Assembly: GCA_020847635.1 (NCBI GenBank)
Contig: JADLBQ010000043.1
Span: 1 to 58,660, forward strand
DNA: 58,660 nucleotides
DNA from: Bacteroidia bacterium
GTDB taxonomy: Bacteria; Bacteroidota; Bacteroidia; AKYH767-A; OLB10
Direction: 5' to 3'
The position numbers and the translations under genes were made by a program. The notes beneath the pieces were generated by a model. It did not search any database and was not told where the DNA came from. It saw nothing but the letters and a program-made list of their open reading frames with translations. Positions 1 through 58,660 of this stretch are shown here, piece after piece. The number at the start of each line of letters is the position of its first letter. The first letter of the stretch is position 1.

Positions 1-263
1 TATTATAGAACCAAAAATGAAAAACAACAAAGCCCCGAAGGGGTGAAATAATTATAGAAAAAACAACAATCAACAACAACCCTGAAAGGGTGCTATTATT
101 ATAGAACCAAAAATGAAAAACAACAAAACCCCGAAGGGGTGAAATAATTATAGAAAAAACAACAATCAACAACAACCCTGAAAGGGTGTTATTATTATAG
201 AACCAAAAATGAAAAACAACAAAACCCCGAAGGGGTGAAATAATTACAGACAAATAAAACAAT
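1..263 (+). repeat. REP-like palindrome array, left of first Y1 transposase
   Basis: Two related units alternate here, one with the palindrome CCCCGAAGGGG (33-43, 129-139, 225-235) and one with CCCTGAAAGGG (80-90, 176-186). Spacing alternates 47 and 49 bp, so the dimer repeats every 96 bp. Each palindrome is a short stem around a GAA loop and is followed by TGAAATAATTATAG or a close variant. The last palindrome lies 28 bp before the transposase start. This is the organisation expected of REP sequences mobilised by a neighbouring Y1 transposase; the mobilisation itself is inferred. The array continues off the left edge. Confidence 0.85.
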
Positions 264-725
264 ATGTCCGGAACATTTTCACAAATTTACATTCAGGTTG
301 TATTTGCCGTAAAAGGAAGAGAAAACCTAATTGCGAATTCATGGAAAGGTGATTTGCATAAATACATTTCTGGTATCATAAGGGGTAAAGAACAAAAACC
401 CATAATTGTGAATGGTATGCCCGACCATATTCATGCGTTTATTGGTTTGAAACCTTCTATTAAAATTTCAGATTTAGTCAGAGATATCAAAAACAATTCA
501 TCCAATTTTATTAACGACAAAAAATTGGTAAAAGGAAAATTTTCATTGCAGGAAGGTTATGGTGCATTTTCCTATTCACATTCACAAATTGAAAATGTTT
601 TTAATTACATTTTGAACCAGGAAGAACATCATCGAAAGAAAACGTTCAGAGAAGAATATATTGAATTGATGAAAAAATTTGAAATTGAATATAATGACCA
701 ATATTTATTTGAATGGATAGAATGA
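264..725 (+). CDS. IS200-like Y1 (HUH) transposase, REP-associated type
   Basis: A 153-residue single-domain Y1 transposase. The HUH metal-binding motif is intact (His55-Ile-His57 in MPDHIHAF), and a likely catalytic tyrosine is Tyr115 in the NYI segment, followed by QEEHH. The length is normal for TnpA/Y1 proteins of Bacteroidota. Such enzymes cut and rejoin single-stranded DNA at hairpins, and this gene is enclosed by palindrome arrays that run in opposite orientations on its two sides. It is about three-quarters identical by eye to the copy at 2924-3388, but only this copy keeps both HUH histidines. No TnpB partner is present. It is probably functional as a protein. Confidence 0.88.
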   Translation: MSGTFSQIYIQVVFAVKGRENLIANSWKGDLHKYISGIIRGKEQKPIIVNGMPDHIHAFIGLKPSIKISDLVRDIKNNSSNFINDKKLVKGKFSLQEGYGAFSYSHSQIENVFNYILNQEEHHRKKTFREEYIELMKKFEIEYNDQYLFEWIE

Positions 726-1035
726 TTATGTCACCCCTTCGGGGTTTTGAACCTGTGGTTACTGACATTTGCTATAATTATTCCATCCCTTCGGGATTGA
801 ATTCATCAACTGTCAAATTCGTGAACTACATGCAAAAAATTTTACCCCTTTGGGGTTTTGAACCTGTGGTTACTGACATTTGCTATAATTATTCCATCCC
901 TTCGGGATTAAATTCATCAACTGTCAAATTCGTAAACTATATACAAAAACTTTCACCCCTTCGAGGTTTTAAACCTGTGGTTGCTGACATTTGCTATAAT
1001 TATTCCATCCCTTCGGGATTGAAAGAGCGAAAACG
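726..1035 (+). repeat. 111-bp palindrome repeat array, right of first Y1 transposase
   Basis: About 2.7 copies of a 111-bp unit. Its first palindrome appears at 734-744 (CCCCTTCGGGG), 845-855 (CCCCTTTGGGG) and 956-966 (imperfect). A second palindrome, TCCCTTCGGGA, follows within each unit (786-796 in the first). The palindrome plus its CTATAATTATT flank is roughly the reverse complement of the left-array unit, so the transposase is bracketed by inverted arrays. Because 111 is divisible by three, one frame stays open through the array (713-1099), but that peptide is only the repeat translated. The array ends about 70 bp before hsdM. Confidence 0.85.
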
Positions 1036-1100
1036 TATCCAAAAGGTACACACAAAAGGTTTAGACAATACAGTCCTTTCTGAAATTATAAAAAATTGAA

Positions 1101-2687
1101 ATGCTCCAAAACAACACACAATTAAAATCGCTTATAGACAAGCTCTGGCAGAACTTTTGGGAAGGCGGTATTGCCAACCCTTTAACGGCTATTGAGCAAA
1201 TTACCTATCTCATTTTCATAAAGCGTTTGGACGATTTGGAAGCCAAACGTGAACGGGATGCCGAATGGACAGGCGAAAAATATGTTTCCCGATTTTCAGG
1301 CAAATTTCAAATTCCGGGCAGCAACGAAAGCATTGACAAAAATGAATTGCGTTGGAGTGTGTTCAAACACAAGCCCGCAGACGAAATGCTGATGCATGTG
1401 CAAATGAAAGTGTTTCCGTTTTTAAAAGAACTGAACAGTCCCGATAGCTATCGGGATTCTCCATTTACCAAACACATGGCAAATGCGGTGTTCATTATGC
1501 CCAAAGCCAGTTTACTGGTTTCTGCCATCAACATTGTAGAAGACATTTTCAAAGAAATTGAAAAAGATGCCACCGAAGGCGGTCATGCTTTTCAGGATAT
1601 TCAAGGTGATGTGTATGAAATGCTGTTGAGTGAGATTGCCACAGCAGGAAAAAACGGACAGTTCCGCACTCCAAGACACATCATTAAACTGATGGCTGAA
1701 CTGGTGGCTCCGCAATTGGGACAACGCATTGCCGACCCGGCCTGCGGAACAGGCGGTTTCTTGTTGGGTGCTTACCAATACATCCTCACCGATTTAGTAA
1801 GAAAGAAAGACCCTGCTAAACTGCAAAAAGACGAAGACGGTTTTTAACGTGCCGCCATCAGTGCCGTTTTAACGCAAAAAGTAAAAACCATACTCGACCA
1901 AAGTTTTGTGGGTTATGATATTGACACCACTATGGTGCGTTTGGGTTTAATGAACATGATGATGCACGGCATTGACGAACCCAAAATTGACTACAAAGAC
2001 ACCCTGAGCAAAAGCTACAATGAAGACAGCCAGTTCGACATCATTATGGCTAATCCGCCTTTTACAGGCAATATTGACAAGGGCGATATTAACGAAGGAC
2101 TGAAACTGCCTACCACCAAAACCGAACTGTTGTTTGTAGAACGCATTTTTAACATGCTGAAAATGGGCGGCACTGCTGCCGTGATTGTACCAAGTGGCGT
2201 GATACAAAACAGTGGAAAAGCATTTGAAGCTTTGCGGAAACTGATTATTGAAAAAGCAGAACTGAAAGCTGTGATTGCTGTGCCAAGCGGAGCATTTAAA
2301 CCTTATGCAGGTGTAAGCACAGCCATTTTAATTTTTACCAAAGGTGGAGAAACCAATAATGTTTGGTTTTACGATATGCAAGCCGATGGCTACAGTTTGG
2401 ACGATAAGCGAAACAAAATTGCCGATAGCGATTTGCCCGACATTGTGCAACGCTATAAAGCCAGAGATGCCAAGAAAGACAGCGACAGAAAGCTGAAATT
2501 CTTTATGGTGCCGAAAAAAGAAATTGTAGAAAACAACTACGACCTGAACCTGAGCACCTACAAAGAAGAGGTGTATGAGGAAGTGGTGTATGAAAAACCG
2601 GAAGTGATTTTTGGGAAATTGGAAACAATGGAAAGAGAAATTGAAACCGGAATCAAAGAATTAAAAAGATTAATTAATATTCGTTGA
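1101..2687 (+). pseudogene. hsdM: Type I restriction-modification methyltransferase HsdM, interrupted by in-frame TAA
   Basis: HsdM is the adenine-specific methyltransferase subunit of type I R-M. The HsdM_N helical domain is at the N-terminus (LWQNFWEGGIANP region). SAM-binding motif I, DPACGTGGF, lies near residues 212-220, and catalytic NPPF lies downstream in the MANPPFTG segment. The frame reads ...DEDGF, a TAA at 1845-1847, then RAAISAVL... in the same frame, as expected for an uninterrupted HsdM. One base change (for example GAA to TAA) explains the break. The two halves are not separately functional, because SAM-binding and catalytic motifs fall on different pieces. The 3' end has also been altered: the natural last codons now sit beside hsdS at 3867-3893. 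A sequencing error at the stop cannot be excluded. Confidence 0.88.
1439..1456. repeat. 18-bp perfect palindrome inside hsdM
   Basis: TCCCGATAGCTATCGGGA is a perfect 18-bp palindrome. It encodes part of the NSPDSYRDSPF segment without disturbing the hsdM frame. It resembles short palindromes seen scattered in other Bacteroidota genomes, but that comparison is from memory. I see no second copy in this window. Confidence 0.6.
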
Positions 2688-2700
2688 AAAACCGAGTTGA

Positions 2701-2923
2701 CCTGAAACCAATCCCAAAGGGATGGAATTATTATAGATGAAACAACAATCGTCAACAACCCCGAAGGGGTGCAATGATTATAGAACCAATAATGAAAAAC
2801 AACAAAACCCCGAAGGGGTGAAATGATTATAGATGAAACAACAATCGTCAATAACCCCGAAGGGGTGCAATGATTATAGAACCAATAATGAAAAACAATA
2901 AAACCCCGAAGGGGTGAAATAAA
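2701..2923 (+). repeat. REP-like palindrome array, left of second Y1 transposase
   Basis: Four CCCCGAAGGGG palindromes at 2759-2769, 2808-2818, 2855-2865 and 2904-2914 alternate at 49, 47 and 49 bp, which is the same 96-bp dimer as at 1-263. A degenerate palindrome (TCCCAAAGGGA) precedes them near 2712. The last palindrome ends 9 bp before the transposase ATG, so a hairpin would form in the mRNA leader next to the ribosome-binding region. The array begins straight after the hsdM stop codon. Confidence 0.85.
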
Positions 2924-3388
2924 ATGGCAGGAACCTATTCACAATTGTATATTCAAGTTGTTTTCGCTGTAAAATGCAGAGAAAATCTTATCGCCACAGC
3001 GTGGAAAGACGAATTACATAAATACATATCAGGTATCATTACGAATAAAGAGCAAAAATCAATCATCGTGAATGGAATGCCCGACTATATACATGCCTTT
3101 ATAGGATTGAGACCATCAATGAAAATTTCTGATTTGGTGAGGGACATAAAAAACAATTCATCCAACTTCATCAATGATAGAAAATTTGTGAAAGGCAGGT
3201 TTTCTTGGCAGGAAGGATATGGCGCCTTTTCTTACTCCCATTCTCATATTGAAAATGTGTACAATTACATCCTGCACCAGGAGGAACATCATAAAAAGCG
3301 AACTTTTCGAGAGGAGTATATAGATTTTTTGCAGAAGTTTGATATTGAGTTTAACGAAAAATATTTATTTGAATGGATAGATGGATAA
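2924..3388 (+). CDS. IS200-like Y1 transposase copy 2, first HUH histidine replaced by tyrosine
   Basis: A 154-residue paralogue of the 264-725 transposase, with the same length, start context and C-terminus (LFEWID). The key difference is in the HUH motif: MPDYIHAF replaces MPDHIHAF. His55 is now Tyr55 (codon TAT at 3086-3088) while His57 remains. In this family the two histidines hold the catalytic divalent metal, so this copy is expected to be weak or inactive. The QEEHH segment and candidate catalytic tyrosine are kept. The open frame is otherwise intact, so inactivation is recent or a substrate-binding role persists. The cassette sits exactly between hsdM and hsdS. Confidence 0.85.
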   Translation: MAGTYSQLYIQVVFAVKCRENLIATAWKDELHKYISGIITNKEQKSIIVNGMPDYIHAFIGLRPSMKISDLVRDIKNNSSNFINDRKFVKGRFSWQEGYGAFSYSHSHIENVYNYILHQEEHHKKRTFREEYIDFLQKFDIEFNEKYLFEWIDG

Positions 3389-3870
3389 TATCACCCCTTC
3401 GGGGTTCTCATGCGCACGGTACAGTGAGAGTTTATAACAATTACAACCCTTCGGGTTTGACCCGCATTCAAAAAGGATTAAAGAATTAAAAGGTTGATGT
3501 AATGAAATGGAAAAATGGTTTGGTTCGATAAAACATGCAATCCATAGTGTTCGACCCCAACGGGGTCGTAGGGTTGTTGCAAATGCATTGTGCAACAAAC
3601 ATTGGACTCCGAAGGAGTCCAACAGCCAAGCAGTATAAATGAGAAAGCATGGAAGCAGAAATACGAAAAGGACTAAAGAATTAAAAGAGTTGATGTAATG
3701 AAGTAAAAAAATGTTAGGCACGCTAAAACATGCAATCCATAGGGTTCGACCCCAACGGGGTCGTAGGGTTGTTGCAAATGCAATGTGCAACAAACTTGGG
3801 ACTCCGAAGGAGTCCAACTGACAAGCAGTAGTAAGGAGGAACAATTGAAACAGAAATACAAAATAGATTA
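3389..3870 (+). repeat. Right-hand palindromes and tandem 195-bp hairpin repeat between hsdM and hsdS
   Basis: After a CCCCTTCGGGG palindrome near 3394 and an ACCCTTCGGGT palindrome near 3446 come two copies of a 195-bp unit. Each unit carries three hairpins: GACCCC/GGGGTC (3553-3567; 3748-3762), TTGTTGCA/TGCAACAA (3574-3598 in copy 1), and GGACTCC-GAA-GGAGTCC (3604-3620; 3799-3815). Each unit ends in a copy of the hsdM/hsdS junction (3672-3698 and 3867-3893), and a degraded copy begins at 3477. The open frames on the minus strand here are repeat translations, not genes. Confidence 0.8.
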
Positions 3871-3893
3871 AAGAATTAAAAGAGTTGATGTAA
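3867..3893 (+). pseudogene. Detached original 3' end of hsdM, abutting hsdS
   Basis: This stretch translates as IKELKELM followed by TAA, and the TAA overlaps the hsdS start as TAATG (stop 3891-3893, start 3893-3895). The present hsdM terminus reads GIKELKRLINIR. The simplest reading is that hsdM originally ended IKELKELM, translationally coupled to hsdS, and that the repeat/transposase cassette entered within these last codons. The current hsdM tail is then a fusion into repeat DNA. Confidence 0.7.
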
Positions 3894-5047
3894 TGAAGTT
3901 AGAGAAACTTGGAAATATTGCAGACTTCAAAATGGGTCAAGCCCCCCATTCAGATACCTATAATGATAAGGGCGAAGGAACTCTTTTAATCAAAGCTGGT
4001 GATTTTGGTTTTCATTATCCAACACCAACTGAGTATACAACTAATCCAATTGCATTTTCAGAAGAGGGTGACGTGTTGATATGCGTAGTTGGAGCTACAT
4101 CTGGCAAAGTAAACAAGGGCATTAATGCTAGCATCACACGAAGTATCGCAGCTATTAGAAGTCATGAAGAAAAACTAAACTCTGATTTCCTTTTTTACTT
4201 TCTAAGATCATCATATAGTAGGATAAATAAGATGACTTCGGGCTCAGCACAGGGAATAATTTCTAAGCCAATTCTTGCTAAAATTGAAATTCCTCTCCCC
4301 TCACTTTCCGACCAACTCCACATTGCCAACATCCTCAGCAAAGCCGAAAACCTGATAGCCCAACGCAAAGAAAGCATCCGCCTGCTGGATGAATTTTTGA
4401 AAAGCACTTTTTTGGAGATGTTTGGGGACCCGGTGAGGAATGAGAAGGGTTGGGAAACAAAACCTTTGGGCGAATTATGCAACATAAGAAGAGGTGCGTC
4501 ACCACGCCCGATAAATAATTTCATAGGTGATGAAGTTCCTTGGATAAAAATTGGGGATGGCACTAAAGGAAATGATTTGTATATTGAATCAACACAAGTA
4601 TCAATTACAAAAGAAGGTGCATCCAAAAGTGTTTTACTTGACGAAGGTTCATTGGTTTTTGCAAATTGTGGGGTGAGTCTTGGTTTCGCTAGGATTTTGA
4701 AAATTAAAGGATGTATTCATGACGGTTGGTTATCATTTGAAAATATCAAGTCTGAACTTGATAAGATATATCTTTTAAAGCTTTTAAATAATTCGACTGA
4801 ATATTTAAGGAGAATTGCACCAGATGGAACTCAACCCAATTTAAATACTGGCATTATGAAGAATTTTAAAATAATCCTACCACCAATCAATCTCCAAACC
4901 CAATTTGCACTCATCGTAGAAAAAACAGAAGCCCTCAAAACCCAATACCAACAAAGCTTAAGCGAACTTGAAAACCTGTACGGTTCATTAAGTCAGAAAG
5001 CATTCAGAGGCGAATTAACGCAAAACAATAATCATGTTCATCCTTAA
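3893..5047 (+). CDS. hsdS: Type I restriction-modification specificity subunit HsdS
   Basis: HsdS reads the bipartite DNA target and docks HsdM and HsdR. The 384 residues hold two target-recognition domains. The first is about residues 1-145, followed by a conserved helical spacer (SDQLHIANILSKAENLIAQR, then LLDEFLKSTFLEMFGDP). The second starts at WETKPLGELCNIRRG, about residues 183-335, followed by the second helical arm (QTQFALIVEKTEALK, then LYGSLSQKAFRGEL). Length and layout are complete. The start is fixed by the TAATG overlap with the detached hsdM end. The last residues (TQNNNHVHP) diverge from the family tail, and an old tail lies just downstream. With hsdM broken and no hsdR visible, the system is probably dead here. 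Confidence 0.9.
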   Translation: MKLEKLGNIADFKMGQAPHSDTYNDKGEGTLLIKAGDFGFHYPTPTEYTTNPIAFSEEGDVLICVVGATSGKVNKGINASITRSIAAIRSHEEKLNSDFLFYFLRSSYSRINKMTSGSAQGIISKPILAKIEIPLPSLSDQLHIANILSKAENLIAQRKESIRLLDEFLKSTFLEMFGDPVRNEKGWETKPLGELCNIRRGASPRPINNFIGDEVPWIKIGDGTKGNDLYIESTQVSITKEGASKSVLLDEGSLVFANCGVSLGFARILKIKGCIHDGWLSFENIKSELDKIYLLKLLNNSTEYLRRIAPDGTQPNLNTGIMKNFKIILPPINLQTQFALIVEKTEALKTQYQQSLSELENLYGSLSQKAFRGELTQNNNHVHP

Positions 5048-5072
5048 ATCCTGCAAATCATGATTCAGACAG

Positions 5073-5141
5073 TTGAATGGCAGTTTGAGCCAAAAGGCGT
5101 TTAGGGGGGAGTTAACTATCAATAAAACCGTAAACGTATAA
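5073..5141 (+). pseudogene. Remnant of an HsdS C-terminal tail
   Basis: This frame translates as LNGSLSQKAFRGELTINKTVNV then TAA, repeating the GSLSQKAFRGELT segment that ends the intact hsdS 30-40 bp upstream, but with different codons. It is therefore not a simple recent tandem copy. It is either the original hsdS tail displaced by recombination or the end of a second hsdS allele. The 25-40 bp between the tails (CATCCTTAAATCCTGCAAAT and on) looks like an interspersed repeat common in Bacteroidota; that is a recollection, not a search result. Confidence 0.7.
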
Positions 5142-5756
5142 TCAATTCAATCTCTCGTGCGTGAAAACCAACACACAGGTGTAAGCACATTTATTCGCAA
5201 TTGATATTTGTAAGTCAGCGGTGCTCATGATTTTCAATTGCAAGCCGCACAAGCCCAAGCGCAGACCAAAGCTTGCAAAAGAGCTTCCACATTTCCTACG
5301 CAGACAAAATTGAAACCGCTTAGGGTTCACGAACACCAATTAAAAAATAAAAATGAAGTGAGTAATTAAAAAAAATCTCCTGCCCTTCTGAACTACGAAG
5401 CAATCACGAACACTTAAAAAAACAAACAAACTGTGAGTAAAATAAAAAATACGCAACCGCACAAACCAACACGACACAAACAAAGACAGTAAAACTCAAC
5501 AATGACAATGGTTTGCAGCGGTGGACAGATAGAAAGACCTACTGGCAACATCGGTAACCATTGCACAACTCCTTCCCCTCACCACACAACCTAAAAACTA
5601 AGCCCCACACCAGCTCATAAAACCCCATTAGCCGGGACGATTTTAGATGTATAATTTTCTTGCCTTTTTTAGAGAGTGGCTCAATCGAGCGCAAAACGCC
5701 CGTAAAAAATGCCTGCAAAAAACCAAAACTCCCGCCTGCACTTTTCCTCAGTGCTA
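5142..5756. other. Non-coding stretch, about 615 bp, no gene recognised
   Basis: Between the hsdS tail remnant and the transposase remnant I see no convincing gene on either strand. Short open frames at 5142-5339 and 5539-5760 (minus) have no recognisable motif and unusual composition. The clearest structure is the nested inverted repeat at 5217-5320. An adenine-rich stretch runs from about 5340 to 5500. It is likely debris from earlier insertions. Confidence 0.5.
5217..5320. repeat. Nested imperfect inverted repeat, possible structured element
   Basis: Outer arms AGCGG (5217-5221) and CCGCT (5316-5320) pair. Inside them TTTCAATT (5232-5239) pairs with AATTGAAA (5308-5315), and an inner hairpin AAGCT (5269-5273) pairs with AGCTT (5282-5286). 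Together this could fold about 104 bases into one long arm with a 10-base bulge on one side. No integron-type attC core (GTTRRRY with RYYYAAC) is evident. Confidence 0.45.
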
Positions 5757-6512
5757 TCACCGCGGCTTGCCGGGTTTAACACTGATGCGAGCATCGCTGT
5801 CGGTGGTGCTGGAGTGTGTGTGGTTACTCAGAAATTTGCCGCGTTGTCGTTGGTCGGCTTCGCGTTCATCATCGAAGGTGTCTTCACTGGTTTCTTTCTA
5901 CTCTACGGTTGGTTTTTGTATTCACTTTTCTTCCAATTGTGATGTTGTTCAACCTGCCTGTGTTTTTCAGCTTTTACAACGGTAATTGTTTCATCGTTAG
6001 CCTGAAGTTGTTGCGTATAGGTTTGGGCATCATCCAATACTTGCTTTTCTACAATGCTGTCCATGCTGGCGTTGGCTTTGATGTAAGCACTGTCAACGGC
6101 TTGTCTGCTTGCGCCAACTAAACCTTTGTCAATACACATTTTTAATACCTGCTTAAGCAATTGCAAAAAAACTTGTTCACCAAATAATTGGCGTGTACGC
6201 GAGAGGGTGCTGTACCAAGGCAACTCTTCACCTAAATCGTAGCCGATAAATGTCTAACCGCATTTTTGCATGAGCAATAATTTTACGATCGCTGTTCAGG
6301 TTTTCTAAATAACCAACAAGAATGAGTTTAAAGAATACCGTGGGGTCTATACTTTGTTGACCTTCGCTGCCGTAATAGCTGCGCGTAGCTTTGTACATAA
6401 ACTGCAAATCTAAAACCGACTTCAACTGCCGGTAAAAGTTTTCGGCAGGCACGTACTCACTTAACTGAAAACTGTTGAAGAGTCTTTCCTGATGTTGTTT
6501 CTTGCCTTGCAT
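5757..6512 (-). pseudogene. Broken IS1182-like transposase
   Basis: The start at 6512 gives an N-terminal DUF772-like domain (YYGSEGQQSIDPTVFFKLILVG, then YLENLNSDRKI). A frameshift around 6230-6260 is needed to continue into GYDLGEELPWYSTLSRTRQLFGEQVF, then GASRQAVDSAYIKANASMDS. Near 5890-5910 a second frameshift and a stop codon are crossed to reach DDEREADQRQ and SNHTHSSTTDSDARISVKPG, the family segment just before the C-terminal catalytic half. After KPGKPR (stop at 5757-5759) no homology is seen, so the C-terminal half is missing. Full-length family members are about 450-550 residues. It is dead, and marks the right end of the accessory island. Confidence 0.8.
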
Positions 6513-6729
6513 TCGTTTATTTTTTCTCTAAAATATGGCGGAATGCGATGTGCTGTTTTTTGTATATTTGTTTTCAACAGTAAGAGTTAGTTGTGCAACA
6601 AGCACATTGTGTTGCTGCAATTTGGGCAGACAGTGGTTAACTAAACATTCAGTCACGTATCATCCTGTAGTATATTGACAGTTTGGTAAAAAAATTCCCA
6701 CTTTCGCCAAGTTATAAACCATTCAAGAA

Positions 6730-7383
6730 ATGAGGCTTGTTAACTTTTTAATTTCGGCATTGTTAATTCTTGGATGTTTTCAAAACCAGGAATTGCCTGG
6801 CTCTTACATTAAAACTGATTCAGCCATGAAATCAAATCCGCCTGCATTAACCCGGCCCGATACTGCTGTCTTCGGTACCGGCTGCTTCTGGTGCACCGAA
6901 GCTATCTTTCAGAATCTGAAGGGTGTGGAAAAAGTAATCCCCGGATTTTCCGGTGGAAAAATTAAAAATCCGTCTTACAAAGAAGTTTGTACTGGCCTTA
7001 CAGGTCATGCCGAATGCCTGGAAATTATTTTTGATGCTGCTGTGATCAGCTATCATGAACTATTGGAAGTATTCTGGGAATCGCATGATCCGACCAGTCT
7101 GAACCGGCAGGGTAATGATATTGGTACCCAATACCGGTCGGTAATCTTTTATAAAGATGAAAATCAGAAGCAACTTGCAGAACAATCAAAGATTGAATTG
7201 ACCAGCTCTGGTCAGTTCAGTAAGCCGGTTATGACTGAAATCGTCCCGCTTGATGTATTTTATCCTGCAGAAAACTATCATCAGCAATATTATAACCTTC
7301 ATGGAGACCAGCCCTATTGCCGGTTTGTTATCAGCCCGAAAGTTGAGAAGTTTAAGAAAAAGTTTAAGAATAAGCTGAAGTAG
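6730..7383 (+). CDS. msrA: Peptide methionine (S)-S-oxide reductase, lipoprotein form
   Basis: MsrA reduces methionine-(S)-sulfoxide in damaged proteins. The signature GCFWC is at residues 51-55 with catalytic Cys52, followed by the usual ENYHQQYY segment and a C-terminal cysteine in QPYCRF that may act as resolving residue. The N-terminus has a short hydrophobic stretch ending LILGC (Cys16), a good lipobox, so the enzyme is probably tethered in the periplasm or at the outer membrane rather than cytosolic. At 217 residues it is a normal MsrA plus this leader. It ends inside the convergent phospholipase D gene (20-nt overlap). It is the first gene with core-like composition after the island. 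Confidence 0.93.
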   Translation: MRLVNFLISALLILGCFQNQELPGSYIKTDSAMKSNPPALTRPDTAVFGTGCFWCTEAIFQNLKGVEKVIPGFSGGKIKNPSYKEVCTGLTGHAECLEIIFDAAVISYHELLEVFWESHDPTSLNRQGNDIGTQYRSVIFYKDENQKQLAEQSKIELTSSGQFSKPVMTEIVPLDVFYPAENYHQQYYNLHGDQPYCRFVISPKVEKFKKKFKNKLK

Positions 7384-8578
7384 TTGCCTGTCGGTTTGGT
7401 AATCCTTTCTCTTGTTTCAGATTAGCAGTAAATAAGAATAACAGGAGCCGTACAATCTGATAAGCTAACCAGAATTTGATTTTTGAGAACAGCCTGATTC
7501 TTTTTAAATCATCACGGCTGACAGGCTTACAGTCTTCTGCAATTAATTTATCCAGTACCGAGCGGAAGCAGGCTGCAAATTGAGCATCTTTTACATCCAG
7601 GTTTAACTCAATGCTGGCTAAAGCACTCAGGTTATTGATGTTATAGGAACCGATTGTAGCCACGGTTGAGTCAAATACAGCCGCTTTGGCATGAAGGACG
7701 GTTGGCTGGTATTCAAAAATTTCAATCTGTTTTCTTAATAACCAGTTGTACAGGTAGCGTTCAGCATACTTTGAAAGCTTGATATCGGATATTCCTGCCA
7801 GAATCACCCGGACCTTCACTCCTTTCTTAGCAGCATTAGCCAATTTTAACCGGATGGTATTACCGGGAAGAAAATAGCTTGAAATAATTGTGATGGTCGA
7901 ACCGGCATTACCAATAAACTCAGCATAAGATCTGGTAATCTGGTTACGGCCTCTTACTCTGTCGTTTCTTCTGACTCTTACCGGAATCATTTCGGAAGAT
8001 TCCAGATTCCTGAATACAACTTTCTTTTCAAGATTCGGAAGAGCTTTATTTTCAATTTTTCTTTTCCAGAGCCTGGAGCACGTCTGATGTAGTTCTTCTG
8101 ATGATTGGCCCTGTACATACAAAGCAAAATCCATCCAGGCTGTTGCCTGATCTGTATCGTTGTACCGGTCAGCAATGTTGATTCCCCCGACCAGTGCATG
8201 AAAATTATCGGCAACAAATACTTTGTGATGAAGCCTTCTTCCAAAATAAAACCGTTCTCCGCTGAAAAATGGTTCAAAATACCTGAAATGAACTCCTGCT
8301 TCAGTGATCTGATCAATTGTTTCCTGAGTTAACCGGGTAGCATACCCATCACATAAAATAAACACCTTAACCCCCCGCCTGGCGGCTGCCATCAATACCT
8401 TCAGGATGCGTTTCCCGGTAGTACCCTCCTCTATAACATAGGTCTGTAAATGAATGACAGCGGCAGCCTGGTTTATTAGCGATTCAAGTAAATCGAAGAA
8501 AGGTTTTCCGCCATGAATAAGCTGAACTTTATTATGAGGATTAAAGGCTGCAGAAATCTTAACCTTACGTAACCTCAT
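7364..8578 (-). CDS. Phospholipase D family protein, cardiolipin synthase-like
   Basis: A 404-residue protein with two complete HKD motifs: His117-x-Lys119-x4-Asp124 followed by GGIN, and His296-x-Lys298-x4-Asp303 followed by GSYN. Two HKD motifs in one chain is the cardiolipin synthase/phosphatidyltransferase arrangement. The two N-terminal membrane helices of classic ClsA are absent; the protein opens directly with VQLIHGGKPFFDLLESLINQ, so it resembles the shorter ClsB/ClsC-type enzymes. A hydrophobic patch near the C-terminus (IRLFSKIKFWLAYQIVRLLL) may associate with membrane. It lies 75 bp downstream of gcvT on the same strand. Cardiolipin synthesis is likely, but another phosphatidyl transfer is possible. 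Confidence 0.85.
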   Translation of the reverse strand: MRLRKVKISAAFNPHNKVQLIHGGKPFFDLLESLINQAAAVIHLQTYVIEEGTTGKRILKVLMAAARRGVKVFILCDGYATRLTQETIDQITEAGVHFRYFEPFFSGERFYFGRRLHHKVFVADNFHALVGGINIADRYNDTDQATAWMDFALYVQGQSSEELHQTCSRLWKRKIENKALPNLEKKVVFRNLESSEMIPVRVRRNDRVRGRNQITRSYAEFIGNAGSTITIISSYFLPGNTIRLKLANAAKKGVKVRVILAGISDIKLSKYAERYLYNWLLRKQIEIFEYQPTVLHAKAAVFDSTVATIGSYNINNLSALASIELNLDVKDAQFAACFRSVLDKLIAEDCKPVSRDDLKRIRLFSKIKFWLAYQIVRLLLFLFTANLKQEKGLPNRQATTSAYS

Positions 8579-8653
8579 GAGCTCTGATTGGATTCAACCC
8601 GGCAAATTTATAGAGAGCCTGACAAGTAACAGGAAATCAGACCGGTTCATCAG

Positions 8654-9739
8654 CTAACCTGCCTTATAAAAAGGTCCTTTAACAATTCTTCCCTCCAGAA
8701 GTTTATCACGAACTTTAATCTTTACCGTTGTTCCCGGTGAAGCAAAGCCGGTTTGAACATAACCCATTCCAATAGCTTTACTTAAAGAAGGCGACTGAGT
8801 TCCGGAAGTTACACTTCCAATCTGAGTTCCATTTTCATCACATAATTCGTAGCCTTTTCTTGGAATTCCTTTTTCTGTCATTTCAAATGCAATGAGCTTT
8901 CTTCTGACACCCTCCTCTTTTTGTTTTTTTAAAATTTCAGAAGCAGTGAACTCTTTGGTAAACTTAGTGATCCAGCCAAGACCGGCTTCCAGCGGAGTTG
9001 TGGAATCATCCATATCATTCCCGTAAAGGCAGAAACACATTTCAAGCCGTAACGTATCACGGGCACCCAACCCGCAGGGCTTAATTCCGTATGCTTTTCC
9101 GGCTTCAAAAACTTTATTCCATATTAACTCGGCTGATTGGTTTTTTAAATAAATCTCAAATCCGCCTGAGCCGGTATATCCGGTATTTGAGATCAAAACA
9201 TCCGGTACCCCGGCAACTTCTTCTCGAGTAAAATTATAAAATGCAATTTCATCCAGCTTAGCCGGTGTCAGTTGCTGTAAAATCGTTTTTGCAAAAGGTC
9301 CTTGAATAGCCAGTAAGGCAGTCTGGTCAGAAATATTTTCCATTTTGCAACCGGACGAATTATAGTGTTTAATGTGGTTCCAGTCTTTCTCAATATTGGC
9401 TGCATTAACGACTAACATCCATTGATCCTCTTCAAGACAATATAGAATAAGATCATCAACAATACCTCCGTTTTCATTAGTCAGGCAGGTATATTGAGCC
9501 TTACCGGGAGTCAGCTTAGAGGCATCATTGGTTGTTATGCGTTGAATCAGATCAAGGGCATTTTTTCCTTGCAGGACAAATTCACCCATATGCGATACAT
9601 CAAATACTCCCACCGCTTTCCGGACTGCTTCATGTTCATCATTGATTCCCGAATAAGATACCGGCATGTTATAACCGGCAAAAGGTGTCATTTTTGCTCC
9701 AAGAGACATGTGAATCGAATTAAGTGGTGTTGTTTTCAT
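8654..9739 (-). CDS. gcvT: Glycine cleavage system aminomethyltransferase (T protein)
   Basis: GcvT transfers the aminomethyl group from lipoylated H protein to tetrahydrofolate, giving 5,10-methylene-THF and ammonia. The 361 residues are full length. Family landmarks are [17 protein letters not shown] near the start, then [10 protein letters not shown], a [11 protein letters not shown] segment, [13 protein letters not shown], and the C-terminal barrel domain beginning around [14 protein letters not shown]. The start ATG at 9739 gives the usual short N-terminus. No gcvH or gcvP lies nearby, which is common in Bacteroidota. A promoter-like motif sits only 5 bp upstream, and an oriented terminator-like hairpin about 100 bp upstream. 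Confidence 0.95.
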
Positions 9740-9743
9740 TGTG

Positions 9744-9751
9744 CGAATATA
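9744..9751 (-). promoter_or_regulatory. Candidate -7 element of gcvT
   Basis: On the minus strand this reads TATATTCG, one base from the Bacteroidota -7 consensus TAnnTTTG. It lies 5 bp before the gcvT ATG, so if used the message would be nearly leaderless. No clear -33 TTG is seen at the usual distance. Confidence 0.3.
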
Positions 9752-9841
9752 GGTTTACCGGGCTGATATGAAAAAAGGATGCTTTGGCTTTAATGATTGT
9801 TAAAGTATGCTGAATTTAGCAGGGTTAAACTCTGTACCTTT

Positions 9842-9874
9842 AAAAAAAAACCGGCATTGACGCAGATGCCGGTT
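9842..9874 (-). terminator. Minus-strand intrinsic terminator in the gcvT / 10055 divergent gap
   Basis: A 9-bp perfect stem (9849-9857 with 9866-9874, core CCGGCAT/ATGCCGG) is followed on the minus strand by a run of nine T (the A-run 9842-9850). This is a textbook Rho-independent terminator, but no gene ends here: gcvT starts 100 bp further on and the right-hand neighbour is on the other strand. It may end a small RNA begun at about 9960 (TACTTTTT at 9961-9968, minus strand) or act as an attenuator in a long gcvT leader. Nothing else was recognised in the rest of the 315-bp gap. Confidence 0.6.
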
Positions 9875-10054
9875 AAAATGAGAAAAGTGTTACTTTACCT
9901 TTTAAACAATCATGATTTGACACAGCAAAGGTCTTAATGAATTATACTCTTACAATACGCAAAAAGTACGATTTTGCAGTAGTTTTTCGGTCATTTTTAA
10001 TAATTTACTTATTTTGCAATTGCACCTTCCCATTTGAATTTAATTCGTCTTGCT

Positions 10055-11482
10055 ATGAAAAAAACTTTATTGGTCCTGTTGATAATAACCCTTAGCTATC
10101 TTAACAGCAGAGCACAAACCTATGACTATCAGAATATGAGTTTACTCAGCCGATTTGACGATACAACCTATGTTGCTAACAATTGGGTTGGTTCAAAATA
10201 TTCCGGCTGCTGGGGCTGGTACAATCCGGTTGATCAGCGAGAATATGCCATAATCGGAGGTAGTAATAAGACCTACATTGTTGAAATTACAAATCCGTCC
10301 AATCCGGTACTCCGGGCGAGTATTCCGGGACTTCAGATAAATTGTGTCTGGCGTGAATACAAAACATACCAGAATTATTTGTACATGGTAAGTGATGATG
10401 CCGAGCCAAACGGAATGCAAATTGCAGATTTAAGTTATCTTCCGGATTCTGTTCATTTGGTTCATAACGGCAGTTCACTCATCAGCAGAAGTCACACCAT
10501 CTGGGTTGATGGCGATAAGCTCTACTGTGGAAGTGTCAGAGGGGCGGCAATTGGAAATACACCGGGTAATAACTTTGCTTCGATGGCTGTTTTTAGTCTT
10601 GCCAATCCTGCTAATCCGGTATTATTACGTAAGCTGAATTCAGATTACCCAACCATTGGTCATGTTCACGATATGTTTGTCCGTAATGACACCTGTTTTG
10701 CCTCCTGTGGAAATGATGGGTTATATGTTTTTAAGTTCAATTCCAACCATACCTTTACCCAGCTGGGTTCTTTAACCACCTACCCTTTTGCCGGTTATAA
10801 TCACAGTACGGCCTGGGCTCCGAATGCGCAGGTTATGGTTATGACAGATGAAGTGCCAACAGCCCTGCCTGCAAAAGTTCTGGATGTTTCTGATGTTTCC
10901 AATATTACAGTCTCGGCAACATTTAACAGCAGTGCCGGTGCTACACCCCACAATTTGTTTCTGCTGGGAAACGATTATGTTGTTTGTGCAAACTATCAGG
11001 ATGGGATCCAGATTTATAACCTTTCAGACCCTGCTAATCCGGTGCGGACCGGGTACTTTGATACACATTACCAAACTCCGATTAACGGGACTTCGCAGGG
11101 TTATGTCGGATGCTGGGGTGCTTATCCCTGGCTTCCAAGCGGGAACATCATTGCTGCTGATATGCAAAATGGGCTTTATATTTTAAATGCTTCGGCAGCC
11201 CTGGGTATTACAAATAACCCCGAAGCCCAGTTAACTTTATATGCCTATTACAATTTAATTTCATTGTCAATTGATATTTCTCTTTCTTTAAAATCAGATG
11301 AAACGCTGGAATTGGCTGTTTATAACACAATCGGAGAATTACTTTCAATCCGAACTGAAAAGATTACTTCCGGACATAACCGGATCATCAGTATTCCTGC
11401 AGAGGGATGGCCTCAAGGAATGTATATCATCCAGGCTAAAATCCAGTCTGCAAGTAAAACCGTTAAACTGGTTAAACCTTAA
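10055..11482 (+). CDS. Choice-of-anchor B family protein with T9SS sorting tail
   Basis: A secreted protein. The signal peptide MKKTLLVLLIITLSYLNSRAQ precedes the mature start TYDYQ. The ATG at 10055 is preferred over an upstream in-frame TTG (10034) because it begins this signal directly. The body matches the choice-of-anchor B family by its GCWGWYNPVDQREYAIIGG opening and repeated LVIVD-like segments (IVEITNPSNPV, VFSLANPANPV, IYNLSDPANPV), which suggest a beta-propeller. The last about 80 residues (AVYNTIGELLSI ... GMYIIQAKI ... KTVKLVKP) form a type A C-terminal sorting domain for outer-membrane export by the type IX system. The substrate or partner is unknown. Its stop codon overlaps the convergent arginine decarboxylase stop. 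Confidence 0.85.
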   Translation: MKKTLLVLLIITLSYLNSRAQTYDYQNMSLLSRFDDTTYVANNWVGSKYSGCWGWYNPVDQREYAIIGGSNKTYIVEITNPSNPVLRASIPGLQINCVWREYKTYQNYLYMVSDDAEPNGMQIADLSYLPDSVHLVHNGSSLISRSHTIWVDGDKLYCGSVRGAAIGNTPGNNFASMAVFSLANPANPVLLRKLNSDYPTIGHVHDMFVRNDTCFASCGNDGLYVFKFNSNHTFTQLGSLTTYPFAGYNHSTAWAPNAQVMVMTDEVPTALPAKVLDVSDVSNITVSATFNSSAGATPHNLFLLGNDYVVCANYQDGIQIYNLSDPANPVRTGYFDTHYQTPINGTSQGYVGCWGAYPWLPSGNIIAADMQNGLYILNASAALGITNNPEAQLTLYAYYNLISLSIDISLSLKSDETLELAVYNTIGELLSIRTEKITSGHNRIISIPAEGWPQGMYIIQAKIQSASKTVKLVKP

Positions 11483-12876
11483 TAGCCCAGAATCTTCATC
11501 ATACTCTTTGCACTTTGCTCTTTTGCAAAAAGGCGGGTTATAATATTTCCGTTATCATCACGGTCAATCAGCACATGCTTTGGGGCAGGAATCAGACAAT
11601 GTTGAATTCCACCATATCCGCCTAAAGATTCCTGGTAAGCACCTGTATGAAAGAAACCAACATACAAAGGCTCATTTTTCGATTCAAACATTGGCAGAAA
11701 CACCCGATTTTTTACTGATTCCATTGTGTAATAGTCTTCACTGTCGCAGGTAAGTCCGCCCAGGTTAACCCGCTGATATTCTCGTTCCCAGCCATTGACT
11801 GCCAGTAATATAAACCGTTGCTTAATTCCCCAAGTATCGGGCAGTGTGGTAATAAAGGAACTGTCAATCATATACCATACTTCCTTATCGTTTTGTACTT
11901 TCTGATCAATCACCCGGTAGAGTACTGCTCCGCTTTCGCCAACTGTAAAACTTCCAAACTCAGTAAACACATCCGGCTCCTTTACTTTCTTCTGCTGACA
12001 GGCAGCTTTGATCTGACGGATAATTTCATCTGCCATATACTGATAGTCAAAGTCTGTATTCAGTTTGTTACGGATAGGGAACCCGCCCCCGATATCAATT
12101 GAATTCAGTTCAGGACATAGTTTTTTCAATGAGGTATAAACATTAATGCTCTTATTCAATTCATTCCAGTAATAGGCAGTGTCACGGATTCCTGTATTAA
12201 TAAAAAAGTGAAGCATTTTTAATTCAACTTTCGGATTTTTACGGATTACATCCTTATAATAATCTATAATATCACGAGTTCGGATACCAAGTCGAGAAGT
12301 ATAGAATTCAAAATTAGGTTCCTCTTCACTTGCAATACGGATTCCAATTTTAAATTTTCTGCTGCCCATTGCTTTTTCAAGCAGTGGTAATTCATTCATA
12401 TTATCGAGAATCGGAACGACATTCACAAAACCGTTTTTTATTAACTCTGCAATTCCATTGATGTAGGGCTGTCTCTTATATCCGTTACAAATAATGAATG
12501 TCTCCTTAGAAATCTTGCCTTGCTGAAACAGATTTTTAATAATTGGGATGTCATAAGCAGAAGAAGTTTCAATATGGACATCATTCCTCAGAACTTCATC
12601 CATTATAAAAGAGAAATGAGAACTCTTTGTGCAATAACAGTAAGTATATTTACCTTTGTAGTCGGCTTTAGCCATTGCTACATTGAAGATCCGTTTTGCT
12701 TTCTGAATCTGTGACGAAATCTTAGGCAGGTAGGTGATTTTAAGTGGAGTTCCGTATTGGTCAATAACATTCATTAGCGGAATTCCGTTAAAAAGGAGTG
12801 AGTTGTCAATAACTTCAAAATCTTCCTGCGGGAATTCATAGATTTGTTCAATGAGATCAGTATAACGGTTTTTCAT
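11479..12876 (-). CDS. speA: PLP-dependent arginine decarboxylase
   Basis: A fold-III (alanine racemase-like) decarboxylase expected to convert arginine to agmatine and CO2, the first step of one putrescine route. Lys84 in YCYCTKSSHF is the probable PLP Schiff-base lysine, and the IDIGGGFP glycine loop should bind the phosphate. The start is set at 12876 (MKNRYTDLIEQIY); the frame is open upstream but reads non-family sequence. At about 465 residues it is shorter than E. coli SpeA (about 630) and like the Bacteroidota form. It is divergent from an arginase 84 bp away, which supports an arginine substrate. Diaminopimelate or ornithine decarboxylation is a less likely alternative. Confidence 0.8.
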   Translation of the reverse strand: MKNRYTDLIEQIYEFPQEDFEVIDNSLLFNGIPLMNVIDQYGTPLKITYLPKISSQIQKAKRIFNVAMAKADYKGKYTYCYCTKSSHFSFIMDEVLRNDVHIETSSAYDIPIIKNLFQQGKISKETFIICNGYKRQPYINGIAELIKNGFVNVVPILDNMNELPLLEKAMGSRKFKIGIRIASEEEPNFEFYTSRLGIRTRDIIDYYKDVIRKNPKVELKMLHFFINTGIRDTAYYWNELNKSINVYTSLKKLCPELNSIDIGGGFPIRNKLNTDFDYQYMADEIIRQIKAACQQKKVKEPDVFTEFGSFTVGESGAVLYRVIDQKVQNDKEVWYMIDSSFITTLPDTWGIKQRFILLAVNGWEREYQRVNLGGLTCDSEDYYTMESVKNRVFLPMFESKNEPLYVGFFHTGAYQESLGGYGGIQHCLIPAPKHVLIDRDDNGNIITRLFAKEQSAKSMMKILGY

Positions 12877-12960
12877 AGAAGTAAGTAAGGCTGATTCAGA
12901 AATATGTGCGAATTTAATTAATGTGGAATAAGAAAAAGAAAGATAAGTAAGCAAGCTAAT

Positions 12961-13905
12961 ATGGTTAAAATAAAGTTTATTGAAGTCAAGTCAGAAATCG
13001 GGGCCGGCACTCGCGGTGCCAGTCTGGGAGTGGATGCATTAAAAATAGCAGCTCTTGTTTATGACAGTGCACTCTTCAACAAAATTGAATCTACTGAAGT
13101 TAAAAATGAGAATCAATCGTTGTTTGACCAGGCTGGAAGCCCTTATGCAAAGCGGATTAAAGACATTTATACAGTATGTGAACGGGTTGCCAAAGAAGTG
13201 AGCGATACATTAAAAAAGAAGAAATTCCCGATTGTGCTGGCCGGTGACCACAGTACAGCCTTTGGAACAATGGCAGGTATCCGAATGGCAAGACCCAAAC
13301 ACAGGCTTGGGGTCATCTGGATTGATGCTCATGCGGACATTCACTCGCCTTACACGACTCCTACCGGCAACATGCACGGAATGCCAATTGCAGCTGCACT
13401 TGGAGAAGATAACTATAGCAACCGGCTCAATAAACCGGATAAAGCCACGATTGAATGGTGGAATAAATTCAAGAACTTAGGAGGAACTTCAGCTAAGATT
13501 GATTACCGGGACCTGGTCTATATCGCATTGAGGGATGTTGAACCTGAAGAAACTTACCTTCTGAAAAAACATAAAGTAAAAACCTTCTCTACAGCAGAAG
13601 TTAAAAGAAACGGAGTTGAAAAAATTGCCCGCGATGCACTGGCATACCTGAATCACTGCAATTCCATTTATATTTCTTTTGATGTTGACAGCATGGATTC
13701 ATCCATCTCAAAAGGAACGGGCACTCCTGTCCGCAACGGCATCACCGAAAAAGAAGCAGGAAGCCTCTGTGGCCGGCTGGTTCAGAATGAAAAAGTAATC
13801 TGCTTTGAAATTGCTGAAATCAATCCTACTCTTTACAAGGAAAATCTGATGGCAGAAAATACGTACGAAATCCTGCAACGTGTAGTGAGTCAGATTTACT
13901 TTTGA
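12961..13905 (+). CDS. Arginase-family ureohydrolase
   Basis: A 314-residue ureohydrolase with all six manganese ligands of the family: His97 in GDHS, Asp122/His124/Asp126 in DAHAD, and Asp241/Asp243 in SFDVDSMD. The NMHGMPIAAALGE segment after the second motif resembles arginases (arginine to ornithine and urea) more than agmatinases. Even so, the divergent arginine decarboxylase makes agmatine hydrolysis worth keeping open. It is followed 6 bp later by argS, probably as one transcript. All three genes therefore use or consume arginine. Confidence 0.85.
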   Translation: MVKIKFIEVKSEIGAGTRGASLGVDALKIAALVYDSALFNKIESTEVKNENQSLFDQAGSPYAKRIKDIYTVCERVAKEVSDTLKKKKFPIVLAGDHSTAFGTMAGIRMARPKHRLGVIWIDAHADIHSPYTTPTGNMHGMPIAAALGEDNYSNRLNKPDKATIEWWNKFKNLGGTSAKIDYRDLVYIALRDVEPEETYLLKKHKVKTFSTAEVKRNGVEKIARDALAYLNHCNSIYISFDVDSMDSSISKGTGTPVRNGITEKEAGSLCGRLVQNEKVICFEIAEINPTLYKENLMAENTYEILQRVVSQIYF

Positions 13906-13911
13906 GCCGTT

Positions 13912-15714
13912 ATGACTTTTGAAAATGATCTCCGAACGGCTGCACTTCAGGCAGTAAAAGACCTGTTTGGCGATGAACTAAAACCAGATTCTTTCCAGGT
14001 TCAGAGAACAAAACCCGAATTTGAAGGTGATCTCACTTTAGTTGTTTTCCCGTTAACCCGGTTATCAAAAAAATCGCCTGAAGTAACAGGGAAAATAATA
14101 GGTGAATACCTGATTGCACATTGCCCGTTTTTGGATTCATTTAATACGGTAAAAGGATTTCTGAATCTGCGTGTGAAAAACGCAGCCTGGTTAAACATGC
14201 TCAATGAGGCTGTTACAACACCAGATTTCGGAATTAAGCCAGTAGAAGATGATTCAGCCCCATTTGTAATTGAATATTCTTCACCCAATACCAATAAACC
14301 GCTGCACCTTGGCCATGTCAGAAACATCCTGCTGGGCTGGAGTGTTGCCCAGATTTTGAATGCTGCCGGCCGGAAAGTTTACAAAGTAAACCTGATCAAT
14401 GACCGCGGAATTCATATCTGTAAAAGCATGTTAGCCTGGCAAAAAACAGGTAACGGTGAAACCCCCGAATCATCAGGTATGAAAGGAGATCACCTGGTCG
14501 GTAAATACTATGTAAAATTTGACCAGTTGCTCAAAGCAGAAAAACAAGAGCTGATTTCAAAAGGGATGACCGAAGATGAAGCAGAAAAGAACTCACTTCT
14601 GATGGCTGAAGCTCGTGAAATGCTGCGGAAATGGGAAGCCGGAGATACTGATGTTATCCAGCTCTGGAAAACAATGAACGATTGGGTTTATGCCGGTTTT
14701 CATGTTACCTATCGCAACCTGGGTGTTGAATTTGATAAGATTTATTATGAATCTGATACCTATCAGCTTGGCAAAAAGATTGTTGAAGAAGGTCTTGCCC
14801 GAAAGGTCTTTTTCAAGAAGGAAGATGGATCTGTAAGAATTGATCTGACTGCTGAGGGATTAGACGAGAAAATCATTCTCCGGTCAGACGGAACAGCAGT
14901 TTATATTACTCAGGATATTGGTACTGCCAAACTCCGTTATGATGACTACCACTTTTCAAAAATGATTTATGTGGTCGGAAATGAACAGGATTACCATTTT
15001 AAAGTTCTAAAGCTGATTATTAAAAAACTAGGCTATGCATGGTCAGATGCAATTTATCATCTGAGCTATGGAATGGTTGACTTGCCTTCCGGGAAAATGA
15101 AATCAAGAGAAGGAACCGTTGTTGATGCGGATGAATTACTGAAAGATTTGTTCAGCGAATCAGAGCGAATTACAAGAGAATTAGGAAAGATTGATGATTT
15201 TGATTCGGATCTAGCACAGGCTCTTTACCGTACCATCGGTTTAGGAGCCTTAAAATACTTCCTGCTCAAAGTTGATCCTGAAAAAAGAATGCTTTTTAAC
15301 CCGGCTGAATCCATTGATTTTAGCGGAGACACAGGCCCTTTTATTCAATATACCTTTGCCCGGATTAAGTCTGTGCTGAGTAAAGCTGGTCAAACAGAAG
15401 TCTTCAGGGACTATACTTCAGTCGGAATTCCTGATACCTATCCGGCAAATAAGGAAGAGAAAGATTTAATCATTCATCTGCTTCAGTTTCCGGACACCAT
15501 TCAGGAAGCTGCTCAACGGCTAAGCCCATCGTTAATTGCACAATTTGCATTTCATGCAGCTAGGCAATATAACCTCTTCTATCATCATCACCCTATCCTG
15601 GATACAGACCAGCTTGCCTCTTCCCTGTTCCGGCTGAAGTTGTCTGCCTTTACAGCCAATATTCTTAACTTGTCTTTAAACCTGTTGGGCATTGATTCGC
15701 CTGAACGAATGTAA
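13912..15714 (+). CDS. argS: Arginyl-tRNA synthetase
   Basis: A class Ia synthetase charging tRNA-Arg. The 600 residues fit the family. The N-terminal additional domain (about residues 1-110) precedes the Rossmann fold, which carries the HIGH-equivalent HLGH in NKPLHLGHVRN. The KMSKS region appears as GKMKSREGT, and the DALR anticodon-binding domain closes the protein (about residues 480-600, with AFHAARQYNLFYHHHPIL). It starts 6 bp after the arginase stop. Confidence 0.95.
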   Translation: MTFENDLRTAALQAVKDLFGDELKPDSFQVQRTKPEFEGDLTLVVFPLTRLSKKSPEVTGKIIGEYLIAHCPFLDSFNTVKGFLNLRVKNAAWLNMLNEAVTTPDFGIKPVEDDSAPFVIEYSSPNTNKPLHLGHVRNILLGWSVAQILNAAGRKVYKVNLINDRGIHICKSMLAWQKTGNGETPESSGMKGDHLVGKYYVKFDQLLKAEKQELISKGMTEDEAEKNSLLMAEAREMLRKWEAGDTDVIQLWKTMNDWVYAGFHVTYRNLGVEFDKIYYESDTYQLGKKIVEEGLARKVFFKKEDGSVRIDLTAEGLDEKIILRSDGTAVYITQDIGTAKLRYDDYHFSKMIYVVGNEQDYHFKVLKLIIKKLGYAWSDAIYHLSYGMVDLPSGKMKSREGTVVDADELLKDLFSESERITRELGKIDDFDSDLAQALYRTIGLGALKYFLLKVDPEKRMLFNPAESIDFSGDTGPFIQYTFARIKSVLSKAGQTEVFRDYTSVGIPDTYPANKEEKDLIIHLLQFPDTIQEAAQRLSPSLIAQFAFHAARQYNLFYHHHPILDTDQLASSLFRLKLSAFTANILNLSLNLLGIDSPERM

Positions 15715-15769
15715 AGGTGCTGTTCTTGAAAAAATTTGCAATCGTGCTGTTTTAAAGCTGATTAATCAC

Positions 15770-15777
15770 TATCTTCG
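15770..15777 (+). promoter_or_regulatory. Candidate -7 element upstream of the megasynthase
   Basis: TATCTTCG matches TAnnTTTG with one change. It lies in the 164-bp gap between argS and the megasynthase and would give a leader of about 95 nt. No good -33 TTG is found, and no terminator after argS is evident, so readthrough from argS is also possible. Confidence 0.28.
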
Positions 15778-15878
15778 GCATAGTTATTTCAGGATAGTCC
15801 CAGGCAGCAATGATTGAAACCATTTAATCTTTCTATCGTTCCATTAACATCCTGAAACCGGGACTTTTACAAACCATA

Positions 15879-18800
15879 ATGCCGATTCAATTAACCCAAC
15901 AGCAGAAGGAGTTGCTTGATAAGTATAATCGTACACAAGCTGTATTCCCTTCCCTTCCACTGGCTGCTTTACTGGAAGAACAAACCCGGATTACTCCATC
16001 AAAGGAAGCCATCCGATATAAGAACACCTCCCTCTCTTATTCTGAATTAAATAGTCGGGCAAATCAGTTTGCTCATTTTCTCAGAAAAGAAGGAGCAGGC
16101 AGAAACCAATACATCGGGTTATGTATCAGCAGATCAGCTGAATTGGCCGTTACAATTGCCGGAATAATCAAATCAGGAGCTGCCTACGTTCCGTTTGATC
16201 CTACCTACCCCCATGAAAGAATCCGGTACATGATCCGGCAATCCGGAATCAGGATTGTAATTGCTGAAAAGCAGTTTGTTCACCTGTTTTCCGGATCGCA
16301 GATAACGGTTCTTACGTTAGAAGAACTCACCCCTCCCCGCCTTATTAATGAAAGTAAGGATAATCCGGAACAGATTAATTTCCCGGAAGATGCTGCCTAT
16401 GTGTTGTTTACTTCAGGTTCCACAGGTTCCCCAAAAGGAGTGGTTATGATTCACCGGGCATTAAGCAACCTGATTTACTGGCAAAAGACAAAAACTAATC
16501 TGAGTTCAGCTGCTGTAACTCTTCAGTTTGCTCCAATCAGTTTTGATGTTTCGTTTCAGGAATTGTTTTCAACCTGGGCTACCGGTGGTAGCCTGGTTAT
16601 GATTGATGATGATTTTAGGTTAAATGCCATCAAACTGCTTGAATTCATCCAATCCGAAAAAATTGAACGGCTTTTCCTGCCTTTCATTGCGTTACAACAT
16701 TTATCCCGGGTTGCAGTTGATATCAATACTTACCCTGACACCTTAAAAGATGTCATTACAGCTGGTGAACAATTACGAATTACTTCATCAATCCGTAAAT
16801 TCTTTTCAGAATTAAAAACGGTTCAACTTCACAACCATTACGGTCCTACCGAAACGCATGTCATTACAGCTTATACATTACCGTCAGACAGAAACACCTG
16901 GCCTGAGTTACCACCAATCGGGACTCCCGTTTCTAATACAAAGATCTTTCTACTGGATGAAAATTTGCAACCTGTAAAAGAAGGTGAGGAAGGTGAACTT
17001 TATGCGGAAGGAGCTGCCCTGGCTCAGGGATATATTAATGCAGAAGCATTAACCAATGAACGGTTTATCACCAATCCGTTCGATCGTGATTCGAGGCTTT
17101 ATAAAACTGGTGACCTCGCCCGGTATACTCATGATGGAACAATTGAATACTTGGGCCGTGCTGACGGTCAGGTAAAAGTCAGGGGGTATCGGATTGAATT
17201 GGCAGAAGTTGAATCCGCTATTGAAAAACATACTGATGTTAAGCAGGCAGTAGCAACTGTTAGGGAGGATGAACCCGGCAATAAAAAACTGACAGCTTAT
17301 GTTGTAATGAATCAGCCGGTTTCATTCAGTACAGGCAAAATCAGGGATCACCTAAAAACGCTTTTACCTGATTATATGATGCCATCTGCAATTATTCAGG
17401 TAAAGGATTTTCCCAGAACACCGAGTGGAAAAATTGATAAGCGTTCTCTTCCAAAACCCGAAAATAAACGACCTGATCTATCCAATCCTTATATAGAACC
17501 TGTTACCGAACTTGAGAAAATTCTTGCTTCATTATGGTGCAGTTTGCTTGAAATTGACAAAGCCGGAACTGAAGATAATTTCTTCGACTTGGGAGGCAAT
17601 TCACTACTTGCCCTCCAGATGATTGCCCGTTTAAAAACAGAATATGGGTATGATTTACAAGTTGTCAGGCTGTATCAGCATCCTACCATCAGAGGAATTG
17701 AGAACGTGCTTTCAGGAGCCGATACCGGATATTCATTTTATGAGAAAGCACAGCAGCGCGCTGATTTAAAACAAACTTCAACCGCCAAAATTAATTCTGT
17801 TGAAGATGGAGTTGCCATAATTGGTATGGCTGGGCGATTTCCGGGAGCAGCAACAATTAAAGAACTCTGGGAAATTATTTCTCAAGGTAAGGAAACAACT
17901 AAGTTCTTTACCCGTGAAGAACTTGATCCTTCAATCCCGGAAGAAACAAAAAATGATTCTTCTTACGTAGCTGCCCGTGGAGTTATTGAAGATGCAGATA
18001 AATTTGATGCCTCCTTTTTTGGTATTAATCCAAAAGTTGCTGAATTGATGGATCCGCAGCAACGGGTAATGCTCGAAACGGCCTGGGCGGCACTTGAGCA
18101 TGCCGGCTACTGTGCTGATCAGTATCAGGGCCTGATTGGCGTTTTTGCAGGGATGGGTAATAATACCTACTACCCGAACAATGTTCATCCAAATCATGAA
18201 AAAATCGAACGGGTAGGTTCATTCCTGGTTATGACCGGTAATGAAAAAGACTATATAGCTACACGGATTGCACATGAGATGAATCTTACAGGACCAGCTC
18301 TGAGTATTCATACAGCCTGCTCAACTTCATTGGTTTCTGTTGCCGTTGCTTTTGAAAATTTATTAAATAATAAATGCGACATGGCACTGGCAGGCGGAGT
18401 TTCCATAACTGTACCCGTGAACAGCGGCCATATATATAATGAAGGTGGTATGTTTTCTTCTGATGGCCATACCCGGCCATTCGATGCCAAAGCAACCGGA
18501 ACCGTCTTTAGTGATGGATGTGGAATGGTTGTTTTAAAAAGGTACCGGGATGCTGTAAAAGACGGTGATCGGATATATGCAGTAATCCGTGGTGCAGCTC
18601 TCAATAATGACGGATCCGGGAAAGCCAGTTTCACAGCTCCAAGTGTGGATGGCCAGGCAATGGTCATTTCGCTTGCCCAGGCTCAGGCTGGCGTTGATCC
18701 AGGAACAATTACTTATGTAGAAACTCACGGAACGGCAACTCCGCTGGGCGATCCCATTGAAGTAGAAGCTCTAACCCTAGCATTCAGAGGCAAGACAGAT

Positions 18801-21800
18801 AAAAAGCAATTTTGTGCCCTGGGTTCAGTTAAAAGCAATTTTGGTCATCTTACTCCTGCAGCCGGAGTGACTGGACTTATCAAAACTGTTCTGTCTATGC
18901 AGCACCGGCAGATTCCGGCAACACTTCATTTTGAAAAAGCAAATCCTGCCATTGATTTTGAGAACAGTCCGTTCTATGTGAATAATAAACTGATTGAATG
19001 GAATACGAACGGTACTCCCAGGCGAGCGGGAATCAGTTCATTTGGTGTTGGCGGCACCAATGTTCATATTGTAGTTGAAGAGGCACCTGAACAACAGCCT
19101 TCAGGAATTGCAAGAAGCAAACATCTGTTGCTGATCTCTGCAAAATCAACATCGGCTCTTGACAAGACAGATTCCGATCTTTCAAACTACCTGGCCAATC
19201 ATCCTGAATTAAAGATGGCAGATGCTGCCTATACGCTCCAGTGTGGAAGGAAATTTTTTAACCACCGCAGATTTAAAGTAACCGGAGACCTGCCCGATAA
19301 GCCGTCTCCGAAAAATTCAGCATCAGGTGTTACCGGTCCGGTTATTCCCGGTGTTGTTTTTATGTTTCCCGGACAAGGTGCTCAGTATGTAAACATGGGG
19401 CAGAACCTCTACCGTGATGAAATTGTATTCAGGCAGGCAGTAACTCAATGTGCTGAACATTTTACAACATACCTCAAGCGTGATATTCGTGACGTATTGT
19501 ATCCGTCAAAAGGAAAAGAAAATGAAAGCAGTGAATTATTAAAAGAAACCTCCTTTACACAACCGGCATTGTTTACAATCGGTTATGCCCTTGCAAAGCT
19601 ATGGGAGCATTGGGGGATAACACCTAAAGCGTTAATTGGACATAGCATTGGTGAATATGCTGCGGCTTGTATTGCCGGGATCATGTCGCTGGAAGACGCT
19701 TGTATGGTAGTAGCCGCTCGCGGAATGATGATGCAAAATCTTCCAGCAGGTTCAATGTTAAGTGTTCGTCTTGCATCTGATGATGTGAAACCCTATCTCA
19801 ATCCTAAACTATCAATTGCAGCAATCAACGGTCCCCAGCTTTGTGTGGTATCGGGAGAAACTGCAGAAGTTGAAAAACTGCAGAAACGACTTGAAGAAAA
19901 GGAAATTATCTGTAAACTACTTGTTACTTCACATGCATTCCATTCTTCAATGATGGATCCGATGCTTAAACCATTTGAGGATAAAATAAAAACAATCCGG
20001 TTGCATGCACCTCAGATACCAATGGTTTCAACAGTTACAGCGGACTGGCTTAAAAAAGAAGAAGCCATGTCACCTGCATACTGGAGCAACCAGATCAGAT
20101 CGGCTGTTCGTTTTGCAGAAGGCGTTCAGACCTTATGGAAAGTTAATCAGGATTATTTTCTGCTTGAACTGGGTCCACGGGCTACCGCTTCAACCTTGGC
20201 AAGACAGCAGGCAACAGATCAGAAAAGGCAAGTTGCCTACCCCTGCCTTTCAGACACTGCCGAAAATGATGCTGAATGGAGTTCTATCTTATTTGCAACC
20301 GGCCAGTTATGGCTTAAAGGTATATCTATTAACCGGGATCAGTTTTATGCTCTTGAAAACAGAAAGCGTGTTCCGCTTCCAACTTATCCGTTCGAAAGAA
20401 AGCGTTATTGGGTAGATCCGCCTGGAGCAACCCAATCACCTGGAATTCAATCTCCTACTCCCGTTTTACAGCCGTTCATCCAACAACCACCTGTCGAACA
20501 AAATGTAGCTAAAATTACTATGAAGAATAACCGAAAAGAAAAAATTATCAATGAACTGAAAAACATGTTTGAAGAAGCATCAGGTATCGAAATGCAGCAT
20601 GCTCCATCTGATGTCTCTTTTGTTGAACTGGGGCTTGATTCACTGTTCTTAACTCAGACGGCCTTAAGCATCACCAAACAATATGGAGTTAAAGTCACGT
20701 TCAGACAGTTAAATGATGACTTATCTACCCTGGATACTCTATCCGGCTTTCTGGATTCCAAACTACCCGAAGATTCTGTAACACCAGAAGTCCAGCCTCA
20801 GTCCCCACCTACCCGACCTGTACCGTTTGTTCAACAGCCGATGACCTCATCCAATGATATGAATACCATCATGATGCAACAAATGCAGCTTATGCAACAA
20901 ATGATGATGCAGCAGATAATGATTCAACAAGGAGTTCAACCGGTTGTTCAGCAACCTGCGCCTGCCGTTCAGGCTCATATTGAGAAAAGCGTTGAGATCA
21001 AAGCACAGACCAAAAAGGAAGATTTAACTGAGAACGAAAAGGCAGATCTGGCAAAACCCTTTGGAGCTATTGCCCGGATTGAAAAAACAAGTTCCGGTGA
21101 TTTAACTGATGCCCAAAAGAAATGGCTTCATGAATTTACGCAGAACTACAATAAAAAGACTGCTAAATCAAAAGCCTGGTGTCAATATCACCGCAAGCAC
21201 CTTGCTGATCCCAGGGTTGTAACCGGCTTCAAACCTCAATTAAAAGAACTAATATATCAGATTGTGGTGAATAAGTCAAAAGGAGTCAACATGTGGGACT
21301 TAGATGGCAATCAATATACCGATGTATTGAATGGTTTTGGAAGTAATTTTTTCGGTTGGGGTTCCGATCTGTTGATGAAAACCTGGAAGAAACAACTGGA
21401 AGAAGGAATTGAACTGGGCCCTCAGACTGAACTTGCTGGCGAATGTGCCGAACTGATTTGTAGCCTGACCGGTTATGATCGTGCTGGTTTTTGCAATACC
21501 GGAAGTGAAGCTGTACTGGGAGCAATGCGAATAGCAAGAACAGTGACAGGCCGAAATCTGATAGTCTGCTTTAACGGATCCTATCATGGTATTAATGATG
21601 AAATCATCGTCAGAGGCAGTAAATCCCTGAAATCATTTCCTGCAGCGGCAGGAATCCCCAAAGAAAGTGTTCAGAATATGCTGGTGCTTGATTATGGAAC
21701 AAAAGAATCGCTTGACATCATTCGTGAACGGATTGATGAAATAGCCGCGGTTATGATTGAACCCATTCAAAGCCGAAGAGCCGATTTCCATCCGAAAGAA

Positions 21801-22607
21801 TTTATTCATGATGTCAGAAAGATAACGAAAGAAAACGGTGTGTTGATGATTTTTGACGAAGTAATCACTGGCTTTAGACTCAGACTTGGAGGTGCCCAGG
21901 AATATTATGAAGTGGATGCTGATATCAGCACCTATGGAAAGGTTATTGGAGGCAATATGCCGATTGGAGCTATTGCCGGCCGGAAGGAGTATATGGATGC
22001 ATTAGACGGAGGTTACTGGCAGTTTGGCGATGATTCGGTCCCGGAGGTTGGCGTAACTTACTTTGCCGGAACATTTGTCCGTCATCCGTTAGCCATGGCA
22101 GCCATGAAAGAAGTATTACTTTTCCTAAAACAGCAAGGAAAGCCTTTGTTCGAAATGCTCAATGGTAAAACCCAACGCCTGGTGGATGAAGTAAACGCAC
22201 ACTGCAAACAGCTGAACATTGCGTACAAGCTGGTTACTTTTGGTTCCTTGTTTAAATCAAAATGGGACATTGAACCTGCTTATACCGAACTTTTATTTGC
22301 ACGGATGCGCTATAAAGGAGTTCATATTATGGACGGATTCCCATGCTTCCTCACCCTTGCATTTACTGATGCTGATGTGGATTTTGTCATAAAAACTTTT
22401 AAAGAATCGCTGAGTGAATTAACCGAACTTGGCTTTATTCCACTTCACAATTCAACAGCCTCATCAAACGGATTCAACAGTAACGGACATCCAACTGCTA
22501 ACAAACCACCTGTTCCTGGAGCAAAACTTGGAAAAGATCAGAATGGCAAACCCGGATGGTTTGTACCAGATCCGGAAAGACCGGGTAAGTACCTTCAGAT
22601 AAAATAA
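15879..22607 (+). CDS. Hybrid NRPS-PKS-aminotransferase megasynthase (A-PCP-KS-AT-ACP-AMT)
   Basis: A 2242-residue assembly line. Adenylation domain, about residues 25-525: SGSTGSPKG near 180, YGPTE, GRADGQVKVRGYR, and PSGKIDKR near 515. Carrier 1: GGNSL, Ser575. Ketosynthase, 643-1070: Cys814 in TACSTS, His950 in THGTA, His990 in NFGH. Acyltransferase, about 1155-1450: Ser1256 in GHSIGEY; HAFH at 1352-1355 indicates malonyl-CoA. Carrier 2: LGLDSL, Ser1588. A Met/Gln-rich linker follows (1661-1692), then a class III PLP aminotransferase, about 1770-2195, with Lys2021 in TYGKVIGG. No condensation, ketoreductase, thioesterase or terminal reductase domain is present. The order recalls the KS-AT-ACP-AMT part of iturin and mycosubtilin synthetases. 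Expected chemistry: an aminoacyl starter is extended by malonate and the beta-ketone aminated. The pocket positions read D-V-Q-F-I-A-H-V-I, close to proline codes. The release route and product are unknown. Confidence 0.92.
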   Translation: MPIQLTQQQKELLDKYNRTQAVFPSLPLAALLEEQTRITPSKEAIRYKNTSLSYSELNSRANQFAHFLRKEGAGRNQYIGLCISRSAELAVTIAGIIKSGAAYVPFDPTYPHERIRYMIRQSGIRIVIAEKQFVHLFSGSQITVLTLEELTPPRLINESKDNPEQINFPEDAAYVLFTSGSTGSPKGVVMIHRALSNLIYWQKTKTNLSSAAVTLQFAPISFDVSFQELFSTWATGGSLVMIDDDFRLNAIKLLEFIQSEKIERLFLPFIALQHLSRVAVDINTYPDTLKDVITAGEQLRITSSIRKFFSELKTVQLHNHYGPTETHVITAYTLPSDRNTWPELPPIGTPVSNTKIFLLDENLQPVKEGEEGELYAEGAALAQGYINAEALTNERFITNPFDRDSRLYKTGDLARYTHDGTIEYLGRADGQVKVRGYRIELAEVESAIEKHTDVKQAVATVREDEPGNKKLTAYVVMNQPVSFSTGKIRDHLKTLLPDYMMPSAIIQVKDFPRTPSGKIDKRSLPKPENKRPDLSNPYIEPVTELEKILASLWCSLLEIDKAGTEDNFFDLGGNSLLALQMIARLKTEYGYDLQVVRLYQHPTIRGIENVLSGADTGYSFYEKAQQRADLKQTSTAKINSVEDGVAIIGMAGRFPGAATIKELWEIISQGKETTKFFTREELDPSIPEETKNDSSYVAARGVIEDADKFDASFFGINPKVAELMDPQQRVMLETAWAALEHAGYCADQYQGLIGVFAGMGNNTYYPNNVHPNHEKIERVGSFLVMTGNEKDYIATRIAHEMNLTGPALSIHTACSTSLVSVAVAFENLLNNKCDMALAGGVSITVPVNSGHIYNEGGMFSSDGHTRPFDAKATGTVFSDGCGMVVLKRYRDAVKDGDRIYAVIRGAALNNDGSGKASFTAPSVDGQAMVISLAQAQAGVDPGTITYVETHGTATPLGDPIEVEALTLAFRGKTDKKQFCALGSVKSNFGHLTPAAGVTGLIKTVLSMQHRQIPATLHFEKANPAIDFENSPFYVNNKLIEWNTNGTPRRAGISSFGVGGTNVHIVVEEAPEQQPSGIARSKHLLLISAKSTSALDKTDSDLSNYLANHPELKMADAAYTLQCGRKFFNHRRFKVTGDLPDKPSPKNSASGVTGPVIPGVVFMFPGQGAQYVNMGQNLYRDEIVFRQAVTQCAEHFTTYLKRDIRDVLYPSKGKENESSELLKETSFTQPALFTIGYALAKLWEHWGITPKALIGHSIGEYAAACIAGIMSLEDACMVVAARGMMMQNLPAGSMLSVRLASDDVKPYLNPKLSIAAINGPQLCVVSGETAEVEKLQKRLEEKEIICKLLVTSHAFHSSMMDPMLKPFEDKIKTIRLHAPQIPMVSTVTADWLKKEEAMSPAYWSNQIRSAVRFAEGVQTLWKVNQDYFLLELGPRATASTLARQQATDQKRQVAYPCLSDTAENDAEWSSILFATGQLWLKGISINRDQFYALENRKRVPLPTYPFERKRYWVDPPGATQSPGIQSPTPVLQPFIQQPPVEQNVAKITMKNNRKEKIINELKNMFEEASGIEMQHAPSDVSFVELGLDSLFLTQTALSITKQYGVKVTFRQLNDDLSTLDTLSGFLDSKLPEDSVTPEVQPQSPPTRPVPFVQQPMTSSNDMNTIMMQQMQLMQQMMMQQIMIQQGVQPVVQQPAPAVQAHIEKSVEIKAQTKKEDLTENEKADLAKPFGAIARIEKTSSGDLTDAQKKWLHEFTQNYNKKTAKSKAWCQYHRKHLADPRVVTGFKPQLKELIYQIVVNKSKGVNMWDLDGNQYTDVLNGFGSNFFGWGSDLLMKTWKKQLEEGIELGPQTELAGECAELICSLTGYDRAGFCNTGSEAVLGAMRIARTVTGRNLIVCFNGSYHGINDEIIVRGSKSLKSFPAAAGIPKESVQNMLVLDYGTKESLDIIRERIDEIAAVMIEPIQSRRADFHPKEFIHDVRKITKENGVLMIFDEVITGFRLRLGGAQEYYEVDADISTYGKVIGGNMPIGAIAGRKEYMDALDGGYWQFGDDSVPEVGVTYFAGTFVRHPLAMAAMKEVLLFLKQQGKPLFEMLNGKTQRLVDEVNAHCKQLNIAYKLVTFGSLFKSKWDIEPAYTELLFARMRYKGVHIMDGFPCFLTLAFTDADVDFVIKTFKESLSELTELGFIPLHNSTASSNGFNSNGHPTANKPPVPGAKLGKDQNGKPGWFVPDPERPGKYLQIK

Positions 22608-22691
22608 TCATTTGTATTCTTTCAAGAAACAGCAGTTACCAATTTGAAATCCGGGTATCGTAGTTTTATAAGTTAATAACCACCCAATCAG

Positions 22692-22719
22692 TTTGCTGGA
22701 ATACTTTTATTTAAGTTTG
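22692..22719 (+). promoter_or_regulatory. Candidate promoter of the phosphohexomutase gene
   Basis: TTTG at 22692-22695 and TAAGTTTG at 22712-22719 are separated by 16 bp. The second is an exact TAnnTTTG -7 element and the first a -33 element, one base short of the usual spacing. The start codon is 20 bp further on. This is the best-formed promoter in the window. Confidence 0.5.
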
Positions 22720-22738
22720 CTTTCTAAATTCAGATTCT

Positions 22739-24157
22739 ATGTCAGAAATAAAGTTTGGAACAGATGGCTGGAGAGCCATTATTGCACAAAATTTTACTGT
22801 TGAGAATGTTACCCGTGTTGCGGAAGCAACAGCCCGGTGGCTGCTCAAAAACACTTCTGCTCCCAAAGTGATTATCGGACATGATTGCCGGTTTGGCGGA
22901 AAACTTTTTGCTGATACAATTGCTGCTGTCATGTGTAAAAACAAAATCCAAACCGTCCTTGCTACAGATTTTGTTTCAACTCCGATGATTTCATTGTCAA
23001 CTGTTAAACTAAAGTGTGATTTGGGAATTATCATTACAGCAAGTCATAATCCGCCTGACTATAACGGATATAAACTGAAAGGTTCTTATGGTGGTCCACT
23101 CATCCCGGCTGATGTCAGTGAAATTGAACAGATGATTAAGCCAGCCTCTGAAATAGATATTTCCAAAATTTCACTTGATGACTGTCGAAAGAGTGGTTTG
23201 CTAGAAGATCAGGACCTGGAAGCGATGTACATCAGCCATGTAGAAAAGAATTTCGACATTGATCTAATCAGAGAGTCAAAAATGCGCTGGGGCTACGATG
23301 CCATGTACGGTGCAGGTCAGAATGTTATGAGAAAACTATTTCCTGATATTACACTTCTGCACTGCGATTACAACCCCTCATTTAAAGGACAGGCACCGGA
23401 ACCCATTCATAAAAATCTGACAGAGTTTTCAGAACTGATAAAAACCTCAAAAAAAATCGACTGCGGACTGGTAACAGACGGGGATGCCGACAGATTAGGA
23501 ATGTATGATAGTGAAGGAAACTTTATTGATTCCCATCATATTATTCTGCTACTCATCCATTACCTGGTAAAGTACAAAGGATTAAAAGGAAAAGTTTGTA
23601 CTGCTTTCTCGACTACTCCACGGGTCAAAAAACTTTGTGAACATTACGGATTGCCCCTAGAGGTAGTTAAAATCGGGTTTAAATGGATTTGCGAGATTAT
23701 GATTCGTCAAGGTGAAGATGTATTGCTGGGCGGAGAAGAATCTGGTGGCATTGCTATCAAAGGACACATTCCGGAAAGAGACGGAATATGGATGGGACTA
23801 ACAATCTGGGAATTTATGGCCAGAAGCGGGAAATCACTTCGTGATCTGATTCAGGAAGTTTATGAAATTGTCGGTCCGTTTTCTTTTGAACGGATTGATC
23901 TGCATATTTCGGATGAGGTTAAACAGAGAGTCTTATCAAACTGTAAAGCCGGAAACTATAAAGCATTTGGCAAATATCAGGTTAAGCGGGTTGATGATCT
24001 TGATGGTTATAAATACTTTTTTGAGAATGGAGACTGGCTGATGATCCGTGCTTCAGGAACAGAACCGGTACTCCGGACGTATGCTGAGTCAAATAGCCGT
24101 GAACAGGCATTTGCTATTCTGAATGCAGGAAAGGAAACATTGCTGAACGGAATTTAA
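22739..24157 (+). CDS. Phosphoglucomutase/phosphomannomutase family protein
   Basis: An alpha-D-phosphohexomutase of 472 residues with all four family signatures. The phosphoserine loop TASHNPPDYNGYK has Ser102. The magnesium loop DGDADRLG is at 247-254. The sugar-binding GGEESGGI is followed by the phosphate-binding loop RASGTEPVLRTYAES near the C-terminus. It interconverts hexose 1- and 6-phosphates for nucleotide-sugar and envelope synthesis. Motifs alone do not decide between glucose and mannose phosphates or glucosamine phosphate. It follows the megasynthase by 131 bp with its own promoter-like site, so the two are probably not functionally linked. Confidence 0.9.
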   Translation: MSEIKFGTDGWRAIIAQNFTVENVTRVAEATARWLLKNTSAPKVIIGHDCRFGGKLFADTIAAVMCKNKIQTVLATDFVSTPMISLSTVKLKCDLGIIITASHNPPDYNGYKLKGSYGGPLIPADVSEIEQMIKPASEIDISKISLDDCRKSGLLEDQDLEAMYISHVEKNFDIDLIRESKMRWGYDAMYGAGQNVMRKLFPDITLLHCDYNPSFKGQAPEPIHKNLTEFSELIKTSKKIDCGLVTDGDADRLGMYDSEGNFIDSHHIILLLIHYLVKYKGLKGKVCTAFSTTPRVKKLCEHYGLPLEVVKIGFKWICEIMIRQGEDVLLGGEESGGIAIKGHIPERDGIWMGLTIWEFMARSGKSLRDLIQEVYEIVGPFSFERIDLHISDEVKQRVLSNCKAGNYKAFGKYQVKRVDDLDGYKYFFENGDWLMIRASGTEPVLRTYAESNSREQAFAILNAGKETLLNGI

Positions 24158-24161
24158 AGTG

Positions 24162-25079
24162 ATGTTCAGGCGAATCCTTTTTTTACTGTTTCTTATTCAG
24201 TATCAAAACGGAACCTCTCTCGCTCAAATTCATTTTCTGGCACCTTCCGATACTGTCATTCCTTCACGAGTTAAACTGGTTACATTCGGAACGGCAGGAA
24301 CCTATGCAGCCGGAATGACCGGTCTTTATCGTGCATGGTATAAAGGATACAACCAGAGTGCATTTCATTTTTTCAATGATGCAGATGAATGGGCTCAGCA
24401 TGATAAGATTGGTCATGTGGCTTCCTGCTATTATCTTAGCCGTTGGGGAATGGAGATGTACCGCTGGGCCGGATTAAATCAAAAAAAATCGGTTTGGATT
24501 GGTGGTACAGCCGGAACCGTGTTTTTGGTTACAATTGAAGTTTTTGACGGATTTAGTGACAAATGGGGATTTTCGGTTTCTGATCTAGCTGCTGATATAA
24601 CCGGTGCCGCAATAGCCATTTCACAACAACTCATCTGGGACGAACAACGGATTACCTTTAAATTCAGTTACCGCAAATCGAACTATGCACAATTCAGGCC
24701 GGATGCTTTCGGTACAACTATTCCTGAACAACTTTTTAAAGATTACAACGGTCAGACTTACTGGCTATCAGGAAATATAAAGTCATTTCAGCATCCGGAA
24801 AGTAGTATGCCTCCCTGGCTGAATATTGCCGTTGGTTACGGAATAGATGGTTTTACGGGTGCCTTTACAAACATTACTGAATTCAACGAAAATCCGGTTC
24901 CGTCTTTTAGCAGGATCAGGCAGTTTTATATTTCACCAGATGTTGATTTTACCAGAATTAAATCCAATCGTAAAGGACTTAAACTGTTGTTTTCAGTATT
25001 GGGTTTTATTAAAATGCCCTCACCGGCACTGGAAATTAATACCGCAAACAAAGTCAGGTTTCACTGGTTATTTTTCTGA
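24162..25079 (+). CDS. DUF2279 family exported protein
   Basis: About 305 residues with a signal peptide ending near SLAQ. The middle (AWYKGYNQSAFHFFNDADEWAQHDKIGHVASCYYLSR) and the GGTAGTVFLVTIEVFDGFSDKWGFSVSDLAADITGA helices match DUF2279, a family of predicted envelope proteins of unknown function. The C-terminal third has an amphipathic strand pattern. The upstream GTG at 24159 is also in frame; the ATG at 24162 is preferred. It begins 4 bp after the phosphohexomutase stop, so the two are likely cotranscribed. It is convergent with tyrS, 5 bp apart. I cannot assign a function. Confidence 0.75.
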   Translation: MFRRILFLLFLIQYQNGTSLAQIHFLAPSDTVIPSRVKLVTFGTAGTYAAGMTGLYRAWYKGYNQSAFHFFNDADEWAQHDKIGHVASCYYLSRWGMEMYRWAGLNQKKSVWIGGTAGTVFLVTIEVFDGFSDKWGFSVSDLAADITGAAIAISQQLIWDEQRITFKFSYRKSNYAQFRPDAFGTTIPEQLFKDYNGQTYWLSGNIKSFQHPESSMPPWLNIAVGYGIDGFTGAFTNITEFNENPVPSFSRIRQFYISPDVDFTRIKSNRKGLKLLFSVLGFIKMPSPALEINTANKVRFHWLFF

Positions 25080-25084
25080 CACAG

Positions 25085-26356
25085 TCAGGTGTGAAGCAGG
25101 AAGAAATTTTTCTTTCCTTTCTGAATTAACACGTACTTGTTACTGATCAGGTCATTCGCAGTGATTGCACATGCTACATCATTTACTTTTTCCTTATTCA
25201 CACTTACTCCGCCAGAGGTAATCATTTTACGGGCTTCTGCTTTTGACGGGAAAACGGCTGTATGGACAGCAAGCAGGTCCACAATATTTATACCCTGATG
25301 AAGATCATTCCTGTTAATTGCAAATTTTGGTACACCCTCCATCACTTCGAGCAGCATGGCTTCATCAAGGTACCTGATGTTTTTTGCTGTTGCGTTGCCA
25401 AATAAAATATTAGAGGCTTCAACTGCTTGTTTCAAGTCTTGTTCAGAATGAACCCGTGCTGTAATTTCTTCTGCTAATACCTTTTGTAAAATCCGTAAAT
25501 GGGGCTGCTGCCGGTGCTTGCTGATTAATTCCTCACATTCCTCTTTAATTTTCCCGGTAAAAATTTTAATAAATGCAACTGCATCTTCATCAGAAGTGTT
25601 CAGCCAAAACTGGTAAAATTTGTAAGGAGAAGTCCTGACAGGATCAAGCCAAACATTCCCACTCTCTGTTTTTCCGAATTTTGTTCCATCAGCTTTTTTT
25701 ATAAGCTGGGTTGTTACCGCAAATGCTTCGCCACCGTCCATTCTTCGAATCAGTTCTGTCCCGGTTGTAATATTGCCCCATTGATCAGATCCGCCCATTT
25801 GCAGGCGGCATCCGTGATTTCTGTATAAATACAAAAAATCATAACCCTGAATAAGCTGATAGGTAAACTCAGTAAATGACAACCCTGCTGCCATTCTTTT
25901 CTGAACAGATTCCTTTGCCATCATGTAACTGATAGTTATGTGCTTGCCGACTTCCCGGATAAAATCTAGCAGTTTCACGTCTTTAAACCAATCAAAATTA
26001 TTGACCAGTAAAGCACCATTACTACCCGAGAAATCAATAAATTTCTGAAGCTGTTGTTTGATTGCTGCAGCATTGTGCCGGATCGTATCTTCATCCAACA
26101 GACTCCGTTCTTCACTTTTACCGGAAGGATCACCTACCATACCGGTTGCACCTCCGATTAAAGCTATGGGTTTATGGCCACATTGTTGAAAGTGAAGTAA
26201 TGTCATAATCTGAACCATGTGACCTAGATGAAGTGAATCTGCTGTTGGATCAAACCCAATATATCCACTCTGTGGTAAAATCAAGAATTCATCTGTACCC
26301 GGCATTTTATCAAACAACATACCCCGCCAGGTCAATTCATCAATAAATGATTTCAT
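25085..26356 (-). CDS. tyrS: Tyrosyl-tRNA synthetase
   Basis: A class Ic synthetase of 423 residues. The HIGH motif is HLGH (43-46, in [12 protein letters not shown]). Tyrosine-binding landmarks are [17 protein letters not shown] and [12 protein letters not shown], then [11 protein letters not shown]. The KMSKS loop is KFGKTE. A C-terminal S4 RNA-binding domain ([21 protein letters not shown]) closes it. Length and domain order are those of the bacterial TyrS type. Confidence 0.96.
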
Positions 26357-26552
26357 AACAATGAATAAGTGAGCGAAGATAACAACCGCCTGTTAGTACC
26401 GATGCTTATTCAAACAAAAATCAGAGGAACTTATTCATTCTATAACTGGCATCCTTACTGGCCGTCTAAAAATGATTTCAAAAATTTATTCTGAATGTAC
26501 TGCCTGATTAGCAACTTATTTTCACAAAAAGACAGGTTAGGATCGCAACAGC

Positions 26553-26560
26553 TACTTTTG
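26553..26560 (+). promoter_or_regulatory. Candidate -7 element of the pseudouridine synthase gene
   Basis: TACTTTTG is an exact TAnnTTTG match 17 bp before the ATG at 26577, in the divergent gap with tyrS. No convincing -33 TTG lies at the right distance. Confidence 0.4.
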
Positions 26561-26576
26561 GGGTCAGTAAAATAAT

Positions 26577-27533
26577 ATGAGAAAACGGGTAAACAAGCCT
26601 TCCGGAAGGCAAAGAAGCGGAACAAGCGGTTCTTCAGCCGGCTATCAACCAGGTAAGGGATCATTCGAAAGAGCCAGCAGGAAGGAAGACTCTGAATCCA
26701 GACGTTTTCCGAAACGCAGTTTCAGAGATCAAAACCTTCCCGGTAAAAAATCAAAACCGGAATTTACGCATAAACCCTTGCAATCCGGTACTGCACAACC
26801 GGGGCTCACCCGGCTTAACAAGTATATTTCTAATAGCGGAATCTGCAGCAGGCGCGAAGCTGATGAACTAATTTCTGCAGGGTTGATTTCGGTCAATGGC
26901 AAAATCATTACAGAACTGGGAACCAAGATTGCTGCCGGGGATATTGTAAAATATAACGGAGAGAAACTCTTCAATGAACGAAAACGGTATATTCTTCTCA
27001 ACAAACCCAAAGATTTTATAACTACTGCAGATGATCCTGAAAAACGAAATACTGTCATGCTACTGATCCGTAATGCTTGCAAAGAAAGGGTCTATCCTGT
27101 AGGCCGACTTGACCGCAATACAACCGGACTGTTACTCTTTACTAATGATGGTGAACTTGCTAAAAAACTGATGCATCCATCCTACCAGATCAACAAATTG
27201 TATCATGTTGAAACCGACAAACCGGTGACTCAATTAGACCTTAAAAAGCTAATTGAAGGAATAACCATGGAAGATGGTCTTGCAAAAGCCGATGAGGCAG
27301 CGTATGCTCATCCGACTTTTAAAAATCAAATTGGAATAAGTCTACACGAAGGTAGAAACCGCATTGTGCGAAGAATGTTTGAAGCATTGGGATATGAAGT
27401 TAAAAAACTTGACAGAGTCATGTATGCCGGACTGACAAAAAGAGATTTGCCGCGTGGCAAATGGAGGCATCTGACTGAAACGGAAGTCAATCTCCTTAGA
27501 ATGATGACCGGGCAAAGGAAACCTAAAGAATGA
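26577..27533 (+). CDS. rluB: RluB/RsuA-family rRNA pseudouridine synthase
   Basis: The first about 75 residues are a basic, Ser/Arg/Lys-rich, probably disordered extension typical of Bacteroidota RluB. An S4 domain follows (TRLNKYISNSGICSRREAD, near residues 80-130). The catalytic domain carries Asp in GRLDRNTTGLLLFTNDG, the RsuA/RluB/E/F signature. It is expected to convert a uridine in 23S rRNA helix 80-93 (RluB) or a related site; the exact target is inferred. It overlaps the next gene by 4 nt (ATGA). Confidence 0.9.
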   Translation: MRKRVNKPSGRQRSGTSGSSAGYQPGKGSFERASRKEDSESRRFPKRSFRDQNLPGKKSKPEFTHKPLQSGTAQPGLTRLNKYISNSGICSRREADELISAGLISVNGKIITELGTKIAAGDIVKYNGEKLFNERKRYILLNKPKDFITTADDPEKRNTVMLLIRNACKERVYPVGRLDRNTTGLLLFTNDGELAKKLMHPSYQINKLYHVETDKPVTQLDLKKLIEGITMEDGLAKADEAAYAHPTFKNQIGISLHEGRNRIVRRMFEALGYEVKKLDRVMYAGLTKRDLPRGKWRHLTETEVNLLRMMTGQRKPKE

Positions 27534-28252
27534 AAAACGGGCATTTATTTCTGATCCCCTCTCTTCTCGGTGGTACCAATCCGGATATTCTTCCTGGTAA
27601 TACGATTGACCGGATTCGGAGCATTAACTTCTTTATTGTTGAAAATGCCAAGGAAGCAAGAAGGTTTTTAAAAGTAGTTCATCCGGGAATCAAACTTCAG
27701 AACCTAAATATAACTGAGATTGACAAACACGACCGTCATCCCGACTGGAAGATATTTCTCAGGCCTGCTTTAGAGGGTAATGACTTGGGGCTAATTAGTG
27801 ATTGCGGAAGCCCGGCCATTGCTGATCCGGGAAAGGAACTCATTTCCACCGCTCACCGGCTCAACATTTCCGTAAAGCCCTTAACAGGTCCATCCAGTAT
27901 TTTACTGGCATTAATGGCATCCGGGTTTAACGGCCAGCAGTTTTCCTTTCATGGTTACCTGCCATATGATGTTGATAAATCAAAACGGTTAATTCAAAAA
28001 CTCGAAATTGAATCTCAGCAGCAAAACCGGACTCAGATTTTTATTGAAACTCCATATCGGAACCGTGAAATCCTTCATCGGTTAATAACTACGCTGACCA
28101 GAAAAACGCTGGTTTCTGTTTGCTGTAGTCTGACCTGTAGTGATGAATGGATTAAAACACAGCCTGTTTCCGAATGGAAAAAGATTAGCAGGAATACCGA
28201 TGACCTTTTTCAAAAAAATCCTTGCGTATTTCTTTTTTATGCCGGTGATTAA
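27530..28252 (+). CDS. RsmI-like SAM-dependent methyltransferase (tetrapyrrole methylase fold)
   Basis: A 240-residue protein of the TP_methylase fold, related to RsmI, which 2'-O-methylates C1402 of 16S rRNA. Landmarks are ISDCGSPAIADPGKELI and the GPSSILLALMASGFNGQQFSFHGYLP segment, then IFIETPYRN. It is the short form found beside true RsmI in many Bacteroidota, so its target may differ. Translation is coupled to rluB by the ATGA overlap, which supports an RNA-modification role. Confidence 0.8.
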   Translation: MKNGHLFLIPSLLGGTNPDILPGNTIDRIRSINFFIVENAKEARRFLKVVHPGIKLQNLNITEIDKHDRHPDWKIFLRPALEGNDLGLISDCGSPAIADPGKELISTAHRLNISVKPLTGPSSILLALMASGFNGQQFSFHGYLPYDVDKSKRLIQKLEIESQQQNRTQIFIETPYRNREILHRLITTLTRKTLVSVCCSLTCSDEWIKTQPVSEWKKISRNTDDLFQKNPCVFLFYAGD

Positions 28253-28267
28253 TTCTTAAATCACGGC
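28241..28267. terminator. Weak bidirectional hairpin between convergent genes
   Basis: GCCGGTGATT (28241-28250) can pair with AATCACGGC (28259-28267), nine pairs with one bulged base, across the 8-bp gap between the rsmI-like gene and the FKBP gene. No strong T-run follows on either strand, so termination activity is uncertain. Confidence 0.35.
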
Positions 28268-28797
28268 TGAATCACTTTTTCAAGTTTCACATTAATGATT
28301 AAGGCTGCATTTGGCGGAATACAATCTCCGTCACCGGTTAACCCGAAAGCCAGGTGGGATGGAATTATAAACATTGCCTTATCTCCTTCATTCATCATTA
28401 AAATACCTTCCCTGAGTCCTGAAGGTATATCATCCTGACTGAGATCGAATTCCCGATAGAGTGAACTATCTGCTGTATAACAGTCACGACCATCAAGCAA
28501 TTGAACCTTATAACGGATTCCGGCAATATCCTGAACTGAGGCTCTTTTTCCCGATTCTCCGGTTCTGTTAATGAAATACCGCAGACCGGTTTGAGTTGAA
28601 TCTGTTTTCAGTTCATTTGTTGCAATATATCCGTCAATATCGTCAAGTTGGTTTTTAACAAAAATCCGGTTTGCCCGAATTAGTCTCTCTTTCATTTCAG
28701 CAGGAGTTGCCTGCTGATCATTTTCCTGATTGTGAATACAGGAAGAGCATGCTGACAGAACCAGCATAAAAAAACTAAGGACAGACCAGTAGTGCAT
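28261..28797 (-). CDS. FKBP-type peptidyl-prolyl isomerase lipoprotein, GldI-like
   Basis: 178 residues. The N-terminus has a hydrophobic stretch ending LVLSACSS, a lipobox with Cys17. The C-terminal FKBP domain covers about residues 85-178, with the GLREGILMMNEGDKAMFIIPSHLAFG segment and closing NAALIINVKLEKV. It should help fold exported proteins in the periplasm. Size and domain plan resemble GldI of gliding Flavobacteriia, but no other gld genes are present, so a motility role is not supported. It overlaps the upstream nrnA gene by 23 nt. Confidence 0.82.
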   Translation of the reverse strand: MHYWSVLSFFMLVLSACSSCIHNQENDQQATPAEMKERLIRANRIFVKNQLDDIDGYIATNELKTDSTQTGLRYFINRTGESGKRASVQDIAGIRYKVQLLDGRDCYTADSSLYREFDLSQDDIPSGLREGILMMNEGDKAMFIIPSHLAFGLTGDGDCIPPNAALIINVKLEKVIQP

Positions 28798-29806
28798 CTT
28801 TATAGGATGGAAGTATCTTCAGGAAGTATTCTACTGTTAAATCCAGGGTTGCAGAAGATTTTCCACCAGCTGCATTCCGGTGGCCTCCGCCATTGAAGTG
28901 AATTGCAGCCAGGTCTTTGACTGAAAACAGATCTTTACTCCTGAATGAAATTTTTACAAAATCATCCTTTTCACAAAAGAATGCACTCAGTATGATTCCC
29001 TTTATACTCAATCCGTAGTTGACAATTCCTTCGGTATCTCCCGGACGATGGTTAAACCTTTGCAGTTCTTCTTGAGTAATGGCAAAGTAAGCCGTCCGTA
29101 AGTCAGAAATGATTTCCATTTTTTCACTCAGGCAATAGCCTAAAAACTTCATTCGGTTAGTTGAAAAATTATCATAAATCTGTTCATGAATCAGATAGTT
29201 CACAGCTCCTGCTCTCATCAGTTCCGCTATTATATTGTGAGTGTCTGCACTCATTGAAGCAAACCGGAAGGAGCCGCTATCGGTCATTATGCCTGCATAC
29301 AAGCACTCGGCAACCTGCTTATTGAGCTGGCTTCGAAAACCCAACTGAATGATAAAATGATAGACCAGCTCAGCCGTAGCACAAGCCTCCGGATAGGAAA
29401 ATGTATAGTTGCAAAAATCAGCCGGTTTGATGTGATGGTCAATTAATATCCTGACTGCCAAAGATCCCATGAGTGCCTCCCTTGCCTTCTCAACCCGGTG
29501 AGGTTCATTAAAATCAAGACAAAAAATCAAATCGGCATTCTTTAACAAATCAGTTGCAACAGCCGGATACCTGACAAAATCAATAACCTTACTGCTTTCA
29601 GGCATCCAAGCCAGGAATTCAGGAAAATCACTCGGGCTGACAATATTTACATGATGACCCAATTGCTCAAGAACATGGTAGAGCCCTAATGAAGATCCGA
29701 GTGCATCACCATCAGGTTTTTGATGTGTGATAATACAAACCTTCTTTGGTGTAGAAAGCAACTGCCTAATTTCTGCCAAGTTCGATTTATTAAATTCCGG
29801 AATCAT
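28775..29806 (-). CDS. nrnA: DHH-family NrnA-type nanoRNase / pAp phosphatase
   Basis: 343 residues. The DHH domain opens with ITHQKPDGDALGSSLG (metal ligands His28, Asp32, Asp34). The name-giving DHH sits in ILIDHHIKPADF, and the DHHA1 domain closes with FNGGGHRNAAGG. NrnA-type enzymes degrade 2-5 nt RNAs and dephosphorylate pAp. Length and motifs agree. It lies in a minus-strand run ffh-folD-nrnA-FKBP with short gaps. Confidence 0.88.
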   Translation of the reverse strand: MIPEFNKSNLAEIRQLLSTPKKVCIITHQKPDGDALGSSLGLYHVLEQLGHHVNIVSPSDFPEFLAWMPESSKVIDFVRYPAVATDLLKNADLIFCLDFNEPHRVEKAREALMGSLAVRILIDHHIKPADFCNYTFSYPEACATAELVYHFIIQLGFRSQLNKQVAECLYAGIMTDSGSFRFASMSADTHNIIAELMRAGAVNYLIHEQIYDNFSTNRMKFLGYCLSEKMEIISDLRTAYFAITQEELQRFNHRPGDTEGIVNYGLSIKGIILSAFFCEKDDFVKISFRSKDLFSVKDLAAIHFNGGGHRNAAGGKSSATLDLTVEYFLKILPSYKDALLVCP

Positions 29807-29847
29807 TTCAGAGGGGTAAAATTAAGTGAATCCGATGATGTATTTTG

Positions 29848-30726
29848 TCATTCAAATTTAATTTCCTTCTCAGCTGCACGAATTGTATTAAACAGCAAGC
29901 CGATTATGGTCATTGGCCCCACACCACCGGGCACAGGCGTGATTGCACTGCACTTTCCTGAAACATCATTAAAGTCAGCATCACCAGCAATCCGGTAACC
30001 CTTTCTTGAAGTTGAATCACTAACTCGGGTTATACCAACATCAATTAAAACTACTCCGTCTTTGATCATGTCTGCCTTTATAATACCGGGTTTACCTAAG
30101 GCTGCAATCAGGATATCGGCCTGACGGGTGAATGCTTTCAGATCAGGGGTCTGACTGTGGCAGAGGGTAACCGTAGCATTATGTTCTCTCGCAGATAACA
30201 TAATGCTGAGCGGCCTGCCGACAATATTACTTCTCCCGACAATGACAACATGTTTACCAGCCGTTTCAATCCGGTAATTCTTCAGCATCAATTCGATTCC
30301 ATACGGGGTTGCCGGCTTTAAACAGGGAAGCCCGGCTGCCAGCCTGCCCAGATTGACCGGATGAAAGCCATCAACATCTTTTAGTGGACTAATTGCTGCA
30401 GTGATAACCTCCGTTCTAATTTGCGGAGGAAGTGGCAGCTGAACCAGGATTCCATCTGTATGGTCTGCTTCATTCAACCTGCGAATCACAGATAACAGCT
30501 CATTTTGAGTGATGGTACTCTTCAACCTGATTAAAGCAGAACCAATTTCACATTCAGAGCATGCTTTTACTTTACGATCAACATACGTTAGCGATGCTCC
30601 GTCCTCACCAATCAGAATTGCAGTTAGATGAGGGTTGCGGTTATTCTTTTTCCGGAAATTTTCAACTTGCTGACGAAGATTCACTGTTAATGAATCTGCC
30701 AGTTTATTGCCTTCAAGTAACAACAT
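29848..30726 (-). CDS. folD: Bifunctional methylene-THF dehydrogenase / methenyl-THF cyclohydrolase
   Basis: FolD interconverts 5,10-methylene-THF and 10-formyl-THF. The 292 residues contain the YVDRKVKACSE catalytic region with the active-site lysine, QLPLPPQI, DVDGFHPVNLGRL, the NADP-binding VVIVGRSNIVGRPLS and the closing TPVPGGVGPMTI. The protein is complete. It starts 5 bp after the ffh stop, so it is probably cotranscribed. It uses the same one-carbon pool that gcvT feeds. Confidence 0.96.
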   Translation of the reverse strand: MLLLEGNKLADSLTVNLRQQVENFRKKNNRNPHLTAILIGEDGASLTYVDRKVKACSECEIGSALIRLKSTITQNELLSVIRRLNEADHTDGILVQLPLPPQIRTEVITAAISPLKDVDGFHPVNLGRLAAGLPCLKPATPYGIELMLKNYRIETAGKHVVIVGRSNIVGRPLSIMLSAREHNATVTLCHSQTPDLKAFTRQADILIAALGKPGIIKADMIKDGVVLIDVGITRVSDSTSRKGYRIAGDADFNDVSGKCSAITPVPGGVGPMTIIGLLFNTIRAAEKEIKFE

Positions 30727-30731
30727 AAAAT

Positions 30732-32063
30732 TTACTTGCGCATTCCCGAAATGTTACGAATCATGGTACGGGCTTTATTCCCGCTCATCATCTTCATCAT
30801 TTTCCGCATCTCTTCAAACTGACGAATTAGCTTATTTACTTCGGTAACATCGGTACCACTTCCGGCAGCAATCCGCTTTCTGCGAGATGCATTCAATACA
30901 GAGGGATCGCTCCGTTCCTTTTGAGTCATACTCCTGATAATAGCTTCAATTCCTTGGAATGAATTATTGTCAATATCCATGTCTTTGATTGCTTTACCGG
31001 CTCCGGGAATCATTCCGATCAGGTCTTTAAGATTCCCCATTTTTTTTATCTGCTGAATCTGATTGAGAAAATCGTTGAAATCAAATTTATTTTTTGCAAT
31101 CTTCCTTTGTAATTCTGCAGCCTCCTTTTCATCAAATTGTTCCTGTGCTTTCTCAACCAGGGTAACAATATCACCCATTCCTAAAATCCGGCTTGCCATC
31201 CGTTCAGGATGGAAAACATCAATGTCGTCAGGCTTTTCACCCGTTCCAACAAACTTGATTGGTTTGTTAACTACTGCTTTAACACTTAATGCAGCACCAC
31301 CGCGGGCGTCTCCATCTAGCTTTGTTAATGCCACGCCATCAAAATCCAATCGTTCATTAAATGTTTTTGCTGTGTTGACTGCATCCTGACCAGTCATAGC
31401 ATCAACTACAAAGAGGGTTTCAGCAGGATTTATCGCTTTCTTAATTCGCTCAATCTCCTGCATCATCTCTTCATCAATTGCTAAACGTCCGGCTGTATCA
31501 ACAATTACCGTATTGTAGCCCTTTTCTTTGGCAACCCTGACAGCATGCTGAGCAATTTCAACAGGATTCTGGTTTTCGGCTCCACTGTAAACTTCAACCT
31601 GAAGACGCTCACCCAACACTTTTAGCTGATCAATAGCAGCCGGCCGATAGACATCACAGGCAACCAACATTACGCTTCGCCCTCGTTTATTCTTCAACAT
31701 ATTTGCCAGTTTGGCTGATAAGGTTGTTTTACCGCTTCCCTGTAATCCGCTCATCAGAATAATTGCTGGATTAGGTTTCAGATTAATGTCGGTAGTGGTA
31801 CCACCCATCAGCTTCACTAACTCTTCGTGAACAATTTTAATAAGCAATTGTCCCGGAGAAACAGCAATCAGCACCTGTTGGCCTAATGCCTTCTCCTTAA
31901 CTGTATCTGTAAACTGCTTTGCAACTTTATAATTAACATCCGCCTCAAGCAATGCTTTCCGCACTTCTTTCAGTGTTTCTGCAACATTGATTTCGGTTAT
32001 TCTGCCCTGACCCTTTAATACTTTAAAGGCACGATCAAGTTTATCACTCAGGTTTTCAAACAT
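30732..32063 (-). CDS. ffh: Signal recognition particle GTPase Ffh
   Basis: Ffh binds 4.5S RNA and nascent hydrophobic signals and delivers ribosomes to FtsY. The N domain covers about residues 1-90. The G domain has P-loop GLQGSGKTTLSAKL (106-119), then DTAGR, TKLDGDARGG and GTGEKPDD. The M domain runs from about 300 to 443, with GMIPGAG and a Met-rich end (MRKMMKMMSGNK). Length is normal. It is the first gene of the run toward folD. Confidence 0.96.
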   Translation of the reverse strand: MFENLSDKLDRAFKVLKGQGRITEINVAETLKEVRKALLEADVNYKVAKQFTDTVKEKALGQQVLIAVSPGQLLIKIVHEELVKLMGGTTTDINLKPNPAIILMSGLQGSGKTTLSAKLANMLKNKRGRSVMLVACDVYRPAAIDQLKVLGERLQVEVYSGAENQNPVEIAQHAVRVAKEKGYNTVIVDTAGRLAIDEEMMQEIERIKKAINPAETLFVVDAMTGQDAVNTAKTFNERLDFDGVALTKLDGDARGGAALSVKAVVNKPIKFVGTGEKPDDIDVFHPERMASRILGMGDIVTLVEKAQEQFDEKEAAELQRKIAKNKFDFNDFLNQIQQIKKMGNLKDLIGMIPGAGKAIKDMDIDNNSFQGIEAIIRSMTQKERSDPSVLNASRRKRIAAGSGTDVTEVNKLIRQFEEMRKMMKMMSGNKARTMIRNISGMRK

Positions 32064-32082
32064 AATTCCTTAAAAAGATGTG

Positions 32083-32090
32083 CAAAGATA
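32083..32090 (-). promoter_or_regulatory. Candidate -7 element of ffh
   Basis: On the minus strand TATCTTTG matches TAnnTTTG exactly, 20 bp before the ffh ATG. A -33 TTG at the usual spacing is not present; the nearest is about 29 bp away. Confidence 0.42.
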
Positions 32091-32227
32091 ACCTGAAATC
32101 CAGGAACTTCAGGCCATTACAAAAACACCTTCACGCATTTTCATTTTGATAGATTATAGCAGAACCTGCGAATGGTTGCCGGATTTCAGGATTTTTGACT
32201 TCACTCTCCTTATTCGATATGCTATAA

Positions 32228-34219
32228 CTACAATCTCACACTGAGTTTTTCACTTAATGCACTTTCGTTTTTATCAGGGTCTTCGGTGCTGAGCTGATAG
32301 AAATAGAGTTTACCTTTCACCACTTTGTTGTCTGTAAATTCCTCTGCCCTGCTGTCGGCTGTTCCTATCAATTCGGCTTTTTGTCCCTGAGCAGTTCTGT
32401 AAATTCTGATTTTTAAATTTTTATCATCTCCAATCTGCCCCCATCGAATAAGAATTTTATCACCTGCTAAAAGGGCACTTATTCCTGATGGTACGGGTAA
32501 TTGCACTTTATCTATCACAACCTTTACCGGTTTGCATACCACACTTTCATTACCAAAAATATCTTTTACACTTACTGCATACTCATAAGCAATTCCGGGA
32601 ACAGCTGTAGAATCTATATAAAAATTCTTCTCTGTTCCTTTTATATTTTTTAATAAATCAGTAAATTCTTTTTCTCCGCTAATTCTCCGGTAAACAGAAT
32701 AACCCAATATATCATTCACTGACTTTCTAAGGTCGTCCCAAATGAGTGTTACCACACCGTTATTCAGCCGTAAGCGAAGATGTTCAGGTGAATTCAGTAT
32801 CACCTTGATGCCCGGATGTGCACTTGCTGTGTCAGAGAAATCGCTGAGCTGATTTGCATCACTTACCGACTTCACAGCATATCGGTAAACCTCTCCACCA
32901 CTCAGATTCTTTGAAGTATCAGTAAATGAGTAAACATTTCCTCCGGCAGGAATCAGTCCGGAAACCTGAACAAATTTTTCACTGATGTTCATATTGCGAT
33001 AAACATAAAATCCACTCACATACGGCTCGTCAAATTCCCAGTGAATGCAAATTCCGTTGCTGACAGTTTCTGCTACAACATTTTTTGGACGATCGGGTTT
33101 TTCTGATTTGTTGTAATAGAGTGCTGCAACCTTAGCAGTAGCCACAGGTTCCTTTTGTGCAGAGTGAAGCAAGAGGTAATAGTAGTAATTCTCACCTGCT
33201 AAAGGAACCCTGTCCATATAAACAGTATCAGAAACAGGAACCGTTGCAATGCGCTGAAATGATGAATCAAAATTGCTGCTTCGCATAATGGTAATTCCAT
33301 TGAGGTATTTTTTGTTTTCGTACTTCCAGCTGATTCTTATCTGATGATCTTTTTGAGTTCCTGTAGCTCTCAGGTTGGTAACCGGAGGAGCATAATGATC
33401 CATCATACTGCCTCCGGAACAAACTGCACCTTTGTTGCCTGCATTTCCATATATATCTACGGGCTCAAACTGATATTCATACCATGCAGGCTGCAGTCCG
33501 ATGGTGTCGATGATGAGTAATACAATGGAATCATTTCTGAAATAAAAACCTTTCTCAGGTTTAATCCTTCTGAATTCATTCTTAGCAAACACACTTCTGT
33601 AAACATTGAAGTGCGCCATACTCATAGCTGACTTTGCAGCCCATTCGATAACCAGTTTTCCTGAAGCAAATTTTACACTTGAAGTTTTAATAGCCGGAAA
33701 TGCAGGTGAAGGTTTCCATGTAACAGAAGGTGTTTCACTGATATCACTTTTATTTCCTGAAGCCTCAGTTTTTAAAATACGATAAGTATATGACTGATCT
33801 TTTCTGAAGGTAGTATCAAGAAAAGCGGTGCCTGCAATGAGATGCATCACCGGAAGATTGTCAGTAAATAAACTATCTGTAGTGTTGTTCCTCTGCAGAT
33901 AATTCCATTCATGCTGCAAATCCTTATTCGACAGTGGATCGAGTTTATCAAACGATTTCGACCATTTCTGATTTAGTGTTTCCACCTCTGAAAATGTTTT
34001 GGCAGCAGTTGTTTTACCAATCACATCATAACTGCTTGCATTTTTTGCCTTGCGCTCAATGGTGTAACTGAAATTTTTGGGAATTGAATTTCCAAGATAA
34101 ATTAAAATTCCTTTTTCGGCAGAAGCAGCAACAGGTTCGGAGCCTGCTTTTTTGCTCTGTGCCGGAAGTTGAATGGTGACTGCACTTAAAACACTCACTA
34201 TAATTATTTTTTTCAGCAT
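32228..34219 (-). CDS. Exported multi-FN3 protein
   Basis: 663 residues with a signal peptide (MLKKIIIVSVLSAVTIQLPAQ). From about residue 190 on it is a string of fibronectin type III-like modules, recognisable by repeated starts (VIEWAAKSAMSMAHFNVYRS, ISWKYENKKYLNGITIMRSS, IHWEFDEPYVSGFYVYRN, LIWDDLRKSVNDILGYSVYR, IRWGQIGDDKNLKIRIYR) and closing YxYxL/V strands. It ends on an FN3 strand with no type IX sorting tail or lipobox, so its location is periplasmic or surface by partner binding. It is the third gene of an operon, 28 bp after the giant gene. Function unknown; binding to the giant protein is a guess from context. Confidence 0.8.
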   Translation of the reverse strand: MLKKIIIVSVLSAVTIQLPAQSKKAGSEPVAASAEKGILIYLGNSIPKNFSYTIERKAKNASSYDVIGKTTAAKTFSEVETLNQKWSKSFDKLDPLSNKDLQHEWNYLQRNNTTDSLFTDNLPVMHLIAGTAFLDTTFRKDQSYTYRILKTEASGNKSDISETPSVTWKPSPAFPAIKTSSVKFASGKLVIEWAAKSAMSMAHFNVYRSVFAKNEFRRIKPEKGFYFRNDSIVLLIIDTIGLQPAWYEYQFEPVDIYGNAGNKGAVCSGGSMMDHYAPPVTNLRATGTQKDHQIRISWKYENKKYLNGITIMRSSNFDSSFQRIATVPVSDTVYMDRVPLAGENYYYYLLLHSAQKEPVATAKVAALYYNKSEKPDRPKNVVAETVSNGICIHWEFDEPYVSGFYVYRNMNISEKFVQVSGLIPAGGNVYSFTDTSKNLSGGEVYRYAVKSVSDANQLSDFSDTASAHPGIKVILNSPEHLRLRLNNGVVTLIWDDLRKSVNDILGYSVYRRISGEKEFTDLLKNIKGTEKNFYIDSTAVPGIAYEYAVSVKDIFGNESVVCKPVKVVIDKVQLPVPSGISALLAGDKILIRWGQIGDDKNLKIRIYRTAQGQKAELIGTADSRAEEFTDNKVVKGKLYFYQLSTEDPDKNESALSEKLSVRL

Positions 34220-34247
34220 TGCTTTTAAAATTAAATAATTAAAACAA

Positions 34248-37200
34248 TTACCAGTTTCCTGTCATATTGGACTGACCGCTACAATTTCCAAATCCAAATG
34301 ACAAATCAGTATTCCCTCCTGAATCCAACGATAAGTTCACTTTGATACTCTGACTCACTCCAACACCTCCACAATATTCGCAACAGATGCCGTCACTCCA
34401 GCAAAGTGTGGGAACACATTGCTCAACACTTCCGCTTATCGAAAAACTTCCGCAGCCTTTCAGAGAAAAATTTCCATTTGAAGAAGTATAAATTCCTTTC
34501 ATACCCAGTTCAGCTCTTGCCTCTGCACCAAACTTGGTGCAGGTAATTGAAGCACCTTTGAGATAGGCGTGCACAAATGCCATGGCACCAATTCCATATT
34601 CATTTCCTGCATCATCAAACCCCATCCACAATCGCGCATCAAGTCCTGCCTTGGCTCCGAAAGAAGCACTGATGACACCTAAATCAACACTGTAATCAGG
34701 TATATTAATGACAGGTAAATCTTTCATTCCTGTAAAGAAGAATCCTGAAACTTTATTCTGAATACTTGGCGGTACATTTTTGTCGTAGGCATATTGCATT
34801 ATTTTCTGAGTGATATCGGATGAAATGGAACTGTAATCACCTACCATCATTCCTGCATTTAAAGTACCAATGCCCGGAGTTTGCACAGCACCACCGGCAA
34901 GAAAATACCATCCGCTTCCATCCACCACCATGTTGGCAGTACCTGAAATATACAATGCACCAATTTGTTTGTTCAGTTGCAAATCGCCAATAAATCTTGA
35001 ATTGGGAACATCATACGTAATTCCAATATCACCAAATGCAGAAGGAATATTCTTTACTTCCACTTTCTGATTATTTGCAGTTACTGAACCATAAACCGTA
35101 AAAGTTTTACGTGTATCACCCTGCATTCCTTTGAAGCCATCCATTCTTCCGGAGAAAGTGAAATTCTTCCATGCACCGGTAGTCATATCTGCATCCATTT
35201 TACCTTCAATATCTGTTAATGAGCCACTACCCAATGCCATTTTTTGATTCTTTGGATTTACTTCAATCCATGCAGCGTTAGTAGTTCGATTGAGTTGTGC
35301 TTTGAGATTAATTCCTTCTTTGTCTCTGATTGTACCAATAGCTGTAAACTTTCCTGTGGTCAGCTGCTGAGGATGATCATTGAACTGAATATTGGCAACA
35401 AAGTCCACATTACCCGGTCCATGCAAGGATACATTAATCGGATACAATTCAAACTGAATTTCACCGGCAGGTTTGGAAAATCGAATTGCACCTGAAACCT
35501 CTTCCAGTTGCGGGATATCCAAATCAATTCCGCATGCAAAATCAAAATACTTATCGCCTCCGGTAAGTCCAAGAGGTTTAGCTTTGAGCACATTGTAGAA
35601 AGTAATGATCTGAGCCTGATTTCCGGGAACAATAATCTGATCACCATTGCTGATAAGTGAGAACTTCTGAAACTTGATCAGGTCACCAGCTTTCATGCCG
35701 GGTAAATTGCCAATCGTAACTCCGGGTTGTCCGCCATCACCAATGATTCTTAATTCCCAGTGAGGTTTATGGTCATTGCCTGCACTTGGGTTATAACCAA
35801 ACACAGGATTGTTTGCAACCACATTCACAGGAGTTACTCCGGCAAGTGTAAGACCGTTAACCTGAGCATCACCTATTTCCAAATCATCCGGTTTGATACG
35901 GACATTCTTTAAAGGAATATCTACAACACCTGTTTTCAATGTTCCTTCAGGAATATTGATGCTTGATGAACTTTGTTGTAAGATCCAGTTGTTACCCACA
36001 AAATCCCATTTCTCCAATTTGAATTTTATTGGATTGTTATTATTCAGCGGATCGAATTTGTCAGGATGGATCACTAACTCACCTGCATCAATTTCCAGTT
36101 TAGAGGGTATCATTGACGGAATATTTTCAATTGACAAAATGGTAGCCAGATGGATGCTGTTACCTTCCAGGTATGATTTCTGATTATCTGCTTTTGCTTT
36201 AAATCCATTGAGCGTATAAGTCAGCACTTTACCGTTTAAATCAGCAACGCCAAATTTTTTCTTTGCATACCCCCCTACATCAATACTTGTAACCGTTGTA
36301 TTAAGTGAACCCTGTTTATCTGTCAGTGAAAATGCATTATCCTGATTACTGTTAAATGTGATATAATTCTCTGAAATTTTAAATCCTGATTTCTGAACAG
36401 CAATTTTACCCGAAATTCTGCCTTTGTTATTCATGGATGAGATGATGATCACCTCACCGCTTTCGGGAGTCTGAACAACACCAAAAGATTGTTGCAGCAT
36501 CAATTTAAGACTTGCCAGATCACTTGAAAATTTACTCTCTGCAGGAATACCGACAGGAATATTATTTTTTAACTCAGTGCTTTTCTTAATCTTGAGGTTA
36601 GTAAACGGGATATTTTGTTTGTTATCCTGCAACGTAAAGTTATCATTGGCGGGAATATTAATCAGATTTCCGCTGAGTAACCATGTGCCGTCTTTTTGCT
36701 TTTCCTTTGATTGTACATCTACATCAAAACCAAAAATCTGATCAATGACAATTTCTTTATCTATTTCAAGATTAAAATCAAGTGTATTCACCAATTTGAC
36801 AGAAATATTTTCAGTATGACTGATAATATTTGGCACTGCTCCCGGTTTTGAAGCCCACACTTTTTGTGTAGCAGGAGTCATTGGCACACCTTTCAAAACA
36901 TATTTCCCCTGAGCATCGGTTTTTGTTTCAAGGTTTTTTCCATTACCCATCTCAATATAAACGGTTGCACCTTCCAACGGAGCTTTTGCAGTTCCGAGTG
37001 TAACTGTTCCATTGATGACAGCTGATTTTCGGAGATAGGCAGGACCGTAAGTTTTCATTTCTTTCGAATTTTTCACTCCGGAAAGAGAATATGTTCCTGT
37101 TTCATAGTCTGCATCTGCAGGAGGTGTGATAATAAAATCGAAATGCTCAGCCATACTTTCGAAAGTGAAACTTACATAACCTTGTTTGTCGGTTACCTGC

Positions 37201-40046
37201 GAAATCTGCTGACCCGGAAGATCAATTTTTACAGTAGCTCCGGAAACCGGTTTGGATGATCCAGGCAAATTCAACCGGCCTGGTGTATTTTTTTCGAGAA
37301 CCTGAAAACGGATACGTTTTTGCGCCTTAAAAACGATGAATCTAATAAAAGGCTGATGTTTGCCATCACTCACTTTGATATTCATTATGGTATCCATTGC
37401 AAAGTATCCCTGATCCACAGGTTGAATTGAGATTTTTCTTTTATTACCTGAGGGTGCTGCAGTTCTGAATGTCTGTCTTGATTTAAATGTAATATTACCT
37501 CTACCGCTACCCTGTCCTATCAACTCTGCCAGAGTGGTTACCTTAATCAATCCATCAATATCAACATCCGATTCAACAGCATTTCCATTCTCATCTTCTA
37601 CATAACCGTTTATCCAGCCATCGGGTTCAAGGCTGAAGTCAATGTTTGTCTTTTGTTCACCCCATAACATAGGCGGCATGGGTGGGTTAGCAGGATAAGT
37701 GCCACTTTTAAATCCATCGGGTTTGGTAATAAGGGTGCGTGTTGGACCAATAACCTTACTTGTTTCACCAATTTTAAAACCTTCTGTTTCTACATCCAGG
37801 TTGTTGAACTCATATCTTCCGTCACCGTCTGTTTTCACTACAGTAAATAATTTCGATGGATCGCTATTGTTCTTATAGCCGTTGATGCTTACAACTTTTA
37901 CATCAACAAAAGGTTTTGCACCTACATTTTTTGCAACTTCCACTTTCCCTGCAATCCGTGGCCGGCCCGGATAAACACCTACACTGTCAGTATAAGTTTT
38001 CACTACCAACTCACTGTTCCAAATAATGGAAGAACCATATTGTATGGGAATTTTAAAACCACTGCTTGGAATATATTCACCAATGGAATTAAACGGAAAA
38101 TAATTTTTGTCTTTATCCCATAGCGGATAATAACTTTTTTCTTTAGGATCGAAGATAAATTCACCGGCCATTTTATCTGGTTTGCAGTTGATGTAATATC
38201 TGTCTGCAAAGTTGTTTGGGTCATGCTGAATGAGGTTATGAAAAATAGCATAACCCTGACCATCTGTAATTTTTTCAGATGAATTATTTGCTCCTCTGAA
38301 ATAAACAACATTTGCTGTTTTAACTTCACCTTCATCAGGAGGTGCATTCGGTGGTTTTGCTTTACGCAGCATATATATTGGCACACCTGATAAGTATGTG
38401 CCTATGCCTTTGTAGCTATCCCAGTAGGGGCTATTTGTCCATGTTACTCTTACCTTCAGGTTATAGCTTTTAACTAATGCAACTAATGAACCTACATCCA
38501 CACCTTTCCATGGATCAACCTTGATATTTGCATCTGAACTGCAGTAATAATTATTTTCTACCTTGATGCGATAAACTTTATATAACTTACCAATGGCAGT
38601 TTTTTTAAATTCACCTCCACCGGTTGTCAAATTAAATTTATCATTAATCAGTCCGATTTCATTCTGCACATTCAGAAAATTAAACTTAAAGTTTCCATCT
38701 GCATCCGTAGTTGTGGTAGAAATAACTTTGTCCATATCTTTAAAATAAGACTGGGTATTGTAAAGAGAACCTTCTTTGATTACTTGTCCTGAATATGTTT
38801 CATTATCTATTTTTCCGTCTAACACATAGGTAAGCACCAAACTGATTTTGGTATTTGCCAAAGGTTTTGCACCTGTTGTGCTGAGAGGTTCCTGATTGTA
38901 TTTCATTTGGTCAGGAACCGGTTGGCCCGGCAAATGTGTGGTTACATTATAGTTTAAATTTGGAGGTTGATTTCCCACGGTTGCTCCTGTTACTCCGGTC
39001 GCAGTTTCAAATCTGTACAACAGTTTTCCTTTTACTTCACTTACAGGTACTGGATTGTAATTAAAAGCCTGGTAAAACTGCCCGGCTAAAGTAACCGGTG
39101 ATGCCTGAACAATGGAAATGACTGCAGTATTACCATAATTAAAAGTCGTAACTTCACTTCTGCCATCATTCTGAAATACAACTTTCTTATTCAAATCCCT
39201 TGCAATAACCTGCACAGCATAGGTGGCTCCGGTGTCGAGTTTCAAATCATAAGGCTGAGTGATATATTGATTAGTAAAAAGATCTGTCTTGATCAAAGGG
39301 TTATTGGCCTTATATCCCACTGCAGCATTTATTGCATCATTAGGCGATTGACCGGGCATAACTTTTACTGCATACAAATCATAAACTACTTGAGCACCCA
39401 TGATATTTCCTGCAGGAGGAGTCCATGAAAAAATAACATGGGGCTGAAGCGAAGGAACAGTCTGACCGTTGAGCGGAGACATGATAACAGGTGGAGCAGC
39501 ATACATTATGTTCAAGGGGAAACAGCTTTCATCAGATGCAGGAAGGGCTATCCCATCGAAATCTATCGCCATTGCCTGGACGCATAGCTCCCAGTTTCCT
39601 TCTGGAAGTAGGTCGTTTTTCAAAACAAGAGGTAATAATTCAGGGAAACTACTCCTGACAACTTCCTTTCTTAAAAACCGAAGCTGAACAGGATCCACCG
39701 TAAATACTTTTGTTTCGAGCGGATTGAAGGTGAGCAGCTGGGATGGAGCATAATTCTCTATCGTTGTAATAAACTCGTCTGATGTTCTTTTAAGGCTGCC
39801 ATGAAGAGTTATCCTGTCAATTACAGCCGAAGTATTAGGATTCACGACTGTGATGATGACCTTGTTGGACAAATCGGCATACTCACTGAATACTGATGAT
39901 ACTGGTGGTTTAGCAACTACGGTTACCTTCAGAGGCATAACCATAATCTGTGCTGACACAGGCAGAGTAAACCATAATAAAGAGAATAACCATAACAGAC
40001 GTTTAATCTCCTTCTTTGAAATAGATAGTAGTTGGCCTGTTTTCAT
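34248..40046 (-). CDS. Giant 1932-residue exported protein, TANFOR-like with carboxypeptidase-regulatory repeats
   Basis: The signal peptide ends near residue 33 (LPVSAQ). The N-terminal region (MPLKVTVVAKPPVSSVFSEY, then LSNKVIITVVNPN) resembles TANFOR-domain proteins named from Tannerella. A PLNGQTVPSLQPHVIFSWTPP segment follows near residue 195. The middle has several carboxypeptidase-regulatory-like beta modules (VVKTDGDGRYEFNNLDVET; DGWINGYVEDENGNAV; APLEGATVYIEMG with TKTDAQGKYVLKGVP). The last third is repetitive beta with low similarity to anything I know. The final about 100 residues hold eight cysteines, including CC and CEYC. No lipobox, LPxTG or type IX sorting tail is visible. 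It lies between a predicted barrel gene (11 bp) and the FN3 gene (28 bp), which suggests a joint surface structure. Confidence 0.78.
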   Translation of the reverse strand: MKTGQLLSISKKEIKRLLWLFSLLWFTLPVSAQIMVMPLKVTVVAKPPVSSVFSEYADLSNKVIITVVNPNTSAVIDRITLHGSLKRTSDEFITTIENYAPSQLLTFNPLETKVFTVDPVQLRFLRKEVVRSSFPELLPLVLKNDLLPEGNWELCVQAMAIDFDGIALPASDESCFPLNIMYAAPPVIMSPLNGQTVPSLQPHVIFSWTPPAGNIMGAQVVYDLYAVKVMPGQSPNDAINAAVGYKANNPLIKTDLFTNQYITQPYDLKLDTGATYAVQVIARDLNKKVVFQNDGRSEVTTFNYGNTAVISIVQASPVTLAGQFYQAFNYNPVPVSEVKGKLLYRFETATGVTGATVGNQPPNLNYNVTTHLPGQPVPDQMKYNQEPLSTTGAKPLANTKISLVLTYVLDGKIDNETYSGQVIKEGSLYNTQSYFKDMDKVISTTTTDADGNFKFNFLNVQNEIGLINDKFNLTTGGGEFKKTAIGKLYKVYRIKVENNYYCSSDANIKVDPWKGVDVGSLVALVKSYNLKVRVTWTNSPYWDSYKGIGTYLSGVPIYMLRKAKPPNAPPDEGEVKTANVVYFRGANNSSEKITDGQGYAIFHNLIQHDPNNFADRYYINCKPDKMAGEFIFDPKEKSYYPLWDKDKNYFPFNSIGEYIPSSGFKIPIQYGSSIIWNSELVVKTYTDSVGVYPGRPRIAGKVEVAKNVGAKPFVDVKVVSINGYKNNSDPSKLFTVVKTDGDGRYEFNNLDVETEGFKIGETSKVIGPTRTLITKPDGFKSGTYPANPPMPPMLWGEQKTNIDFSLEPDGWINGYVEDENGNAVESDVDIDGLIKVTTLAELIGQGSGRGNITFKSRQTFRTAAPSGNKRKISIQPVDQGYFAMDTIMNIKVSDGKHQPFIRFIVFKAQKRIRFQVLEKNTPGRLNLPGSSKPVSGATVKIDLPGQQISQVTDKQGYVSFTFESMAEHFDFIITPPADADYETGTYSLSGVKNSKEMKTYGPAYLRKSAVINGTVTLGTAKAPLEGATVYIEMGNGKNLETKTDAQGKYVLKGVPMTPATQKVWASKPGAVPNIISHTENISVKLVNTLDFNLEIDKEIVIDQIFGFDVDVQSKEKQKDGTWLLSGNLINIPANDNFTLQDNKQNIPFTNLKIKKSTELKNNIPVGIPAESKFSSDLASLKLMLQQSFGVVQTPESGEVIIISSMNNKGRISGKIAVQKSGFKISENYITFNSNQDNAFSLTDKQGSLNTTVTSIDVGGYAKKKFGVADLNGKVLTYTLNGFKAKADNQKSYLEGNSIHLATILSIENIPSMIPSKLEIDAGELVIHPDKFDPLNNNNPIKFKLEKWDFVGNNWILQQSSSSINIPEGTLKTGVVDIPLKNVRIKPDDLEIGDAQVNGLTLAGVTPVNVVANNPVFGYNPSAGNDHKPHWELRIIGDGGQPGVTIGNLPGMKAGDLIKFQKFSLISNGDQIIVPGNQAQIITFYNVLKAKPLGLTGGDKYFDFACGIDLDIPQLEEVSGAIRFSKPAGEIQFELYPINVSLHGPGNVDFVANIQFNDHPQQLTTGKFTAIGTIRDKEGINLKAQLNRTTNAAWIEVNPKNQKMALGSGSLTDIEGKMDADMTTGAWKNFTFSGRMDGFKGMQGDTRKTFTVYGSVTANNQKVEVKNIPSAFGDIGITYDVPNSRFIGDLQLNKQIGALYISGTANMVVDGSGWYFLAGGAVQTPGIGTLNAGMMVGDYSSISSDITQKIMQYAYDKNVPPSIQNKVSGFFFTGMKDLPVINIPDYSVDLGVISASFGAKAGLDARLWMGFDDAGNEYGIGAMAFVHAYLKGASITCTKFGAEARAELGMKGIYTSSNGNFSLKGCGSFSISGSVEQCVPTLCWSDGICCEYCGGVGVSQSIKVNLSLDSGGNTDLSFGFGNCSGQSNMTGNW

Positions 40047-40057
40047 TGTTTGGAATT

Positions 40058-41773
40058 TTAAAATGTCAAACCATATATAATTTGAGTAGATAACTCACTG
40101 AAATTCTGTACCACAAGTGTATTAGTGGTGCTGTTATTCAGATAATTAAAAATTAATTGAAAACGATGTCTGTTCTTAACCGGCACTGTTACACCAATCG
40201 TCATTCTTGTAGTATGACCATTTGATAGCCCGTCAAATGTATTTGTCATGTATGCAAGACTGGCATTAGCCATTAGCTTCCGCTCAAGAAAAGGAGCAAC
40301 TCCTCCAACTGAAAAGCCATAAGAACCAATATCGCCCTGAGGAGTTGTTGATTTAATATAATTAAACATGCCATTAACACCGGTACCTTGCTGAATCCAC
40401 GAATGATTATATCCGGTAGTAAATGAATAGGTACTCAGATCAGCAACTGATCCAATACTACTTTCAGGTGTACTTAAAGACTGATATGTAAAAACAACAT
40501 TAAGATTCCTGGCAGTTCGGCTGTTTACCCAGTTCAGAAATGGGGTGATAACCACGCTGTTATTTACCTGCTTAAAAGGCTCTGCATTCAATGTGGTAGG
40601 TAGCGGATTATTAGTAATTCCATAATTATTAAAGTTAAGATTGACTCCAAAACGGGGTGCAGGTATATAACTCACATTTACGCTTCCGATAAAACGCTTT
40701 GATGTAATTGATTTCTGTTCATCCAGGTTATCTGACTGGAATCCTATACTGGTATTAAGGTTAAGCCTTCCGCTGTCAAGCCTGAATTTATTTGCAAAAA
40801 TGATTTCTTTAAGATCCGATTGAAAGAAATAAGCACCCATTGATTTATAATCCGGGCTTATTTTTCTATAAACAAGTTCTGTAGTCCAGATAGAAAACTG
40901 GTATCCGATTCGGGTCTCTCCGGCAAAATAATAATGAGAGGATATTTTATTGGTTACAAATGGCTCCATTAGATTTTTAACCCATTCCTTTTGATTGCTT
41001 CCCGAAGTACTTTCTGCATCATTTTTATTTAACGTGTAAGCGCTCAGGCCAATTTCGGTTTTCCAGGTCAGATTCTTCTTAATTGTGACTTTTGTTGAAA
41101 GACCAATGGCTTTGTTTTCTGCTGCCTGAAGTGAATCTTTCAATCCGGGGGATAAGGAGTTCTCATCATCCCATCCTTTAAAATAGCTCAGGTCAATGTA
41201 ATTGCTTGCTGACCCATAACCAATTTTAGTCGCCATTCCCATACGTTTATAAGTTGGTGCTGGCCTGATAAATACCGGGTTAATGTCCGAGCTGTTATCA
41301 ATTTCGGTTAATTTACGCAATCGTCCATACATAAAGCCATACCGGAATTTACCCGGAGTAAGATCAAAACCCGCTCCTAACATGCGGTGTCCGGCTAAAG
41401 TATATGGTGAGTATGACAGGCTTTGATAACCCAAATGTAATTTTACCCATTTATAATATGGACTAATTCCAAACTGATTAAATGGCTGGTAAAACTTATT
41501 CTGATAATTCGAAAGAATAAAGGAAAGGGGTACCTGGATTCCTCCAAACTCAAGCGCAGCATTCCCGTTTACAAGCCAGCTAAACTCTTCCTTTCTTGGT
41601 TCAATACCATTGGCATTATAATGTTCAAGCTGAAGATTCAGGCCTCCGTGAATTTTAATTCCATTTTTTAGATTGAGATTTCCCAGATCCTGGCTGTAAG
41701 AGTCAGATTCTAAAGTTAAGAATACCGTTAATGACAAGATGATTAATAACCACTTATTAAAATCTATTATCAT
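40058..41773 (-). CDS. Predicted outer-membrane beta-barrel protein
   Basis: 571 residues with a signal peptide ending near residue 28 (ESDSYSQ). The remainder alternates polar and hydrophobic residues in about 10-residue strands with Asn/Gly turns, for example YYKWVKLHLGYQSL, FRYGFMYGRL, FNLNFNNYGI, ANASLAYMTNTF and MTIGVTVPV. It ends in hydrophobic residues (QIIYGLTF), the C-terminal Phe typical of barrels inserted by BamA. I recognise no named family. It is first in an operon with the TANFOR-like and FN3 genes, so anchoring or exporting those proteins is plausible but unproven. Confidence 0.75.
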   Translation of the reverse strand: MIIDFNKWLLIILSLTVFLTLESDSYSQDLGNLNLKNGIKIHGGLNLQLEHYNANGIEPRKEEFSWLVNGNAALEFGGIQVPLSFILSNYQNKFYQPFNQFGISPYYKWVKLHLGYQSLSYSPYTLAGHRMLGAGFDLTPGKFRYGFMYGRLRKLTEIDNSSDINPVFIRPAPTYKRMGMATKIGYGSASNYIDLSYFKGWDDENSLSPGLKDSLQAAENKAIGLSTKVTIKKNLTWKTEIGLSAYTLNKNDAESTSGSNQKEWVKNLMEPFVTNKISSHYYFAGETRIGYQFSIWTTELVYRKISPDYKSMGAYFFQSDLKEIIFANKFRLDSGRLNLNTSIGFQSDNLDEQKSITSKRFIGSVNVSYIPAPRFGVNLNFNNYGITNNPLPTTLNAEPFKQVNNSVVITPFLNWVNSRTARNLNVVFTYQSLSTPESSIGSVADLSTYSFTTGYNHSWIQQGTGVNGMFNYIKSTTPQGDIGSYGFSVGGVAPFLERKLMANASLAYMTNTFDGLSNGHTTRMTIGVTVPVKNRHRFQLIFNYLNNSTTNTLVVQNFSELSTQIIYGLTF

Positions 41774-41949
41774 AGAAGTATTATACTAATTCCTTAAAAA
41801 TTCTTCGCTTAGTTTTTCATCTTGTTGATTGTGGCTTGTTTTTTAACGGTAAAAGTAGAGCATTCATCAGAATAAAAAAAATAACTGTTGGTGAAGCATC
41901 TTTTTTAATTTACCCGTTATCGGCAAGGATTTCCTCATCTTTCTTTAAC

Positions 41950-41957
41950 TATTTTCG
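41950..41957 (+). promoter_or_regulatory. Candidate -7 element of truA
   Basis: TATTTTCG, one change from TAnnTTTG, ends 8 bp before the truA ATG at 41965. If used, the transcript would start at or next to the start codon. The upstream neighbour is divergent, so truA needs its own promoter here. No -33 TTG is apparent. Confidence 0.35.
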
Positions 41958-41964
41958 CCCGTTT

Positions 41965-42750
41965 ATGCCACGGTATTTTTTAGAAATAAGTTTTAAAGGA
42001 ACTCGCTTTAACGGCTGGCAGATTCAGACTAATGCAACCGGAGTGCAGCAGATTATAAATCAGGCACTGACAACCCTGACAGGAAAAGAAGTGACCACAC
42101 TCGGATGTTGCCGGACAGATACCGGAGTACATGCACTGCAATATTTCCTACATTTTGATTCGGATGAAACTTTTTCTGACAGACAATTGTTTGTTTTCAA
42201 CCTGAATGGGATTTTACCTGAAGACATTGCCGTTTATGATGTTTACACTGTTGATAAAAATTCTAACGCACGGTTTGATGCCTGTAAGCGAACTTACCGG
42301 TATTACGGATACCAGAATAAAAATCCGTTTTTGAAAAATTATGCCGGAGCCTTCTTTTTTGACCTGGATGTGGAGAAAATAAACGAATGTTGCCTGAGCC
42401 TGTTAAAATTTGCTGATTTCAGTTCATTTGCCAAGCGAACTGCCGATCAGGATAATTTTATCTGCGATATCTATTCTGCAGACTGGAAGTATTCAAACGG
42501 ACTGCACTGTTTTGAAATTTCAGCTAACCGTTTTTTAAGAGGTATGGTCAGAGCCATTACCGGAACTCTGATCCGTGCCGGTAAAGGTCTGATTTCAGTT
42601 GAAGAGTTTTGTCAAATTATCAGAAAGAAAGATCGCAGGCTGGCCGGAGCTGCTGTTCAGCCTCAGGGATTGTACCTGATGAAAATTGAATATCCATTTC
42701 TTAAAGTTGAACGCAAAGCATACTTTCCATTTGAAATCATCATGACATGA
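41965..42750 (+). CDS. truA: tRNA pseudouridine(38-40) synthase
   Basis: TruA modifies uridines 38-40 of the tRNA anticodon arm. The catalytic aspartate lies in CCRTDTGVHALQ, preceded by the opening PRYFLEISFKGTRFNGWQ and followed by FDACKRTYRYYGY. The ATG at 41965 is chosen because homology begins there; the frame is open 43 codons further upstream without family sequence. The resulting 261 residues are normal. It overlaps the ABC transporter gene by 4 nt. Confidence 0.92.
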   Translation: MPRYFLEISFKGTRFNGWQIQTNATGVQQIINQALTTLTGKEVTTLGCCRTDTGVHALQYFLHFDSDETFSDRQLFVFNLNGILPEDIAVYDVYTVDKNSNARFDACKRTYRYYGYQNKNPFLKNYAGAFFFDLDVEKINECCLSLLKFADFSSFAKRTADQDNFICDIYSADWKYSNGLHCFEISANRFLRGMVRAITGTLIRAGKGLISVEEFCQIIRKKDRRLAGAAVQPQGLYLMKIEYPFLKVERKAYFPFEIIMT

Positions 42751-44501
42751 AGGGGAAGGTATATGATGTAAAGCTTTTGGCAAGAATCGGGCGTTTTGCA
42801 AAGCCTCACCATACCGTTTTTATTGCCTCTGTCATTCTCACACTACTCATGGCAGGCCTCGGCCCGCTCAGACCCTGGTTGGTTCAATATACGATCGACA
42901 ATCCGATTTCCAATAACGATACCGGTGGACTAATCAGAATGACAATGATCTTATTAGCCCTGTTGGTTATTCAGACAATCATTCAGTTTGCTCAGCAGTA
43001 TTATACCGGGCTGATCGGTTTACTTGTAATTCGTGATTTAAGAATTGCACTCTTCAAAAAACTGATTTCATTCCGCATCCGATATTTTGATAAAACCCCG
43101 ATTGGTAACTTGATTACGCGTATGGTCAGCGACATGGAAACCATTGCTGATATATTTTCAGAAGGTTTAATTATTATTATCGGTGATTTGATTCAGATTC
43201 TGGGCATAGTCCTGTTTATGTTCTATATGGACATCCGGCTGACTCTCATCAGTCTGACCACTATGCCGCTTCTGATCATTGCTACCAATATTTTTAAAAA
43301 ACGAATCCGAATCACATTTAATGATGTCAGAAATGCTGTTGCAAGACTGAACACTTTTGTTCAGGAGCATATTACAGGAATGCGAGTTGTTCAGATTTTT
43401 GGCCGTGAGCAAGAAGAAATACAAAAGTTTGATCAGATAAACAAAAGTCATCTGAGAGCCAACATCCGCTCTATCTGGTATTACAGTATTTTTTTTCCAA
43501 TAGTTGAAATTCTTGCTGCCATTTCTATTGCACTGGTCATCTGGCAGGGTGCCGGTGATGCCTTACGCGGAGCAGTCGGTTTTGGTACGATAGTCGCTTT
43601 TATTATGTACATTAATATGTTGTTCAGGCCCATTCGCGAGCTGGCGGATAAATTTAACACCTTGCAAATGGGAATGGTCAGCTCGGAACGGGTATTTAAG
43701 ATTATTGATGAAGAGGAAGAAGAAATCAGAGACGGCAGCCTTATCCCAGGCCAGATTAAAGGCAATATTGAATTCAGAAATGTCTCTTTTGCTTATGATG
43801 AGAAGAACCCGGTATTGAGGAACATTAGTTTTAAAGTTAAAGCCGGAACAACAGCAGCTTTTGTAGGTCCGACCGGGTCAGGAAAAAGTACCATCATCAA
43901 CCTGCTTTGCCGTTTTTATGATATCAAAGAAGGTGAGATTCTGATTGACGGAATTAATATTAAAGATTACAACATTTATGAACTTCGTCAACGAATCGGA
44001 CTGGTTCTTCAGGATGTCTTTTTGTTTTCGGGAACTGTAGCTGATAACATAACTTTATTTAATCCTGAGATCAGTAAACAACAGATTGAAGAAGCTGCCT
44101 TACAGACTGGTGCCTTAGATTTTATTTTGAAGCTTCCGGGTCAATTCCAGTTTAATGTACATGAAAGGGGAGCTTTACTCAGTACGGGTCAGCGTCAGCT
44201 CATTTCTTTTGCCCGTGCTTATGCATATCAGCCCGATCTGCTGATCCTGGATGAAGCCACTTCTTCAATTGATTCTGAATCTGAGGAACTCATTATTAAT
44301 GCAACTCGGCTTCTATCTCAGAACAGAACCTCCATAATTATTGCTCACCGGCTTTCTACTATTCATCATGCCGGAGTCATCTTTGTAATGGACCACGGCC
44401 AGATTGCTGAATCCGGCACTCACCAGGAGCTACTGGATCAGAAAGGAATTTACAGTTCATTGTACCGGTCTCAGTTCAAAAAACTGAATGAAGCTATATA
44501 A
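42747..44501 (+). CDS. ABC exporter, fused permease and ATPase (MsbA-like)
   Basis: 584 residues, one half-transporter. Six transmembrane helices cover about residues 20-320. The ATPase domain has Walker A GPTGSGKST, the Q-loop in LVLQDVFLFSGT, signature LSTGQ, Walker B LLILDEATSSID and the H-loop in IIAHRLST. Homodimers of this type export lipids, lipid A or drugs. Its position directly before lpxD hints at a lipid A-related cargo, but motifs alone cannot tell MsbA from a multidrug exporter. Confidence 0.88.
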   Translation: MKGKVYDVKLLARIGRFAKPHHTVFIASVILTLLMAGLGPLRPWLVQYTIDNPISNNDTGGLIRMTMILLALLVIQTIIQFAQQYYTGLIGLLVIRDLRIALFKKLISFRIRYFDKTPIGNLITRMVSDMETIADIFSEGLIIIIGDLIQILGIVLFMFYMDIRLTLISLTTMPLLIIATNIFKKRIRITFNDVRNAVARLNTFVQEHITGMRVVQIFGREQEEIQKFDQINKSHLRANIRSIWYYSIFFPIVEILAAISIALVIWQGAGDALRGAVGFGTIVAFIMYINMLFRPIRELADKFNTLQMGMVSSERVFKIIDEEEEEIRDGSLIPGQIKGNIEFRNVSFAYDEKNPVLRNISFKVKAGTTAAFVGPTGSGKSTIINLLCRFYDIKEGEILIDGINIKDYNIYELRQRIGLVLQDVFLFSGTVADNITLFNPEISKQQIEEAALQTGALDFILKLPGQFQFNVHERGALLSTGQRQLISFARAYAYQPDLLILDEATSSIDSESEELIINATRLLSQNRTSIIIAHRLSTIHHAGVIFVMDHGQIAESGTHQELLDQKGIYSSLYRSQFKKLNEAI

Positions 44502-44516
44502 CAATACTTTCATACT

Positions 44517-44524
44517 TATTTTTG
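44517..44524 (+). promoter_or_regulatory. Candidate -7 element of lpxD
   Basis: TATTTTTG is an exact TAnnTTTG match that ends 8 bp before the lpxD ATG at 44532, the same spacing as at truA. It lies in the 30-bp gap after the ABC transporter gene. No -33 TTG is evident. Confidence 0.38.
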
Positions 44525-44531
44525 GCATAAA

Positions 44532-45467
44532 ATGAAACTTCCACATTCCTTCCCCGCAATGGAAATTGCTGAATTGATTAAGGCAAAGATTTCTGGTAAT
44601 GAATCTGTTATGTTAAGCGGATTAAATGAAATTCACAGGGTTGAACCAGGTGATATTTCATTTGTGGATCATCCGAAATATTATGATAAAGTTCTGAACT
44701 CCGAAGCCAGCGGTATTATTATTAATTCAGAGGCGGAATGTCCGGAAGGAAAAGTTTTATTTATTAGTGATGACCCCTTCCGGGATTTTAACCTCCTAAC
44801 TGCTCATTTTTATAAAAGTGAGCAAATGATAAGCGCGATTCATCCAACCGTTAAATCAGGAAGGGATACCATTATTCATCATGGTGTGGTTATTGGTTCA
44901 AATGTGGTTATTGGCAATCATTCTGTCATTTTTCCGGGTGTAGTTATTTATCCAAACTGTATAATTGGTAACAGAGTAACCATTCATGCGAATGCAGTAA
45001 TTGGCAGTGATGCTTTCTATTTTAAACGAAGACCAGAAGGATATGACAAGCTTAAATCCTCTGGCCGGGTAATCATTGGTGATGAGGTAGAAATCGGGGC
45101 AAGCTGTACAATAGACCGGGGAGTAACAGCTGACACCATTATTGGTCAGGGAACCAAAATGGATAATCATGTACATGTCGGACATGATACAGTAATTGGC
45201 CGAAACTGCCTCTTTGCTGCCAAAGTTGGTATTGCCGGTGTAGTTACAATTGAAGATGATGTTATACTTTGGGGCCAGGTCGGAGTGCAAAAGGATCTGA
45301 CTATCGGTAAGGGTGCTGTAGTGCTGGGACAATCAGGAATTCCAAAATCGCTGGAAGGTAACAAGACCTATTTTGGCAGCCCGGTACGTGATGCACGTGA
45401 AAAAATGAAAGAACTGGCAATGATTAAAAGCCTTCCATCCATCATTGATAAACTCAGTAATACGTGA
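44532..45467 (+). CDS. lpxD: UDP-3-O-acylglucosamine N-acyltransferase (LpxD)
   Basis: 311 residues. The N-terminal uridine-binding domain (about 1-100, with HRVEPGDISFVDHPKYYDKV) is followed by a left-handed beta-helix of hexapeptide repeats (GSNVVIGNHSVIFPGVVIYP, then IGDEVEIGASCTIDRG). The catalytic histidine region appears as DNHVHVGHDTVIG. LpxD adds the amide-linked acyl chain in lipid A synthesis. It is shorter than the about 340-residue canonical LpxD and may be the second paralogue often found in Bacteroidota. A 4-nt overlap couples it to the phosphatase gene. Confidence 0.87.
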   Translation: MKLPHSFPAMEIAELIKAKISGNESVMLSGLNEIHRVEPGDISFVDHPKYYDKVLNSEASGIIINSEAECPEGKVLFISDDPFRDFNLLTAHFYKSEQMISAIHPTVKSGRDTIIHHGVVIGSNVVIGNHSVIFPGVVIYPNCIIGNRVTIHANAVIGSDAFYFKRRPEGYDKLKSSGRVIIGDEVEIGASCTIDRGVTADTIIGQGTKMDNHVHVGHDTVIGRNCLFAAKVGIAGVVTIEDDVILWGQVGVQKDLTIGKGAVVLGQSGIPKSLEGNKTYFGSPVRDAREKMKELAMIKSLPSIIDKLSNT

Positions 45468-46663
45468 GTAACGAACTGAAATTTAAATCAACTCAGCTTC
45501 ACTGGTTGCAACAAATTACCAAAGCGGTAAATTATAACCTTCCGGCTTCGAAACTCTTTGAAATTTATGAGCAGGTTGTAACCCGGCAATTCGGAATCGG
45601 GAAACTACTTCTTTTTCTGAATGAGAACGGATGGCGGCAGATGCTTTCTCACGGTGTAACTTATCAGGATTATCCTATTGATATTGAAAAAGACTTTACC
45701 AATCCGGACAATTTTCTCCCAGGGAATAAGCCCGATGCACACTGGGCTGCTCACTTCGAGATAATCATTCCAGTTACCATGAATGATAGATACCTGGCCT
45801 ATGCATTTCTATCTGATTTTTCAAAAATTCTGGGTGATAAGAATGAAACCATTTCCTTTATTCATACTATTACCCATATCATCATTACCGGTCTCGAAAA
45901 CAAACGGCTCACTCAGGAAAGTATAGCAAGAGCAGCCATGCAGAAAGAACTGGAACTGGCTGCTGAAATGCAATTAATGTTGTTTCCTTCCGGATTGGAA
46001 AAACTGAATGATTATGAAATCGCGGCAACGTACCTTCCCAATGGTGAGGTGGGTGGTGACTTTTACGATTTTATCATATTGAATGAAGAGGAGTCTCTTG
46101 TTTGTATGGCTGATGTTTCAGGTAAAGGAATAGCTGCGGCCCTTTTAGCCTCCAGCTTTCAGGCTCACCTTCGTGCCCTGGCCCCTTCTCATCTGCCTTT
46201 AACCGATTTGGTGCATCATCTCAACAAAACAGTTTTCGACAATGCCCGCGGAGAGCGTTTTATTACTGCTTTCATTGCGCTGCTTAACCGAAAAAACCGA
46301 GCAATCCGTTATATCAATGCAGGTCATAACCCTGCAATTCTGCAATCCGGCAGCAATCAATCAGAACTTAAATCTGGAACAACCGGTTTAGGAATGCTCA
46401 ATGAACTCCCCTTTGTTGAAGAAAGTGAAACCTCGTTTGAGAAGGATACACTCCTTTTTGCCTATACGGACGGAGTTACTGAATGTGAAAACAGTAACGG
46501 AGAATTTTTTGGAACCGGCAGGTTGTTCTATTTATTGCAACAACAGTCCCCTTCGACAAGTGCCTCTTTCATTAACCAGCAGATTATTTCGCAATTAAAA
46601 TCTTTTTCAGAGGGAATTCATTTTCAGGATGATATTACGATTCTTTCTCTGAGGATGAAATAG
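45464..46663 (+). CDS. SpoIIE/RsbU-type PP2C serine phosphatase with N-terminal sensor domain
   Basis: 399 residues starting with GTG, overlapping the lpxD stop by 4 nt. The N-terminal about 150 residues look GAF-like (LFEIYEQVVTRQFGIGKLLLFL ...). A short coiled linker (MQKELELAAEMQLMLFP) leads to a SpoIIE phosphatase domain with GGDFYDF, MADVSGKGIAAAL, NAGHNPAIL, YTDGVTE and the closing DDITILSLRM; these hold the metal-binding aspartates. Such proteins usually dephosphorylate anti-sigma antagonists in partner-switching. No antagonist or anti-sigma gene is near, so the target is unknown. Its 3' end overlaps the convergent ligase gene by 29 nt. Confidence 0.87.
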   Translation: MSNELKFKSTQLHWLQQITKAVNYNLPASKLFEIYEQVVTRQFGIGKLLLFLNENGWRQMLSHGVTYQDYPIDIEKDFTNPDNFLPGNKPDAHWAAHFEIIIPVTMNDRYLAYAFLSDFSKILGDKNETISFIHTITHIIITGLENKRLTQESIARAAMQKELELAAEMQLMLFPSGLEKLNDYEIAATYLPNGEVGGDFYDFIILNEEESLVCMADVSGKGIAAALLASSFQAHLRALAPSHLPLTDLVHHLNKTVFDNARGERFITAFIALLNRKNRAIRYINAGHNPAILQSGSNQSELKSGTTGLGMLNELPFVEESETSFEKDTLLFAYTDGVTECENSNGEFFGTGRLFYLLQQQSPSTSASFINQQIISQLKSFSEGIHFQDDITILSLRMK

Positions 46664-48098
46664 TCTGGGAACTTTTATCCTGGTTAATTTCAAGTGCGGT
46701 TAACGCTGCAATAAAACTCCAGTATAACACCGAGGCATTATCAGTATCAAGAAAGTAATTCATCAAACCGTGAACCCAATAGGTTGACAGTCCGATCAAC
46801 AACCCGATTGCTAACCGCCTGGCCTGCTTATTCGCTGTACGGATAATGAATCTTGATGCATTAACAACAACGGTAATAATTATTGCGATAACCAGTAGCA
46901 TTCCCGGTAATCCTTCTTCTGATAACGGACCCAGGTATTCACTGTGAGAGCTGCCAACCTCTCCAAAGTTAGTACTGATGATGGTTCTTTCATCAAAATG
47001 CTGAAACGGGGCATACTGAAACTGGTATGTGCCCGGTCCAAATCCAACTACCTTTTTTTCATTAAACATCCTTATGGCACAAAGCCACCGGTTGATCCGC
47101 TCAACATTAGAGGCATCTGTTGAAATATTTGAAATGGATTGAATATGCTCCCGATAGTCTGAAGAAGAATCTTCTGTATTCGATTCAAGTTTGACAATAA
47201 TATCCGTCCACGAGAATATCACAAAACCAACCACTGAAAGTGCGACAACCCAGACCAGCCAGGTTCTGATTCTGAGAAAGAATACCACGGAGAACAGTAT
47301 TCCTGCAACAGCACTTACCCAGGCTGCCCGTGAGTATGAAGTTAGTAAGCCAATAACCAGCCAGAGCAATATAAGAAAACTGATCGTTCTCCAAACAGAT
47401 TGATACTCTTTATCTGTAATAAATGTGATTAACGGAAAAATTAGAAGGGAAATCACAGCAGCATAGACCGTATGATCACTGTAAAAAGGCGACATGGATG
47501 AATGAGCTGCATTTTTTGTCATTCCGCCTACCACCCATCCATTAAGGGCATAACCGATAACCAGGCTTAATGAAATAATATAAAGCCAGAGAAACTTTCT
47601 GATATTCTCAATTTTGGAGAACAAATGAGCAGCCAGAATATAATAAACCAATACAAACGTAATTCTGGCAATAGTTGATTTCAGCGAAACAATCAGCATG
47701 GTACTGGTTACAGTTGTAATCACCATCCAAACCAGTTGTAAACCAATTACAAGAGTAACCGGATGATAAAGAAGCCTTTTGTCAATAGATGCTCCGGTTA
47801 ACAGGTTAAATAACAACACCAGCATAATCCCAAACATCAAAGCTTCACCCGGCAGGCTAATTCCTACTCCCAATCCAATATCCCCAAAATTAACTGAGAG
47901 CGGAGTCAAAAAAGAACAGGTTAACAGTAGTTTATCAAGATGATGAAATGCTGTCCAGGCTGTGAAAATCAAGACTGGAATCAGAAATACAATAAGATGC
48001 TTATGATAATGCAGGCTTAACATAGTCACAGCAATAAATGCAAATGACAATGAATAAAGGATTTTTTCCTTTAAAGTAAACCTGTCATGAATAATCAT
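46635..48098 (-). CDS. O-antigen ligase / polymerase family membrane protein
   Basis: 487 residues with about 11-12 hydrophobic helices. A large hydrophilic loop at about residues 305-385 contains FGPGTYQFQY and GSSHSEYLGPLSEEGLPG. The H-x-E-Y-L segment in the loop and following helix is typical of the Wzy_C (O-antigen ligase WaaL / polymerase) family. It starts inside the last codon of the wzz-like gene (4-nt overlap). With Wzx- and Wzz-like genes upstream, it likely polymerises or ligates a surface glycan. Confidence 0.82.
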   Translation of the reverse strand: MIIHDRFTLKEKILYSLSFAFIAVTMLSLHYHKHLIVFLIPVLIFTAWTAFHHLDKLLLTCSFLTPLSVNFGDIGLGVGISLPGEALMFGIMLVLLFNLLTGASIDKRLLYHPVTLVIGLQLVWMVITTVTSTMLIVSLKSTIARITFVLVYYILAAHLFSKIENIRKFLWLYIISLSLVIGYALNGWVVGGMTKNAAHSSMSPFYSDHTVYAAVISLLIFPLITFITDKEYQSVWRTISFLILLWLVIGLLTSYSRAAWVSAVAGILFSVVFFLRIRTWLVWVVALSVVGFVIFSWTDIIVKLESNTEDSSSDYREHIQSISNISTDASNVERINRWLCAIRMFNEKKVVGFGPGTYQFQYAPFQHFDERTIISTNFGEVGSSHSEYLGPLSEEGLPGMLLVIAIIITVVVNASRFIIRTANKQARRLAIGLLIGLSTYWVHGLMNYFLDTDNASVLYWSFIAALTALEINQDKSSQTISSSEKES

Positions 48099-49066
48099 GC
48101 TTTTGCAGCAAGACCGCGTAGATTTTCAAGAATAACAATAAGCACAACTGCAAAAAAGAAAGCAGCTACCGTTGCTCCAAGAACAAGCAGCATTCGTAAA
48201 GGATAGCTTTTCTTATCTGCTATTTCAGGAGGAGTAACAATATGTGCATACGTAATTTCTTTTGTCAGATTTAACCGGGCGACATCGTATTCCTTCTTCG
48301 AATCGTTGTACTGACCCCGAATCCTCCATAAATGCTCTTTCAAAGCAAAATACTCTCCTCCCTTTTCAGCCAGTTTTTTTTCAATCTTATCAAGCCGCGA
48401 ATTGCCGTTTCCGGCAACTCCTGAGGCAACAGCCTTATAATATTCTTTGCTGAATGGTTTTACCTGTTCTTCAAAATCGAGGATACCATAATCTTCCCTG
48501 ATAATTTTTAATGCAGTTTCCATTGAGTCCATCTGAGTCTTTTCACGAACCATTTTTTCTGAGTATATTCTTACTACTTCGCCATATTTTTCACGAAGCA
48601 TGGTTTGCATTTTTTGATTCAGGTAAGAAAGCAACGAATCACACAGTTGGTAAGCAACTACGGGATCTGTATCCAAAACCGATATTTCAACCGATTCGAA
48701 CTGCGTCTTATTGATGGAAACCATCTCACTATAAGTAGAATATAAGTCTGCACGGGGGTGCTTTGATTTTTGATCGATCTGATATCGGTTAAACAAATCA
48801 AAATCACGGATAGCCATATCTCTAATATCATCGCTCTTCAACATCTGCATCATTTGTTCTGTTGGACTTTCAGTAGAAAAAGGATAAATGTTAGCAGGAT
48901 AGACAACAGCTGCCGATTTAAACAACGGCTTAATAAATGAAGGCCCTGTAAAAATGGCTGATAAAACAAAAGCCAGAAGCGTGATTATCATTAATGGTTT
49001 CCACCACTTTTTAAGCAGAGAAGAAACTTTTACAATATCTGTTTTAAATAAAGAAGGCTGAGACAT
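48095..49066 (-). CDS. Wzz-like polysaccharide chain-length / copolymerase protein
   Basis: 323 residues with one transmembrane helix near the N-terminus (PLMIITLLAFVLSAIF) and one near the C-terminus (LRMLLVLGATVAAFFFAVVLIVIL), bracketing a periplasmic domain rich in coiled coil (EKMVREKTQMDSMETALKI; LDKIEKKLAEKG). This is the Wzz/PCP plan without a BY-kinase domain. The periplasmic domain lacks the closing Pro-rich motif in obvious form, so subclass is unsure. It lies between the flippase and the ligase genes. Confidence 0.8.
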   Translation of the reverse strand: MSQPSLFKTDIVKVSSLLKKWWKPLMIITLLAFVLSAIFTGPSFIKPLFKSAAVVYPANIYPFSTESPTEQMMQMLKSDDIRDMAIRDFDLFNRYQIDQKSKHPRADLYSTYSEMVSINKTQFESVEISVLDTDPVVAYQLCDSLLSYLNQKMQTMLREKYGEVVRIYSEKMVREKTQMDSMETALKIIREDYGILDFEEQVKPFSKEYYKAVASGVAGNGNSRLDKIEKKLAEKGGEYFALKEHLWRIRGQYNDSKKEYDVARLNLTKEITYAHIVTPPEIADKKSYPLRMLLVLGATVAAFFFAVVLIVILENLRGLAAKA

Positions 49067-49096
49067 GTTAAATCAATGGCCGGCAAAAATACATTA

Positions 49097-50536
49097 TCAT
49101 TGATACCTGATAATCATAAAAAGTGATTTAAGGTTAATCAGCTTAAGCACAAAGGCTAACACCATACAGATTAAACTGCATAACAGGAACTGAGCAATCC
49201 AGCCTGAAGGCAGAAAATGGCTTAGCCAGGTTAAGGTAAAGGAGAACCCAAGTAAAATAAATATGGAAAGCAGATATTTAAGATCAACCTTTAATCTGAA
49301 TAAACGGTAAGCAACAATGACCTGGAGAATAGCAGATATACTCTGTGTGACCAGGCCGGCAACTGCTGCTCCAATAACATCGTACCTGGGAATTAAAGCC
49401 AAATTAAGCGTGATATTCAGAACAACTGAAATACTGGCTATTATATTCAGGTATCGGGTGTTGTTATTAGCAGTCAGCAGTGTACCATAAATGTAGCTGG
49501 TTGACACGGCACCAAAGGTGAACATCATCAGCCCGAAAGGCATGGATGACAGCTCAGCATGTTCATGATAAAGTAATTGCATAATCTCGGTACGGTAAGA
49601 AAAACAAATCACTCCGAGAATAAATGCCGGAATAACCAGCAAACTGTAGGATAACCGGATCAATTCATTGACATCTTCCCTGAGTTTAATCATTCTTGAA
49701 AAGATCGGAAACAGCAAGGCGGAAAAAAGATAAGCAATCATTGAAGCCGCATCTAATAGCCGGAATGCCTGAGCATAAATTCCGGCTTTTTCCTTCCCAT
49801 CCTCAAGTAACCGTTCAATCATAACAGCATCAATCCGGAAATAAATGGCCATCAGTAAAACCAGCAAAGCAAAGGGATAACTTTTTCGTAAAACCATTCT
49901 GAAAAATACCGGATTCCAGGTAAGCTTTTTAAGTTTTGCTTTACGTGCTAGAAAATAAAATGCGATTGCTCCGGTTAGAATGTAAGAAACTGTCTGCGCA
50001 TAAATAAACCACTCAATCCGCATCGGAGTATCCGATTTTCTAATCCAAAGTAGATAACCTACAATCAGTATCATCAGAAAGCGGTCAAGTACACTGATAA
50101 GGCTGTCCTGTTTAAACTGATGAAGTCCTGAGTAATTTGTTCTTACATACAGAATAAACGATATCAGAACCTGATTAAAGAGTAACAACAGCAATAACGG
50201 AGCATGGAAAATATCATATCCGATCAGCCAGGCTACGAATAAGCTGACAAGAAAGTAAACAACCGCAAGCAACATCCGGATTACCAAAATTCCTGATAGA
50301 TGTTTATTCAGCAAAAACTGATTTTGGGCAATGTTTCTGTTATTAAAGCTGTTAATTCCGAGATCCAGCAGAATATTCAGCAGAAATGAAAAATTGAAAT
50401 AGGCATAGTACAGGCCGTAATCTTCGGCACCTACTGCATTCTGAACACCACGGTCAATTCCAAGAATCCAGAATGGCTTGATCAATAGATTAAGTAAAAG
50501 AAGAAAAGCAAGATTTGTAATGAATTTTTTCTGCAT
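49097..50536 (-). CDS. Oligosaccharide flippase (Wzx/MATE-like)
   Basis: 479 residues with about 12-14 hydrophobic helices and an N-terminus typical of Polysacc_synt flippases (FLLLLNLLIKPFWILGIDRG, then GLYYAYFNF). It should flip undecaprenyl-linked repeat units across the inner membrane. It is the first gene of the trio with Wzz-like and ligase genes. No glycosyltransferase genes lie in the window, so the glycan is made from genes elsewhere. Confidence 0.87.
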   Translation of the reverse strand: MQKKFITNLAFLLLLNLLIKPFWILGIDRGVQNAVGAEDYGLYYAYFNFSFLLNILLDLGINSFNNRNIAQNQFLLNKHLSGILVIRMLLAVVYFLVSLFVAWLIGYDIFHAPLLLLLLFNQVLISFILYVRTNYSGLHQFKQDSLISVLDRFLMILIVGYLLWIRKSDTPMRIEWFIYAQTVSYILTGAIAFYFLARKAKLKKLTWNPVFFRMVLRKSYPFALLVLLMAIYFRIDAVMIERLLEDGKEKAGIYAQAFRLLDAASMIAYLFSALLFPIFSRMIKLREDVNELIRLSYSLLVIPAFILGVICFSYRTEIMQLLYHEHAELSSMPFGLMMFTFGAVSTSYIYGTLLTANNNTRYLNIIASISVVLNITLNLALIPRYDVIGAAVAGLVTQSISAILQVIVAYRLFRLKVDLKYLLSIFILLGFSFTLTWLSHFLPSGWIAQFLLCSLICMVLAFVLKLINLKSLFMIIRYQ

Positions 50537-50622
50537 TTCGACAGAATCCGGCTGTAAAAGTAATATTCTGCCTTAGGGCAACCGAATTTCAATTTTAAAC
50601 CCGCTAATAACGAGTTGCTTTC

Positions 50623-50630
50623 TAATTTCG
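50623..50630 (+). promoter_or_regulatory. Candidate -7 element of rnhB
   Basis: TAATTTCG, one change from TAnnTTTG, ends 11 bp before the rnhB ATG. The upstream gene is divergent, so a promoter is required in this 104-bp gap. No -33 TTG at normal spacing. Confidence 0.35.
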
Positions 50631-50640
50631 CCCCTGTCCG

Positions 50641-51234
50641 ATGTTGTTATCTTCATTTACTGATTTCATTGAAGCCGGCTGTGATGAAGCCGGAAGAGGT
50701 GCTTTGGCAGGACCTGTTTATGCCGCAGCGGTCATTCTTCCGGCCGGTTTCAAACATCCGCTTTTAAATGACTCAAAGCAGTTAACTGAAAAGACCAGGT
50801 ATAAATTGCGTGAAATCATTCAGGCTGAGGCTGCAGCCTGGGCTGTTGCCAGTTGCTCACCTGCCGAGATTGACGAAATCAACATTCTGCAGGCTTCTCT
50901 TAAAGCAATGCACAGAGCTTTGAGCGAATTGAAAACTATTCCTGAGGTTATTCTCGTTGATGGCAATCACTTCAAGTCCTGGAATAATACACCCCATCAC
51001 TGTATTGTCAAGGGTGATGCAAAGGTTTACAGTATTGCTGCTGCTTCAGTTTTGGCAAAAACATTCAGGGATGACCTGATGACAGAGTTACATAAACAGT
51101 TTCCGGTTTATGGATGGAATAAGAACAAAGGTTACCCTACCTACCTGCATTTACAGGCTATCCGGGAGCATGGTCTGACTCCATTGCACAGAAAATCATT
51201 CCAATGCAAACGGCAGCTGCGATTAGCTTTCTAA
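50641..51234 (+). CDS. rnhB: Ribonuclease HII
   Basis: RNase HII nicks RNA in RNA-DNA hybrids and removes single ribonucleotides. The 197 residues contain the [14 protein letters not shown] motif with Asp15 and Glu16, a further Asp in ILVDGNH and the [13 protein letters not shown] segment that completes the DEDD site. The [11 protein letters not shown] segment follows. It is complete and of usual length. Confidence 0.95.
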
Positions 51235-51321
51235 ATTCAGTTTATTAACATACCAGACTAGTATAAGTATTTAACTGCTGACTTTTAATCCAACACCCTT
51301 AAGATAGTTTTGAGGCCTTGA

Positions 51322-54009
51322 ATGGTACGTACGGTTAAGTATTACTTAATAGTGTTATTTATTCTGATTTCGACAGCTGCGGGATGGTACTTTTATAATA
51401 GCTATACCCGTACTCTTGAAGGGAATCCTTTAAATGCGATGCCTGGAAGTGCAGCTCTTTACATTAAAACCCCAATTGACTCAAAAAACATTAAGTCCCT
51501 GATCACTCAGCCAATCTGGCAATTAATGAGTCTTCTAACTGAAGACGGTTCAGAACAGGGATTACTTAAGATTGATTCCTTTCTCAACGGATCTGGATTA
51601 TACAATTCAGTTCCTGCAGAAATCTACATTTCGATCCATCCGGTTGCCGCTGAACAATTCGATTATCTTTTCCTCAGTGGCTCACCAGACTTATGCCGGG
51701 AAGAATTTGTTTTGAATTTACTGAAGCAATGGACCGGAAGTATGCTGACTGTTTCAAAACGCAGATATGAGGACAAGACGATTTTTGAAGTGTTCACTCC
51801 TGATCAGAAAGGTTTTACTTTTTGTATTTCTGATAATGTCCTTATCGGGAGCCGGGTCCCTTTCCTTGTTGAAGATGCTATTCGCCAGCAGCATGTTTCA
51901 GCCGGGAAATTATATAAGTTAAGCCTGCTCACGCGCACCTTTTTCAAAAGTGACAAGTCAGCTCAAACCTCCGTCCACATAAATTTTGAATCTGCTGCTG
52001 CACTCATTCAGTCATTCATCGGTAAGGAGTTTAACAATACGTTCGAATCACTAAAATCTTTTGCAACAATTACTGAATTAAAAACCGAGAGCCATCCGCA
52101 GCATCTGCTGCTTACAGGCAACACCCTTTCGGATGATTCACTTCAATTTGCTTCCTTTATTTCAAAACTCAAACCAATACAGGCAACCGCATTAGAGATA
52201 TTACCCTCCTCAGCAGCATTTTTCAAATGGCTTGGAATGATTCATGCTGACAACTTACACAAGTATTTGCAAAATGACAGTGATTTCAGGCAGTTTGATG
52301 GAGTGTTCAGAAGTAAGCTTGGATTCTCTCCTGCCGATTCTCTTTTCAGGTACTTTAGTGGTGAGTTTATTACATCCTTACTCCGTCCTTCCTCGGTCAA
52401 GTATGAAAACAGCCTGATTTCCTTTATTCGTCTTGCTAACCCAAAGGCTACAGATTTACTAATGAATAAAATTGTCAGAATTACAGACAATAATCTCAAC
52501 TCACCTACCCGATCAGAAACCTATAACAACTTAAAGATTCAACAAATACGATCTGAAGGTTTCCAACAGGCCTTATTAGGAAATATGGCTCCTTATTCAC
52601 GAAATACATTTTTTTCAATAAACGGAAGTTATCTCATCCTCTCATCAAATGCACTTGCTTTAAGAACTTTTGCTGATGATTATCGAAGCGGCAGAGTTCT
52701 TATTAATGACAAAATTTTCAAGGATGAAATGAATTTTATTCGTTCCCACTCAAATTTCCTTGGATACTACCGGTTCAGCCAGAGTGCTTATTATCTCAAA
52801 GCCCTGCTTAACCATAAATTCAGTCAGCTAATTGAAGAAAAAGGAGAAGAACTCAACAATTGGGATGCGGTGTCATTTCAGCTCACCGGTAATATGGTTT
52901 CACCCGAAACACGGATTGCTGTGTTTTATGAATCAGCCGGACAACTTCCTTTACTTTCGTTAGTTGCTTCTGAAAAAACGGATTCTACTATCAGCCGGAA
53001 TCTGTTCTCTGCTAATGAACAACAACAAACCTTTATCCTGGTTCAGGATGAAAATAACCAGCTTTACAAGATCAGTAATAACGGAAATATTGTATGGACG
53101 AACCTGATTCCGGGCAAAATTATTTCACCGTTATTCATTGCAGATATATACAGAAACAAACAAGAACAATATTTATTTAATACTACCGGTTACCTGATTG
53201 CTGCAGATGCCGGTGGAGACTTTATTTCAGGATTTCCGTTAAAATTACCTGAGGAAGCCAGTGGAGCCATGCTTGCTGTCCCGTTTGAATCCAATCTTCA
53301 GTCAGCAATACTGATTCCTGCGGCTAATGGAAGAATATATGCTTATCAGCCTGGTGGGAAAATATATACTTATTGGGATTATGCCGGGGATGAACCGGCA
53401 ACTAACTTACAACATGGCAGATTCAAAGGGAAGGATTTTATTGCCTTAATTACCCAAACCGGAAAATTTAAGATTACCAATGCGACCGGGAATATTCTGT
53501 TTACCAGTGAGAACCATTACCATCTTTCCGGAAGCCGGCAAATTTTCACAGATACCCTCACATCGCAATTTATTTTCTGTACTGAGAACGGTAGTGTTGT
53601 TTTCTGCAATCCGGAAGGTCAATCAGAAACCAAAAACCCTACAACCTCGCTTGTCACAGATTTTCAGTATGCAGATTTTGACCGGGATGGTTCTAACGAT
53701 TTAATTTTTCTAACTGGTTCTCAGTTGTCAGTTCTTAGCCGTGATGGAAAACAAATCTTGAATTATGATTTTAAGGTTAGAACTCCTGCCACACTGAATG
53801 TTTCAGTAATTGATAATAAATTATTTCTTCTTGTCTGCTCGGAAAAGTATAATCAAACCTGGTTATTTGAATATAAAAAAGGGCATTTTAAAAATTCACC
53901 GGTTAAGGGAGGTGTTCCCGGATTTGTTGCTGATATGAATAAAGACGGGAAACTAATACTGGTGACTGCTTCCAGAGAAGGGATGATCTATCTGTATGCG
54001 GTAAACTAA
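51322..54009 (+). CDS. Membrane-anchored 895-residue protein, DUF3352-like with C-terminal propeller-like region
   Basis: A single N-terminal signal-anchor helix (YYLIVLFILISTAAGWYFY) places the rest in the periplasm. Residues about 35-540 have the repeating alpha/beta character of DUF3352-like proteins (PGSAALYIKTP; FLNGSGLYNSVPAEIYISIHP). From about 560 the sequence changes to beta repeats resembling a PQQ/VCBS propeller (LVQDENNQLYKISNNGNIVW; AADAGGDFISGFPLKL), with calcium-loop-like DFDRDGSNDLIF and DMNKDGKLILVT near the end. Function unknown. Both family assignments are tentative. It stands alone, 87 bp after rnhB. Confidence 0.65.
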   Translation: MVRTVKYYLIVLFILISTAAGWYFYNSYTRTLEGNPLNAMPGSAALYIKTPIDSKNIKSLITQPIWQLMSLLTEDGSEQGLLKIDSFLNGSGLYNSVPAEIYISIHPVAAEQFDYLFLSGSPDLCREEFVLNLLKQWTGSMLTVSKRRYEDKTIFEVFTPDQKGFTFCISDNVLIGSRVPFLVEDAIRQQHVSAGKLYKLSLLTRTFFKSDKSAQTSVHINFESAAALIQSFIGKEFNNTFESLKSFATITELKTESHPQHLLLTGNTLSDDSLQFASFISKLKPIQATALEILPSSAAFFKWLGMIHADNLHKYLQNDSDFRQFDGVFRSKLGFSPADSLFRYFSGEFITSLLRPSSVKYENSLISFIRLANPKATDLLMNKIVRITDNNLNSPTRSETYNNLKIQQIRSEGFQQALLGNMAPYSRNTFFSINGSYLILSSNALALRTFADDYRSGRVLINDKIFKDEMNFIRSHSNFLGYYRFSQSAYYLKALLNHKFSQLIEEKGEELNNWDAVSFQLTGNMVSPETRIAVFYESAGQLPLLSLVASEKTDSTISRNLFSANEQQQTFILVQDENNQLYKISNNGNIVWTNLIPGKIISPLFIADIYRNKQEQYLFNTTGYLIAADAGGDFISGFPLKLPEEASGAMLAVPFESNLQSAILIPAANGRIYAYQPGGKIYTYWDYAGDEPATNLQHGRFKGKDFIALITQTGKFKITNATGNILFTSENHYHLSGSRQIFTDTLTSQFIFCTENGSVVFCNPEGQSETKNPTTSLVTDFQYADFDRDGSNDLIFLTGSQLSVLSRDGKQILNYDFKVRTPATLNVSVIDNKLFLLVCSEKYNQTWLFEYKKGHFKNSPVKGGVPGFVADMNKDGKLILVTASREGMIYLYAVN

Positions 54010-54042
54010 ACCCCGCGAAGCAGTACACTTGATTTTTCTGAT

Positions 54043-55557
54043 TTATTTCCAGAAAAAAATATCTGCTTTGTTTTTCGGTCTTCGTTCCTGCTGCCAGCTG
54101 AATCCCCTTAAACGAAACTCATTTGGATTGGTATCTGCAATTGGGAATAGTGTTCCCTCCGGCAATACATATAAATGTATTCCTGATACTTTCCCGTTTT
54201 CAATCCGAATGGTCATATCTGTACAATCTGCTCGATTGACTCCTGTAATTCTTCCCTTGCTGTTCTTAACATGGTAAACCGACTGCCCGTTACCTTCAAC
54301 CTGAATATAGTCCAGTTTGCTGTCCTGAAAATAACCGGTCATATCTTTCCCTCTTATCTGGTCAAACCGGACACTGTCAACCGGTGAAGAAATAAAGGCT
54401 GAATTGAAGAGCAGCATTCTGTCAATTTTACCCTGGTTTACTAGAATGTAAACCGAATCAGCTGAAAGCTGATTGCTATCACTCCAGAGAACAGGCAGGC
54501 CATATAATCTGAAAGTACTGTCTGAGCTATAGTAAGCCAATGAATCACATTTTCCCTGAAGATCGGATTTAAAAATGCGGCAATGATGATAGGCAAACCA
54601 CTTTCGATCAACTGTATGAAGGCTGTCCCATGTTGCATATAAGGTGTCTGAATGAAGAAACAGCGAATCTCTGCTTATCAGTTGAGATAATAATGCATCA
54701 CCGGTTATCAGGCTGTAACATTTCCCATCATCGTAATCCATTTTCCGGCCCGATACAATCGCATTGTTTACATGGTCTTTAACTCTCACATTATTAAAAG
54801 CCGTTCCAACTGATAATTGACTGTCATAAAATAAACTGTCTGCAAATAAGGTTTGCTCTTTTGAAACAACATAAGTATCTTTTCCAAACCAGGATTTACC
54901 GGTTTCTGTCTCATACCAGCCATTCCTGCAGTAAATCCATGAACTATCGTTACCTTTCGATTCAATAATTGTAAATCCGGTAAAAAACACCTTCTTACCC
55001 GGAGGTGAATACTGCATGGAGTCGGCAGTCAGCTGGTACCTCGGATTGTCAAGTTCTACAGAATCTTTAAAGAATAAGATCTTTTGCTCTGAGAAATAGG
55101 TTCCACGTTTACTTTTCAGAATATTCTCACCATCCTTAATAACAGCTCCGGTTGAATAGGTTGCCTGATCAGTTTCCAGGCTGTAATTCAGTTCATCTGA
55201 TGATAAGGTCATTTTTCCGTCATCCATCACAACATTCTTTTGCATAATTGCCAGGCTGTTCTTCCCAAAATATAACAATCTCTCACCGGTAATAGTCAGG
55301 CTGTCTTTCTGAACAATTTTTACATTTCCAAATGCTTCAAAGAGGTTTTCCTCGCTAAACCGGTAAGCACTGTCACAAAACATAACGGCATCGCTGTGAC
55401 TAAACTGAACATTGCCAATCAGGCGGGCTGCATTTTTTCCGAGTTTTTCATCGCCTTCAAGAATGTCTGCATTCAGCAGATTAATCCTTTTCCCCTCCTG
55501 GGCAAAACTTTTGCTAACCAGAGAAAGAAACAGAATCAGGAAAAGAAGGAAACGCAT
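54043..55557 (-). CDS. OstA-like protein (LptA/LptD N-terminal-type domain)
   Basis: 504 residues with a signal peptide (MRFLLFLILFLSLVSKSFAQ). The body is made of OstA-type beta-jellyroll repeats (LIGNVQFSHSDAVMFCDSAYRF; AFGNVKIVQKDSLTITGERLLYFG; AFNNVRVKDHVNNAIVSGRKMDY), the fold that bridges LPS across the periplasm in LptA and LptD. No barrel domain follows, so it is not LptD. Bacteroidota commonly carry such long OstA-like proteins; LPS transport is the likely role. It is convergent with the 895-residue protein gene, 33 bp apart. Confidence 0.8.
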   Translation of the reverse strand: MRFLLFLILFLSLVSKSFAQEGKRINLLNADILEGDEKLGKNAARLIGNVQFSHSDAVMFCDSAYRFSEENLFEAFGNVKIVQKDSLTITGERLLYFGKNSLAIMQKNVVMDDGKMTLSSDELNYSLETDQATYSTGAVIKDGENILKSKRGTYFSEQKILFFKDSVELDNPRYQLTADSMQYSPPGKKVFFTGFTIIESKGNDSSWIYCRNGWYETETGKSWFGKDTYVVSKEQTLFADSLFYDSQLSVGTAFNNVRVKDHVNNAIVSGRKMDYDDGKCYSLITGDALLSQLISRDSLFLHSDTLYATWDSLHTVDRKWFAYHHCRIFKSDLQGKCDSLAYYSSDSTFRLYGLPVLWSDSNQLSADSVYILVNQGKIDRMLLFNSAFISSPVDSVRFDQIRGKDMTGYFQDSKLDYIQVEGNGQSVYHVKNSKGRITGVNRADCTDMTIRIENGKVSGIHLYVLPEGTLFPIADTNPNEFRLRGFSWQQERRPKNKADIFFWK

Positions 55558-55573
55558 TTTCTTTTTGATGCAG

Positions 55574-55581
55574 CGAAAATA
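55574..55581 (-). promoter_or_regulatory. Candidate -7 element of the OstA-like gene
   Basis: On the minus strand TATTTTCG, one change from TAnnTTTG, lies 17 bp before the ATG in the 41-bp gap after cinA. cinA is on the same strand, so readthrough is also possible. Confidence 0.3.
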
Positions 55582-55598
55582 AACTTAAGCAACTGAAT

Positions 55599-56843
55599 TT
55601 ATTTTGCTGTTTTCATGACTTCTTTTAATAACATAAATAATACACTTTGAGCGGCAACCTCAATTACCCGAAACCGGTCATTGCCAAGCTGGAATTTCCG
55701 GGTTACAATTCCATTCGGACCGGCAACAGCAGCCCATACTGTTCCAACTGGCTTCTCAGCCGAACCTCCATCGGGACCTGCTATTCCGGATGTTGCCAGA
55801 GCATAATCTGTTTTAAACAGTTTGCAGGCATTACCAGCCATTTCTCTTACTGTTTCTTCACTGACTGCCCCTTGTTGCCTTAAAGTCTCAGTCTTGACTT
55901 TCAGCAGATCCTGTTTAAGCTCATTGCTATAGGTTATCAGTCCGCCTTTAAAGTAAGCTGAACTTCCCGGAATACTGGTTAGCTTATGACTAACCTTTCC
56001 CCCGGTACAACTTTCGGTTGCAATCACTGTTGCATTCCGTACTTTCAATTCTTCCCCTACTCTTTTCTCCAAGGTATCTGTATCAAATCCGAATACATAA
56101 TTTTTAATCAAAGGCAACAGTTTCTCAATTTCTTTTTCCATTTCATTTAAACTGTTTTCATTTGAATTTAATATTGAAAGCCGGAGTCTGACCATTCCAA
56201 TGGACGGCAGGTACGCCAGTTTGATTTGTTTGGGCAGATCCTCTTCCCAGCCTTTTATTTTTTCAGCAATTACTGATTCACCGATTCCTTGAGTTAATAT
56301 CGTACGATGAACAATTGCAGGCAGATTAAATTTAAGCCTGAGCTCAGGCAAAACATAACCTGTCATCATTGCTTGCATTTCATGCGGAACACCCGGCATG
56401 GAAACAAAGACTTTCTGATTTTTATCAAACCACATTCCAGGTGCTGTTCCATTCTTATTATAAATGGTTTTACACAATTGCGGTACTTCAGCCTGCTGGC
56501 GGTTAATGGGTGTTACTTCCTTACCTCGAGAACGGAATAATGCTTCAATGTCCTGATAAGCAGTCTCATCAAATCTTAGATCAGAGTTAAAATAGTTACA
56601 AAGTGCCGGTTTTGTCAAATCATCACTGGTAGGTCCTAGTCCTCCAGTAATTAAAATAATATCTGCTCTTGATTCGGCTGCTTTAAAGGCGTCAAGGATA
56701 TGTTCCATCCTGTCCGGAACTGAGGTAATTTGATTTACTTTGATGCCGATTGAATTTAATTGCTGAGCCATCCATGCCGAGTTTGTATCAACAATCTGAC
56801 CAATTAAAATCTCATCCCCAATCGTTATAATTTCTGTTTGCAT
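55599..56843 (-). CDS. cinA: CinA-family protein (MoaB-like domain plus nicotinamide-nucleotide amidase)
   Basis: 414 residues. The N-terminal MoCF-like domain (TIGDEILIGQIVDTNSAWMA; ITGGLGPTSDDLT; SMPGVPHEMQAMM) is followed by a C-terminal PncC domain (ATESCTGGKVSHKLTSIPGSS; GGLITYSNELKQDLL; ATSGIAGPDGGSAEKPVGTVW). PncC removes the amide of nicotinamide mononucleotide in NAD salvage, and the N-terminal domain in related proteins has ADP-ribose pyrophosphatase activity. Both domains look intact. Starts at ATG 56843. Confidence 0.94.
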   Translation of the reverse strand: MQTEIITIGDEILIGQIVDTNSAWMAQQLNSIGIKVNQITSVPDRMEHILDAFKAAESRADIILITGGLGPTSDDLTKPALCNYFNSDLRFDETAYQDIEALFRSRGKEVTPINRQQAEVPQLCKTIYNKNGTAPGMWFDKNQKVFVSMPGVPHEMQAMMTGYVLPELRLKFNLPAIVHRTILTQGIGESVIAEKIKGWEEDLPKQIKLAYLPSIGMVRLRLSILNSNENSLNEMEKEIEKLLPLIKNYVFGFDTDTLEKRVGEELKVRNATVIATESCTGGKVSHKLTSIPGSSAYFKGGLITYSNELKQDLLKVKTETLRQQGAVSEETVREMAGNACKLFKTDYALATSGIAGPDGGSAEKPVGTVWAAVAGPNGIVTRKFQLGNDRFRVIEVAAQSVLFMLLKEVMKTAK

Positions 56844-56875
56844 ACTTATGAAACCGTTATGAAAATCTTAGAAGG

Positions 56876-56901
56876 CAAATTTAATCTGAAAGCAGTGGCA
56901 A
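56876..56901 (-). promoter_or_regulatory. Candidate promoter of cinA
   Basis: On the minus strand TAAATTTG (56876-56883) is an exact TAnnTTTG match, with TTG (56899-56901) 15 bp upstream of it. Spacing is a little short of the usual 17-23 bp. The -7 element ends 33 bp before the cinA ATG. Confidence 0.42.
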
Positions 56902-56932
56902 CATCTTTGAACTCTCTTAGCAAATAACGTCT

Positions 56933-57649
56933 ATGAAATCATTTAAACTTTTTATTCTGGCAGTTTTGTTCCAATCCTGCAATGTTCAGTCACAGGTAAC
57001 AACCAAAGATATCTTAAATGTAATCAGCGGTTCAACAAGTGGCTTCACTAATGAAGAGGCAGTCAGGGCACTTAAAGAGGCATTAACAATTGGCAGTTCC
57101 AATTCTGCGGGTAATGCTTCAAAACCGGATGGTTATTATCTGAATCCATTAATTAAGATTCCATTCCCTGAGGAGGCAAAAAAAATGGAGGAAACCCTAA
57201 ACAGTCTTGGTTTTTCTAAACAGACTGCTGAATTTATAAAAACAATGAACCGGGCAGCTGAAGATGCAGCTAAGCAAGCGGCTCCGGTTTTTGCTAAGGC
57301 CATTACTAAAATGACTATTACCGATGGAATTAATATTGTCAAAGGCAGCGACAATGCAGCAACTCAGTATCTGATCAATACTACTTCAATTTCTCTTAAG
57401 CAAGCCTTTGCACCGATAGTCAAACAGTCACTGCAAAAGGTTGAAATTACAAAATACTGGAATCCCCTGATGACTGCTTACAACCAGGTTCCGTTTGTAT
57501 CACCAATGAATCCAAATCTGGATGAGTATGTTACTCAAAAAGCCATTGACGGGTTGTTTGTACTGATTGCCAGGGAGGAGTTAAAAATCAGAAAGGACCC
57601 GTTAGCTCGAACTACTGAATTATTAAAAAGGGTTTTTGGAAGTCATTAA
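56933..57649 (+). CDS. DUF4197 family lipoprotein
   Basis: 238 residues. The N-terminus ends in a lipobox-like LFQSC (Cys16). The mature part matches DUF4197: TNEEAVRALKEALTIGSSNS, IPFPEEAKKMEETL, MTITDGINIVKGSDNAATQYL and the closing segment with KYWNPLMTAYNQVPF and AIDGLFVLIAREE. It is mostly helical and probably periplasmic. The family has no settled function. It is divergent from cinA. Confidence 0.85.
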   Translation: MKSFKLFILAVLFQSCNVQSQVTTKDILNVISGSTSGFTNEEAVRALKEALTIGSSNSAGNASKPDGYYLNPLIKIPFPEEAKKMEETLNSLGFSKQTAEFIKTMNRAAEDAAKQAAPVFAKAITKMTITDGINIVKGSDNAATQYLINTTSISLKQAFAPIVKQSLQKVEITKYWNPLMTAYNQVPFVSPMNPNLDEYVTQKAIDGLFVLIAREELKIRKDPLARTTELLKRVFGSH

Positions 57650-57722
57650 GCAGTTTCTTCTGCCTGCCGTAAGAAAATAAAGGATAATTTTTTCTGCTTT
57701 CTTTGCGTGAATCCATTAAACG

Positions 57723-58484
57723 ATGTCAATTATTCTAATCACCGGAGTATCCTCCGGAATTGGAAAGGCAACAGCCATCAAGTTTGCTCAACAAGGCTGG
57801 GATGTGATTATTACTGCCAGAAGAAAAGACCGGCTCCACCAAATTGCATCAGAAATAAAATCTGTAACCGGCTCATCGGCTTTACCTCTTGATTTTGATG
57901 TGCAAAACAGGAATGAAACCGAGCAGCGTCTGAATTCCATCCCTGAGAACTGGAAATCCATTGATGTACTGCTAAATAATGCCGGCCTTGCCAGAGGAAT
58001 TTCAGCCATCCAGGATGGTGATATTGAAGATTGGGAAACAATGATTGATACCAATATCAAAGGGTTGCTCTATGTTTCTAAAGTCATTATGCCCTGGATG
58101 ATAGAACGCAAAAAGGGGCATATTATCAACCTGAGCTCAGTTGCTGGTAAAGAAGTCTATCCGGGAGGGAATGTTTATTGCGCCACAAAGCATGCTGTTG
58201 ATGCTATCAACAAAGCAATGCGAATGGATCTACTGGAGTATGGAATCAAAGTCACCTCAGTTAACCCGGGGATGACAGACACCGAATTTTCATTAGTCAG
58301 GTTCAAAGGTGACTCCGGCCGGGCTCACCGGGCTTACAGCGGTTATGAACCTCTTCATGCTGATGATGTTGCTGAAGTTATCTATTTTGCTGCAACCCGC
58401 CCTTCTCATGTCTGCCTTAATGAAATCATTTTAACTCCTACAGCTCAGGCCAATGCAATCCTTCCAATTAAAAGAACTCTATGA
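57723..58484 (+). CDS. Short-chain dehydrogenase/reductase, YdfG-like
   Basis: 253 residues of the classical SDR fold: cofactor loop GVSSGIG (residues 8-14), NNAG, catalytic Ser in NLSSVAG, and Tyr/Lys in YCATKHAVD. The residues after the second strand (TARRKDR) favour NADP(H). The closest known type by layout is YdfG, an NADP-dependent serine/3-hydroxy acid dehydrogenase, but the substrate cannot be fixed. It overlaps the next gene by 4 nt (ATGA). Confidence 0.9.
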   Translation: MSIILITGVSSGIGKATAIKFAQQGWDVIITARRKDRLHQIASEIKSVTGSSALPLDFDVQNRNETEQRLNSIPENWKSIDVLLNNAGLARGISAIQDGDIEDWETMIDTNIKGLLYVSKVIMPWMIERKKGHIINLSSVAGKEVYPGGNVYCATKHAVDAINKAMRMDLLEYGIKVTSVNPGMTDTEFSLVRFKGDSGRAHRAYSGYEPLHADDVAEVIYFAATRPSHVCLNEIILTPTAQANAILPIKRTL

Positions 58485-58660
58485 AATACCTGCTCCTGGC
58501 TTTATTTGCAGTAACGCTGCACTCCTGTAAACCCCATAAGCAGGTTGATCTTATTCTTTACAATGGGAAAATTTATACTGTTGACAGTAATTTTTCGGTT
58601 GTATCGGCCATTGTAATTGATCAGGGAAAAATTATTGAGACCGGCTATGACGATATTACA
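58481..58660 (+). CDS. Amidohydrolase-family lipoprotein, 5' part only
   Basis: Sixty codons are present before the window ends. The N-terminus has a signal ending LHSCK (lipobox, Cys16), then VDLILYNGKIYTVDSNFSVV and AIVIDQGKIIETG, the N-terminal beta-sandwich typical of YtcJ-like metal-dependent amidohydrolases. The metal site lies beyond the edge. It is coupled to the SDR gene by the ATGA overlap. Confidence 0.8.
   Translation, partial: MKYLLLALFAVTLHSCKPHKQVDLILYNGKIYTVDSNFSVVSAIVIDQGKIIETGYDDIT

Follow-up and report, generated by a model that had tools for sequence, protein, structure and literature searches.

A hybrid PKS-NRPS assembly line probably divided between two distant loci in Bacteroidota: an AMT-tail megasynthase and its candidate C-A-PCP-TE partner

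Assembly-line subunits are not always encoded side by side, and in the case of pyoverdine pvdL and pvdIJD lie at separate loci. In the MycA type of system, known from mycosubtilin and iturin, an aminotransferase (AMT) of the class III PLP fold is placed between a PKS module and the condensation (C) domain of an NRPS. The laxaphycin/scytocyclamide protein LxaE, with an AT-ACP-AMT architecture, ends on its AMT, and distinct C-first NRPSs, in fact two, receive its beta-amino acyl unit (PMC7524897). As regards the contact between subunits of hybrid PKS-NRPSs, the SLiM/beta-hairpin pairs (EpoA/B, TubB/C, Kj12) consist of a disordered C-terminal motif of less than 15 aa and an alpha-beta-beta-alpha-alpha domain at the N-terminus to which it binds (PMC9113145). 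The present work concerns a contig of 58,660 bases (the window) from a Bacteroidota genome, in which a single megasynthase gene (gene 1) stands among housekeeping genes, namely arginase, argS, a phosphohexomutase, folD and ffh.

Gene 1 was called as one open reading frame, with the domains collected in Table 1. Its named catalytic residues are all intact, and the original prediction of an A-PCP-KS-AT-ACP-AMT architecture with five named active-site residues was borne out in full by Pfam and residue checks. The KS-AT-ACP portion, whose HAFH motif we take to be malonyl-type, has no KR and is followed by the AMT, for which the nearest solved structure is the MycA AMT of mycosubtilin (6kfm/6kfu, E 1e-111). 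Proline-activating A domains carry the pocket code DVQ(F/L/Y)IAHV-. The nine-letter pocket of A1, read by alignment, is Pro-like, as are all those of the f1 genomes with a readable code, DVQ(F/Y)IAHV(V/I/A), and A1 most likely loads L-proline. Neither the predicted amino acid nor a pathway of this kind turned up in the literature searches.

Table 1. Gene 1 and its domains; nucleotide positions refer to the window, residue numbers (aa) to the protein.
Feature	Position	Strand	Basis
Gene 1, A-PCP-KS-AT-ACP-AMT-tail megasynthase, 2242 aa	15879..22607	+	ORF call, Pfam, full-length homologues
A1 adenylation domain (AMP-binding aa 32-385, AMP-binding_C aa 443-518), Pro-like pocket D-V-Q-F-I-A-H-V-I	15972..17432	+	Pfam, pocket code
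PCP1 (PP-binding aa 549-609), Ser575 in GGNSL	17523..17705	+	Pfam, residue check
KS (aa 644-1019) + extension/linker (KS extension aa 1022-1134), Cys814 in TACSTS, HGTAT and NFGHL histidine motifs	17808..19280	+	Pfam, motifs
AT (aa 1160-1434), Ser1256 in GHSIGEY, plus HAFH	19356..20180	+	Pfam, motifs
ACP2 (second PP-binding domain), Ser1588 in GLDSL	20553..20753	+	PP-binding domain match
AMT, class III aminotransferase (Aminotran_3 aa 1794-2173), PLP Lys2021 in YGKVIGG	21258..22397	+	Pfam, nearest solved structure
C-terminal tail, proposed docking element for C-first partner	22494..22604	+	conservation, structure prediction

No C, TE, transporter or PPTase gene was found among the local neighbours of gene 1 on the contig, as had been claimed for transport and PPTase genes. 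The whole genome, which is 99.8% complete, was searched with Pfam family profiles. Exactly one condensation domain was detected (PF00668, E 1e-71), on a contig other than that of gene 1, where an ATG-started ORF begins with C-A and runs off the contig end (C62). A further contig (C44) starts within a PCP and continues with a TE, an Sfp-type PPTase and a BadF-type ATPase; this PPTase, directly after the TE, is the only Sfp-type one detected in the genome, which rules out a missing PPTase. In a genome of the same genus (G001) the order clpC-gyrA-TPR-gene 2-PPTase-BadF is intact, with the same synteny as the C62/C44 locus, and gene 2 is whole, encoding a C-A-PCP-TE protein of 1339 aa. C62 aligns to residues 5-829 of this protein (56% identity) and C44 to residues 1021-1329 (70% identity), leaving a gap of ~190 aa as judged on G001. 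A search of the window's genome gave no third contig with the missing piece, and the integrity of its gene 2 is judged from G001, since the end of A2 and the PCP serine fall in the assembly gap. With respect to other release functions, PF00975 matched the partner's TE and an esterase-like protein, while the SDR-like matches to PF07993 are uninformative, as this profile was also positive in all 14 control genomes.

The relationship between the two genes extends beyond this genome. Both are present in 17 of 24 family genomes and both absent from the remaining seven (Fisher p 3e-6, uncorrected for the shared ancestry of the genomes, which makes the counts non-independent). Nine family genomes have the two genes next to each other; in the lineage of the window they are unlinked, a state that requires no fewer than two changes on the tree of gene 1. 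The trees of the two genes agree to a large extent (distance r 0.89, a value reached in 0/5000 permutations), and the C domain of C62 falls in the clade of C domains that follow PKS or AMT units (SH-aLRT 98, inner clade 95). A truncation at this point, which the original prediction had named as a refuting condition, is contradicted by homologues in which the split falls at the same place and a second gene encodes the C-A-PCP-TE continuation. The lack of a release domain holds for gene 1 itself but not for the system, whose partner gene carries a TE. The suggested hand-over to an enzyme encoded elsewhere is in turn well supported, since the sole C domain is part of a C-A-...-PCP-TE protein encoded at a different locus, adjoining the PPTase. 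We consider, with a probability of roughly 0.87, that gene 1 is intact and encodes the first of the two proteins of a hybrid PKS-NRPS, with gene 2 elsewhere in the genome.

According to the scheme proposed, A1 would load L-proline onto PCP1, and KS and AT would add one malonyl-derived C2 unit, leaving a beta-keto thioester on ACP2 because no KR is present. The MycA-type AMT would then replace the beta-ketone by an amine, which yields a 3-amino-3-(pyrrolidin-2-yl)propanoyl (beta,gamma-diamino) thioester. The tail of gene 1 would bind in trans to the FDPF head on the separate C-A-PCP-TE protein, encoded between the gyrA/TPR block and the Sfp-type PPTase, the latter presumably activating the carrier domains. 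The gene 2 protein would condense the beta-amino unit with a single amino acid, and the TE-fold domain at its end would free the product, predicted to be a small proline-derived beta-amino peptide.

The last element of gene 1 is in fact a conserved tail beyond the AMT, PPVPGAKLGKDQNGKPGWFVPDPERPGKYLQIK, of about 33 aa (consensus PPxPGA+LG+DxxGxPAWFxPDPxRPGKY). Across phyla, gene 1 proteins carry this tail at their C-terminus, and the C-first partners have a [FY][DN]PF head at their N-terminus. Both elements occur in the split pairs found and both are missing from fused homologues; moreover, the head is absent from 23/23 internal C domains, including four that follow a fused AMT. The original view that ending on an AMT is unusual stands only in part, since 47 of the 49 tail-bearing proteins collected end in AMT-tail and LxaE ends on its AMT as well (PMC7524897). 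In two f58 genomes the tail follows an ACP and no AMT is present, which rules out the tail as a part of the AMT fold. Structure prediction gives a disordered linker followed by an ordered, small beta unit of three strands (pLDDT about 80-87), and on the partner's side (homologue L015) only a short, poorly ordered stretch, free of helices and hairpins, ahead of the C domain. The tail matched no known element in Pfam and PDB searches, and its sequence strings gave no matches in the open literature. In G503, a genome of another family, the tail gene has no C neighbour and the only strong partner match lies 32 kb away, with the head VVDFDPF; the tail/head pair correctly predicted the unlinked partner in this second genome. 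From these sequence patterns, tail and head have the appearance of a docking pair not described so far, and the matching end pieces suggest how the two proteins find each other.

How release proceeds is uncertain, as the TE of the partner has no Ser-Asp-His triad. PF00975 matches the end of the line in both C44 and G001, with NRPS TE matches in the PDB. Nevertheless, in this genome and seven related sequences the triad positions read Cys, Asn and Asn/Asp in the alignment, whereas sister lineages retain Ser-Asp-His. The idea of an unfamiliar release thus retains some life. A wider proposal is that tail and head form a docking class mirroring the SLiM/beta-hairpin one (an ordered beta unit on the donor C-terminus, a short motif on the acceptor N-terminus), holding lines together despite distant genes, and that in the window's lineage a Cys and new polar residues have replaced the TE-fold triad to allow a non-classical release; taken as a whole, this is tentative, and we would put it at slightly below even odds.

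The same TE sequence, together with the placement of genes 1 and 2 on different contigs and the lack of a TE or C domain in gene 1, could also indicate that gene 1 acts alone, its thioester self-offloading as a five-membered lactam (1-aminopyrrolizidin-3-one), and that gene 2 serves another pathway. A proline starter would place the pyrrolidine nitrogen gamma to the thioester, from where a gamma-lactam forms readily. This is, however, improbable in view of the strict co-occurrence, the congruent trees, the adjacency in nine family genomes, the retained tail/head pair and the clade of the partner's C domain. Feeding of several partners or of an unrecognised acceptor, with the C-A-PCP-TE protein as one outlet only, would resemble the shared laxaphycin starter (PMC7524897), and in L013 and L133 a single gene 1 precedes two complete C-A-PCP-TE genes, both carrying an FDPF-type head; the single C domain of the window's genome makes such an arrangement very improbable here.

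A decaying relic, or a truncated piece of a longer megasynthase, might be suspected from the separation of gene 1 from its partner and from its site, which is not the same in two congeneric species (argS/phosphohexomutase in one, tilS/moxR in the other). A gene cut off by the contig end is ruled out, as gene 1 is internal to the contig and its own stop codon closes the reading frame. Full-length homologues of the same family share 52-73% identity, and homologues of ~2200 residues with the identical end point occur in many genera. With the catalytic residues intact and the terminal tail conserved across phyla, a relic is already disfavoured and can be given hardly any weight. Copper genes were observed near plasmid copies; a copper-metallophore role is unsupported, the chromosomal neighbours examined being mostly housekeeping genes.

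If gene 1 is the first half of a two-protein line, an apparent dead-end enzyme becomes a complete minimal pathway, in which two proteins and a PPTase would make proline-derived beta,gamma-diamino peptides in Bacteroidota. Cluster-based tools would give such split lines as two incomplete clusters, and the tail/head signature provides genome miners with a rule for pairing unclustered PKS and NRPS subunits. The docking pair, if real, would also be a new part for engineering hybrid lines.

Compared with the described systems, the line shares with the MycA type the class III AMT between PKS module and C domain, the latter apparently supplied in trans by the sole genomic C domain, as its clade suggests. 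It differs in having an amino acid starter (A-PCP) where MycA has fatty acyl, a single C2 extension, and a division into two proteins immediately behind the AMT. Like LxaE, gene 1 ends its line's first part at the AMT, with a probable separate C-first acceptor, whereas the fatty-acyl starter, the large peptides and the single gene cluster are laxaphycin features. As in the SLiM/beta-hairpin pairs, short matched elements lie on the donor C-terminus and the N-terminus of a C-first NRPS; in contrast, the tail is longer than those motifs and modelled as a beta unit, and a poorly ordered [FY][DN]PF stretch is predicted where they have a folded docking domain. Finally, the subunits lie apart as in pyoverdine, but here it is a two-subunit line that is split in half.

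Gene 1, the megasynthase gene of the window, makes up the first half of a PKS-NRPS line that is split and, in this lineage, physically unlinked. Its domains, catalytic residues and surroundings had been described correctly in the original prediction: the six domains follow one another in a single ORF, the five named catalytic residues are all found in the protein, and the neighbours are housekeeping genes. The enzyme had also been taken for a solitary one, ending on the AMT and devoid of a release domain, a reading that does not hold. The protein runs on past the AMT into a conserved C-terminal element, the tail (PPVPGAKLGKDQNGKPGWFVPDPERPGKYLQIK), with the stop codon inside the contig (C43, represented complete by the window), and a second gene (gene 2), with a condensation (C) domain and a thioesterase (TE), is encoded elsewhere in the genome (2.58 Mb, 99.8% complete, 94 contigs). 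Also in the window, a carboxypeptidase-regulatory-like domain was matched near residue 1011 of a 1932-aa protein, the rest of which remained unmatched in a Pfam search.

Coordinates of the features discussed (in the window unless a locus handle, L, or another contig is given)
Feature	Location	Strand	Description	Basis
Gene 1	15879-22607	+	2242 aa, A-PCP-KS-AT-ACP-AMT	ORF and domain search
argS	12961-15714; also L130, L124			
1932-aa protein	34248-40046	-		Pfam search
Altered partner TEs	L061:7099-8054 (contig C44, window's genome); L122, L124, L125, L126, L128, L129, L139			
One gene 1, then two C-A-PCP-TE genes	L013:16562-26045; L133:10538-18560 (G049)			
Plasmid gene 1	L140:8287-15108		Spirosoma linguale pSLIN02, Slin_6901	

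A genome-wide search found one C domain only, on contig C62, where an ATG-started ORF opens with it, continues into an adenylation (A) domain and leaves the contig at base 14160. A thioesterase search led to contig C44, whose end begins mid-PCP and continues into a TE, with genes for an Sfp-type PPTase and then a BadF-type ATPase downstream. In a genome of the same genus (G001), one contig carries clpC, gyrA, a TPR protein, a 1339-aa C-A-PCP-TE gene, a PPTase and a BadF-type ATPase (names assigned from its translations); the first part of this order is present on C62 and the last on C44. Since C62 matched residues 5-829 of the 1339-aa protein (56% identity), C44 residues 1021-1329 (70%), and nothing matching the protein between these portions was found in the window's genome, the assembly must be missing about 190 residues here. 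Gene 2 is thus C-A-(gap)-PCP-TE with a PPTase beside it. In most cases the gene immediately after gene 2 encodes a PPTase, the PPTase cluster being present in 17 of the loci compared.

The pocket code of the gene 1 A domain, D-V-Q-F-I-A-H-V-I, is Pro-like, and such codes occur throughout the family wherever readable. That of the gene 2 A domain varies: D-L-F-S-N-A-L-Y-V here, and Asn- or Gly-like codes in other family members and Val-like ones in more distant relatives. The AT of gene 1 carries HAFH, a motif of the malonyl type, and the nearest solved relative of its AMT is MycA. With no KR, a beta-ketone would be left as the AMT substrate, as in MycA, the product of the gene 1 protein would be a 3-amino-3-(pyrrolidin-2-yl)propanoyl thioester, and the gene 2 protein would then add one amino acid. 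Judging from the sequences, the starter would be kept and the second residue varied across the family.

The main rival explanation, that gene 1 acts alone and uncatalysed gamma-lactam closure frees its product, is chemically possible. Gene 1 and gene 2 nevertheless belong together: among the 24 genomes of the window's family, its own included, 17 hold both and seven neither (Fisher p 3e-6, the true support being smaller given shared ancestry). The genes are adjacent in nine (G004, G006, G007, G010, G011, G014, G015, G018, G022) and unlinked in seven (the window's own, G000, and G001, G003, G005, G012, G016, G019), G009 being left out as too fragmented; the unlinked state requires two changes on the gene 1 tree, one of which the window's genus has in common with a sister genus. 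Most groupings are alike in the gene 1 and gene 2 C-domain trees, and the pairwise distances correlate (r 0.89; 0/5000 permutations as high). In a tree of 64 C domains, the window's own groups with those following a PKS or an AMT (SH-aLRT 98), in an inner clade of split-line partners only (support 95), 21 others standing apart from it.

As regards location, argS adjoins gene 1 in two genomes (G000, G003) and stands close to gene 2, a few genes away, in three (G005, G012, G016); the position of gene 1 is not constant even across two species of the window's genus.

In the window's clade the partner TE is altered. The nucleophile elbow is Cys (GLC), VNNYAP or INNYAP stands instead of FDxYAP, and (N/D)ND instead of GDH (window's genome, G001, G004, G005, G010, G014, G016, G019), so that Ser-Asp-His is replaced by Cys-Asn-Asn/Asp in eight TEs of four genera, while sister lineages keep the triad; HMHNGN is a new conserved motif of the same clade. 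This TE could be new to a specialist. Cys TEs are reported to form lactones and lactams (PMC6668435, PMC11298585), which does not explain the exchange of all three triad residues. Separately, the elbow reads GGPCGG at three loci (L136, L109, L110; G006, G022), an odd form in which Pro-Cys replaces the usual serine elbow.

The line is divided at the same point in homologues from other phyla and from plasmids (Chamaesiphon, Leptolyngbya, Lysobacter, Variovorax, Sorangiineae and others), whose gene 1 has this tail at its end, with P5, P6, A10, G13, G18, W22 and G31 invariant. Partner genes start with a short V(D/E)(F/Y)(D/N)PF-like stretch, the head, followed directly by the C domain. It was present in 52/52 partner genes, adjacent or unlinked. 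Twelve further protein-initial C domains lack it, as do 23/23 internal ones, four of which come immediately after a fused AMT (distinct C domains, close relatives counted separately); fused AMT-C proteins also lack the tail. Over 395 genomes of the phylum, the tail profile matched in 13 besides that of the window, nearly always with a C-first, head-bearing gene next. That the tail is part of the AMT was ruled out by two genomes of family f58 (G305, G357; L163, L166, L172), where it ends an A-PCP-KS-AT-ACP protein without AMT; since the next gene there opens with a C domain plus an FNPF head, the tail belongs to the junction. In G503, whose tail-bearing gene has no C gene beside it, a partner at a distance was to be expected from this rule; the only strong match in that genome was a gene 32 kb away with the head VVDFDPF.

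At two loci (L013, L133) a single gene 1 precedes a pair of complete C-A-PCP-TE genes that differ in A code and have a head each, possibly a branch point at which one starter leads to two products. A solitary, tail-bearing gene 1 occurs on plasmid pSLIN02, with no NRPS neighbour and copper-resistance genes around it; copper genes also lie near the Variovorax plasmid copies (L141, L142).

In the AlphaFold2 model the tail folds into a small beta unit of three strands (pLDDT about 80-87), with a disordered linker between it and the AMT; the head region, modelled in a homologue (L015), is poorly ordered. We infer that the tail docks with the head between the two proteins. This docking-like pair could be new to a specialist, its arrangement being the reverse of that in the known SLiM/beta-hairpin docking (PMC9113145).
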